DNA of 39,290 nt from Chitinispirillaceae bacterium (GTDB lineage: Bacteria > Fibrobacterota > Chitinivibrionia > Chitinivibrionales > Chitinispirillaceae), in assembly GCA_016929595.1 (NCBI GenBank), contig JAFGIN010000061.1, forward strand, positions 1-39,290, read 5' to 3'. The stretch's first letter is position 1. The number at the start of each line of letters is the position of its first letter. Made by a program: the position numbers and the translations under genes. Shown here one piece after another: positions 1 to 39,290 of the stretch. The notes beneath the pieces were generated by a model that saw only the letters and a list, made by a program, of their open reading frames with translations, had not been told where the DNA came from and did not search any database.

Positions 1-5
1 CCTCA

Positions 6-1253
6 ATGAACCTAACTGTATCTACAAAATATGTATGCGGTATCGATCTTCATGCAAGAGAAATGAGAATTTGTGTTATGGACAGAGATGGAAAAATACT
101 TCTTAAAAGAAATATCCCCTGTGCTATTAAAGAATTCATTTCTCATGTAAAACCGTTTATGAAATCTTTTACGGTTGGTGTCGAATCTACATTTAACTGG
201 TATTGGCTCCTGGATAAGCTCAAAGAACACAAAATTACCGCAGCTCTTGGCCATGCCCTTTACATTAAACGCATTAAAGGCGGAAAACATAAAAATGATC
301 AGGTAGATGCCCGCGATATAGCTGATCTTCTAAGGACAAACCGGTTCCCTTTAGCCTATGATTATCCATCTGAAATGAGAGCTGTGCGAGACTTCCTTCG
401 CCGCAGACACCTTTTTGTACGAAAAAGAGCTGCCGCATATACTCATTTTCAGAATACTTTCACTCAACATGGTATTCTGGATGCTGTTTATGCTCTTGTA
501 AAAATACAAGGCAAAAGAAGAGCATTACTGGAGCGTGCTGTAAATGATGACATGCGTAAAATTATTGAAACAGACCTGGATTATATTGATTCGCTCGATG
601 CCATTATCAAAGAAGTTGAAAATCTGATTATAAAACGCGCCCGTCATCATAACCGTAAACATTTCGACCTGTTACAGACCATAATTGGTTGTGGTCCTAT
701 TACATCGCTGGTTATTCCTTATAAAACACATACCATTAAACGATTCAGCACCCCGCAACGGTATTCTTCATATAGTCGCGTGATAAGTGCTGACAATGAA
801 TCAAGTGGCCAGTACCTCGTGCATTCACCAACAGATAAGAGCGGTAATCCTTATCTTAAATGGGCATTCTCTGAGATTGCTATTCTTATGCTGAAAGACA
901 GCCCTGAAACCAAAGAATAGTACAACACTGTTTCAGCAATCTGCGAAGGATCGGGAGCCAGAGCTCGCTTACTCCATAAAATCGCTGTTGCAGTATATCA
1001 TATGCTGAAAAAGGGTGTAGCCTTTGACGAATTCAAGTTTATCAATAGTACAAATGATCGGACTGGAAGCTCTGCGCACAACTGGATGGAAACTTCAGGT
1101 GAAAAATCCAAGCCATCGCGCGTGATTGGCAAAAAGTCCGGTCATTCTTCTTTAAAAGATAAAACAAAAAAAGTAAGTGTTAAAAATAAAGTAACTGTAA
1201 AAAAATCATCAGGACGGAAAACCCTGCGCACAACTGGGAAAGTGAAGGCCTGA
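6..1253 (+). pseudogene. IS110-family transposase split by an in-frame TAG
   Basis: The first open part (6-920, 304 residues) has the N-terminal DEDD RuvC-like domain: CGIDLHAREM near residue 12 carries the first Asp, and HKNDQVDARDIADLL near residue 95 carries the conserved D-x-x-D region. It also has the Transposase_20 domain (LLQTIIGCGPITSLVI near 222, then the Ser-containing RVISADNESSGQ segment). The frame stops at TAG 918-920. The same frame then continues without ATG as YNTVSAICEGSGARARLLHK and IAVAVYHMLKKGVAFDEFKF, which is the usual C-terminal end of this family, and runs to TGA at 1251-1253. One point mutation is therefore the simplest explanation. Readthrough or a sequencing error is possible. 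The last 60 residues or so are Lys/Ser-rich and overlap a structured DNA/RNA unit, so they may not be functional protein. Confidence 0.85.
1053..1146 (+). repeat. Stem-bounded unit 1 at the IS110 3' end (possible structured RNA)
   Basis: A 12-bp inverted repeat (1053-1064 with 1135-1146, one G-T pair) encloses about 70 bases. Inside are the shared core CTGCGCACAACTGG (1072-1085) and a hairpin GCCATC-GCGCGT-GATTGGC at about 1112-1130. The unit shares architecture and core with unit 2 (1210-1292). The outer stems have unrelated sequences, and the inner hairpin's closing pair differs by a compensatory change (G-C here, T-A there). That pattern favours selection on folding. It lies inside the readthrough part of the transposase frame. 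IS110 elements use a two-loop bridge RNA, and this could be part of one, but that is inference. Confidence 0.55.
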
Positions 1254-1300
1254 AAACACACAAATCCATCGGCGCTGATTGGATCCGTCCTGTTTTTTTT
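1210..1300 (+). repeat. Stem-bounded unit 2 with T-run at the IS110 3' end
   Basis: A perfect 9-bp inverted repeat (CAGGACGGA 1210-1218, TCCGTCCTG 1284-1292) encloses 65 bases and is followed by eight T (1293-1300). The loop repeats the 14-base core CTGCGCACAACTGG (1224-1237) and the hairpin TCCATC-GGCGCT-GATTGGA of unit 1. The T-run makes it resemble a terminator, although the loop is far longer than usual. The unit straddles the end of the transposase frame. Confidence 0.55.
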
Positions 1301-1871
1301 ACTTTATCGTAATGGGAGTATTTTATAAGATTACTCAAAGAAACAAGGAACATTGCATTTGAATAATTATTGTAAAAGATCATTTATGAATAAAATCAGT
1401 TAGCAAGGACTAACGATATAAATAGATTTTCGACCACCGTCTCTGCGGATAAACTCTTACACAACTGGATATGTAATAATATGTACATAGAACCATCAAC
1501 CATCTTGAATAGCTCCGCAGGGTACCGTACTATTTCTGAGGACAATTATTGTCCAGAGTGTTATTTACAGGGCTGTAGGTTACTTGAGCATTTTACCGTA
1601 AATCAGTCTATGATAGCACTTTAATTCATGATATATGCTTGGACCGGAGGTCGTTTACTTCGGGAACCATTTAAAAGAATATCGAGTCGGCGGAAGAAAC
1701 AGTAGTTACAATGCAATATGCAAAAGTAGTAACTAAATCGAACGAAGAAAAGTCGTTTATGTCAGCAGCTTTATTGCATGGTCGTGACGAGGAAAGTCAA
1801 TTAAAAAACACTTGTAAAAATTTAGCTGCAGGGGATTGTATTTTCTTATTGACTTTCAACCTTCTATATAT
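1301..1871. other. 571-bp stretch without a convincing gene
   Basis: No supportable gene is seen. A possible third, weaker stem-bounded unit lies at 1441-1522: a 9-bp stem with one G-T pair around 64 bases that include CACAACTGGAT at 1460-1470. A perfect 7+1+7 palindrome GGACAATTATTGTCC lies at 1540-1554. A 10-bp inverted repeat GAAAGTCAAT / ATTGACTTTC lies at 1792-1801 and 1848-1857. An open frame at 1711-1947 has no ribosome site and runs into the cassette end. The stretch may be IS-associated or decayed DNA. Confidence 0.5.
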
Positions 1872-1897
1872 GTTGGGCGATGGCTTAGAGTACCCCT
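1872..1897 (+). repeat. Left 26-bp inverted repeat of the cassette
   Basis: Inverted match to 3280-3305 with differences only at two adjacent positions. It supplies the stop codon of the HEPN-like gene (TAA on the minus strand, 1885-1887), so that protein's last residues are encoded inside the repeat. Confidence 0.8.
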
Positions 1898-2553
1898 TCT
1901 CCTATTTTTTCGCGCGCGCCTTGTGCTTTTTCTTTCTTGCAATTTAAAATGATAGCCTTCATCTTAGTTCTAAGAGAACGCCACACTTGTGACTCCCATT
2001 CACAATTTAATAATTCCGTGCGATAATTATCCAGTGACTTTTTTAATGTACTATGAAACTGAAAAGCATAAATTGTAGAGACTCCAATATCTAATGGGTT
2101 TTTTGAATGCTTACAACTTATTTTCCACCCCCCGGAAGTTTCTCCTTGATGAAGGATGGAACACCGAATATCTTTATAAAAGATAGATGGAAAATCGGAA
2201 TGTGCATACATTGCAAAACAAGTGTCTCTTGTAAAAAACTTCAAGAAAGCAGTTTCGCTTTTCCCGTTACTGTTATTCCAACCTCGGTAGAAAGATTCAA
2301 TAGTTTCAATCAACAAACAACAATTTGCCATTATAGCGAAACCACTTACAAAATGACTACGATATTTGCTATCTTGGAAATCAAACATTTTCAAGTACCT
2401 GTTATATAACCTATCATATATAAATTGACTTATTAGATCAACGTTCTTTTGTTTTGCCCAGTTTTCGTATGTGCTTATGTATATGCATTTTGATTTATCA
2501 TAGGAATCATAGAGAAGCATATAGTCATCAGAATTATTTCTTGCAATTGTCAT
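1885..2553 (-). CDS. HEPN-like conserved hypothetical protein
   Basis: 222 residues, mostly helical. The central segment contains FYKDIRCSILHQGETSGGWK with R-x4-H (Arg-Cys-Ser-Ile-Leu-His), the signature spacing of HEPN-fold ribonucleases. The preceding part (FAIMANCCLLIETIESFYRGW) looks like the long core helix of such domains. I recall conserved hypothetical proteins of this kind, with the ILHQ.ET.GGW block and a C-terminal Trp-rich helix ending in KMKAIILNC, but know of no assigned function. The gene starts 27 bp after the secreted-protein gene, so the two are probably co-transcribed. The frame ends inside the left inverted repeat. HEPN proteins often act in RNA-targeting defence or toxin systems. 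That role here is inference, and no partner antitoxin is recognisable. Confidence 0.6.
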   Translation of the reverse strand: MTIARNNSDDYMLLYDSYDKSKCIYISTYENWAKQKNVDLISQFIYDRLYNRYLKMFDFQDSKYRSHFVSGFAIMANCCLLIETIESFYRGWNNSNGKSETAFLKFFTRDTCFAMYAHSDFPSIFYKDIRCSILHQGETSGGWKISCKHSKNPLDIGVSTIYAFQFHSTLKKSLDNYRTELLNCEWESQVWRSLRTKMKAIILNCKKEKAQGAREKIGEGVL

Positions 2554-2580
2554 GCTTAACCTACCGTATTTTATGCCTAC

Positions 2581-3201
2581 TTACTTAATATTTGTGATGA
2601 CGCAGTTATAAATAACATCATTAATAGAGATTCTTGAAATAGAATATTTGCTGCCATAAGGATATGGCCCGAGTATCATTTGAAGAGAAACAATCGAATT
2701 AGACGCGACTAATGATTTGGAAAGCAATTCTTTCCCTGAAAGATCGAAAAGCGCTACTTCAATTTTTGCACCACTTGGTATGTTGAATGATTGTTTCCAA
2801 GCAAGCGCCGAAGGCATAATGTTTTTACTTGGTTTGGATACTGATTTAGTAAGTGTTGAAATCCAATCAGATGTCCTAATGCAATCATAGACATAATCTT
2901 TAATGGCAAGTTTGTATGAATAAGTCGTAGTGTTTGGAATTTGAGTTACTAAAATCGCAGCTTTAGGCATGTAGGAATATGTATAATGATAGGTTGTAAA
3001 CGTAAAACTCATTCCATTTGATAGCTTTACAGTATCACCAAAATCGCTACCATTAAATTCGCCCTGAACACTTGTGCATTCATAAACATAGTAATCAGCC
3101 AAAGTACAAAAATCACTAGCGTCGCCATTAAGAGAAAAACCAGCTTGAGATTGTCCTACCAAGAATACAATAAAAATAAGTAATTTAGTTTTCATAATCA
3201 T
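2581..3201 (-). CDS. Secreted hypothetical protein with FlgD/Por-like C-terminal region
   Basis: 206 residues starting with a signal peptide (MKTKLLIFIVFLVGQSQA, cleavage near residue 20). A second in-frame ATG two codons downstream is an equally plausible start. Three short motifs recur: DYYVYEC (37-42), DYVYDC (102-107) and DVIYNC (195-200), so the three Cys sit in a repeated Tyr-rich context. Residues 140-206 (IPSGAKIEVALFDLSGKELL, then a GPYPYG turn) resemble the FlgD-Ig/type IX sorting-like beta domain found at the C-terminus of secreted proteins in Bacteroidota and Fibrobacterota. It is the first gene of the cassette's two-gene unit. No function is assigned. Confidence 0.6.
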   Translation of the reverse strand: MIMKTKLLIFIVFLVGQSQAGFSLNGDASDFCTLADYYVYECTSVQGEFNGSDFGDTVKLSNGMSFTFTTYHYTYSYMPKAAILVTQIPNTTTYSYKLAIKDYVYDCIRTSDWISTLTKSVSKPSKNIMPSALAWKQSFNIPSGAKIEVALFDLSGKELLSKSLVASNSIVSLQMILGPYPYGSKYSISRISINDVIYNCVITNIK

Positions 3202-3279
3202 AAAATCAAGGGTTAAATGTAATAAAAATCAGAAAATCTTATAATCCTCTTTTGTTGTATTGCGCGCGCCTCCTTTTTT

Positions 3280-3305
3280 AGGGGTACTCTAAGCTTTCGC
3301 CCAAC
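3280..3305 (-). repeat. Right 26-bp inverted repeat of the cassette
   Basis: Reverse complement of 1872-1897 apart from two bases. It sits 78 bp upstream of the first cassette gene, so the promoter of that unit must lie inside or just within the repeat. Confidence 0.8.
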
Positions 3306-3342
3306 GGTCTCATAATTACCGGCACTTCTTCGATAGTAGTTC

Positions 3343-3405
3343 TCGGGGTCGGTATCTGAATCGGGATCGATTCTCAATTACTATGCATTTCGATACCGAC
3401 CCCGA
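3343..3405. repeat. 14-bp perfect inverted repeat (TCGGGGTCGGTATC)
   Basis: TCGGGGTCGGTATC at 3343-3356 pairs perfectly with GATACCGACCCCGA at 3392-3405 around a 35-base loop. It has no T-tract, so it is not a standard terminator. It resembles interspersed intergenic palindromes. Confidence 0.75.
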
Positions 3406-3538
3406 CTCCAACTCCGAAATGAAAATTTGTGCATTGTATTATGCAGATAGTCAATAATACAATTTTTCCTGCCTTTTTTCTCATTCTGAATTCTGAATTC
3501 CTGCAGAGTAGTATCGAAAACTATAAGACCGTCGGATG

Positions 3539-5053
3539 TTATAACAAATCATTATCTTCTTCATAAACATCATCAAAAATCGATTCTTCCTCTTTCCATG
3601 GAAGAAGCACTTGTGATCTGCTTGCCTGTTTTAACTTTCGCAGCGCTTTGATCTCGATCTGACGAACTCTTTCGTTGGTGAGATGCAATTTTTCACCGAT
3701 CTCACCAAGCGTTTTAATCCGCCCGTCATCAAGACCGAATCGCATCATAACCGTTTTTTTCTCTTTCGGTTCCAGAGAGTCCAGAACCTGTGCAATATGT
3801 TCTCTCAATGAGCCCAGTGACAATCGTTCAAACGGATCTTCCGAATGAGTATCTTCAATATACTCACCTATCGTAGTACCATCTTCAGAGTTTATCTCCA
3901 TATCCAGCGAAATCGGATCGGCAGTACATTCCATAGCAGTTTCAATCTTATCTAAAGGACAGCTCAACCCTTCAGCGATCTCTTCTGTCGATGGGTGTAC
4001 ACCATGCTTGAGGTAATACTCACGATTAAATTTTTCAATTTTTCCTACAAGGTCAAAGGTATTTGCGGGAATATGGATAGTCTTTGATTTTTCATGAATC
4101 GCCCTGGTTATCGCCTGACGAACCCACCAGATTGCATAAGTACTGAACTTATACCCCTTACGGTAATCGAAGTTGTCAACCGCCGTTATCAATCCTTTAT
4201 TACCTTCCTGAATTAAATCGCTTATCTCCATACCCCGGTAGGTATACCGTTTTGCGATACTTACCACCAGTCTGACATTAGCTTCAATAACAGCACACTT
4301 GGCCTGATTACGCATCTCTTCCCAATAAGCAAAAGAGGTTATATCCGCAAGAAAGCCATCTTCACCAAACCTTTTTTTAAATCTATCAAGAATATCCTTT
4401 ACCCGTCGCCCGTTTAACCGAAGCTGCTGACAAAGCTCAACCAGCTCATCCTCTTTCTCTTTCAGTTCATCATTACCATTATCGCTGTCGGAAGGGGCCT
4501 GGCTTTTGAGCATTTTCAAATGTTCATAAGCATTTTTTACTTTTTTAACCCCTTCAAAAAACTTCGTTTTGAGTTCCTGGACCTGTGCTGGTTCCTTTAT
4601 CCGGTCCTCTTCAATACGTAAGATATCAACACACTCAATCTTACCATGGTAAAGCTCATCACTAAGAGTACATACCGTTTTCAGCACCTCATCATCACGA
4701 AAAGCCATATCGAGTAATTTATATTGTGCAAACCGCATCAAAATCGCATGTTGTACCTCCTGCCCCCGTGTCATCAGAGGCACCCTTCCCAGACTGTTGA
4801 GATAAATCCATGTTGGATCGGAGTAATGATTTTTTGCAACAGATGCTGTTTTCTGATTTTTTACACCCTTTTGAATTCCAGCATTAGATTGGATCGAAAT
4901 ATTCCCTTCATAAAGGATGCTTTTGATCTTCTCTCTCTCAAGCTCATCACCAGTCAATTTCTCGATCTGTCCGATAGTAATGTAACCCTGACGAGCAGCT
5001 ACAGCCATCAGTTTCTGAACGATTTTTTCTGCCGATCTGGTCTCTGTTTTCAT
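3539..5053 (-). CDS. rpoD: Primary RNA polymerase sigma factor (sigma-70 / RpoD)
   Basis: The protein directs core RNA polymerase to housekeeping promoters. It has 504 residues. A short region 1.1-like start is followed by region 1.2 ([17 protein letters not shown], about 83-99). Region 2 runs from about 250 ([30 protein letters not shown], then [20 protein letters not shown] for -10 recognition and melting). Region 3 contains [14 protein letters not shown]. Region 4 (about 425-490) has the MMRFGLDDG and [20 protein letters not shown] helix-turn-helix for the -35 element. An acidic non-conserved insert lies between 1.2 and 2.1. The full set of regions marks the group 1 factor rather than an ECF or stress sigma. 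It is transcribed alone, after the terminator of the upstream secreted-protein gene. Confidence 0.93.
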
Positions 5054-5143
5054 AGTCTGCTCTAAACAAAAAGTAATGCTGATAAAATTTATTTATGTAT
5101 GTACCCTTATATTCTGACGTTTTTGATCTTTAAATGCAAGCTA

Positions 5144-5179
5144 TAAAAAAAGGGAGCCTGTCATAAACAACAAACTCCC
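5144..5179 (-). terminator. Rho-independent terminator of the 5219-5617 gene
   Basis: On the minus strand a 10-bp stem (GGGAGTTTGT with ACAGGCTCCC, two G-T pairs) with an 8-base loop is followed by seven T (plus-strand A-run at 5145-5151). It lies about 40 bp after the stop codon. Confidence 0.85.
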
Positions 5180-5218
5180 CCTAATAAAAGCAACTAACCC
5201 GTTATTATTCAGTAGCCG

Positions 5219-5617
5219 TTAGTCCATCATCCCTGATGTATCTTTCTTTTCGTCTTTATTCTTGCTGTCATCCTTGCTACCATCACCGTTAGAGGTTCCC
5301 ATCTTGATACTTGTAGCTACCTTCTGTTCCTGTTGAGTTTCATATTCTACTTTTACACTATCACCGCTCTTAAGTTCATCAAGATTCATATCCATATCAG
5401 TTTGGTCCGTTACCTTCACAGTATCAACCAGACCACCCTCTTTGGAAACTGTAAGCATACTATCCTGGGGCATGACATCTTTTATTGTCCCGGTAATGCT
5501 CTCTTTTTGACCATTTTCTCCATTGGATTGGCTACCATTCGAACCACCATTTGAACCTGCAGCCATAAGTAATGTTGAGCATGACACAACCAGCAGCATT
5601 GTTAGCAATCTTTTCAT
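5219..5617 (-). CDS. Small secreted protein with OB-like (DUF5666-type) core
   Basis: The ATG at 5617 is chosen because GGAGG stands nine bases upstream on the minus strand. An upstream in-frame ATG at 5644 lacks such a site. The product has 132 residues: a signal peptide (MKRLLTMLLVVSCSTLLMAA), a Gly/Ser/Asn linker, a beta-rich core (ITGTIKDVMPQDSMLTV, then VKVTDQTDM and LKSGDSVKVEYE) and a charged Lys/Asp tail ending SGMMD. The core layout, a tunable small beta barrel with a D-x-V-K-V type strand, recalls DUF5666/OB-fold periplasmic proteins. The likely site is the periplasm. Function is unknown. A strong terminator follows. Confidence 0.7.
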   Translation of the reverse strand: MKRLLTMLLVVSCSTLLMAAGSNGGSNGSQSNGENGQKESITGTIKDVMPQDSMLTVSKEGGLVDTVKVTDQTDMDMNLDELKSGDSVKVEYETQQEQKVATSIKMGTSNGDGSKDDSKNKDEKKDTSGMMD

Positions 5618-5702
5618 AACTAAAAACCTCCATTTAATTTTCATGGCACACCTGTATACTGGGGAGCAGAACGTATATCATTAACTGCAATTAAAATGCC
5701 AT

Positions 5703-5736
5703 AAAAAAGGAACTCAGGATTCTTTCTCCCCTTGAG
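5703..5736 (-). terminator. Probable terminator of the 5746-6165 gene
   Basis: On the minus strand CTCAAGG and CCTGAG pair with one bulged base around a short loop, and a T-run (plus A-run 5703-5708) follows. The stem is weaker than the neighbouring terminators. Confidence 0.5.
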
Positions 5737-5745
5737 CTTACGAAT

Positions 5746-6165
5746 TTAGGAGAAATTTCTTAATGTATTGATATAAACATCCTCATCTTCAAGGTCCTCC
5801 TCAAGGTTCTGAATAAGCTCCGGTATCTCGACAATTTCAAGTAAATCCTGAAGTTTTTCGGCAACCGCTTTTTCCCCTTTTTTTAATCTGAAAATAATCT
5901 CCTCCTCCGACAAATCATCTGTAATTACCTCCATCTCTTCAGAAAGATCTTCAGAGAGTTCAGCCTGCAACGAACCGCCACCAAAATCTCGAATATACAG
6001 ATTGATCCGCTCAAGATGCTCAATATGATTGTTATGCATTTTTGCTAGCTCATTTTTTAGCTCTTCATCCTGAATGATTACAATGGCACGCTCGTAATTC
6101 CAGGCAGAATCAGCATATAATTTTGCAAGTTTAATTAAGGATGTTCGCAAATAGTCAATATTCAT
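5746..6165 (-). CDS. Ferritin-like / four-helix hypothetical protein
   Basis: 139 residues with no signal peptide or membrane segment. The first half has the pattern of a ferritin-like helical pair: YADSAWNYERAIVIIQDEEL followed by AKMHNNHIEHLERINLYIRD, with acidic and His residues at helical spacing as in the DUF2383/PA2169-type stress proteins. The second half is very acidic (LSEDLSEEMEVITDDLSEEE; NLEEDLEDEDVY). Whether it binds metal cannot be said from this. It stands alone between two terminators. Confidence 0.6.
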   Translation of the reverse strand: MNIDYLRTSLIKLAKLYADSAWNYERAIVIIQDEELKNELAKMHNNHIEHLERINLYIRDFGGGSLQAELSEDLSEEMEVITDDLSEEEIIFRLKKGEKAVAEKLQDLLEIVEIPELIQNLEEDLEDEDVYINTLRNFS

Positions 6166-6222
6166 ATTTTTTCCTTGAATGAATTTTCCATTATGAAAAA
6201 TAACGAAGCAAAGTTATATGCC

Positions 6223-6261
6223 AAAAAAAAAGCGGCAGGATTTCTCCTGTCGCTTTTTTTC
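6223..6261 (-). terminator. Strong terminator behind the giant TPR gene
   Basis: A 10-bp stem (AGCGGCAGGA 6231-6240 with TCCTGTCGCT 6245-6254, one G-T pair) and four-base loop are flanked by A8 on one side and T7 on the other, so it can act in both directions. It ends the TPR gene about 35 bp after its stop codon. Confidence 0.9.
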
Positions 6262-6291
6262 CAGTAGTACAGATAAAACAGCTAAACGTTT

Positions 6292-9200
6292 CTATCGTTT
6301 AACCGATTTCAATTCATCCTGAATCTCTTTGTTATGCGGTTCCAGTTTTCGAGCTTTTTCCAGATAATCCTGATAGACAGCATAATTCTTCTCCTTTTTC
6401 GCTATTCGTGCCAGACCCAGATAGGTAAGGCCATGTTTTGGGTTGGCTTTTAATGCACGATCGTAAAATGTCTGAGCCCACTGAGTTTTTCCCTGTAACA
6501 TGTAAACATTCGCTCTTTCACAGAGTGCAGGAGCATGATTCTGATCGATATAGAGAATTTCTTTATATGTCTCAATTGCATCATCGTACTTTTTCTGTGA
6601 AACTTTAATTTTACCAAACATCATCAGAGCATCAAGATTCTCAGGCTCCTTATTTTTGATCTCCTGCAAAACCGTTGACGCATCATTAAACCGTTTCATT
6701 TCGATAAGGACCTTTGCATATTTAATCATCACTGCAGTGTCCTTCTTTTTGGAAATGATCGTCTTGAGCTCGCCAACAGCTTTTTCATAATTCGCAGATT
6801 CGATATAGAAATCCGCAAGAACCATCCTTAAATCATCATCAACAGACCCTTTAGTACTCTTGACAACTTTCTCCAGCAGATTAGCCCCCTCACGTTTTCG
6901 GTTAGTCATGATATAACCACGGGCAAGAAGTGTCATGATTTTCGGGTCATCTGTTTTAAGCGAATTAGCCATCTCAAGAAACACCATCGCATCATCAATC
7001 ATATTTCTTGACAATAAGACTTCTCCGATTTTTCCGGTCGCTTCAGCATTTTCCGGATCGATCTCGAGGAATTTACGATACGCCCTCAACATATCCTGAT
7101 CTCGGTTCATCTTTCCATAAAGACTTCCAAGCTCAAGCCACACTCTTGCAATCGTATCGGTAATTGCAGCACATTTTTCCAGATATGACACCGCCTTCTG
7201 CGTTTTTGATGCCTGACGGGAATAGTACACGCCAAGCTTGAGCATATTTCGATAATCTTTTGGATAGGCAACAGCATTTTTCTCATACATCTGAACAGCA
7301 AGATTGGCATTGATAGTTTCATAAACTTCCGCCCGCTTGTACGATGCATCAGGATCTTTCACTCCTGGAATTTTAACATAGTCATTGAGAACCTCAGCTG
7401 CTTTTTTCTTATCCCCATTTTTTTCATATGCCTCAGCAAGCGCTTTGAACGCAGCGCCATTTGATGCAACTGCAGCGCTCTTATTGCTCCTGAGTCCTTC
7501 AAGGATATCGATAGCCTGATTTATCTGATTAACCTCAATTGCGCACATTCCATACTTGGAAAGGAACGCCGGGCTCTTATCACTCTTAACCATGCTGAAA
7601 TAGCGAAACGCATCAGAAAATTTTCTGTTGCTATAAAAATGCTCACCAACCATCTTCGCAACAGCTTCATCAGTAGGCGCCTTGTCAACATATTTGCGAT
7701 ACGCAGTCATGGCAGCATCAGTCTTTTTCTGTTTCGTATAGAGGTCACCAAGCATTTTGTACTCTTTTACAGCAGATGGATTCATTGCAAGTGCCTGCTC
7801 ATAGGTAATCGCAGCCTGAGTATACGAACCGTTTTTCACCTGTGCATCTGCCAGAAAGCTGAGGATTTCTCCGTTTTTGGGATCAAGCTTTGCAGCGCTT
7901 TCAAACATGGTAATTGCTTTTGAATAATCTTTCATATTCATGCTTATCTTACCGGATTCAATGTAAATATCTGCATCCGCCTCACCAGCTTTTATGGCGC
8001 CTGTAAGAGCAGCTGATTTTAAAGCTGATGTTGCAGTTTTTGAATTCATCACGAGTTTCACATATCTCTTGTAAAAACCTTTAATTGAAGGTTTAGCTCT
8101 CAGAGCAGCGGAATATGCTTTCAAAGCCCCATCTGAATCGTTCCTGTCAAAGAGAAGATCTCCAAGTTCTTTCTGAGCATCAGCATCCTTAGGCACAAAG
8201 AGAGTGTACTTACGCAGATACGTTAACGCATCCTCCTTCGCTCCACTCTGTTTGGATACTTCATAGAGTTTCTTCATGACATTTGGGTCTTTTGGAACCA
8301 GGGTAGATAATTGTTTATAAATGATTGAAGCCCTGGGCAGGTCATTGGCTTTAAGTGCAGCTTCACCGTACATCTGCAGGAATGAAACTGTTTTACCGGA
8401 TTTTCCTGTAACCTTACTTAAATATTTGACTGCATCCGCATAGTTCTTCGTTTTGAACGCTTTTTCACCTACAACAGCGCTAACCGTTTCATCCATAGGA
8501 TTTTTTTCAAGATATCTTTTGTAAGCTTTCAAAGCGGGGTCAACTTTTTTCTGAGACATATACAGATCGCCAAGACTCTTAAACTCTTTATCTGCTCTTG
8601 GATCCATAGCAACAACCTGCTCATACGTCATGATCGCTTCAGAAACCGATCCCTTTTTAACCTGACAGGCTGCAAGAGAACTAAGCAGCGCAGGATTTTT
8701 AGGGTCGAGCCTCGTCGCTTTTTCAAATGATTCCGTAGCCTTAACGAGATTGCCCTTTTTACTGTATGCTTTGCCAAGCTTTTCATACATTTTTGCATCA
8801 GCTTCACCAGCTGCAGCAGCCCCTTGAAGTGCAACCATTTTTTCTTCTTCGTTGCCATAGCTCATCATCAGCGTTGCATACCTGCTGTGAAATCCTTTAA
8901 GTTTCGGGTCAGCTTTAAGCGCTGCCCGGTAGGCATTCAGAGCGCCCTTCTCATCTTTCTTTTCGTAAAGAAGATCTCCCAGAATCCGCTGCGCCTTTGC
9001 ATCAGCCGGTTTAAGACTGGTATAGGCCTTAAGATAATTAGCAACCTCATCTTTTGTTCCTACACGAGCTGCCAGATCAGAAAGTTTCTCAAAAACCTCA
9101 GCGTCTTTTGCATTAACATTTGACAGCTGTTTAAAAAGCTGGTACGCTTTAAATTCATCACGCGCCATCAATGAAGCTGTCGCATATTTTTTCAGGAAAG

Positions 9201-12200
9201 CTGGATCTGTTGAAGCATTGCCGGTAACCATTGCAAAGTACTTTATTGCTTCAGGGTAATTCTTCTGATCAAAATAGTGCGTACCTACCAGTTGTGCAAC
9301 GGCATTGTCCTGAGCTTTTTCGAGATACTTTTTGTAAACACGAACGGCATTGTCCCGTTTTTTCTGACCGGCATAAAGATCACCAAGTGCTTTAAGCTCT
9401 CTTTCGGCTTTCGGATTCATTGCCGCAGCCTGTTCATAGGTAAGAATCGCTGAAGCTGTATCCTTTTTCGCAACCTGACTTTCTGCAAGGTCTACAAGCA
9501 GTGATGCATTTTTTACATCAAGCTTTGATGCTTTCTCATACATCTGAACTGCTTTAGACGGATTTCCAAGCTTACGATAAATCATCCCACAACGACTATA
9601 CATATCAACCGTCGCCTCACCGGCAGCGATAGCCCCGTTTACAGCATTAATTATTTCAGTGTCTTTTCCTTCTTTGACCACCAGTTCAACATACTTCTTG
9701 TAAAATCCTTTCATTGATGGTGATGCTTTTATTGCTCCCCGATATGCCGCCAGAGCACCAGTATGATCGCCTTTGTCATACAGCATATCAGCAAGGTCTT
9801 TCTGAGCCTCAGCATCATTGGGACGAAGTTTCGTATATGCCCTGAGGAAATTCGACATCTCATCCTTGTTACCGACTTTCCCGGCAAGCTGATAGAGCAT
9901 CTTAAATACATCTGCATCACCCGGTGTAACCGATGCAAGCTTTTTGTAAATCTTATATGCCTTCATCTCGTCACCGGCCATCTTGCTTGCTTCACCGTAT
10001 GCTTTGAGATGGGCGGCGCTGTCAGCTGCCGGTCCCGTCACCATTCCAAGATATTTAACCGCTTCCTTATAATCTTTCCTGTTCAATTCAAATATGCCTA
10101 TTTGAGTAGCAAGTTTACTATCAGCATTCTTCTCCAGATATTTTTTGTAATTCTTTACAGCAACATCCTGCTTCTTCTGTTTCGAATAAAGATCTCCGAG
10201 CATCTTGTATTCCTTACTTGCAGCAGGATTCATCGCGATTGCCTGTTCATAAGTCATGAGAGCTGCGCTGGTATTACCGCTTTTTGCCTGACAGTCAGCA
10301 AGTGCAGTGATCAGTTCGACACTCTTTGGATCAAGCTGACTGGCCTTCTCGTACATCTGAACTGCTTTTGTGTAATTTTTGTTTTTATCATAAATACCAC
10401 CAAGCATCTTATACATTGAAACATCAGCTTCACCGGCAGCAATCGCTCCATTGAGAGCACTCTCAAGAACACTACCTTGTGCTCCGGAAGAGAGCAGAAG
10501 TTCCACATAATTTTTATAAAACCCCTTCGCTGCGGGATCAGTCTTCAGAACTGCGTTGTATGCAGCAAGTGCACCTGAAGCATTCTTCTTTTCGTAAAAC
10601 ATGTCACCCAGTGTCCGCTGCGCTGCAGCATCTGAAGGTTTAAGCGCTGTATATTTTGTCAAATACGCCAGCACATCCTCTTTTGTCCCGACTCTTCCCG
10701 CCAGTTCATACAGTTTTTTGAATACATCAGCATCCTTCGGCGTAAGTGTCGCCAACTTTTTATAGAGCTGGTACGATTTTGAATCATCCTTTGCTGCAAA
10801 GGATGCATCAGCATACAGCTTTACATAAGAAGCCTTGCCCGCAGCAGGCCCATCAACCATCCCCAGATACTTGACTGCATCGGCATACTTTTTCTGATCA
10901 TAATAATAAGACCCTACTTCAACAGCAAGCCGGCTGTCTTTCTTTTTCTCAAGATATTTTGTATAATTTTTTACAGAAGCATCCTGCTTTTTCTGCTTTT
11001 TATAGAGATTACCCAACTCCCTGTATTCATCCACTGACGCGGGGTTCATGGCAACAGCCTGTTCATATGTCAGGATAGCACCACTGACATTGTTGCTTTT
11101 AACCTGTGCATCAGCAAGATTCTTAAGTAAACTCAGATCCTTTGGATCAAGCTGTGAGGCCTTTTCATATGTCTGAACTGCCTTTGCATATTGTTTACTT
11201 TTTTCATAAAAAGCACCCAGTTTTCGATACATGGCCACATCAGCTTCACCGGCAGCTACCGCTGCTGTGAGTACTTCAATAACCTCTTCCTCAATAGTCT
11301 TCTGACCTTTTACGTACTTTTTTGGAGGTTCCTGTGCCATGACCAGTTCAGCATATTTTTTATAAAAACCCTTCGCTGAAGGATTAATTTTTAGAACAGA
11401 TCGGAAAGCTCCAAGCGCTCCTCTGGAATCTTTCTTCTCATACAACATGTCTCCCAAGGTTCGCTGAGCATCTTCATCGCTGGGCCTGAGCTTTGTATAC
11501 TTTCTCAGATACTCCAGAACATCATCCTTTGAACCATTTTTTGTCGCTATCTGATAAAGCGATTTAAAAATATCAGCGTCACCAGGTGTTTTAAGTGCCA
11601 GTTTCCTGTATATGGAATAGGTTTTTGCTTCATCCTTAGCCTGTAAAGCAGCATTCCCGTACTTCTTTAAAAAATCAGCACTCTCCGCCTCTGCACCACT
11701 AACCATGTCGTAATATTTTACAGCTTCACCATATGCTTTAGTTTCGAGCTGGTAATCTCCTACCGTTCTGGCAATTTTACTGTCGGTATTCTTTTCCAGG
11801 TATTTTTTATAATTTTTTACAGCTGATTCTGTCTTTTTCTGCTGCATGTACAAATCACCGAGCAATTTGTATTCTCTGTCGGCAGAGGTATTCATCGCAA
11901 GATACTGCTCGTATGTAAGTATCGCCCCTGAAACATTGCCGCTCTTTGCCTGAGCCTCAGCCAACCCTGAAAGCAGATCGACATTTTTTGGATCGAGCTG
12001 TGATGCTTTCTCAAACATAGTAACAGCCTTTGCACTGTTACCCTTTCTTCTGTAAATATCACCAAGCTTCGAATACATTGCAATATCAGCCTCACCAGCA
12101 TCGATAGCCCCATTCAATACCACAATAAGCTCTTCATCTTTTGCCGTAGACAAAATCATTTTTACAAATGGCTTATAAAACCCTTTGATTTTGGGATCCG

Positions 12201-15200
12201 CTTTGAGAGCTGCACGGTATGCTGCCACAGCACCATCAGTATCCTTCTGGTCATACAGTTTATCACCAAGGATTTTCTGATATGCAGCATCTCCAGGTTT
12301 TAACGATGTATACTTTTTCAATGAAACCAAAGCAACACTATCCGCTCCGGTTCTTTTACTTAGTTCGTAGAGAGTCTTATATATTTCGGCATTCTGCGGT
12401 TGAACATCTGCGAGTTTTTTGTAAATTTTTATTGCAGTCTGGTCTTCCTTTGCCTCATAACAGGCGTTAGCGTAAAGAAGCAAAAAACGTGCAGATCCGG
12501 ATTCCTTCCCTTTTACTTTCCCGAAATACTTTACTGCATCAGTATAGTTTTTTGTATCAAGTGAATATTTTCCAACGACCTCAGCTATCGAGTCATCAGT
12601 ACTTTTTTCCAGATACTTCTTATATGATTTTATGGCGCTTTCAGTTTTTTTCTGTTTCATATAGAGATCACCCAGGGCTTTATATTCAGCATTCGCTGCA
12701 GGATTCATTGCAACTGCCTGCTCATAGGTGATAAGTGCCATTTCATTTGATCCGCTTCCAGACTGAGCCTGAGCAAGTGAAGTAAGTAATTTGTAGTTTT
12801 TCGGATCGAGCTGAGTTGCTTTCTCCAGCGTCTGAATCGCTTTTACATAGTCTTTACTTCTAAGATAAGACGTCCCCATTTCAGCATACATCGAAGCATC
12901 AGCTTCACCGGCAGCAATTGCTCCGGAAAGCGCTTTAACCTTTTCATCAGGGGTACCCTGAGCCGTAACAAGTTCTACATACTTTTTGTAAAAACCTTTG
13001 GCATCAGGTTTTGCTTTCAATACAGCTCTGTACGCTGCAAGCGCTCCGGCACTGTTTTTAAGGTCATAATTTATATCACCCTGCAACTTAAGCATTTCGA
13101 CATCATCAGATTTGAGCGCCGTATACCCGGCAAGATATTCTGCTGCAGCCTTCATATCCTTTTTGCCCTGAGCAATTTCAAAAAGTGTTTTGAAGGGTTC
13201 AGGGGATTTAGGCGATATAACTATAAGCTGTTTATAAATTTCTTCGGCTTTCTGCACATCACCAGTTTTGAACGCAGATTCAGCAAACATAAGCAGGTAA
13301 TCACTCTTTTTAGCAGCTTTACCAGACACCATTCCAAGATATTTTACTGCTTCCTTATACTCTTTCCTGTCATATTCGTAACTGCCAATTGCTAATGCAA
13401 TCTGATCATCTTTATTCTTTTCGATATATTTGCGATAAGCATTCATCCCCTGCTCTTTTTTCCCCTGCTTCAAATAGAGAGCACCAAGAGATTTATACTC
13501 TTTTACCGCAGCCGCATTCATCGCTACAGCCTGCTCAAACGAAAGGATCGCATCAGCATTTCTGCCGGCTTTCTGTTGACAGTAAGCAAGAGAGGAAAGA
13601 AGCTGAAAGCTCTGTGGTTTCTTCTGCAAAGCTTTCTGATACATTTCGATTGCTTTAGGATACTGTGATTTTTTCTGATATATCTCAGCGAGTGTGGTAA
13701 AGATCTCCTCATCCGCTTCTCCGGCGGTAACAGCAGCAGTCAAAACTTCAATGACTTCTTCCTCAGGTGTTTTCTGTCCTTTGGGAAGGGGCTTTTTCGG
13801 CGGTTTCTGCGCCATCACCAGACTTGCATATCTCTTGTAAAAACCTTTTATAGCAGGATCTGCTGCGATAGCCTTACGATATGACTGAAGTGCTTTAGCA
13901 CTGTCTCCCTTTTCAAAGTTAAAATCCCCGAAAGCTGCCTGAGCTTTAGCATCTTTGGGTCTTAAACTCACAAATTTCTTCAGATAGCTGGCAGCCTGCT
14001 CCTTTTTACCGAGTTTTGTTGCTACATTGTATAGATCGTAAATATAATCAGCATTTTTGGGTCTCAGAGACGAAAGGTCCTGAATAATTCCAAAAGCCTC
14101 TTCATCATTACCCTTTTCACGCAGATACTTTACATGCCGTTCTCTTGAAACAACATCCTTTCTATCTGCAGCAATAATCTGTTTGTCTACAGATGCAAGT
14201 TTTTCTTTATCATTTGTTTTCTCGTAACATAATGCTAACCGCTGAAGATACTTTGTGTTTTTGGGATCCCTTTGAACCAGACGTTCAAGGATCTTTGCAG
14301 CTGCCGTATAATTGTTTTCCTGCATGTTTACCTGAGCGAGTACAAGCTGTGGCTTAAGGAGAGAGCTATCATGATGCAATGCGGTTTCAGCGGCATCACG
14401 TGCCAGATCGTACCGTTTTAGTTCCATCGCGGCATTCATCATTCCTTCCGCTGCCGCTGCATTTTTTTCCAGATTGAATCCTTTCTGGAAATACTTAAGT
14501 GCATCCTGCCACTTTTTAGTTTTAAGGCTGTATTCACCAAGAGACATATAGACTTTGGGATTATCCGGTTGTATTGTCAAAAGGCGTTCATAAAGCTTCT
14601 GGGCTTTATCCTTTTCCCCATTTTTCTGATAATAATCAGCCAGACGGGCATGTGCTTCAACATTCTCGGAGTCCTTTGCAATAACCTGCTCCAGAAGAGG
14701 GATCGCTTTTACAATCTCCCCCATCCCTTCATATGCCTCAGCAGCCAGAAATGTTGCATCTGAAACAATTTTTCCAGCAGGATCAGCTTTGAGAATCGCC
14801 ATAAAAATAGCAAGCGCTTCCTGAAAACTCTTTTTCTCGATTTTGTAACGGCCGATCTTTTCTTTTCCCTGTAAAGCTACTTTCGATCCGTTTTTTCCGA
14901 TTACTTTGTCCGCAGCCTCATATGCAGCAATTACCTTCGGGTGATCCTCACCGCTTTTCTCAAGACTGAATGCGTAATTATAAAGATCGGCACCTTTCAT
15001 TTTCCCCTGCTCAACCATTGCATATACCCCGGCGGCATCCTTAAACTGTTCTTTTCCGTAAAGTAAACGCGCAAGTTGGAGCATTATATCTGGATTTTTA
15101 TACTGTTTGTCCTTTGATGCTTCCCTGAAAAAGTAGATCGCAGAATCGGCATTCTGTCGGCTCTGATAAATAGAACCTATTTTGACCGCAGTTTCACCTG

Positions 15201-15768
15201 ATGGCTGTGCTCCCTGAGTAAGTAACAGTAGAGGAAGAGCTTTTGCATAATTCTTCTCTTCAAAGTAAATATTTCCCAGCTCTCTGTTTGCAACAGCATT
15301 CTTTTTGTCGGTTTCAACCAGTTTTTCAAGAGGACCTTTTGCTTCCTTTGTTCTTTTAAGAGCAATCAATGCCCGTGCATATTCCCAGCTCGCTTCACCA
15401 GTCGTTTTTATGGCTGTAGCTTTCTGAGCCATTTCAACCGCCTGCTCAGGCTGATTCATTGAATTGTATACCCGTGCAGCTCCCAGATGCGCTTCATAAT
15501 TTTTGTCATCATTTCTGATAGCCACCATATAACATGCAAGGGCCTTCTCAACCAGCTCGGTCCCTTCATTAGCAACCCCCAACTTTGCCCAGATCGCAGC
15601 ATCACGGCTTCCAATCGGGATCTTCTCGTCAGCATACTTGATCGCATCAGCATACTTTCGACCATTGAACAACTTATCGAATGTTTCATCAGCGGTGATA
15701 AATGAAGAGTGTAAGAGTAGAATTGTACCTGCCCATGAAAGTATACACTTTCCAGAAAAGATACCCAT
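6292..15768 (-). CDS. Giant periplasmic TPR protein, 3,158 residues, eight long modules
   Basis: A signal peptide (MGIFSGKCILSWAGTILLLH, cleavage near ITADE) is followed by TPR helices over the full length. From about residue 600 to 2830 a long module recurs. Its marker GFYK(or GFHS) occurs at residues 642, 925, 1196, 1467, 1749, 2021, 2292 and 2564, so the spacings are 283, 271, 271, 282, 272, 271 and 272. The usual period equals eight 34-residue TPRs. The two longer modules have an extra PPKK...KGQKT stretch of about 11 residues. Each module shows the same order: GAIAAGEAD..MY, EKA(S/T)QLDPKN, ILTYEQAVAMNP, LYxKQKK, KNYKKYLEKN, then a second TPR set. The flanks are ordinary divergent TPRs. 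TPR solenoids act as protein scaffolds, and this one is probably periplasmic or envelope-bound. GGAGG at 15775-15779 sits just upstream of the ATG. No enzymatic domain or anchor is seen. Confidence 0.92.
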   Translation of the reverse strand: MGIFSGKCILSWAGTILLLHSSFITADETFDKLFNGRKYADAIKYADEKIPIGSRDAAIWAKLGVANEGTELVEKALACYMVAIRNDDKNYEAHLGAARVYNSMNQPEQAVEMAQKATAIKTTGEASWEYARALIALKRTKEAKGPLEKLVETDKKNAVANRELGNIYFEEKNYAKALPLLLLTQGAQPSGETAVKIGSIYQSRQNADSAIYFFREASKDKQYKNPDIMLQLARLLYGKEQFKDAAGVYAMVEQGKMKGADLYNYAFSLEKSGEDHPKVIAAYEAADKVIGKNGSKVALQGKEKIGRYKIEKKSFQEALAIFMAILKADPAGKIVSDATFLAAEAYEGMGEIVKAIPLLEQVIAKDSENVEAHARLADYYQKNGEKDKAQKLYERLLTIQPDNPKVYMSLGEYSLKTKKWQDALKYFQKGFNLEKNAAAAEGMMNAAMELKRYDLARDAAETALHHDSSLLKPQLVLAQVNMQENNYTAAAKILERLVQRDPKNTKYLQRLALCYEKTNDKEKLASVDKQIIAADRKDVVSRERHVKYLREKGNDEEAFGIIQDLSSLRPKNADYIYDLYNVATKLGKKEQAASYLKKFVSLRPKDAKAQAAFGDFNFEKGDSAKALQSYRKAIAADPAIKGFYKRYASLVMAQKPPKKPLPKGQKTPEEEVIEVLTAAVTAGEADEEIFTTLAEIYQKKSQYPKAIEMYQKALQKKPQSFQLLSSLAYCQQKAGRNADAILSFEQAVAMNAAAVKEYKSLGALYLKQGKKEQGMNAYRKYIEKNKDDQIALAIGSYEYDRKEYKEAVKYLGMVSGKAAKKSDYLLMFAESAFKTGDVQKAEEIYKQLIVISPKSPEPFKTLFEIAQGKKDMKAAAEYLAGYTALKSDDVEMLKLQGDINYDLKNSAGALAAYRAVLKAKPDAKGFYKKYVELVTAQGTPDEKVKALSGAIAAGEADASMYAEMGTSYLRSKDYVKAIQTLEKATQLDPKNYKLLTSLAQAQSGSGSNEMALITYEQAVAMNPAANAEYKALGDLYMKQKKTESAIKSYKKYLEKSTDDSIAEVVGKYSLDTKNYTDAVKYFGKVKGKESGSARFLLLYANACYEAKEDQTAIKIYKKLADVQPQNAEIYKTLYELSKRTGADSVALVSLKKYTSLKPGDAAYQKILGDKLYDQKDTDGAVAAYRAALKADPKIKGFYKPFVKMILSTAKDEELIVVLNGAIDAGEADIAMYSKLGDIYRRKGNSAKAVTMFEKASQLDPKNVDLLSGLAEAQAKSGNVSGAILTYEQYLAMNTSADREYKLLGDLYMQQKKTESAVKNYKKYLEKNTDSKIARTVGDYQLETKAYGEAVKYYDMVSGAEAESADFLKKYGNAALQAKDEAKTYSIYRKLALKTPGDADIFKSLYQIATKNGSKDDVLEYLRKYTKLRPSDEDAQRTLGDMLYEKKDSRGALGAFRSVLKINPSAKGFYKKYAELVMAQEPPKKYVKGQKTIEEEVIEVLTAAVAAGEADVAMYRKLGAFYEKSKQYAKAVQTYEKASQLDPKDLSLLKNLADAQVKSNNVSGAILTYEQAVAMNPASVDEYRELGNLYKKQKKQDASVKNYTKYLEKKKDSRLAVEVGSYYYDQKKYADAVKYLGMVDGPAAGKASYVKLYADASFAAKDDSKSYQLYKKLATLTPKDADVFKKLYELAGRVGTKEDVLAYLTKYTALKPSDAAAQRTLGDMFYEKKNASGALAAYNAVLKTDPAAKGFYKNYVELLLSSGAQGSVLESALNGAIAAGEADVSMYKMLGGIYDKNKNYTKAVQMYEKASQLDPKSVELITALADCQAKSGNTSAALMTYEQAIAMNPAASKEYKMLGDLYSKQKKQDVAVKNYKKYLEKNADSKLATQIGIFELNRKDYKEAVKYLGMVTGPAADSAAHLKAYGEASKMAGDEMKAYKIYKKLASVTPGDADVFKMLYQLAGKVGNKDEMSNFLRAYTKLRPNDAEAQKDLADMLYDKGDHTGALAAYRGAIKASPSMKGFYKKYVELVVKEGKDTEIINAVNGAIAAGEATVDMYSRCGMIYRKLGNPSKAVQMYEKASKLDVKNASLLVDLAESQVAKKDTASAILTYEQAAAMNPKAERELKALGDLYAGQKKRDNAVRVYKKYLEKAQDNAVAQLVGTHYFDQKNYPEAIKYFAMVTGNASTDPAFLKKYATASLMARDEFKAYQLFKQLSNVNAKDAEVFEKLSDLAARVGTKDEVANYLKAYTSLKPADAKAQRILGDLLYEKKDEKGALNAYRAALKADPKLKGFHSRYATLMMSYGNEEEKMVALQGAAAAGEADAKMYEKLGKAYSKKGNLVKATESFEKATRLDPKNPALLSSLAACQVKKGSVSEAIMTYEQVVAMDPRADKEFKSLGDLYMSQKKVDPALKAYKRYLEKNPMDETVSAVVGEKAFKTKNYADAVKYLSKVTGKSGKTVSFLQMYGEAALKANDLPRASIIYKQLSTLVPKDPNVMKKLYEVSKQSGAKEDALTYLRKYTLFVPKDADAQKELGDLLFDRNDSDGALKAYSAALRAKPSIKGFYKRYVKLVMNSKTATSALKSAALTGAIKAGEADADIYIESGKISMNMKDYSKAITMFESAAKLDPKNGEILSFLADAQVKNGSYTQAAITYEQALAMNPSAVKEYKMLGDLYTKQKKTDAAMTAYRKYVDKAPTDEAVAKMVGEHFYSNRKFSDAFRYFSMVKSDKSPAFLSKYGMCAIEVNQINQAIDILEGLRSNKSAAVASNGAAFKALAEAYEKNGDKKKAAEVLNDYVKIPGVKDPDASYKRAEVYETINANLAVQMYEKNAVAYPKDYRNMLKLGVYYSRQASKTQKAVSYLEKCAAITDTIARVWLELGSLYGKMNRDQDMLRAYRKFLEIDPENAEATGKIGEVLLSRNMIDDAMVFLEMANSLKTDDPKIMTLLARGYIMTNRKREGANLLEKVVKSTKGSVDDDLRMVLADFYIESANYEKAVGELKTIISKKKDTAVMIKYAKVLIEMKRFNDASTVLQEIKNKEPENLDALMMFGKIKVSQKKYDDAIETYKEILYIDQNHAPALCERANVYMLQGKTQWAQTFYDRALKANPKHGLTYLGLARIAKKEKNYAVYQDYLEKARKLEPHNKEIQDELKSVKR

Positions 15769-16162
15769 ACAGAAGCCTCCGCAGTTCTTTTATTTTGTTT
15801 GCACTTTTTTAAACGATTTAGGAAAAATTTTAGTCCCTGTCGCAGATGTAAAAGTCCATATAATACTAGTTTTGAAATATACTAGGTATCACCGCTATTG
15901 AAAACCCTTTTAAGCGTTTTATTTCATATGATCGGCATTTCATCATTTTCTCTAAAATGCCCAGGCACATAAACTTCCGCTCATCAGAACAAAACAAAAT
16001 CAGGTAATACTCAGGTATATATTTTGTTACTTAATTATTACTATAAGAATCCAATCCTGACAACCTTCAAGTCTTTTTTCCGCAGAAATCACTGATAACC
16101 GCTCCTGATGACGGCTCATATTTCTGCGACTCTCGAATATTTAGCTTCAAGAGGAGTTTTCC
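15769..16162. other. Divergent intergenic region, 394 bp
   Basis: It separates the minus-strand TPR gene from the plus-strand DUF1540 gene and should hold both promoters, but I see no clear -35/-10 pair. Only the two ribosome sites are convincing: GGAGG at 15775-15779 on the minus strand and AGAGGAG at 16149-16155 on the plus strand. Confidence 0.5.
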
Positions 16163-16456
16163 ATGCAAAAATCATTCTCACCTATAGTAGAGTGTGATGC
16201 CATTGATTGTGCTTACAATAAAAACCGGCAATGTCACACACATGCAATTACCGTCGGCGATGAAGAACCGTGCTGTGATACTTTTTACTGTGCCCGGCAT
16301 AAAGGTGGTATTCAAGATGTGATAGGAGGCGTTGGCGCCTGCAAAGTCGAAGATTGTGTCTACAACAAATCGCTGGAGTGTACCGCTAAGAGTATTCATA
16401 TTGTAATGAATATGGGTCACCCGGATTGCGGCACCTACAAAAAAGTGCAGTCCTGA
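16163..16456 (+). CDS. DUF1540-family protein with two Cys-rich repeats
   Basis: 97 residues built from two copies of the same motif. Repeat one is VECDAIDCAYNKNRQCHTHA, then I-T-V, then CCDTFYC (about 9-43). Repeat two is CKVEDCVYNKSLECTAKSIH, then I-V-M, then HPDCGTY (about 60-93). This C-x4-C-x-Y-N-x4-C arrangement is the DUF1540 signature, and the paired cysteines suggest metal binding. DUF1540 proteins often have one or two such units, and no activity is established. AGAGGAG lies seven bases before the ATG. A strong hairpin follows, so the gene is probably monocistronic. Confidence 0.85.
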   Translation: MQKSFSPIVECDAIDCAYNKNRQCHTHAITVGDEEPCCDTFYCARHKGGIQDVIGGVGACKVEDCVYNKSLECTAKSIHIVMNMGHPDCGTYKKVQS

Positions 16457-16477
16457 GTTTCAGTATAAGGCAGAGTT

Positions 16478-16512
16478 CCACACCGGCGGTGTTTTCCGGT
16501 GTGGCGTTTCTT
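16478..16512 (+). terminator. Terminator after the DUF1540 gene
   Basis: A perfect 9-bp stem CCACACCGG (16478-16486) / CCGGTGTGG (16496-16504) with a nine-base loop is followed by the T-rich CGTTTCTTAT. Confidence 0.75.
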
Positions 16513-16602
16513 ATATTCACCACTTAACAATGTCTGTGACTAAAAACAGTGCACTCAGCTGCCTTATTTTTTCCGATGCTACCTGTAGCAACAAAGCTTT
16601 TT

Positions 16603-17391
16603 ATGAAACAATTTTCTGCTAAAGTATTAAAAAACTGCCAAATAGCTGACAATTTTCTCGAATTAACACTTTCCGCAAACGAACCTGTTTCGGTTCCGTT
16701 ACCGGGACAATTTCTTACAATAAGAGTAAGTTCTTCTACAACCCCATTATTACGCAGACCATTTGCTTATGCCGGTGTCACTCAAAATTCTACAGAATTT
16801 TCGATTATCTATCAAAAACGCGGAAATGCCACTGAGATCCTTGCCGGAAAACAAATCGGTGAATCTGTTGACTGCATCGGCCCTCTGGGAAACAGCTTTC
16901 CATTTCCCGGTCAGAATGAAACCGCAATCCTGATCGCAGGAGGGGTTGGCATCGGTCCGATTCTCTTTTTTGCAGAGGGACTGGCCAGGAAAAAGACGCC
17001 ATTCATTTTTGTTTTTGGTTGCAGAACAAGCTCTCTGGTTCCAGATACTCCAGCATTTTTAAAACTGAATCCGATTATCTGCACCGATGATGGCAGCAGG
17101 GGGTTCAAAGGAACCACCGCAGATTACCTTCAAACAACAAACTCTACAATTCCCGAAAAATCAATCTTTTACGGTTGTGGACCCGGCAGAATGCTTGAAG
17201 CCTGTTACAGATTCGCAAACGCCCGTAACGCACAATGCTGGGTATCAGTCGAACAGGTTATGGCTTGTGGAGTAGGTGCCTGCATGGGATGTGCAGTAAA
17301 AGTAAAAACTGAGCAGAAATTTCTAAGGGCCTGCAAAGAAGGACCTGTGTTTGATGCCAACCTGTTAGTCTGGGAAGAGCCAACAAAATGA
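16603..17391 (+). CDS. pyrK: Dihydroorotate dehydrogenase B, electron-transfer subunit PyrK
   Basis: The protein passes electrons from the PyrD FMN via a 2Fe-2S cluster and FAD to NAD+ in pyrimidine synthesis. The ATG at 16603 is preferred because MKQFSAKVLKNCQI matches the usual family N-terminus. Upstream in-frame starts (ATG 16576, GTG 16549) are possible, and none has a clear ribosome site. In 262 residues one sees the FAD motif RRPFAY (51-56), the nucleotide motif GGVGIGP (113-119), YGCGPGRM (190-197) and the cluster ligands Cys222, 227, 230 and 244 in ACGVGACMGC...C. The stop overlaps the pyrD start (ATGA), as expected for subunits made together. Confidence 0.92.
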   Translation: MKQFSAKVLKNCQIADNFLELTLSANEPVSVPLPGQFLTIRVSSSTTPLLRRPFAYAGVTQNSTEFSIIYQKRGNATEILAGKQIGESVDCIGPLGNSFPFPGQNETAILIAGGVGIGPILFFAEGLARKKTPFIFVFGCRTSSLVPDTPAFLKLNPIICTDDGSRGFKGTTADYLQTTNSTIPEKSIFYGCGPGRMLEACYRFANARNAQCWVSVEQVMACGVGACMGCAVKVKTEQKFLRACKEGPVFDANLLVWEEPTK

Positions 17392-18293
17392 ATCTTGAAG
17401 TAAAAATTGGTAAAAAACTTCTCCCGAACCCAGTCGGAGTTGCATCAGGTACTTTTGGCTATGGCAGTGAATATGAATCACTTATCGATCTCTCGCAACT
17501 TGGGGCCATCTACACCAAAGCGGTTACTCTCGAGCCTAGAGCTGGAAACGATCTCCCCCGACTCATCGAAACACCATCAGGCATCATTAACTCCATCGGC
17601 CTGGCAAATGTCGGTATTAAACGGTTCATTGAAGAAAAAATCTCTTATCTCAAGACGCTGCCCTGTGCAATCATTGCCAATGTCGCCGGATCCACTGAAG
17701 ATGATTATAAAGTTGTTGTCGATAAACTCGAAAATTGCAACTGTATCTGGGGGTACGAAATCAATGTATCCTGCCCCAACGTCAAATGCGGGGGGATGGC
17801 ATTCGGCACAGATCCAGTTCAAATTGAACGGCTTACATTAATGCTGCGAAAAAGAACCGATAAACCTCTCATTATAAAACTCACACCGAACGTAACCGAT
17901 ATTACTGTTACAGCAAAAGCTGCCGAATCCGGAGGAGCAGATGCAATTTCCTGTATAAACACTCTGGTTGGAATGGTAATCGACACGAAAAAGAAAAAAC
18001 CGGTACTTGCCATGAAAACCGGTGGATTAAGCGGTCCTGCGATTCGACCGGTGGGTGTGGCAATGACCTATCGGGCAAGTCATGCGGTAAAAATTCCGGT
18101 TATCGGCATGGGCGGAATCATGTGTGCCGATGATGCAATCCAGTATCTTCTTGCCGGAGCCAGTGCAATTGAGGTTGGAACTGCAACCTTTGTCGATCCG
18201 AAAATTCCCACGCAGGTACTTGACGGTATTCAAAAATATATGAAGCAGGAAGCGCTCAATTCAATTGCCGATTTCTGGAAATTTATTGAGTAG
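17388..18293 (+). CDS. pyrD: Dihydroorotate dehydrogenase B, catalytic subunit PyrD
   Basis: The protein oxidises dihydroorotate to orotate with FMN, the fourth step of UMP synthesis, in the cytosol. It has 301 residues, the usual length. The N-terminus contains NPVGVASGTFGYG. The flavin/substrate segment is TPSGIINSIGLANVG (62-76). The motif EINVSCPNVKCGG places the class 1B catalytic base at Cys129. KLTPNVTDI, NTLVGM, GGLSGPAIRPV and the phosphate-binding IPVIGMGGIMCADDA complete the TIM barrel. Cys instead of Ser at the active site, together with the adjacent pyrK, identifies the NAD-linked class 1B heterotetramer. Confidence 0.95.
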   Translation: MNLEVKIGKKLLPNPVGVASGTFGYGSEYESLIDLSQLGAIYTKAVTLEPRAGNDLPRLIETPSGIINSIGLANVGIKRFIEEKISYLKTLPCAIIANVAGSTEDDYKVVVDKLENCNCIWGYEINVSCPNVKCGGMAFGTDPVQIERLTLMLRKRTDKPLIIKLTPNVTDITVTAKAAESGGADAISCINTLVGMVIDTKKKKPVLAMKTGGLSGPAIRPVGVAMTYRASHAVKIPVIGMGGIMCADDAIQYLLAGASAIEVGTATFVDPKIPTQVLDGIQKYMKQEALNSIADFWKFIE

Positions 18294-18301
18294 TTTTTTC
18301 C

Positions 18302-18556
18302 CTATTTTCCAGCAAGATAACTGAAACTCGACACTATCAGAATAAAAGCAACGATAGCACCAGCTATAATTGCTCCGACGCACCCAAAAGCGATAAACGT
18401 TATTTTGTAACCACAGCCTCTTCCAAATACCATTGCAAGTGAAAAGAGAAATACCTCACAGATGAATAAATACCAGAGAAGCGTCGAAATAACTATCCGG
18501 AGTCGAACCATGTAATCTGGTTCGGTTTTTTTACGTATAAGCATACAGCGCTTCAA
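18302..18556 (-). CDS. Small two-helix membrane protein, hypothetical
   Basis: 84 residues with a basic start (MKRCMLIRKK) and two long hydrophobic segments (about 22-44 and 52-78; the second is rich in Gly/Ala/Ile). I do not recognise a family. It lies convergent to pyrD, eight bases after its stop, and ends SYLAGK. An alternative start is the ATG at residue 16. Low complexity and short length leave some doubt that it is expressed. Confidence 0.5.
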   Translation of the reverse strand: MKRCMLIRKKTEPDYMVRLRIVISTLLWYLFICEVFLFSLAMVFGRGCGYKITFIAFGCVGAIIAGAIVAFILIVSSFSYLAGK

Positions 18557-18684
18557 TCTAATACATCGAACTTTATCCTGACATACTTTGTGTAACTATT
18601 TTAATATCAATACGTTGCGAAACTAACCCCAGACACGTCTCGTTGTTGTGTTATCCACATCAGCTCTGCTGCGATTTTCAGGTT

Positions 18685-19185
18685 TCACCAGCTCTGAACC
18701 GATTTCTCAAGTATTTTTCTCACCAGATCAGTGATCGCTTTCTGGCGCCCGACACTTTCCTGTTCAGTGGCAAAATTATATATACCTTCACCGGTAACTG
18801 CCCCCTTGAACATTGAATGATCCTTTTTGTTATCAACGAAATCAACATCTGCGGTAATCCGCACAATATATTGATCTACAGTAACTTGACGCACTTCCGT
18901 AGTTCCATAAATGTAAGGTTCATTAAGATAACTTCTTACCTCACCATACAAGGTTGCATCACCCTGTTCGGTAACAACCCTCAGTAAATTATCACTCACC
19001 ATTTTTTTATTAAGTTCGGTGGTGATCTCGTCAGCAATATTTGGTTCCAGAGATAAATTCCTGAATAATGGTATATCTATCGTTTTCATATAAGAAGGAA
19101 GCGTTGAGCCATTAAATGTGTAAACACCACATCCGTTTAACGCCATAAATAGCAATGCATTAATTAGTAAAAAAACGTTTTTCAA
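18685..19185 (-). CDS. lptE: LptE-like LPS-assembly lipoprotein
   Basis: 166 residues. A lipoprotein signal peptide MKNVFLLINALLFMALNGC gives lipidated Cys19, followed by GVYTFNGSTLPSYMKTIDIP. This is the typical start of LptE proteins, which plug the LptD barrel and help place lipopolysaccharide in the outer membrane. The middle (IADEITTELNKKMVSDNLLR, then DATLYGEVRSY) and the end (GRQKAITDLVRKILEKSVQSW) also fit the family. It overlaps the helicase gene upstream by four bases (ATGA), which implies translational coupling to an unrelated function. It supports a diderm cell envelope. Confidence 0.85.
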   Translation of the reverse strand: MKNVFLLINALLFMALNGCGVYTFNGSTLPSYMKTIDIPLFRNLSLEPNIADEITTELNKKMVSDNLLRVVTEQGDATLYGEVRSYLNEPYIYGTTEVRQVTVDQYIVRITADVDFVDNKKDHSMFKGAVTGEGIYNFATEQESVGRQKAITDLVRKILEKSVQSW

Positions 19186-22121
19186 ACTTCCTCCAGCGGA
19201 ACATACTTCTCTGATGACTGCTCATATCCGTCCGGGTTACTGAAAAACTCCTTCACAGCACCGACCATTGAAGTACTGTCGTTAAACGTCCTGAAATCCC
19301 CATCAAGAGACCTGATAAACTGTTTTCCATACCCTTTGGTAATTATTCTGCTGTCCAGAACTACCAGAGCCCCGCGGTCTGTCGTTGTCCGTATGAGCCG
19401 ACCAGCCCCCTGCCGGAACTTAATAACAGCTTCAGGGATTGAATATGAAAAGAACGACTCCCCGTTTTTGCCTTCAACCCTTTTACATACCGCCTGTGTA
19501 AGAGGGTGAGTTGGTACCGGGAACGGAAGCCTTGGAATTATAACCACTTCACACGATTCCCCGGGAGCATCAATACCCTCCCAGAAGCTGTCGGTGCCCA
19601 GCAGAATCATCGAACTGTTTTTCTTGAATTGATCTAAGATCGCATGTCTGGCCCCACTGGTCCCCTGTGCAAGCAATTTATGATTATCGATAGATGAATC
19701 GCTCTTGAGCAGATCATACACCGCACTTTGCATCGATGATGCAGTAAAAAGAACCAGGATATTTTTATGTAACTCATTGTGAATCCGGCTGATAGCCTGC
19801 GCTACATATTTCGGATACTCGGGGCTGTCAACTTCAGGGGCACTGCTGATAGAACCCATAATCATCTGGTGAGCACCAAAAGGACTTTTGAAAAGTTCCA
19901 CAGCAGTTCTTGCATCATGGGGACCGATTCCCGAGGCATTTTTAAAATAACTGACTGATTTTGAAACAGACAGGGTGGCAGAAGTGAACACAATCCCTCC
20001 ACTGCACCTAGACCATACATCGGATAAAATAGTACTGATATCTAAAGGTACTCCACATGCTTTAACCCAGCCCCGCTCAAGATTTCCCTCAAGCCAGAAA
20101 ACATGATCTTCAGTAACTGCTTGAGATAAATAGAGATAGTCAGCCTTAAGCTGCGAAATCCGTTCTGAGCAGGTAACCGCTTCCTCTTCCAGCTCTTTGA
20201 AAGCATCTGCCTGCTGATGTCCGGTAATAGCCTGTTTCAGTGCATACAATTGATCGGAAATCTCATTAATAGAATGCTCAAAAACCGCCGATCGTAAAAG
20301 TCCGCTGAAAAGCGTGCTGTCATACCCGATTTGAAACTCATTAAGGTTCTGATTCTGAGCGGCCCAGGTAGAAAGTTCATGAAGAAAATCCTGAGAATGC
20401 TTTCTGAATTGTTTCAGAAGACTGCGTATCTCTTTGCCAATCGAATAGATCTGCTTTTCCTCCTGAAGATTTCCGATATGAAGAACCAGGCTGTTGAGAA
20501 CTTCAGTGAGAAGATTTATACGGTTTGTATCAAGTTCAACCCTCAAAAACCGATGTCCTGATGTTTCAAGGTGGTGCGCTTCATCAAAGATGATAGAACC
20601 GATTGGACCCAGAAAAGAATTTTCCGAGCAGAGATCGGAATAAAAAAGAGCATGATTGATTACTAATATGTTTGATGACAACGCCTTAGCACGTGCGTTC
20701 TGATAAAAACAACTTTGATAGTGAGCGCAGCGACGTCCCCTGCATTCATGACTTTCTGATGAGATAACATTCCATATCTTACTAAACCACTTGGGGTTAA
20801 ACTGATTCTGCTCTTCAATGTCACCTGTTTCAGTCGATTCCACCCAGGGGATAAGAGGTAGAATAGCAAAGCGTTCCCTTGGAGAGAGATTACCCATATC
20901 GCCCGAAAGTACCCGCTTCCACTGACTTAAGCAGATATAATTAGAACGCCCTTTCAGAACGGAAAACGTGATATTCCCGTTCACTGCATCTCTGACAAGA
21001 GGTAAATCTTTTGAAATGAGTTGATCCTGAAGATTTTTAGTCCTGGTTGAAACTACAACCCTGCACCTGTTTTTGAGCGCCCACACAGCCGCAGGAATAA
21101 GATATGCCAGCGACTTACCGGTACCGGTACCAGCTTCAGCAATCAGAATAGATTGATCATTGAGTGATTCCAATACCTTACAAGCCATCTGCTCCTGTGA
21201 CGATCGATACACGAAATTCCCTACATGGTTTTTCAGAACACCATCAGTCGAAAAAATACTCTTAACTTCTTTAGAATCAATAGATTGATAACTTTCCGGT
21301 TCATGCAGACGCTCAAAAACACTATCTGTGCGTTTGCGGTCAATAATAATAGTTGGACGATTATGGCCTAACGATTTGATTATCAACCCTTTAAAGAAAG
21401 ATGTCGGCGCACAGTACGCTAGTGTCTGACGAATATGCAGTGGAAGCTTTGCAAGTTTTGGAATAAGCGCAACAGCAACTTCACCTGATGCCCGCGCATC
21501 ATTGAGGGCCCTGTGGGCGTTATTAAGGTTCACAGACAGATATTCACTCACTGATTTCAGAGAGAATCGCTGATCCGGCCCCAGAAGAATTCTTGAAAAT
21601 AGTGCAGTATCAATAAGTTGCCTTGACATTGGCTCGCGATGTATTCTTTTAAATTCCTCATTGATAAACGTTGCATCAAACTCCACCTGGTGTCCACACA
21701 GAGGAAAAATACCTATGAAATCCAGTAGCTTATCCGCTATATCCGCAAAAGTGGGAGCCGAATGGATATCTTCATTCCTGATTCCGGTAAGATCGGTTAT
21801 ATGTCCTGGTATCGCCACACCAGCATTTACAAATGTTGAAAACTCACCAGTCACTTTGCCATCAATGAATTTAACCGCCCCGATCTCAATTATTCTATCG
21901 GATTTGAAATCGAGACCGGTCGTTTCTACATCCAGTGCAACAAAATCGGGTATCGGGAATGTCCCGGCATGCTCCGCATACAAATGTTTTTGCGATTGAT
22001 GAGATCCGGGTGATGGTGTATGTTTTTGTTTCTTCTGCTGCGTCCCCTGCTCTTTTTTCCGCGCTTCAGAAATCAGATCCTTTCTGGATCTGTCAGATAA
22101 TAAATCGGATAATCTGGGCAT
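19182..22121 (-). CDS. dinG: DinG-type helicase with N-terminal DnaQ-like 3'-5' exonuclease
   Basis: 979 residues. Residues 58-222 are a DEDDh exonuclease: DVETTG (Asp64, Glu66), CGHQVEFDATF (Asp149) and NAHRALNDA (His203, Asp208). Residues 305-960 are an XPD/DinG superfamily 2 helicase: Walker A EAGTGTGKS (about 329-337), four cysteines for a 4Fe-4S cluster (397, 460, 465, 471), the DEAH box FDEAHH (about 512), TSATL, the DSFWEGIDAPGE motif and QGAGRLIR. The fusion is known in Firmicutes DinG and in other phyla. Such enzymes unwind DNA or R-loops during repair and replication conflict. An extended charged N-terminus (1-55) is of unknown role. Confidence 0.93.
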   Translation of the reverse strand: MPRLSDLLSDRSRKDLISEARKKEQGTQQKKQKHTPSPGSHQSQKHLYAEHAGTFPIPDFVALDVETTGLDFKSDRIIEIGAVKFIDGKVTGEFSTFVNAGVAIPGHITDLTGIRNEDIHSAPTFADIADKLLDFIGIFPLCGHQVEFDATFINEEFKRIHREPMSRQLIDTALFSRILLGPDQRFSLKSVSEYLSVNLNNAHRALNDARASGEVAVALIPKLAKLPLHIRQTLAYCAPTSFFKGLIIKSLGHNRPTIIIDRKRTDSVFERLHEPESYQSIDSKEVKSIFSTDGVLKNHVGNFVYRSSQEQMACKVLESLNDQSILIAEAGTGTGKSLAYLIPAAVWALKNRCRVVVSTRTKNLQDQLISKDLPLVRDAVNGNITFSVLKGRSNYICLSQWKRVLSGDMGNLSPRERFAILPLIPWVESTETGDIEEQNQFNPKWFSKIWNVISSESHECRGRRCAHYQSCFYQNARAKALSSNILVINHALFYSDLCSENSFLGPIGSIIFDEAHHLETSGHRFLRVELDTNRINLLTEVLNSLVLHIGNLQEEKQIYSIGKEIRSLLKQFRKHSQDFLHELSTWAAQNQNLNEFQIGYDSTLFSGLLRSAVFEHSINEISDQLYALKQAITGHQQADAFKELEEEAVTCSERISQLKADYLYLSQAVTEDHVFWLEGNLERGWVKACGVPLDISTILSDVWSRCSGGIVFTSATLSVSKSVSYFKNASGIGPHDARTAVELFKSPFGAHQMIMGSISSAPEVDSPEYPKYVAQAISRIHNELHKNILVLFTASSMQSAVYDLLKSDSSIDNHKLLAQGTSGARHAILDQFKKNSSMILLGTDSFWEGIDAPGESCEVVIIPRLPFPVPTHPLTQAVCKRVEGKNGESFFSYSIPEAVIKFRQGAGRLIRTTTDRGALVVLDSRIITKGYGKQFIRSLDGDFRTFNDSTSMVGAVKEFFSNPDGYEQSSEKYVPLEEV

Positions 22122-22224
22122 TTATGTCTCACTATGTTATTGGTACATGACGTGTACTGCAATCCTGAGAAATTAACCGGCATACATGGTAAATGGTAAA
22201 CCAGGCTCTGGAAAACAGACCTGA

Positions 22225-22240
22225 AATCGTTAAAACGATT
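22225..22240. repeat. 16-bp palindromic site downstream of the glycosyltransferase gene
   Basis: AATCGTT and AACGATT arms face each other across two bases. It stands in the 143-bp gap upstream of the helicase gene and 25 bp after the glycosyltransferase stop. The loop is too tight for a terminator, so an operator is possible but unproven. Confidence 0.35.
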
Positions 22241-22264
22241 GTGAGTAAATATAACTCATAGGAG

Positions 22265-23890
22265 CTATATAGAGAAATCAAGTAATGGAATTTTATCAGG
22301 CAGATTCTCATCACTGAGTTTAAATATGTCCTGCTGTACCCATTTAACGGTAAGATTTTTCACCTTTTTTGAGGCAAGCAATTCGATAGCATACGAATAC
22401 CATGGCTGGGATGTTGCGATTAAAAGCATCTCTGTTTCATAGCGCTGCAGGATCTGTGCCATATCATTCATTGTTCCAAGGACCGGATACCCCTCGTACT
22501 CCGGGGGCATAGGCGTTTGATCTGTCCAGATAATTCCGGTAATTGCACCTCTTTTTTCACTTTCGACATTCTTGATTAACCTGTATGAAACAGAACCGGA
22601 ACCAGCAATAATAATTCTCTCCGGCGAAATAAGTATCCTTTTAAATCTGCTGATAAGTCGAGGAATTACTTCTCTCCATCCCATTAGCACCAGTGTAATT
22701 GATATGGTTGAAAATGCAAAAGCGATTCTTGAAAATGCCATTGACTTTACAAAGTATATACAGGAAAGAAAGGTCAGTGAGGCAAAAAGACTTGAAAAAA
22801 AGGTATTTGAGACGGTGTATCGTTTTTTTGAGTACACGCCATTATAAGCAAATACCGTAATAAATATAACTGATAACAAAAAATGAGCACCTATGAGCGG
22901 TATAATTGTTCCGTATGTGTAGGGATTTTCGGTTTTAAATCGAAAAAGGATGTTCATGTAGACTACGCTATTAATAAAAAACAGATCAATCAAAGCTGCA
23001 GTACTGTACTTGAAAAGAATCGACCCAATATTCAGGGATGCCTGTAATAGTATCCCCAGAAAAATGAACCATGTTGGAAAGATTCCCGAAAAACGGTACT
23101 TTTTCAGAAACAAAACCATCGCTTCATAAAAAGCAATTCGAGACCTGATAGCATTTTTTGAACTGCTTCGCCCCTTGCGATGAATAATCTGAGTGGCAGG
23201 CTCGTACCATACTTTGTACCCTTTTTCACGTATTCTCCAACACAGATCAAGATCTTCTGCATACATGAAAAAGATCTCATCAAAGCCCCCGATTTCATTA
23301 AAAAGATCTCGTCTGAGAAACATGAACGAACCCGAAATAGCTTCAAGCTCTCCTGCCTGATCGGGATCCATGAAGGTCATATGATAACGGCTTACCAATT
23401 TACTCTTTGGAAACAGTCTTGAAAGACCGGAAAGATGGAAAATTGCTACAGCCGGAGTTGGAAAACTACGCCGGCAGCTTGCCTGAAGCGTTCCATCAGG
23501 ATTGAGAATTTTCGGCCCCATCAAACCAATATCCGATCGACTTTCGAGCAGATCGTATGCTACAGAAAGTGATGTTTTACTGATAACTGTATCGGGATTC
23601 AATAATAGGATATACTGTCCTTTGGCATGCCTGGCACCAATATTGCAGGCTTTTCCAAATCCGATATTCTGTTTTAGTTGAATCCAGGTAACTTCAGGAA
23701 ACTCTTTTTTTGTGATTTGAGCAGAATTATCCCCTGATGCATTATCAACAACGATTATTTCCGCGCTGTCAGAAAGTTCAGCCTGGTAAATTGAGTGTAT
23801 CGCTTCCCGAAGACACTCCGGAACCTTGTAATGAACAATAATAATGGATATTTTGATATCTTTTTCGCTATTCACTTGACTTAAAGACAC
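22265..23890 (-). CDS. GT2 glycosyltransferase fused to a membrane/Rossmann module
   Basis: 541 residues; the start is GTG at 23890, with another GTG five codons on. Residues 13-250 are a family 2 rhamnosyltransferase-like domain: ISIIIVHYKVPECLREAI, EIIVVDNASGDNS, NIGFGKACNIGA, LLLNPDT and MYAEDLDLCWR. Residues 270-405 contain about four to five membrane helices. Residues 424-541 (PERIIIAGSGSVSYRLIKN, EGYPVLGTMND, ending PLLDFSI) look like the Rossmann domain of WbaP/WcaJ-type polyprenyl-phosphate sugar transferases. The protein stops where their catalytic sugar-transferase domain would begin. A role in building a polysaccharide or O-antigen unit at the inner membrane is likely. The gene stands alone. 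Confidence 0.85.
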   Translation of the reverse strand: MSLSQVNSEKDIKISIIIVHYKVPECLREAIHSIYQAELSDSAEIIVVDNASGDNSAQITKKEFPEVTWIQLKQNIGFGKACNIGARHAKGQYILLLNPDTVISKTSLSVAYDLLESRSDIGLMGPKILNPDGTLQASCRRSFPTPAVAIFHLSGLSRLFPKSKLVSRYHMTFMDPDQAGELEAISGSFMFLRRDLFNEIGGFDEIFFMYAEDLDLCWRIREKGYKVWYEPATQIIHRKGRSSSKNAIRSRIAFYEAMVLFLKKYRFSGIFPTWFIFLGILLQASLNIGSILFKYSTAALIDLFFINSVVYMNILFRFKTENPYTYGTIIPLIGAHFLLSVIFITVFAYNGVYSKKRYTVSNTFFSSLFASLTFLSCIYFVKSMAFSRIAFAFSTISITLVLMGWREVIPRLISRFKRILISPERIIIAGSGSVSYRLIKNVESEKRGAITGIIWTDQTPMPPEYEGYPVLGTMNDMAQILQRYETEMLLIATSQPWYSYAIELLASKKVKNLTVKWVQQDIFKLSDENLPDKIPLLDFSI

Positions 23891-23907
23891 CTTTATTTAA
23901 ACACTGA

Positions 23908-24201
23908 AAAATTTCATCTCTGAGAGGCATCCGGATCGGTTTTCACTTACCTCTCCCTTTTCAGGATTGGAGAACGACCCTGATTAAAAAATAGCCTGGA
24001 CCAGCAACAATTATTCTTCCTGATGATAAAACAGATTTAAAATCTTTTATCACTAAGATACAATCTAGAATATGTGAGTTCAAAGCGGTTTATACTTTCG
24101 TGTGTGATTCCAGTCGTCATATTCGCAAATGGACCCAGATTGAACTATGTTTTGATGCGCTGCGACAGACCTGGGCTGATTTTCTGAAACAACGTTTATA
24201 A
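23908..24201 (+). pseudogene. Decayed C-terminal coding remnant of unknown family
   Basis: From 23995 a frame without a start codon reads PGPATIILPDDKTDLKSFIT, then KIQSRICEFKAVYTFVCDSS, then RHIRKWTQIELCFDALRQTW and ADFLKQRL, ending in TAA 24199-24201. It is open back to TGA 23905-23907 except for a TAG at 23992-23994. The composition and ending look protein-like, not random, and suggest the tail of a gene whose front part is lost. I cannot name the family; a transposase-like or integrase-like tail is only a guess. It ends ten bases before the histidine kinase start. Confidence 0.4.
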
Positions 24202-24211
24202 CATTAAAAAA

Positions 24212-26914
24212 TTGGAACATCCTTTGGTAATTTTTTCTTTATTTTCTCTCATCTCAGCCATCATCTGCTTCTCGATAGCACATCTTGTGTTTATCGGGAA
24301 AAACAAAACACCTCTTATAAAAACATTTGTAATACTCTGCTTATCATTTGCATGCTGGGGGTTTTCTGAATTTTTCGCCCGACAAGCCGAAACAGCTCAT
24401 CGCGCAAAACTCTGGCAGGCAATTGAATCAATATGGCCTCTGACAGCTGTCTTATATCTCCATTTTGTTTTTCTTTTCTCTGGATATATAAACCGATGGA
24501 TTAGAACCATAATCCTCCCCCTCACCTACACTATCGGGGTCCTGCAGGCCTGTCTTGATATTTATATTTTCACTACAGTACCTGTTCGCTACTGGTGGGG
24601 ATGGGGATACCAGATCCCCGATTCTGCACTGTTTCACGTTTCAACAACCATATCGGCAGTAATAATAATCGTCGGAACAGCACTACTGGTTAGGTATTAT
24701 AGAAGTCTTACTTCAGCTGCAAACAGAAAACAGATAATTTACATTCTCATCGGTACATCAGTTACCGCAAGTTGCAGCCTTACCACTGGATGGCTATTGC
24801 CTCTTTTTTCCATAAAAGTTCCGGAATTGACCGTTTCATCACTCTCCATTTCCGCTGTTTTTTTCTATCTTGCAATTTACAAGTTTAAACTATTTGCCTT
24901 GAGTCCTGAGGATGCAGCCGGTATTATTGTGAAAACGATGTCTGATGCACTTATCGTGGTCAACCTGGACCGGAAAATTGAGATTGTTAATAACGCACTG
25001 CTTGTAATGCTGGGGTATACAGAACATGAGTTACTCGGAAAACATCCTGAAGTAATTATCGGAAAATTTACCAGCGGAGACGATTCGGTAACCCGACTCT
25101 TACGCAGTGGCATTGTAAGTGACTTTGGCACCTATTTTAGAAAAAAAAACGGAGAATCTATCCCCATCTCGCTCTCCTGGTCTGTGCTGAGAAACCATGA
25201 AAACAAATTAAGTGGGATTGTTTTTGTTGGCAGAGATATATCCGAAAGAGAAAAAATACAGCAGGAACTCCAGAAAGCCAGGGAAGAGCTTGAAAGGCGC
25301 ATCGAGGAACGCACACAGGAATTACGGATCGCCAACGAACAACTCCAGGAAAAAATTGAACAGCAATTGAAATTTGAAACACAGCTGGCAGCAGAAAAGG
25401 AGTGGCTGTCGGTAACCCTTTGCTCCATTGGTGATGGTGTGATAACTACCAATAGCGATGGCTATATTATTTCAATGAACCCGGCGGCAGAACACCTTAC
25501 AGGATGGCTTCAACAGGATGCATCAGGAAAACACATTAACGACGTATACTCTTGCCAATCTGATACTAACAGCAGTGAAACGCCTCCTGTTCATGCGTTA
25601 TCTATTCTTATGCAGGAATCATGCAATTCACCTATAAATAACCACTCAACAATAGTTTCGAAAGATGGTCTCAGGTACAAGGTGGCAGAACAGGCAGCCC
25701 CAATTCTTGACAGCACTGGTAATAAGGTAGGATATGTAATAGCTGTCCGGGATATAACCGAAAGGATTGTTCTTGAAGAAGAGCTGTTTAAAGCAAAAAA
25801 ACTTGAATCGATTAATCTTCTTGCTGGTGGTATTGCACATGATTTCAATAACCTGCTCACCAGTATCGTAACTAATCTTTTTATGGCTAAAATGGAACTG
25901 CCACCCAATGAAGAAACGGCACAACTTATTACCAATGCCGAAAAAGCTGCATTCAGAGCATCTAACCTTACAAAGCAGCTGCTGATATTTTCAAAAACAA
26001 GTGCTCCTCCCAGAGAAAAAATTGCTATTAAAGAGTTTATCGAGAGTTCAGTTGGATTTTATCTCAGTGACTCCAAATCAGACTATAAGCTTGAATTTGG
26101 TGAAGATCTGTCGAAAGTCGTCATTGATCGTGGACAGTTTGATCAGGTACTGAATAATTTAGTCAATAACGCAGATGAAGCGATGCCTGATGGCGGTACT
26201 ATCACTGTCGATGCTTCGAACTTTGACCTCAAGCCTCCTCACAGTCTGCCAATAAAAACTGGCAAATATGTACGAATTTCAATTTCAGATACTGGTGAGG
26301 GAATTGACAACACTATAATTCATAGAATTTTTGATCCCTATTTTACTACCAGAAACGCCTCCAATGGTCTGGGGCTGACCTCTGCATTCGCTATAGTTCA
26401 AAAACATGGAGGACACATTACCGTTGAATCAACAAGAAAAAGGGGAACCGTATTTAATGTTTTTCTCCCTGCTTCAGAGGAACCACATACCGAGGCTATC
26501 GATCAATCACCGTCAATCTCCCTTTCGGATTATAATATTCTTCTTATGGATGATGAGGAAACGATACGTCTGAGTATCAAAAAAGTCCTGAAACACCTCG
26601 GTTATGATTGTGTTCTTGCAGAAAGTGGCGAACAGGCTCTTCAGGCAGTAAAAGAGCACCTTGAAAAAAATATAAAATTCAAAGTAATTATCCTGGACCT
26701 CACTGTACACGGTGGCAAGGGTGCAATTGAAATAGTCGATGAGCTACGCACTATTGATCCCGATACAAGAATTATTGTTTCCAGCGGGTATGCAAATGAT
26801 AAAGTAATCACCGATTACCAGAAGTACGGATTTCACGCAGCGATCACAAAACCATATACGATAGAAAATCTTGCGGATGTGCTCAGTCGATGCTGCAAAC
26901 CAGAAATGATTTAA
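24212..26914 (+). CDS. Hybrid sensor histidine kinase: 7TM, two PAS, HisKA-HATPase, receiver
   Basis: 900 residues; the predicted start is TTG at 24212 with no good ribosome site. Residues 5-225 form seven membrane helices of the HisKA_7TM sensor type. A PAS domain (about 236-345) is followed by a coiled coil (345-398) and a second PAS (400-520). The H-box LAGGIAHDFNNLL has phospho-acceptor His543. The ATPase has the N-box NLVNNADEAMPDGG (649-662), DTGEGID and GLGL. The C-terminal receiver (about 774-895) has acidic pair Asp780/Asp781, phospho-acceptor Asp829 (ILDLTVHGG) and Lys880. The signal and output are unknown. No response-regulator gene is adjacent, so the attached receiver or a remote partner carries the phosphate onward. 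Confidence 0.92.
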   Translation: MEHPLVIFSLFSLISAIICFSIAHLVFIGKNKTPLIKTFVILCLSFACWGFSEFFARQAETAHRAKLWQAIESIWPLTAVLYLHFVFLFSGYINRWIRTIILPLTYTIGVLQACLDIYIFTTVPVRYWWGWGYQIPDSALFHVSTTISAVIIIVGTALLVRYYRSLTSAANRKQIIYILIGTSVTASCSLTTGWLLPLFSIKVPELTVSSLSISAVFFYLAIYKFKLFALSPEDAAGIIVKTMSDALIVVNLDRKIEIVNNALLVMLGYTEHELLGKHPEVIIGKFTSGDDSVTRLLRSGIVSDFGTYFRKKNGESIPISLSWSVLRNHENKLSGIVFVGRDISEREKIQQELQKAREELERRIEERTQELRIANEQLQEKIEQQLKFETQLAAEKEWLSVTLCSIGDGVITTNSDGYIISMNPAAEHLTGWLQQDASGKHINDVYSCQSDTNSSETPPVHALSILMQESCNSPINNHSTIVSKDGLRYKVAEQAAPILDSTGNKVGYVIAVRDITERIVLEEELFKAKKLESINLLAGGIAHDFNNLLTSIVTNLFMAKMELPPNEETAQLITNAEKAAFRASNLTKQLLIFSKTSAPPREKIAIKEFIESSVGFYLSDSKSDYKLEFGEDLSKVVIDRGQFDQVLNNLVNNADEAMPDGGTITVDASNFDLKPPHSLPIKTGKYVRISISDTGEGIDNTIIHRIFDPYFTTRNASNGLGLTSAFAIVQKHGGHITVESTRKRGTVFNVFLPASEEPHTEAIDQSPSISLSDYNILLMDDEETIRLSIKKVLKHLGYDCVLAESGEQALQAVKEHLEKNIKFKVIILDLTVHGGKGAIEIVDELRTIDPDTRIIVSSGYANDKVITDYQKYGFHAAITKPYTIENLADVLSRCCKPEMI

Positions 26915-27112
26915 CAACAACTGCTTAGACACTTCATTTTCTTTAAATTTAATTTCCTTATCAAACATTATCCAATCCTGCAGAGAGCTCTGATTTCGCT
27001 GTTATCATCAGAAAAAGCTTTTTTTTTTGCTTGAAGAATAGTTTTATAAAATTATTAAAAAAAACATGTTTTATATTCAGTGAGACAAAAATTGATCACC
27101 TCGGACTGTAGT

Positions 27113-27121
27113 AAAGGAGGT
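27113..27121 (+). promoter_or_regulatory. Shine-Dalgarno AAAGGAGGT that fixes the mgtE start
   Basis: An uninterrupted match to the 16S anti-SD lies six to seven bases before TTG 27128, inside the longer open frame that begins at GTG 27080. It makes the TTG the most likely start. Confidence 0.75.
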
Positions 27122-27127
27122 CATAGT

Positions 27128-28450
27128 TTGACCGATATTTCTGACCTTCTCCAACGACAGGATTATCATACTGCCCGACACATTCTATCAAATCTTGGAA
27201 CTCTTGGAATTGAAGAAGTTCTGACACGATGTGATAAACAGTACCGCGGAATAGCATTTCGTCTGCTCCGAAAAGATCTTGCTCTGGAAGTCTTCGAGCG
27301 ACTCGATCCAGTATACCAGCAGGAGATTCTTCAAGAATTACGAGAACCTGTTGTCCGTGAAATCCTAGAAAACATGGAAGCTGATGACAGAGCGAAACTT
27401 TTTGATGAGATGCCCCCTGAAGTTGCAAAGGGGCTTCTTGAAGGACTCTCTTTTAAAGAACGTCGGTTGACATCACTGCTTCTGGGATATCCCGAAAACT
27501 CTGTTGGCCGGATAATGAGTCCCGAATTCGTTGACCTTAAAGTCACGATGACTGTTAAGGATGCTATTGCCAGAGTAAGAACTTCAGGACGTGAAGTCGA
27601 AGCAATCTATTCTCTGCCAGTAATAAATGAAAACGGTACTATCGCTGACGTTCTTGATCTGGGGGACTTAGTCCTTGCAGACCCACAGCAAAAAATCGGA
27701 GAACTAATCTCCGATGAAACCTATTATGCCAGGGTTGATGAAGACCAGGAGAAGGCCTCGCAACTTCTTCTGGAAATCGGATATATCGCATTGCCGGTAG
27801 TAGATACCGACGATTCCCTTGTCGGTGTACTCACCTATGATGACGCCATGTATGTTCTTCAGGAACGTGACACTGAAGATATCATTCGCTCAGGAGCATC
27901 AGAACCATTCTGGGTACCCTACCTGAGTGCTTCAGTTTTAACACTCACAAAAAGCAGAGGTGTGTGGCTGATGGTACTTGCCATTGCCGCCACTCTGACT
28001 GTTAATGTATTGAACATCTTTCAAAACTATCTCCACTCGGCAATTCAACTTTCCCTTTTTATCCCTCTTTTAATTGGAATCGGCGGGAATATCGGCTCAC
28101 AATCAGCAACGATCATCATTCGGGCCATGGCTCTTGACGAAGTACGTTTTTCTGATCTGTTTACTGTTTTTTTAAAAGAGATCCGGGTTGGCTTTTTTCT
28201 TGGATTATCACTTGCACTTATCGCACTGCTTCCAGTCGGTTTAATTTTCAACTGGGATATCTCGGTAGTCCTTTTTCTATCATTAATCTCCATTTCAACT
28301 CTCGCAGCTGTAGCCGGATCCGTACTCCCAATGACAGCAAAGAAAATCGGAATTGATCCGGCGGTTGTCAGTGCACCAATTATTTCAACACTTGTTGATG
28401 CAAGCGGACTAATAATCTACTTCCTCATTGCCAAAGCCGTTCTGAATTAG
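27128..28450 (+). CDS. mgtE: Magnesium transporter MgtE
   Basis: An inner-membrane Mg2+ channel/transporter gated by cytosolic Mg2+. The TTG at 27128 is chosen for its AAAGGAGGT site; the longer frame from GTG 27080 would add 16 residues. The N domain of helical repeats (DLLQRQDYHTARHILSNLG, LLRKDLALEVFERL, MEADDRAKLFDEMPPEVAKG) occupies about 1-115. A CBS pair follows (PENSVGRIMSPEFVDLK; EIGYIALPVVDTDDSLVGVL) to about 250. The membrane domain has five helices with LIGIGGNIGSQSATIIIRA and PMTAKKIGIDPAVVSAPIIS, then TLVDASGLIIYF, the ion-path motifs of the family. Its stop codon overlaps that of the convergent PEGA gene. No M-box riboswitch was recognised upstream. Confidence 0.95.
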   Translation: MTDISDLLQRQDYHTARHILSNLGTLGIEEVLTRCDKQYRGIAFRLLRKDLALEVFERLDPVYQQEILQELREPVVREILENMEADDRAKLFDEMPPEVAKGLLEGLSFKERRLTSLLLGYPENSVGRIMSPEFVDLKVTMTVKDAIARVRTSGREVEAIYSLPVINENGTIADVLDLGDLVLADPQQKIGELISDETYYARVDEDQEKASQLLLEIGYIALPVVDTDDSLVGVLTYDDAMYVLQERDTEDIIRSGASEPFWVPYLSASVLTLTKSRGVWLMVLAIAATLTVNVLNIFQNYLHSAIQLSLFIPLLIGIGGNIGSQSATIIIRAMALDEVRFSDLFTVFLKEIRVGFFLGLSLALIALLPVGLIFNWDISVVLFLSLISISTLAAVAGSVLPMTAKKIGIDPAVVSAPIISTLVDASGLIIYFLIAKAVLN

Positions 28451-29364
28451 AAAAAGAACGTACACGTAAATGAAATGCCAGTCAGTGCCAGTGATGAAAA
28501 TGCAGCATATTCAAAACTTTTTGCTTTATTATACAAATCTTCAAATTGCCCGGGATTATTAAACAGTGTTTGCTTATTAAGATCCATGTATTGCGAATAG
28601 TAGTAGCGTTCTACACCGAAGAGGATAGCTGATGACACGCTGAAAATGATTGTTGGGATCATAAATCGGGAGTTGTAAAACTGGCGTGACTTCATTTCGA
28701 GAACATAGGTATGTATTCCTGGAGAGCCGAGCCTGAGATTTCTTTCCAATTCGCTGTAACCATTGAGATTTCCGGTGATCTCAAGCTCACCAACAGGAAG
28801 AACCCATTCAAGAGGCGTTTTTCCCTCCAATCCAATACTGCTTGAAATCATTACCCCTGAAGGTTCTGATTCGAGCCTGAGGTGGCAGATATACTGGGTT
28901 CTGAGGTTTTCCACAGTTTTACGTACTGCAACAGTTTCAAACGTTGAAAGTTCCTCAGGATCAAATAACAACGATATCAGTTGATTGGCGTTATGAGGTA
29001 CCGAATAGTTGTACCTGACCTCTTTCAATGGAAGAAAGTAAATTACAAATATCAATGTCGACTCACTGTCGGACCTGTTCAGATTCTCTTTTACATCAAT
29101 CAACAGAAGTGGGGTAAGCATCCCAAGCGAATCCCGATGTGTATAGGAATCCAGCCTGAGAGGGCAATAACCAATCTCCTTTAATGGTGCGTTCAGTGCA
29201 TAAAAAAACTCATCACTGAAACCCGATCTGATCTTTCGGTCCACGGCAGCCGTAGATTTATAGAAAATAACCTTCTTACCCCTTCCACACTGCGATGAAA
29301 GCGCATCTGCAGATTTTATGCAGCAAAACAGGAGAAAAAGAGAAAAACAGGTTGATAATTTCAT
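28447..29364 (-). CDS. PEGA-domain envelope protein
   Basis: The ATG at 29364 is chosen because it opens a signal peptide (MKLSTCFSLFLLFCCIKSAD). The longer frame to 29454 would put 30 charged residues in front of it. It gives 305 residues. Residues about 165-235 are a PEGA-type beta domain: HLRLESEPSGVMISSSIGLE, KTPLEWVLPVGELEITGNLN, GYSELERNLRLGSPG. PEGA domains occur in surface or periplasmic proteins and often bind cell-wall structures. Two hydrophobic helices near the C-terminus (MIPTIIFSVSSAILFGV; FSSLALTGISFTCTFFF) probably anchor it. The N-terminal 140 residues are not recognised. The stop is interleaved with the mgtE stop (TTAG at 28447-28450). Confidence 0.75.
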   Translation of the reverse strand: MKLSTCFSLFLLFCCIKSADALSSQCGRGKKVIFYKSTAAVDRKIRSGFSDEFFYALNAPLKEIGYCPLRLDSYTHRDSLGMLTPLLLIDVKENLNRSDSESTLIFVIYFLPLKEVRYNYSVPHNANQLISLLFDPEELSTFETVAVRKTVENLRTQYICHLRLESEPSGVMISSSIGLEGKTPLEWVLPVGELEITGNLNGYSELERNLRLGSPGIHTYVLEMKSRQFYNSRFMIPTIIFSVSSAILFGVERYYYSQYMDLNKQTLFNNPGQFEDLYNKAKSFEYAAFSSLALTGISFTCTFFF

Positions 29365-29529
29365 CAAAGATAATCCATTGTTACAAATTGGTTCTCTCAA
29401 TTTCCGGAATTCAAAAACTAACCTGATGGTAAAGGTCCGCAGGCCATAAGGCACACAAACCTGAAATGCAATCTGATACAGATCTTTGTTAAAATGACAC
29501 CCAGTACTCGATATTAAGAGACCTCATGG

Positions 29530-29535
29530 TATAAT
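29530..29535 (+). promoter_or_regulatory. Candidate -10 box TATAAT for the beta-helix lipoprotein gene
   Basis: A consensus TATAAT stands 134 bp before the ATG at 29670. No convincing -35 lies 17 bases upstream, so the call rests on the -10 alone in an AT-rich gap (29365-29669). Confidence 0.3.
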
Positions 29536-29669
29536 ACGAAAAAATAATACTCATTTCCGAAAAACGAGAAAGCCACAGGTTCATTTTAATTATAAAATAT
29601 AAGAGTAATTAAATAAATTAAAAACAAACTGAAATTGCTGTCCATCCGATCTGTATTTATATTTGAGAT

Positions 29670-31193
29670 ATGGAAAAAACGAGAAGCCATTATTCAATCA
29701 CCCTGTTCTTACCGATTCTCCTTCTGCTATTCTGTGCCTGCATTGAAAGGAATAACATATGGGACCCGATAAATGGATGCCCTGAAGAGTACCGAAAAGA
29801 AATTCAGGATAGCAGCCTTATCCAATTTCAAAATTTTGCCTTAGATGCCACTTCAAGACTTGAGCAAATTTATGAACAGATTCCCAAAATCGACAGTTTA
29901 AATAAGTTAAATGATTCAACCCATTCTATTTTTAAATCCATGCAGAATCGGCTGGATTCTATTTACATACTCAATAACTCAATCGATTCGTTGAACCGCA
30001 TTGATTGCAGGATTTTAAAGAACAAATCCAAAGTGGACACTTTTCCTTCACTGACCTTTTTTACCGATACTGTAGAAATTAAGGATTTCAGTAATTTGAT
30101 CCGCAGTGCTATGGAACTGACACTCACGCGCATTTCCAGGGACAATAACGAATGTACGCCTCAGGGAATCCATTCAAAAGAATTTCAGGATTCAGTCACA
30201 GGCTTTTATGAGCGCCTTACCATTAGTGCCGATTCTCTTATCAAGTACATTAAGACGTTTAACAGTAACATTTCTGATACTAACACCATGATTATCACCA
30301 TGAAAAACCGGGATATCGGGCGCTACAATGAAATGGTAGAATCGTATAATGATTCGATCAAACTTGCAATGGAATACTGTAAAGCAAAGTGGCTCTCTGA
30401 TCCTGCCGAAATTAAAAAGCAGATTGATTCCATTCAGCCAGGTGATACGGTCTCAATCGATTCCGGAACACATACTCTTACACTCAAATTTCTCGATAAA
30501 GGAAGTAGCGAAAAACCAATTATCATCCAGGGTTCACCTTTCAATACTACAAAACTTCTTTATCCATACTTCTCAATCAGTAATAGCCGAAATATTATCA
30601 TTCGAAATCTGTCATTTATTAATTCCACAACCCGTGGACTTAACATTGAAAACAATTCATCTGATATCTGGTTAAAACATTGTTATATAATCGGATCAAA
30701 AAATAATGGCCTTGATGTGCTCAACAGCAATGTTACAGTAGACAATTGTGAATTTATAGAAAATGAATACGGAATCAACTGTATCGGTCCTGATGCAAAA
30801 CTGGAACTTAAAAATGTTTTAATCGTCCGAAATCGGGGATATGGTATTTTTTGTAATTATTCAGAGCTCAACATTTCCAAATCTACAATTTCCGACAATC
30901 TCAATTCCGGTGTCCATATCAAAGATCAACGCAGTTCTATGAGTATTGTAAGCACACTCTTAACACACAATGGAGTGTACGGGCTGGAACGAGCTCTCAG
31001 CGATAATATTAATGAAATTACCTTATACCTCAGTTTATTTTTCGGTAATGCAGCAGGAGATTTCACAGGTGATACAGCAAAAATTAAAATTGATGTTTCC
31101 TGTAAAAATGGTGATCCTCAATATGCAAACCGTGAAATGAACGATTATAAAGTTCTTAACGGTGAATTCAGTATCCTGGGATACAACCCCTGA
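29670..31193 (+). CDS. Lipoprotein with coiled N-terminal region and right-handed beta-helix
   Basis: 507 residues. A lipoprotein-type signal (MEKTRSHYSITLFLPILLLL, FCAC) gives a probable lipidated Cys24, followed by IERNNIWDPINGCP. The N-W-D-P pattern is common just after lipidated Cys in Fibrobacterota-type surface proteins. Residues about 50-250 are helical and rich in Asp/Ser/Leu (LDSIYILNNSIDSLNR). From about 255 (SIQPGDTVSIDSGTHTLTL) to 480 the sequence is a parallel beta-helix of NosD/PbH1 type: IIIRNLSFINS, VTVDNCEFIENEYGI, LNISKSTISDNLNSGVHI. Such helices often bind or cleave polysaccharides, but no catalytic set is evident. Transcribed alone, just ahead of nfo. Confidence 0.75.
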   Translation: MEKTRSHYSITLFLPILLLLFCACIERNNIWDPINGCPEEYRKEIQDSSLIQFQNFALDATSRLEQIYEQIPKIDSLNKLNDSTHSIFKSMQNRLDSIYILNNSIDSLNRIDCRILKNKSKVDTFPSLTFFTDTVEIKDFSNLIRSAMELTLTRISRDNNECTPQGIHSKEFQDSVTGFYERLTISADSLIKYIKTFNSNISDTNTMIITMKNRDIGRYNEMVESYNDSIKLAMEYCKAKWLSDPAEIKKQIDSIQPGDTVSIDSGTHTLTLKFLDKGSSEKPIIIQGSPFNTTKLLYPYFSISNSRNIIIRNLSFINSTTRGLNIENNSSDIWLKHCYIIGSKNNGLDVLNSNVTVDNCEFIENEYGINCIGPDAKLELKNVLIVRNRGYGIFCNYSELNISKSTISDNLNSGVHIKDQRSSMSIVSTLLTHNGVYGLERALSDNINEITLYLSLFFGNAAGDFTGDTAKIKIDVSCKNGDPQYANREMNDYKVLNGEFSILGYNP

Positions 31194-31223
31194 CACCAGT
31201 CTTTTTTGCTAATGGAGAGTTTC

Positions 31224-32063
31224 ATGAAATATATCGGTGCTCACGTCTCAACAACCGGCGGTGTTCAAAATGCACCATTGAATGCATGCGCAATCGGAGC
31301 AACAGCATTCGCAATGTTTACAAAAAACCAGCGTCGATGGGTTTCAAAACCTTATGAACAGCAAACTATTGATGCATTCAAAAAAAACATGACTGACTGT
31401 GGATATGACGCTTCACAGGTTCTTGTTCACGACAGCTACCTGATCAATATCGGTAATCCCAATCCGGACAAAAGAAAACAATCGTATGAGTCATTTCTTG
31501 ATGAGATTATCCGCTGCTCTCAGCTTGGATTGACACTTCTAAATATCCACCCAGGAAGTCACCTTGAGCAGGTAAGCGAACAGCAATGTATTGAATTTAT
31601 TGCAGAGTCTATCAACAGGGCACTTGATGAAACAAAGGGGGTCACCGTCGTTCTGGAAAACACTGCCGGTCAGGGATCAAATATTGGGTATAAATTTGAA
31701 CACCTTTCAGAAATTATCGGATTGGTCGAAGATAAATCACGAATTGGCGTTTGTATCGACACCTGCCATGCATTCGCTGCCGGATATGAACTGCGTACAA
31801 AAGATGCGTTTCTCGATTCCATAAACAAACTGGAATCTATTATTGGTATTAAATACCTTCGCGGCCTTCATCTCAACGATTCAAAAACAAAACTTGGAAG
31901 CAAAGTTGACCGCCACAACAGCCTTGGCAAAGGTGAACTTGGACTCGAACCGTTTAAATTTATCATGCAGGACAAACGATTCGACAACATTCCACTGATT
32001 CTGGAAACGATTGATGAGACGTTATGGCCTGAAGAAATCAGGTTGCTTCAGAGTTTCTGTTAG
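31224..32063 (+). CDS. nfo: Endonuclease IV (AP endonuclease)
   Basis: The protein cleaves DNA 5' of abasic sites and trims 3' blocking groups in base-excision repair. The start at 31224 is chosen because GGAGAG lies seven bases upstream and [14 protein letters not shown] is the usual N-terminus; an upstream in-frame TTG at 31206 is unlikely. The 279-residue TIM barrel shows the zinc-ligand motifs [70 protein letters not shown] with GKGELG, and PLILETID. The stop codon lies within a long palindrome (32061-32086). Confidence 0.95.
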
Positions 32064-32086
32064 GGGCACGTTGCAACGTGCTCCTA
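32061..32086. repeat. 26-bp palindrome overlapping the nfo stop codon
   Basis: TAGGGGCACGTTG and CAACGTGCTCCTA pair throughout except for one G-T position; the inner 16 bases (GCACGTTGCAACGTGC) are a perfect palindrome. The TAG stop of nfo is its first three bases. Palindromes of this kind (G4CACGTTGCAACGTGC4) occur as interspersed intergenic repeats in several phyla. No T-run follows on the plus strand. Confidence 0.8.
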
Positions 32087-32350
32087 CCGTAGCGTACGCA
32101 CCGGCACAAACAACCAAAAAACGTATTTCATCAAGAATATGCAGATAATCATTACACGCAACACACTTCTGGTTTCATGCCAGTACCCATTGTCTTTATT
32201 AAACGCAATGAATCCCATATGCCCGCCGTGTTCTGCCATTTCGAGGAATAAAAATGTACTGCCTAATGCAATCTCCCGGGGGCTGCATGTCTGAGTAGTT
32301 GTTTCATAAGGCCTGTTCCAGGAGGAAAGCTTTCTCCCAACAGAAATCAT
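32084..32350 (-). pseudogene. C-terminal fragment of a YheT-like alpha/beta hydrolase
   Basis: An 88-residue frame contains MAEHGGHMGFIAFNKDNGYW followed by HETRSV. This is the block with the catalytic His of YheT/ABHD-type hydrolases (usually E-H-G-G-H-x-G-F...YW-E-R), preceded by SPREIALGSTFLFLE, the usual strand before it. The 230 or so upstream residues with the nucleophile elbow and Asp are absent, and an in-frame stop lies 15 codons before the ATG. After the motif the frame runs into an unrelated hydrophobic tail. It is therefore a relic between nfo and dapF, probably not functional. Confidence 0.6.
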
Positions 32351-32461
32351 GTATTCACTTCTTTGGGTTCCAGCTTTGTCGGCTTAGGATACAGCTAATA
32401 TAAAGATAACGCTTTTTCGAGGAAACTTAGTGTTTTTTAACTATTTTTAACCTCTAAGCAT

Positions 32462-32479
32462 ACCAGAATTTCTTCTGGT
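32462..32479. repeat. 7-bp hairpin 32 bp upstream of dapF
   Basis: ACCAGAA-TTTC-TTCTGGT is a perfect stem with a four-base loop ending 31 bp before the dapF ATG. It could be a leader hairpin or operator. No T-run follows. Confidence 0.4.
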
Positions 32480-32510
32480 GTCCTCGGTTTTAGAAAGGAA
32501 CAACAAAATA

Positions 32511-33359
32511 ATGACCTGTCATACTGTCACATTCCAGAAATGGCATGGCCTGGGAAACGATTTTATTATTCCCGACCGGAATCATGAGCAATTGTTTCCG
32601 TTGTTAAAAAAAAACGCAGCCATCCTTTGTGATCGCAGAAAAGGAATCGGAGCTGATGGTTTATTATTTCTTCTGCCATCTGAAATTGCCGACTTTAAAA
32701 TGGCTATAATCAACAGTGATGGCAGTGAGGCTGAAATGTGCGGCAATGGTATCCGCTGCATTGCATCATACATTGGCAGTCAGAAGATTTCCCTTCATAA
32801 GAGCCTGGCTATTGAAACAGGTGCTGGTATCATAAGAACTGAACTGCTTGATAATACTACCGTTACTGTCAATATGGGCTCCCCCTGCCTTGATGCATCC
32901 CGGATTCCTGTTGCCGGCAGGTCTGGAGTAGTCCTGATGGAAAAAATTGATATAGCTGGTAGAGAATTTAAATTCACTGCAGTATCTATGGGTAACCCTC
33001 ATGCAGTCATATATCCAGACCATAACGATGATGACCTTGTAAAAACTATCGGGCCGCAGATAGAAACACATCCGCTATTTCCCAAAAAAACTAATGTGGA
33101 ATTTATCACGATCCTCTCAGATTCTGAGATAGTCATGCGGGTCTGGGAACGGGGATGCGGTGAGACACAGGCCTGCGGGACCGGAGCCTGTGCCAGCGTA
33201 GTCTCCGGCATCCTCAATAAGCTGCATGGAAACTATGTGACCGTACATCTTCCGGGCGGTGATCTTTTGATCAGCTGGAGTGGCACACAGTCTGACCCTG
33301 TTTACATGACAGGCCCTGCGATGCATGTCTTTAATGGAAATATCAAGGTAGAGCAATGA
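32511..33359 (+). CDS. dapF: Diaminopimelate epimerase
   Basis: The protein interconverts LL- and meso-diaminopimelate for lysine and peptidoglycan synthesis; it is cytosolic and cofactor-free. The ATG at 32511 is chosen for AAAGGA eleven bases upstream and for the family start FQKWHGLGNDFI. In 282 residues the two catalytic cysteines are visible: Cys77 in EMCGNGIRC and Cys222 in QACGTGACAS. GADGLLFL, SMGNPHAVI and VWERGCGET are also present. The stop overlaps the next start (ATGA), beginning a three-gene translationally coupled set. Confidence 0.95.
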   Translation: MTCHTVTFQKWHGLGNDFIIPDRNHEQLFPLLKKNAAILCDRRKGIGADGLLFLLPSEIADFKMAIINSDGSEAEMCGNGIRCIASYIGSQKISLHKSLAIETGAGIIRTELLDNTTVTVNMGSPCLDASRIPVAGRSGVVLMEKIDIAGREFKFTAVSMGNPHAVIYPDHNDDDLVKTIGPQIETHPLFPKKTNVEFITILSDSEIVMRVWERGCGETQACGTGACASVVSGILNKLHGNYVTVHLPGGDLLISWSGTQSDPVYMTGPAMHVFNGNIKVEQ

Positions 33360-33631
33360 GTATATTTGAAGGTTTGATGCTTTTGTGCTTTGGTATCAGC
33401 TGGCCTGTTTCCATAGTTAAAGCCGTACGTACCAGAACAGTCAGTGGCAAAAGCCCCCTTTTTATGCTTATTGTCATCTGCGGATATGCATCCGGAATAA
33501 CCCACAAATTGATTTATGCAAGAGACTGGATTATCGTTTTGTACATTATTAATCTTTTACTGGTCGCCACAGACATGTCTCTTTACTACTATTACTCAGG
33601 GAATACGCCTGAAGAAAAAGCAGCTCGATGA
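33356..33631 (+). CDS. Small PQ-loop-like membrane protein
   Basis: 91 residues with three hydrophobic helices (about 4-22, 36-51, 58-78). The segment FGISWPVSIVKAVRTRTVSG, then KSPLFMLIVICGYASGITHK, resembles a single PQ-loop/SemiSWEET-type half transporter: a Pro-containing first helix, a K/R-rich loop and a Gly-rich second helix. The function is unknown, and similar small proteins are conserved in anaerobes as I recall. It overlaps dapF and the methyltransferase gene by four bases each, so all three are likely translated together. Confidence 0.7.
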   Translation: MSIFEGLMLLCFGISWPVSIVKAVRTRTVSGKSPLFMLIVICGYASGITHKLIYARDWIIVLYIINLLLVATDMSLYYYYSGNTPEEKAAR

Positions 33632-34827
33632 TGAACGAATTAGATCATGACACTCTTCCGGTAATAATTCTTAAAAAAGGACGTGAAAAACCTGTTCGCA
33701 CGGGACACCCCTGGATATTCAGCGGGTCGATAGGACAGATACTGGGAAAAACAGTGCCCGGATGTCTTTGTAAAGTTCAGGAGATAAGCGGCACTGTTCT
33801 AGGCTATGGATATTACAATAGCAACTCTGCGATTTCAATCCGTATGCTCTCAAACGCAAAGTGTCCATTTTCTCTTCAACTATTGGAAAAACGTATCTTT
33901 GATGCTGTTGCACGCAGAGCATTCATCCTCGATGAACACACAGATTCCTGCCGTTTAATCAACTCTGAAGGCGATTTTCTTCCGGGACTGATTGTGGATA
34001 AAGTTAACCGGGGCCTGGTAGTACAGCTGCTCACCTGCGGCATCGAACAATTCCGAAATGTCATTATATCTTCATTGAAAAAGTATTGCACCCCGGAGTT
34101 TATTTACGAACGATCTGATACCGACTCCCGTAAACGGGAAGGACTTCAGGAGCAGGAGGGTGCACTATACGGCAGCGTACCTCCAGATCTTGAAATCAGT
34201 GAAAATGGCCTCTCTTTTTCTGTTGACATTTCTGGAGGACAGAAAACGGGTTACTTTTTTGATCAGCGCGAAAACCGTTACCTATTAAGGACTTACGTGC
34301 CGGGTAAATCGGTATGCGACTGTTTTTCCTATAGCGGTGGTTTTAGTGTCAATGCTCTTTACGCAGGCGCCTCACATGTAGAACTTGTCGACATCTCCCG
34401 CAATGCGGTTTCCTGTGCACAAAAAAATATCGGGCGCAACATGCCGGACATTCACAATGTAAATTATACCTGTTCTGATGTTTTCCGGTATCTCAGAGAA
34501 ACCTCAACATTCTACGATTGCATCATTTGTGACCCGCCCAAGTTCGCAAAACATGCCGGCGAGGTCGACCGGGCAGCCCGGGGGTACAAGGATATCAATT
34601 TGTGTGCCCTTAAAAAACTTAACAAAGACGGAATACTGTTCACATTCTCCTGCTCGCAGGCAATAGATATGAAACTTTTCAGACAGATTGTCTTCGCTGC
34701 AGCAACAGATTCAGGACGCCCCATTCAGGTTCTCCATACATTGACAGCAGGTCCTGATCATCCGGTGAATGTCGCACATATAGAGGGTGAATACCTTAAG
34801 GGGCTGGTATTAAGAGTTGTTGAATAA
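33628..34827 (+). CDS. rlmI: RlmI-type 23S rRNA (cytosine-C5) methyltransferase
   Basis: 399 residues: an N-terminal PUA domain (ILKKGREKPVRTGHPWIFSG at 14-33, the classic start of this family), a central EEHEE-like part (GDFLPGLIVDKV; GQKTGYFFDQRENR) and a Rossmann SAM methyltransferase domain with CDCFSYSGGFSVNAL (motif I), VELVDIS (motif II) and CDPPKFA (motif IV, N/D-PP-F/Y type). RlmI methylates C1962 of 23S rRNA in E. coli. Related COG1092 members may have other sites, so the exact base is uncertain. Two ATG codons overlap the preceding stop (33628 and 33631). Confidence 0.88.
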   Translation: MMNELDHDTLPVIILKKGREKPVRTGHPWIFSGSIGQILGKTVPGCLCKVQEISGTVLGYGYYNSNSAISIRMLSNAKCPFSLQLLEKRIFDAVARRAFILDEHTDSCRLINSEGDFLPGLIVDKVNRGLVVQLLTCGIEQFRNVIISSLKKYCTPEFIYERSDTDSRKREGLQEQEGALYGSVPPDLEISENGLSFSVDISGGQKTGYFFDQRENRYLLRTYVPGKSVCDCFSYSGGFSVNALYAGASHVELVDISRNAVSCAQKNIGRNMPDIHNVNYTCSDVFRYLRETSTFYDCIICDPPKFAKHAGEVDRAARGYKDINLCALKKLNKDGILFTFSCSQAIDMKLFRQIVFAAATDSGRPIQVLHTLTAGPDHPVNVAHIEGEYLKGLVLRVVE

Positions 34828-35074
34828 GCCTTCTGAGTGCATCGATTCGTGCTCATTTCAGGAAAAAAAGAAATATTTGTATGCACACAGTTGGTACTGA
34901 TTGCATTATCAGGTAATGACTCCAGTTTTACAGAATACGCTATCTACTCTCTCCGCAATCGATAAGCTCAGCGACCACCCAGTCCTCTCTTTACTCGTAG
35001 AGAAAGGGAGCAAGGAGAAACATTATTGATGGAAATCGGGTAAGCATTTCAAAACAACGTAGAAAAACATTTGT

Positions 35075-35105
35075 ATTGAAACCAGGTTTCAATCAGGATC
35101 CTGAT
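35075..35105. repeat. Two touching palindromes
   Basis: ATTGAAACC-A-GGTTTCAAT (35075-35093) has perfect 9-bp arms. It shares its last two bases with ATCAGGATCCTGAT (35092-35105), a perfect 14-bp palindrome. No gene edge or T-run is attached. Confidence 0.6.
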
Positions 35106-35305
35106 CGATACTCATTATCTAAAAATAAGGAAAAAAATAAGTCTCTGAAATGCAGGGCTCTTTTTCAGCTTAAAATTCATTATTCCAGGCAGAATTTCAG
35201 ATACCTGGATGCTTTTTATTCATCTCTAGCTCAGGATTAAATACTGGATTCTGGATTCTGATTCCTGAGCAATAACTAATTTTTTTATTTTTTTTAAAAA
35301 AAACC

Positions 35306-35334
35306 TTGACTTCAAACTGTAATTAGAGCATATT
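35306..35334 (+). promoter_or_regulatory. Candidate sigma-70 promoter of a long rho leader
   Basis: TTGACT (35306-35311), a 17-base spacer and CATATT (35329-35334) follow an A/T tract (35281-35303) that could act as an UP element. It would give a leader of about 310 bases before rho. A second candidate, TTGACC 35597-35602 with ATAAAC or CATAAA 16-17 bases on, lies close to the rho start. Confidence 0.45.
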
Positions 35335-35344
35335 TAAGGCTGAA

Positions 35345-35425
35345 ATGCAGGAAGTTCACTTACAGTGCGTGCTTTCGACCTCGCATCTACACCAATTCAA
35401 AACTTGTTTTAGAATCCAGGCTTGA
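35345..35425 (+). CDS. Possible 26-residue leader peptide upstream of rho
   Basis: ATG 35345 follows AAGG (35335-35338) and the frame runs to TGA 35423-35425 (MQEVHLQCVLSTSHLHQFKT, then CFRIQA). The only support is its position right after the candidate promoter. Enterobacterial rho has a leader peptide gene and is autoregulated by attenuation, but no sequence similarity is claimed. It could be chance. Confidence 0.2.
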   Translation: MQEVHLQCVLSTSHLHQFKTCFRIQA

Positions 35426-35648
35426 AAGTAAATCGTCGATTGGAGTATCCTTTTAAAGCACCTTTTTGCTTGTATTCCATTTATAGTATGTACAATGTTT
35501 AATCTTCATGAAAAAATAATAGTGCTTAGCTCTTCAAAGTAATAGTAATAATTTTCCAACGAAGCAATTTTTATAGTGATAAACGGGCTTATCCCCTTGA
35601 CCTCTAAGAGAATTGCGACATAAACAAACCATTTATCGAGGTGTCTGA

Positions 35649-36896
35649 ATGAATGTTGCCGAACTAAAGTCCAAATCAATGACAGAGTTAAACGATCTCG
35701 CCGCTAGTTATAATGTCGGCGAACACCGTAATCTCCGAAGACAGGAGTTGATCTTCAAGATCCTTCAGGCCGAAGCAAATCAAAACGGTCAAATGTTTGC
35801 TGAAGGTGTTCTTGAAATCATGCCAGACGGGTTCGGATTTCTCAGGTCACCTTTGAACAGTTATCTCAGTGGACCCGATGATATTTACGTGTCACCATCA
35901 CAGATCAAACGGTTCTATCTTAAAACGGGAGACGCAGTCAGCGGCCAAGTTCGCCCTCCGAAAGATTCTGAGCGGTATTTTGCTCTTCTTCGCGTTGAGA
36001 TGGTCAACTACGAAGATCCCGAGGAATGTAAGAAAAAGATCAATTTTGACGATCTTACGCCTCTCTTCCCAAATGAGCGGTTTAATCTGGAGTATAACAA
36101 CAAAGATGTCGCAACCAGAATCATGAACCTCCTTACTCCTATTGGTAAAGGACAGCGTGGTTTGATCGTTGCCCCTCCGCGAACAGGTAAAACCGTACTC
36201 CTTAAAACTATTGCCAACGCGATTTTAAGTAATCATCCTGAAGTTTTCCTTATTGTTCTTCTGATCGACGAACGCCCTGAGGAAGTCACTGATATGCAAC
36301 GTTCTGTCAAAGCTGAAATCATAAGCTCAACATTCGATGAGCCCGCTGATCGTCATGTGGTAGTCGCTGAAATGGCTATTGAACGTGCGAAAAGACTGGT
36401 TGAACACAACCGTGACGTTGTCATCCTTCTGGACAGTATAACACGTCTTGCACGCGCTCACAATACTGTTGCACCGCATTCCGGAAGAATTCTCTCTGGT
36501 GGTGTGGACTCACAAGCTCTTTACAAACCAAAACGCTTCTTCGGTGCAGCACGTAACATTGATAACGGTGGAAGTCTGACAATTATCGCTACTGCACTTA
36601 TTGAAACCGGCAGCAGAATGGATGAAGTTATCTTTGAAGAGTTCAAGGGAACCGGTAATATGGAACTTGTTCTCGATCGCAAAATTTCTGACAGAAGAAT
36701 CTATCCGGCTATTGACCTTATGCGCTCGGGCACAAGAAAAGAGGAACTGCTGCTTTCTGAAGAAGAGTTAAACCGTATGTGGATTCTTAGAAAATTCCTC
36801 GCCACTATGTCGCCAAATGAAATGATGGAATTCCTCATTGAAAAAGTCGGGAACACCAAAAATAACCGTGACTTCCTTGAGGCTATGAAGAGCTAA
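35649..36896 (+). CDS. rho: Transcription termination factor Rho
   Basis: A hexameric RNA-dependent ATPase that ends transcription. It has 415 residues, the standard length without a large insert. Rho_N (1-45: [20 protein letters not shown]) is followed by the RNA-binding cold-shock-like domain ([20 protein letters not shown], then [13 protein letters not shown]). The ATPase has Walker A APPRTGKT (175-182), the [10 protein letters not shown] block, Walker [15 protein letters not shown], the Q-loop [20 protein letters not shown] and the R-loop/arginine-finger region [21 protein letters not shown] stands seven bases before the ATG. It is followed seven bases later by proC. Confidence 0.97.
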
Positions 36897-36902
36897 TCTA
36901 TT

Positions 36903-37709
36903 ATGAACATCGCAATACTGGGCTGCGGTAATATGGGTAAAGCACTCATTGAAGGAATTATCAATTCCTTCGGTTCAGAGTGCTACATAACTGCATTTGA
37001 CCTCAATGCGCTCGCACTTTCCGGCCTGCCGGAGTCTGTTGTTGTCCGCAGATTTGAAGACTGGTTTCAAAATCCTGAGACAATTCCAGATGTCGTAATC
37101 CTTGCAGTTAAACCTGCAGATATTGCTGGTGCAGTCAATCAGCTGCAAAAAAACAGCTTTATTAAAGATCCATTGTGGATATCCATTGCAGCCGGTGTTC
37201 CCTTGTCAGGATTAGAGGATCTTCTTGGAGCAGAAGCCAGAATCTGCAGAGTAATGCCCAATACACCCGCTCTGGTTGGTGAAGCAATGAGTGCATTTGC
37301 TATCAATGGTCTTTGCACAGCAAAAGACCTTGACACAATAGCATCGGTTCTTAACTCGTTCGGGAAAAGTGTGCAGGTGGGTGAAAAACTGATTGATGCC
37401 GTAACTGGGCTTTCCGGAAGCGGACCTGCTTACGTGTTTCTTTTTATTGAAGCATTGATTGAGGGAGGGGTTACAGCAGGGCTACCCTTTTCTGTGGCAA
37501 AAGAGTGTGCTGTCCAGACTGTACTTGGAGCGGCAAAAATGGTTGCTTCAAGCTCAGAACACCCTGCAGCATTAAAAATGAAAGTGATGTCACCTGCAGG
37601 CACAACCGCTCAGGGATGCCGAACCCTTGAAGAACACGCTTTTAAACATGCTGTAATAAGTGCTGTATGTGATGCAGCTAAACGGTCAGCCGAACTTGGA
37701 AAACAATGA
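36903..37709 (+). CDS. proC: Pyrroline-5-carboxylate reductase
   Basis: The protein reduces pyrroline-5-carboxylate to proline with NAD(P)H. It has 268 residues. The N-terminal Rossmann motif is MNIAILGCGNMGKALIEGI. VVILAVKPADI and ICRVMPNTPALVGEAMSAFA are the family's nucleotide/substrate segment. The C-terminal dimer/active-site signature is GLSGSGPAYVFLFIEALIEG, later MSPAGTTAQGCRTLEEHAF. Its start lies only six bases after the rho stop, without its own promoter or strong ribosome site, so it probably shares the rho transcript. Confidence 0.95.
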   Translation: MNIAILGCGNMGKALIEGIINSFGSECYITAFDLNALALSGLPESVVVRRFEDWFQNPETIPDVVILAVKPADIAGAVNQLQKNSFIKDPLWISIAAGVPLSGLEDLLGAEARICRVMPNTPALVGEAMSAFAINGLCTAKDLDTIASVLNSFGKSVQVGEKLIDAVTGLSGSGPAYVFLFIEALIEGGVTAGLPFSVAKECAVQTVLGAAKMVASSSEHPAALKMKVMSPAGTTAQGCRTLEEHAFKHAVISAVCDAAKRSAELGKQ

Positions 37710-37757
37710 TTAAATAATTCACAAATTTTATAAGAGCAGCCTTCACTATGTGGGATC

Positions 37758-38102
37758 CTACAAAGAACCAATGGCCTGCTGCTGACTGGGTATTGGCCCG
37801 GATTCAACATACCCCTGTGCATCATTGATTCGTTTACGAAGTTCCTTCGATGCTTCAAAAACCGGTTTAAACCCTGCATCTACTTCAATATATTCATTTG
37901 TCCGTGGATTTCTTGCTGTCCTGGCTTTCTTCTGTTTGACCTTGAAGCGCCCAAAGCCGCGGATCTCAATGTTGCTGCCCGCCTGAAGAGCCTCGGTAAC
38001 AGATTCGAGGAAACTTTCAACGACGATCTTTGTATCTACCTGAGTCAATCCGGTACGATCTGAAATTTTTTCAACCAGATCCTTTTTTGTAGTATTACTC
38101 AT
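37758..38102 (-). CDS. HU/IHF-family DNA-binding protein
   Basis: A nucleoid protein that bends DNA as a dimer. It has 114 residues. The helical start TKKDLVEKISDRTGLTQVDT is followed by ESVTEALQAGSNIEIRGFGR, the beta arm KVKQKKARTARNPRTNEYIE, and VDAGFKPVFEASKELRKRIN. The Pro in ARNPRTNE is the intercalating tip residue. A 17-residue or so extension (DAQGYVESGPIPSQQQAIGSL) exceeds the usual 90-100 residues. IHF-like features (EIRGFGRFKVKQKKAR) do not settle HU against IHF. GAGGTG lies eight bases before the ATG. Convergent with proC. Confidence 0.92.
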   Translation of the reverse strand: MSNTTKKDLVEKISDRTGLTQVDTKIVVESFLESVTEALQAGSNIEIRGFGRFKVKQKKARTARNPRTNEYIEVDAGFKPVFEASKELRKRINDAQGYVESGPIPSQQQAIGSL

Positions 38103-38230
38103 GTAATCACCTCGAAGAATGGTGTGGTGGTAACTGCTTTAACCGGTCATTTAAACCGATAACTCATAGAATACATTGTATTATAGTGGAAATCAATGAT
38201 TAAATATATAACAGTCTGAATTTAAACGCA

Positions 38231-38842
38231 TTACTTATTATCAAAAAGATAGAAATACAGAATCTTCTGGTATTCTAAAATAACAACCTCAGAAGTGTTT
38301 TTATGTCTCCACCATCGTTCATACATCAATTTTGAAGCATTATACATATTCATAGGCACCGGGTGGTAAGAAAAACTGACATTTTTCATACGTGCCTGAC
38401 TCTTTACCATCAATTTAATCCTCCTCATGTGATAGGGACTGGACACCAGACCGACACTTATTTTTTGAGAATTCTTTATCTGCTGCTCCTTTAAATACCC
38501 AAACAGACATTTAACTTCAGAGATTGTACTTACACATGTGTCTACCACAGTAACTCGTGAAAGATCAAAACCCTTTTTACTGATATAATTTATATACCCA
38601 TTTTTAAAATCACTCAACAACCAGTGCGAATCAGAATACTTTATCATAAACTCTGACGAGTAGTCAACTCTGTTCCGATCTCCTGCAAATGTAAATACAA
38701 CATCCACCTTGTCAGGAAGAGGATCTTTAACGAGTAACCACACACCAGCCTTACGTATTGCAACGGACGCCAAAATGACAAGTACAACCGCTGCCCCGGA
38801 TATAATCAGCAATTTTTTAAATTTATTTATAATGGTCAGCAT
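38231..38842 (-). CDS. DUF218 (YdcF/SanA-like) membrane-anchored protein
   Basis: The ATG at 38842 (MLTIINKFKKLLIISGAAVV) starts directly before the single N-terminal membrane helix. An upstream ATG at 38914 would add 24 residues, and neither has a strong ribosome site. Of 203 residues the DUF218 core is visible: DVVFTFAGDRNRVDYSSEFM, CVSTISEVKCLFGYL and the signature VSSPYHMRRIKLM near 140-155. E. coli SanA, ElyC and YdcF belong here and affect envelope integrity. The enzymatic reaction is not established. Orientation suggests the domain is periplasmic. Transcribed alone. Confidence 0.75.
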   Translation of the reverse strand: MLTIINKFKKLLIISGAAVVLVILASVAIRKAGVWLLVKDPLPDKVDVVFTFAGDRNRVDYSSEFMIKYSDSHWLLSDFKNGYINYISKKGFDLSRVTVVDTCVSTISEVKCLFGYLKEQQIKNSQKISVGLVSSPYHMRRIKLMVKSQARMKNVSFSYHPVPMNMYNASKLMYERWWRHKNTSEVVILEYQKILYFYLFDNK

Positions 38843-38914
38843 ACACCCAAAAAGAATTTGAATAGCATTCAGTCGTAGTTTCGAAGCGATACTTAGAACA
38901 CGTAGGGGAATCAT

Positions 38915-39116
38915 GCCATACGGTTTTTATTTGACACAGTGCAAAAAAACATGAAAAAAAATCCTATTATAAACCAGCACTTCTCAGTGTGTGCCCTGGT
39001 CACCCTCGACCAGGTATTTTACAAAAAACAGACCTCAAACAGAAATCTGAATTTTTACGGATGAAGCACAACCCACGTGCAACACACCACCCTTACAAAG
39101 TACATCACCTCGCATT
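38915..39116. other. Intergenic stretch with one hairpin
   Basis: No gene is seen. CCTGGTC-ACCCTC-GACCAGG (38995-39014) is a perfect 7-bp stem with a six-base loop, followed by TATTTT. No plus-strand gene ends here, so it is not assigned as a terminator. Confidence 0.4.
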
Positions 39117-39290
39117 ACCCAGTCACCCAGTCACCCAGTCACCCAGTCACCCAGTCACTCAGTCACTCAGTCACTCAGTCACTCTGTCACTCAGTCACTC
39201 TGTCACTCTGTCACTCTGTCACTCAGTCACTCTGTCACTCTGTCACTCTGTCACTCTGTCACTCTGTCACTCTGTCACTCTGTCACTCAG
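39117..39290. repeat. 8-bp tandem repeat (minisatellite) running off the window
   Basis: Twenty-one full units plus partial ends fill 174 bp without an indel. In order the units are AGTCACCC x4, AGTCACTC x4, then TGTCACTC mixed with AGTCACTC (one T, one A, three T, one A, seven T). The period is not a multiple of three and no frame is kept, so it is non-coding. The array continues beyond the window. Confidence 0.95.

What the first reader, a model, noticed from the sequence alone, without database searches (positions are those of the whole stretch)
1053..1300. Two stem-bounded units behind an IS110 transposase, with compensatory changes
Both units have an outer stem (12 bp and 9 bp, unrelated sequences), the same 14-base core CTGCGCACAACTGG 8-13 bases inside, and the same 3' hairpin whose closing pair changes from G-C to T-A. 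Stem pairing is kept while sequence differs, the hallmark of a folded RNA (or single-stranded DNA). IS110 recombinases are guided by a two-loop bridge RNA. A duplicated fold here could be that RNA in an unusual 3' position, or a new IS-linked RNA.
Basis: partly seen in the sequence, partly recalled or inferred. Interest (0 to 1): 0.72.

Follow-up and report, generated by a model that had tools for sequence, protein, structure and literature searches.

The report
IS guide RNA with duplicated target loop
The two folded units are real: they belong to the guide RNA that a jumping gene of the IS110/IS1111 kind uses to choose where to insert, and this copy is unusual because its target-reading loop has been duplicated, giving three loops where its relatives have two.

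Summary
Units U1 (1053-1146) and U2 (1210-1292) exist and fold better than shuffled sequence. They are not unrelated: they are 74%-identical tandem duplicates, and two stem pairs changed on both sides.

In about 20 related elements the DNA 3' of the transposase carries the same kind of unit, normally two in tandem: outer stem, 8-nt guide, AACTGG-type box, inner hairpin, 8-nt guide, TGAWTGG-type box. Stems fit only their own partner arm (permutation p=5e-5). In multi-copy relatives the first unit's guides match both insertion flanks next to a TG core. So this is a bridge RNA/seekRNA in the 3' position normal for the IS1111 group.

By position, box type and downstream motif, U1 is the canonical target unit and U3 the canonical second unit. 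U2 is an extra target unit. Guides and boxes are kept in both copies (29/31 identical) better than scaffold (41/63; p=0.0025). Only this element, of 36 close relatives scanned, showed three units.

Verdict: a known kind of RNA in a new three-loop variant, seen once, in a copy whose transposase has an in-frame TAG. Whether U2 works is untested.

The parts
6..920 (+). IS110-family transposase frame, interrupted by in-frame TAG 918-920; homology to relatives goes on in frame to about 1043
   Evidence: PF01548 and PF02371, NF033542, tblastn extents
1053..1146 (+). U1: canonical first (target-binding) unit; stem 1053-1064/1135-1146; guide 1 at 1072-1079; box AACTGG 1080-1085; guide 2 at 1115-1122; box TGATTGG 1123-1129
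   Evidence: fold z -3.25; unit scan; position as in relatives (+10 from end of transposase homology)
1210..1292 (+). U2: extra first-type unit, tandem duplicate of U1; stem 1210-1218/1284-1292; guide 1 at 1224-1231; box AACTGG 1232-1237; guide 2 at 1268-1275; box TGATTGG 1276-1282; followed by T8 1293-1300
   Evidence: fold z -2.78; homology to U1; unit scan
1441..1524 (+).
   Evidence: fold z -2.63; unit scan; TGAATAG box and following motif as in unit 2 of relatives
1520..1539 (+). GGGTACCG..TTTCTGA motif that follows unit 2 in relatives
   Evidence: read against L007, L219, L220, L221
1849..1853 (+). TTGAC, start of the right-end rule TTGAC-N17-TG; probably the -35 of a promoter formed when the ends join
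   Evidence: same spacing in L007, L008, L011, L087, L222, L223, L230, L231 and L235; promoter role inferred from PMC11187229
1860..1865 (+). CCTTCT, candidate right subterminal inverted repeat (AGAAGG at the left end on contig C20)
   Evidence: sequence comparison with L195; only 6 bp
1871..1872 (+). TG core, right boundary of the element; right flank TTGGGCGATGGC from 1873
   Evidence: end rule

Best explanation
The region is the 3' guide-RNA gene (bridge RNA / seekRNA) of an IS110-family element of IS1111-like layout. Inferred from published systems: a transcript reading through the transposase gene folds into stem-bounded units that the transposase binds. Supported here: unit 1 carries two 8-nt guides on either side of an inner hairpin; guide 1 is complementary to the top strand right of a TG core, and guide 2 has the top-strand sequence left of it, so it pairs with the bottom strand. 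Unit 2 (U3) is the second loop, presumably for the element's own ends; that role is inferred. What is special is that unit 1 exists twice in tandem (U1 and U2). Both copies keep nearly the same guides on diverged scaffolds, so the element could make two target-reading RNAs. U1 fits the present insertion site better than U2, through the left guide, so U2 may be a redundant copy or one drifting towards another site.
For: Same units 3' of the transposase in relatives, absent from shuffles and nearly absent from control regions. Stem arms fit own partner 10.7 against 5.7 when swapped, p=5e-5. Unit-1 guides match both flanks in multi-copy relatives: L247 rank 1 of 471 on both sides, L251 ranks 3 and 1; guide 1 of L007, L187, L222 and L223 ranks 1-3. 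Right-end rule shared with relatives. U1-U2 homology with guides and boxes kept best, p=0.0025. U3 has the box and downstream motif of unit 2.
Against: One element only, with an in-frame TAG in its transposase. No RNA data. The left flank comes from another contig with one mismatch in the 50-base overlap. A blind scan of 456 guide-flank registers on the first data set gave two higher z values than the expected one. Guides in the window agree only partly with its flanks (6/8 and 5/8). Unit-2 guides gave no clear match to the element's ends.
Confidence: 0.85

Rival explanations
1. U1 and U2 are the two loops (target and donor) of one bridge RNA, and U3 is a relic or an unrelated hairpin.
For: U2 sits at the distance from the transposase where unit 2 sits in relatives (+186 against +147 to +208).
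Against: U2 has the unit-1 box TGATTGG and guides like U1's; U3 has the unit-2 box TGAATAG and is followed by the GGGTACCG..TTTCTGA motif that follows unit 2 elsewhere. U2 is homologous to U1 over its whole length, U3 is not.
Confidence: 0.08
2. U2 is a dead duplicate: a tandem copy in a decaying element, kept only by its recent origin.
For: The transposase has an in-frame TAG; U2's left guide agrees with the present flank at only 3 of 8; no close relative has a third unit.
Against: Guides and boxes are 29/31 identical while the rest is 41/63, and U2's stem is intact through double changes. This pattern suggests selection on both copies after the duplication. It stays compatible with the best explanation of what the RNA is.
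Confidence: 0.4
3. The repeats are coding: a repeated motif in a C-terminal extension of the transposase.
For: The frame is open from 921 to 1253 and reads as a lysine-rich tail; relatives L223 and L027 have basic tails too.
Against: The shared 14-mer falls in different frames in the two units (SAHNW in U1, LRTTG in U2), the frame ends inside U2, and most relatives stop before unit 1 yet keep the unit.
Confidence: 0.02

Closest known systems
seekRNA of IS1111-family elements (ISEc11, ISPa11, ISKpn4; PMC11187229)
   Same: Encoded 3' of a DEDD transposase; about 80-95 nt unit with two short guides, 5' guide for the top strand and 3' guide for the bottom strand; attC sites among the targets (ISKpn4)
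   Different: Two target units in tandem instead of one; transposase of another, divergent clade
Bridge RNA of IS621 and relatives (PMC11208160, PMC11208158)
   Same: Two-loop RNA with split guides in internal loops, recognising target and donor
   Different: IS621 RNA is 5' of the gene and its guides are in the opposite order; no duplicated target loop described in the papers read
TIGR stem-loop arrays (PMC12045711)
   Same: Repeated stem-loop units with two 8-12 nt spacers flanked by box C/D-like motifs (compare CCA and TGG here); related Nop-type RNA-binding protein
   Different: Here the protein is an IS110 transposase, the copies share guides rather than carrying different spacers, and there are only two

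Membership tests
IS110 family (DEDD, RNA-guided transposase) | N-terminal DEDD domain (PF01548) and C-terminal PF02371 | tested here: met
   (NF033542 above its cut-off although the protein is cut by a TAG)
IS1111 group | Guide RNA in the 3' non-coding region | tested here: met
   units 3' of the transposase here and in relatives
IS1111 group | Subterminal inverted repeats of 7-17 bp | tested here: inconclusive
   relatives show 6-10 bp exact repeats with the left spacer longer; the window shows only AGAAGG/CCTTCT, left end from contig C20
IS1111 group | GL-P----S(T)G motif in the C-terminal domain | tested here: not met
   window reads SRVISADNESSG: SG is kept, the G and P are not (read by eye); so I call the element IS1111-like, not a member
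seekRNA / bridge RNA | Stem-bounded units conserved by pairing across relatives | tested here: met
   p=5e-5
seekRNA / bridge RNA | Guides match both flanks of the insertion site | tested here: met
   in multi-copy relatives L247 and L251; only partial in the window itself, 6/8 and 5/8
seekRNA / bridge RNA | Second loop matches the element's own ends (donor) | tested here: inconclusive
   no clear register
seekRNA / bridge RNA | RNA is expressed and bound by the transposase | not testable with these tools
   no RNA data
TIGR array | Array of units with different spacers next to a Tas protein | tested here: not met
   two copies with nearly the same guides next to an IS110 transposase

The most novel reading that the evidence does not exclude
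A functional guide RNA with two target loops: after tandem duplication both target-binding units are expressed and used, giving one IS110-type transposase two seekRNAs, one for the present site (U1) and one whose left guide has begun to change (U2). That would be a natural intermediate by which these elements change target.
Probability: 0.3. Interest if true: 0.68.

Novelty: new variant of a known kind. Interest (0 to 1): 0.43.

Why it matters
Natural re-targeting of these elements is documented (PMC11187229), but how a guide changes without loss of function is open. Duplication of the target unit, with one copy free to drift, is a simple route, and this locus looks like such a state. Tandem target units would also interest those who use bridge RNAs for programmable insertion, and they recall the stem-loop arrays of TIGR systems. 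The work also gives a compact anatomy for this clade: guide positions, TG core and the TTGAC-N17-TG right end.

Tried and rejected
Rfam at E<=5 on 1-3000: no match. The 14-mer in viral contigs gave 71 loci with one match each; not pursued, since a 14-mer is expected by chance at that scale. No transposase relative in viral contigs. A perfect 10-nt complement of U1 (AAGCCATCGC) to 1877-1886 first looked like the target match; set aside because half of it is the conserved AARCC box and its order contradicts the rule found in relatives. A 9-of-10 match of U3 to the right end (TCAACCATCT / TCAACCTTCT) set aside as expected about 0.3 times by chance (rough estimate). The MAFFT alignment of units was not structural enough for pair counts, so the swapped-arm permutation was used. 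The protein-repeat reading was rejected because the shared 14-mer lies in different frames. Two guide checks had index slips (L223, L251 guide 1), corrected; for L251 the corrected position was chosen by box homology after the first result was seen.

Full report
What is there. The window begins inside an IS110-family transposase frame (6-920). An in-frame TAG at 918-920 interrupts it, and homology to relatives continues in frame to about 1043. Both outer stems are as described. U1, U2 and a third unit, U3 (1441-1524), each fold better than dinucleotide shuffles (z -3.25, -2.78, -2.63); the linkers do not.

U1 and U2 are duplicates. They align end to end with 70 of 94 U1 positions identical; the alignment score is 87 against 24 +/- 5 for shuffles. 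They share GGAC/GTCC in the stem. Next to that core, C-G in U1 is A-T in U2 and T-A is G-C, so pairing was kept by double changes. Identity is 29/31 in guides and boxes and 41/63 elsewhere (Fisher p=0.0025). U3 is not alignable to either beyond the boxes.

Relatives. Transposase relatives were collected from public genomes, plasmids and whole-genome searches. Downstream of the transposase the close ones show the same anatomy: outer stem, A-R-C-Y, 8-nt guide, R-A-C-T-G-G type box, inner hairpin often closed by TGG/CCA, A-R-C-Y, 8-nt guide, TGAWTGG or TGARTAG box, outer stem. In the scan, close relatives gave 19 with one unit, 7 with two, 9 with none, and the window alone with three; 105 shuffled regions gave none. 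Many with one or none have the missing unit by eye (for example L219-L222), so the counts are lower bounds. Relatives fetched later were read by eye only. Outer arms fit their own partner far better than another element's arm (mean 10.7 against 5.7, p=5e-5).

Ends and target. Comparing copies fixed the ends. Shewanella copies and others read ..TG-ATACTCAT-repeat at the left and repeat-..-TG-TTR at the right. The right end obeys TTGAC-N17-TG-TTR in several relatives and in the window, where TTGAC is 1849-1853 and TG 1871-1872. The right flank with the core G, GTTGGGC, fits the attC consensus GTTRRRY and lies just after the stop codon of the minus-strand ORF 1885-2553. The left end was found on contig C20 (locus L195), overlapping the window's first 50 bases with one mismatch. 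One left and one right end were found in the genome, so they probably belong to one insertion; this is inferred.

Guide rule. From the TG core and the published IS1111 order (PMC11187229), guide 1 of unit 1 should be complementary to the top strand right of TG, and guide 2 should equal the top strand left of TG. On the first set the own-flank scores exceed permuted ones (p=0.003 and 0.004). A blind scan of 456 registers gave two registers with higher z, so this alone is modest. Multi-copy elements fetched afterwards, with targets other than attC, were the better test. L247 copies insert at ATCACC-TG-TCCCCA, and unit 1 reads ATCACC and (reverse complement) TCCCCATT: rank 1 of 471 positions on both sides. 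L251 copies insert at CTTAAC-TG-GTTAATC or GGTAA; guides 2 and 1 rank 3 and 1 of 471, the guide-1 end having been reset by box homology after a first misplacement. For guide 1, L007, L187, L222 and L223 rank 1-3, L087 ranks 18 of 481. Hence unit 1 is the target-binding unit. Unit-2 guides gave no clear match to the ends, so its donor role is taken from the literature.

Reading the window by this rule. U1 guide 1 agrees with the right flank at 6 of 8 and guide 2 with the left flank at 5 of 8 (ranks 3 and 10 of 820). U2 has the same guide 1, but its guide 2 agrees at only 3 of 8. U3 does not fit on the left (1 of 8). U3 has the unit-2 box TGAATAG and the following GGGTACCG..TTTCTGA motif of relatives. 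So U1 and U3 are the standard pair and U2 is an added target unit.

Known or new. Guide RNA 3' of an IS1111-type transposase is known (PMC11208160, PMC11187229), and 70-100 nt carrying the target guides suffices for ISEc11 transposition (PMC11187229), so each of U1 and U2 could in principle serve alone. I found no description of a second target loop in the papers read, but the library is partial. TIGR stem-loop arrays (PMC12045711) show that repeated two-spacer units occur with related proteins.

Limits. One element, a stop codon in its transposase, no RNA data, left flank from another contig. Whether U2 is used, redundant or decaying is not decided. Steps shown: anatomy, homology, stem and guide conservation, flank matches in relatives. 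Steps inferred: transcription, processing, transposase binding, donor role of U3, use of U2.

Noticed in passing
921-1253: After the TAG the transposase frame stays open through U1 into U2 and would encode a lysine-rich tail; relatives L223 and L027 also have basic C-terminal tails.
   Followed up: partly
L195 about 130-205 (contig C20): A long near-perfect palindrome (GCCCAAGCCAAAGTGTGTTAGTAAAG and its complement) lies just outside the left end of the element; with the right flank it looks like an attC-like or terminator-like target.
   Followed up: partly
1284-1300: The U2 stem is followed by eight T, so U2 could also act as a transcription terminator before U3; the simple terminator scan did not list it because of its long loop.
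   Followed up: no
6292-15768: A 3158-aa minus-strand protein made almost wholly of TPR repeats.
   Followed up: no
1885-2553 and 2581-3201: Two minus-strand ORFs of 222 and 206 aa next to the element with no Pfam or NCBIfam match.
   Followed up: no
own genome, contigs C39, C121, C53, C186: Tyrosine-recombinase loci matching the integron integrase model below its cut-off, best on C39; all 14 control genomes also gave such matches.
   Followed up: no
own genome, C177:14897-15264: A decayed, truncated second copy of the transposase, 72-74% identical; no units seen by eye beside it.
   Followed up: partly
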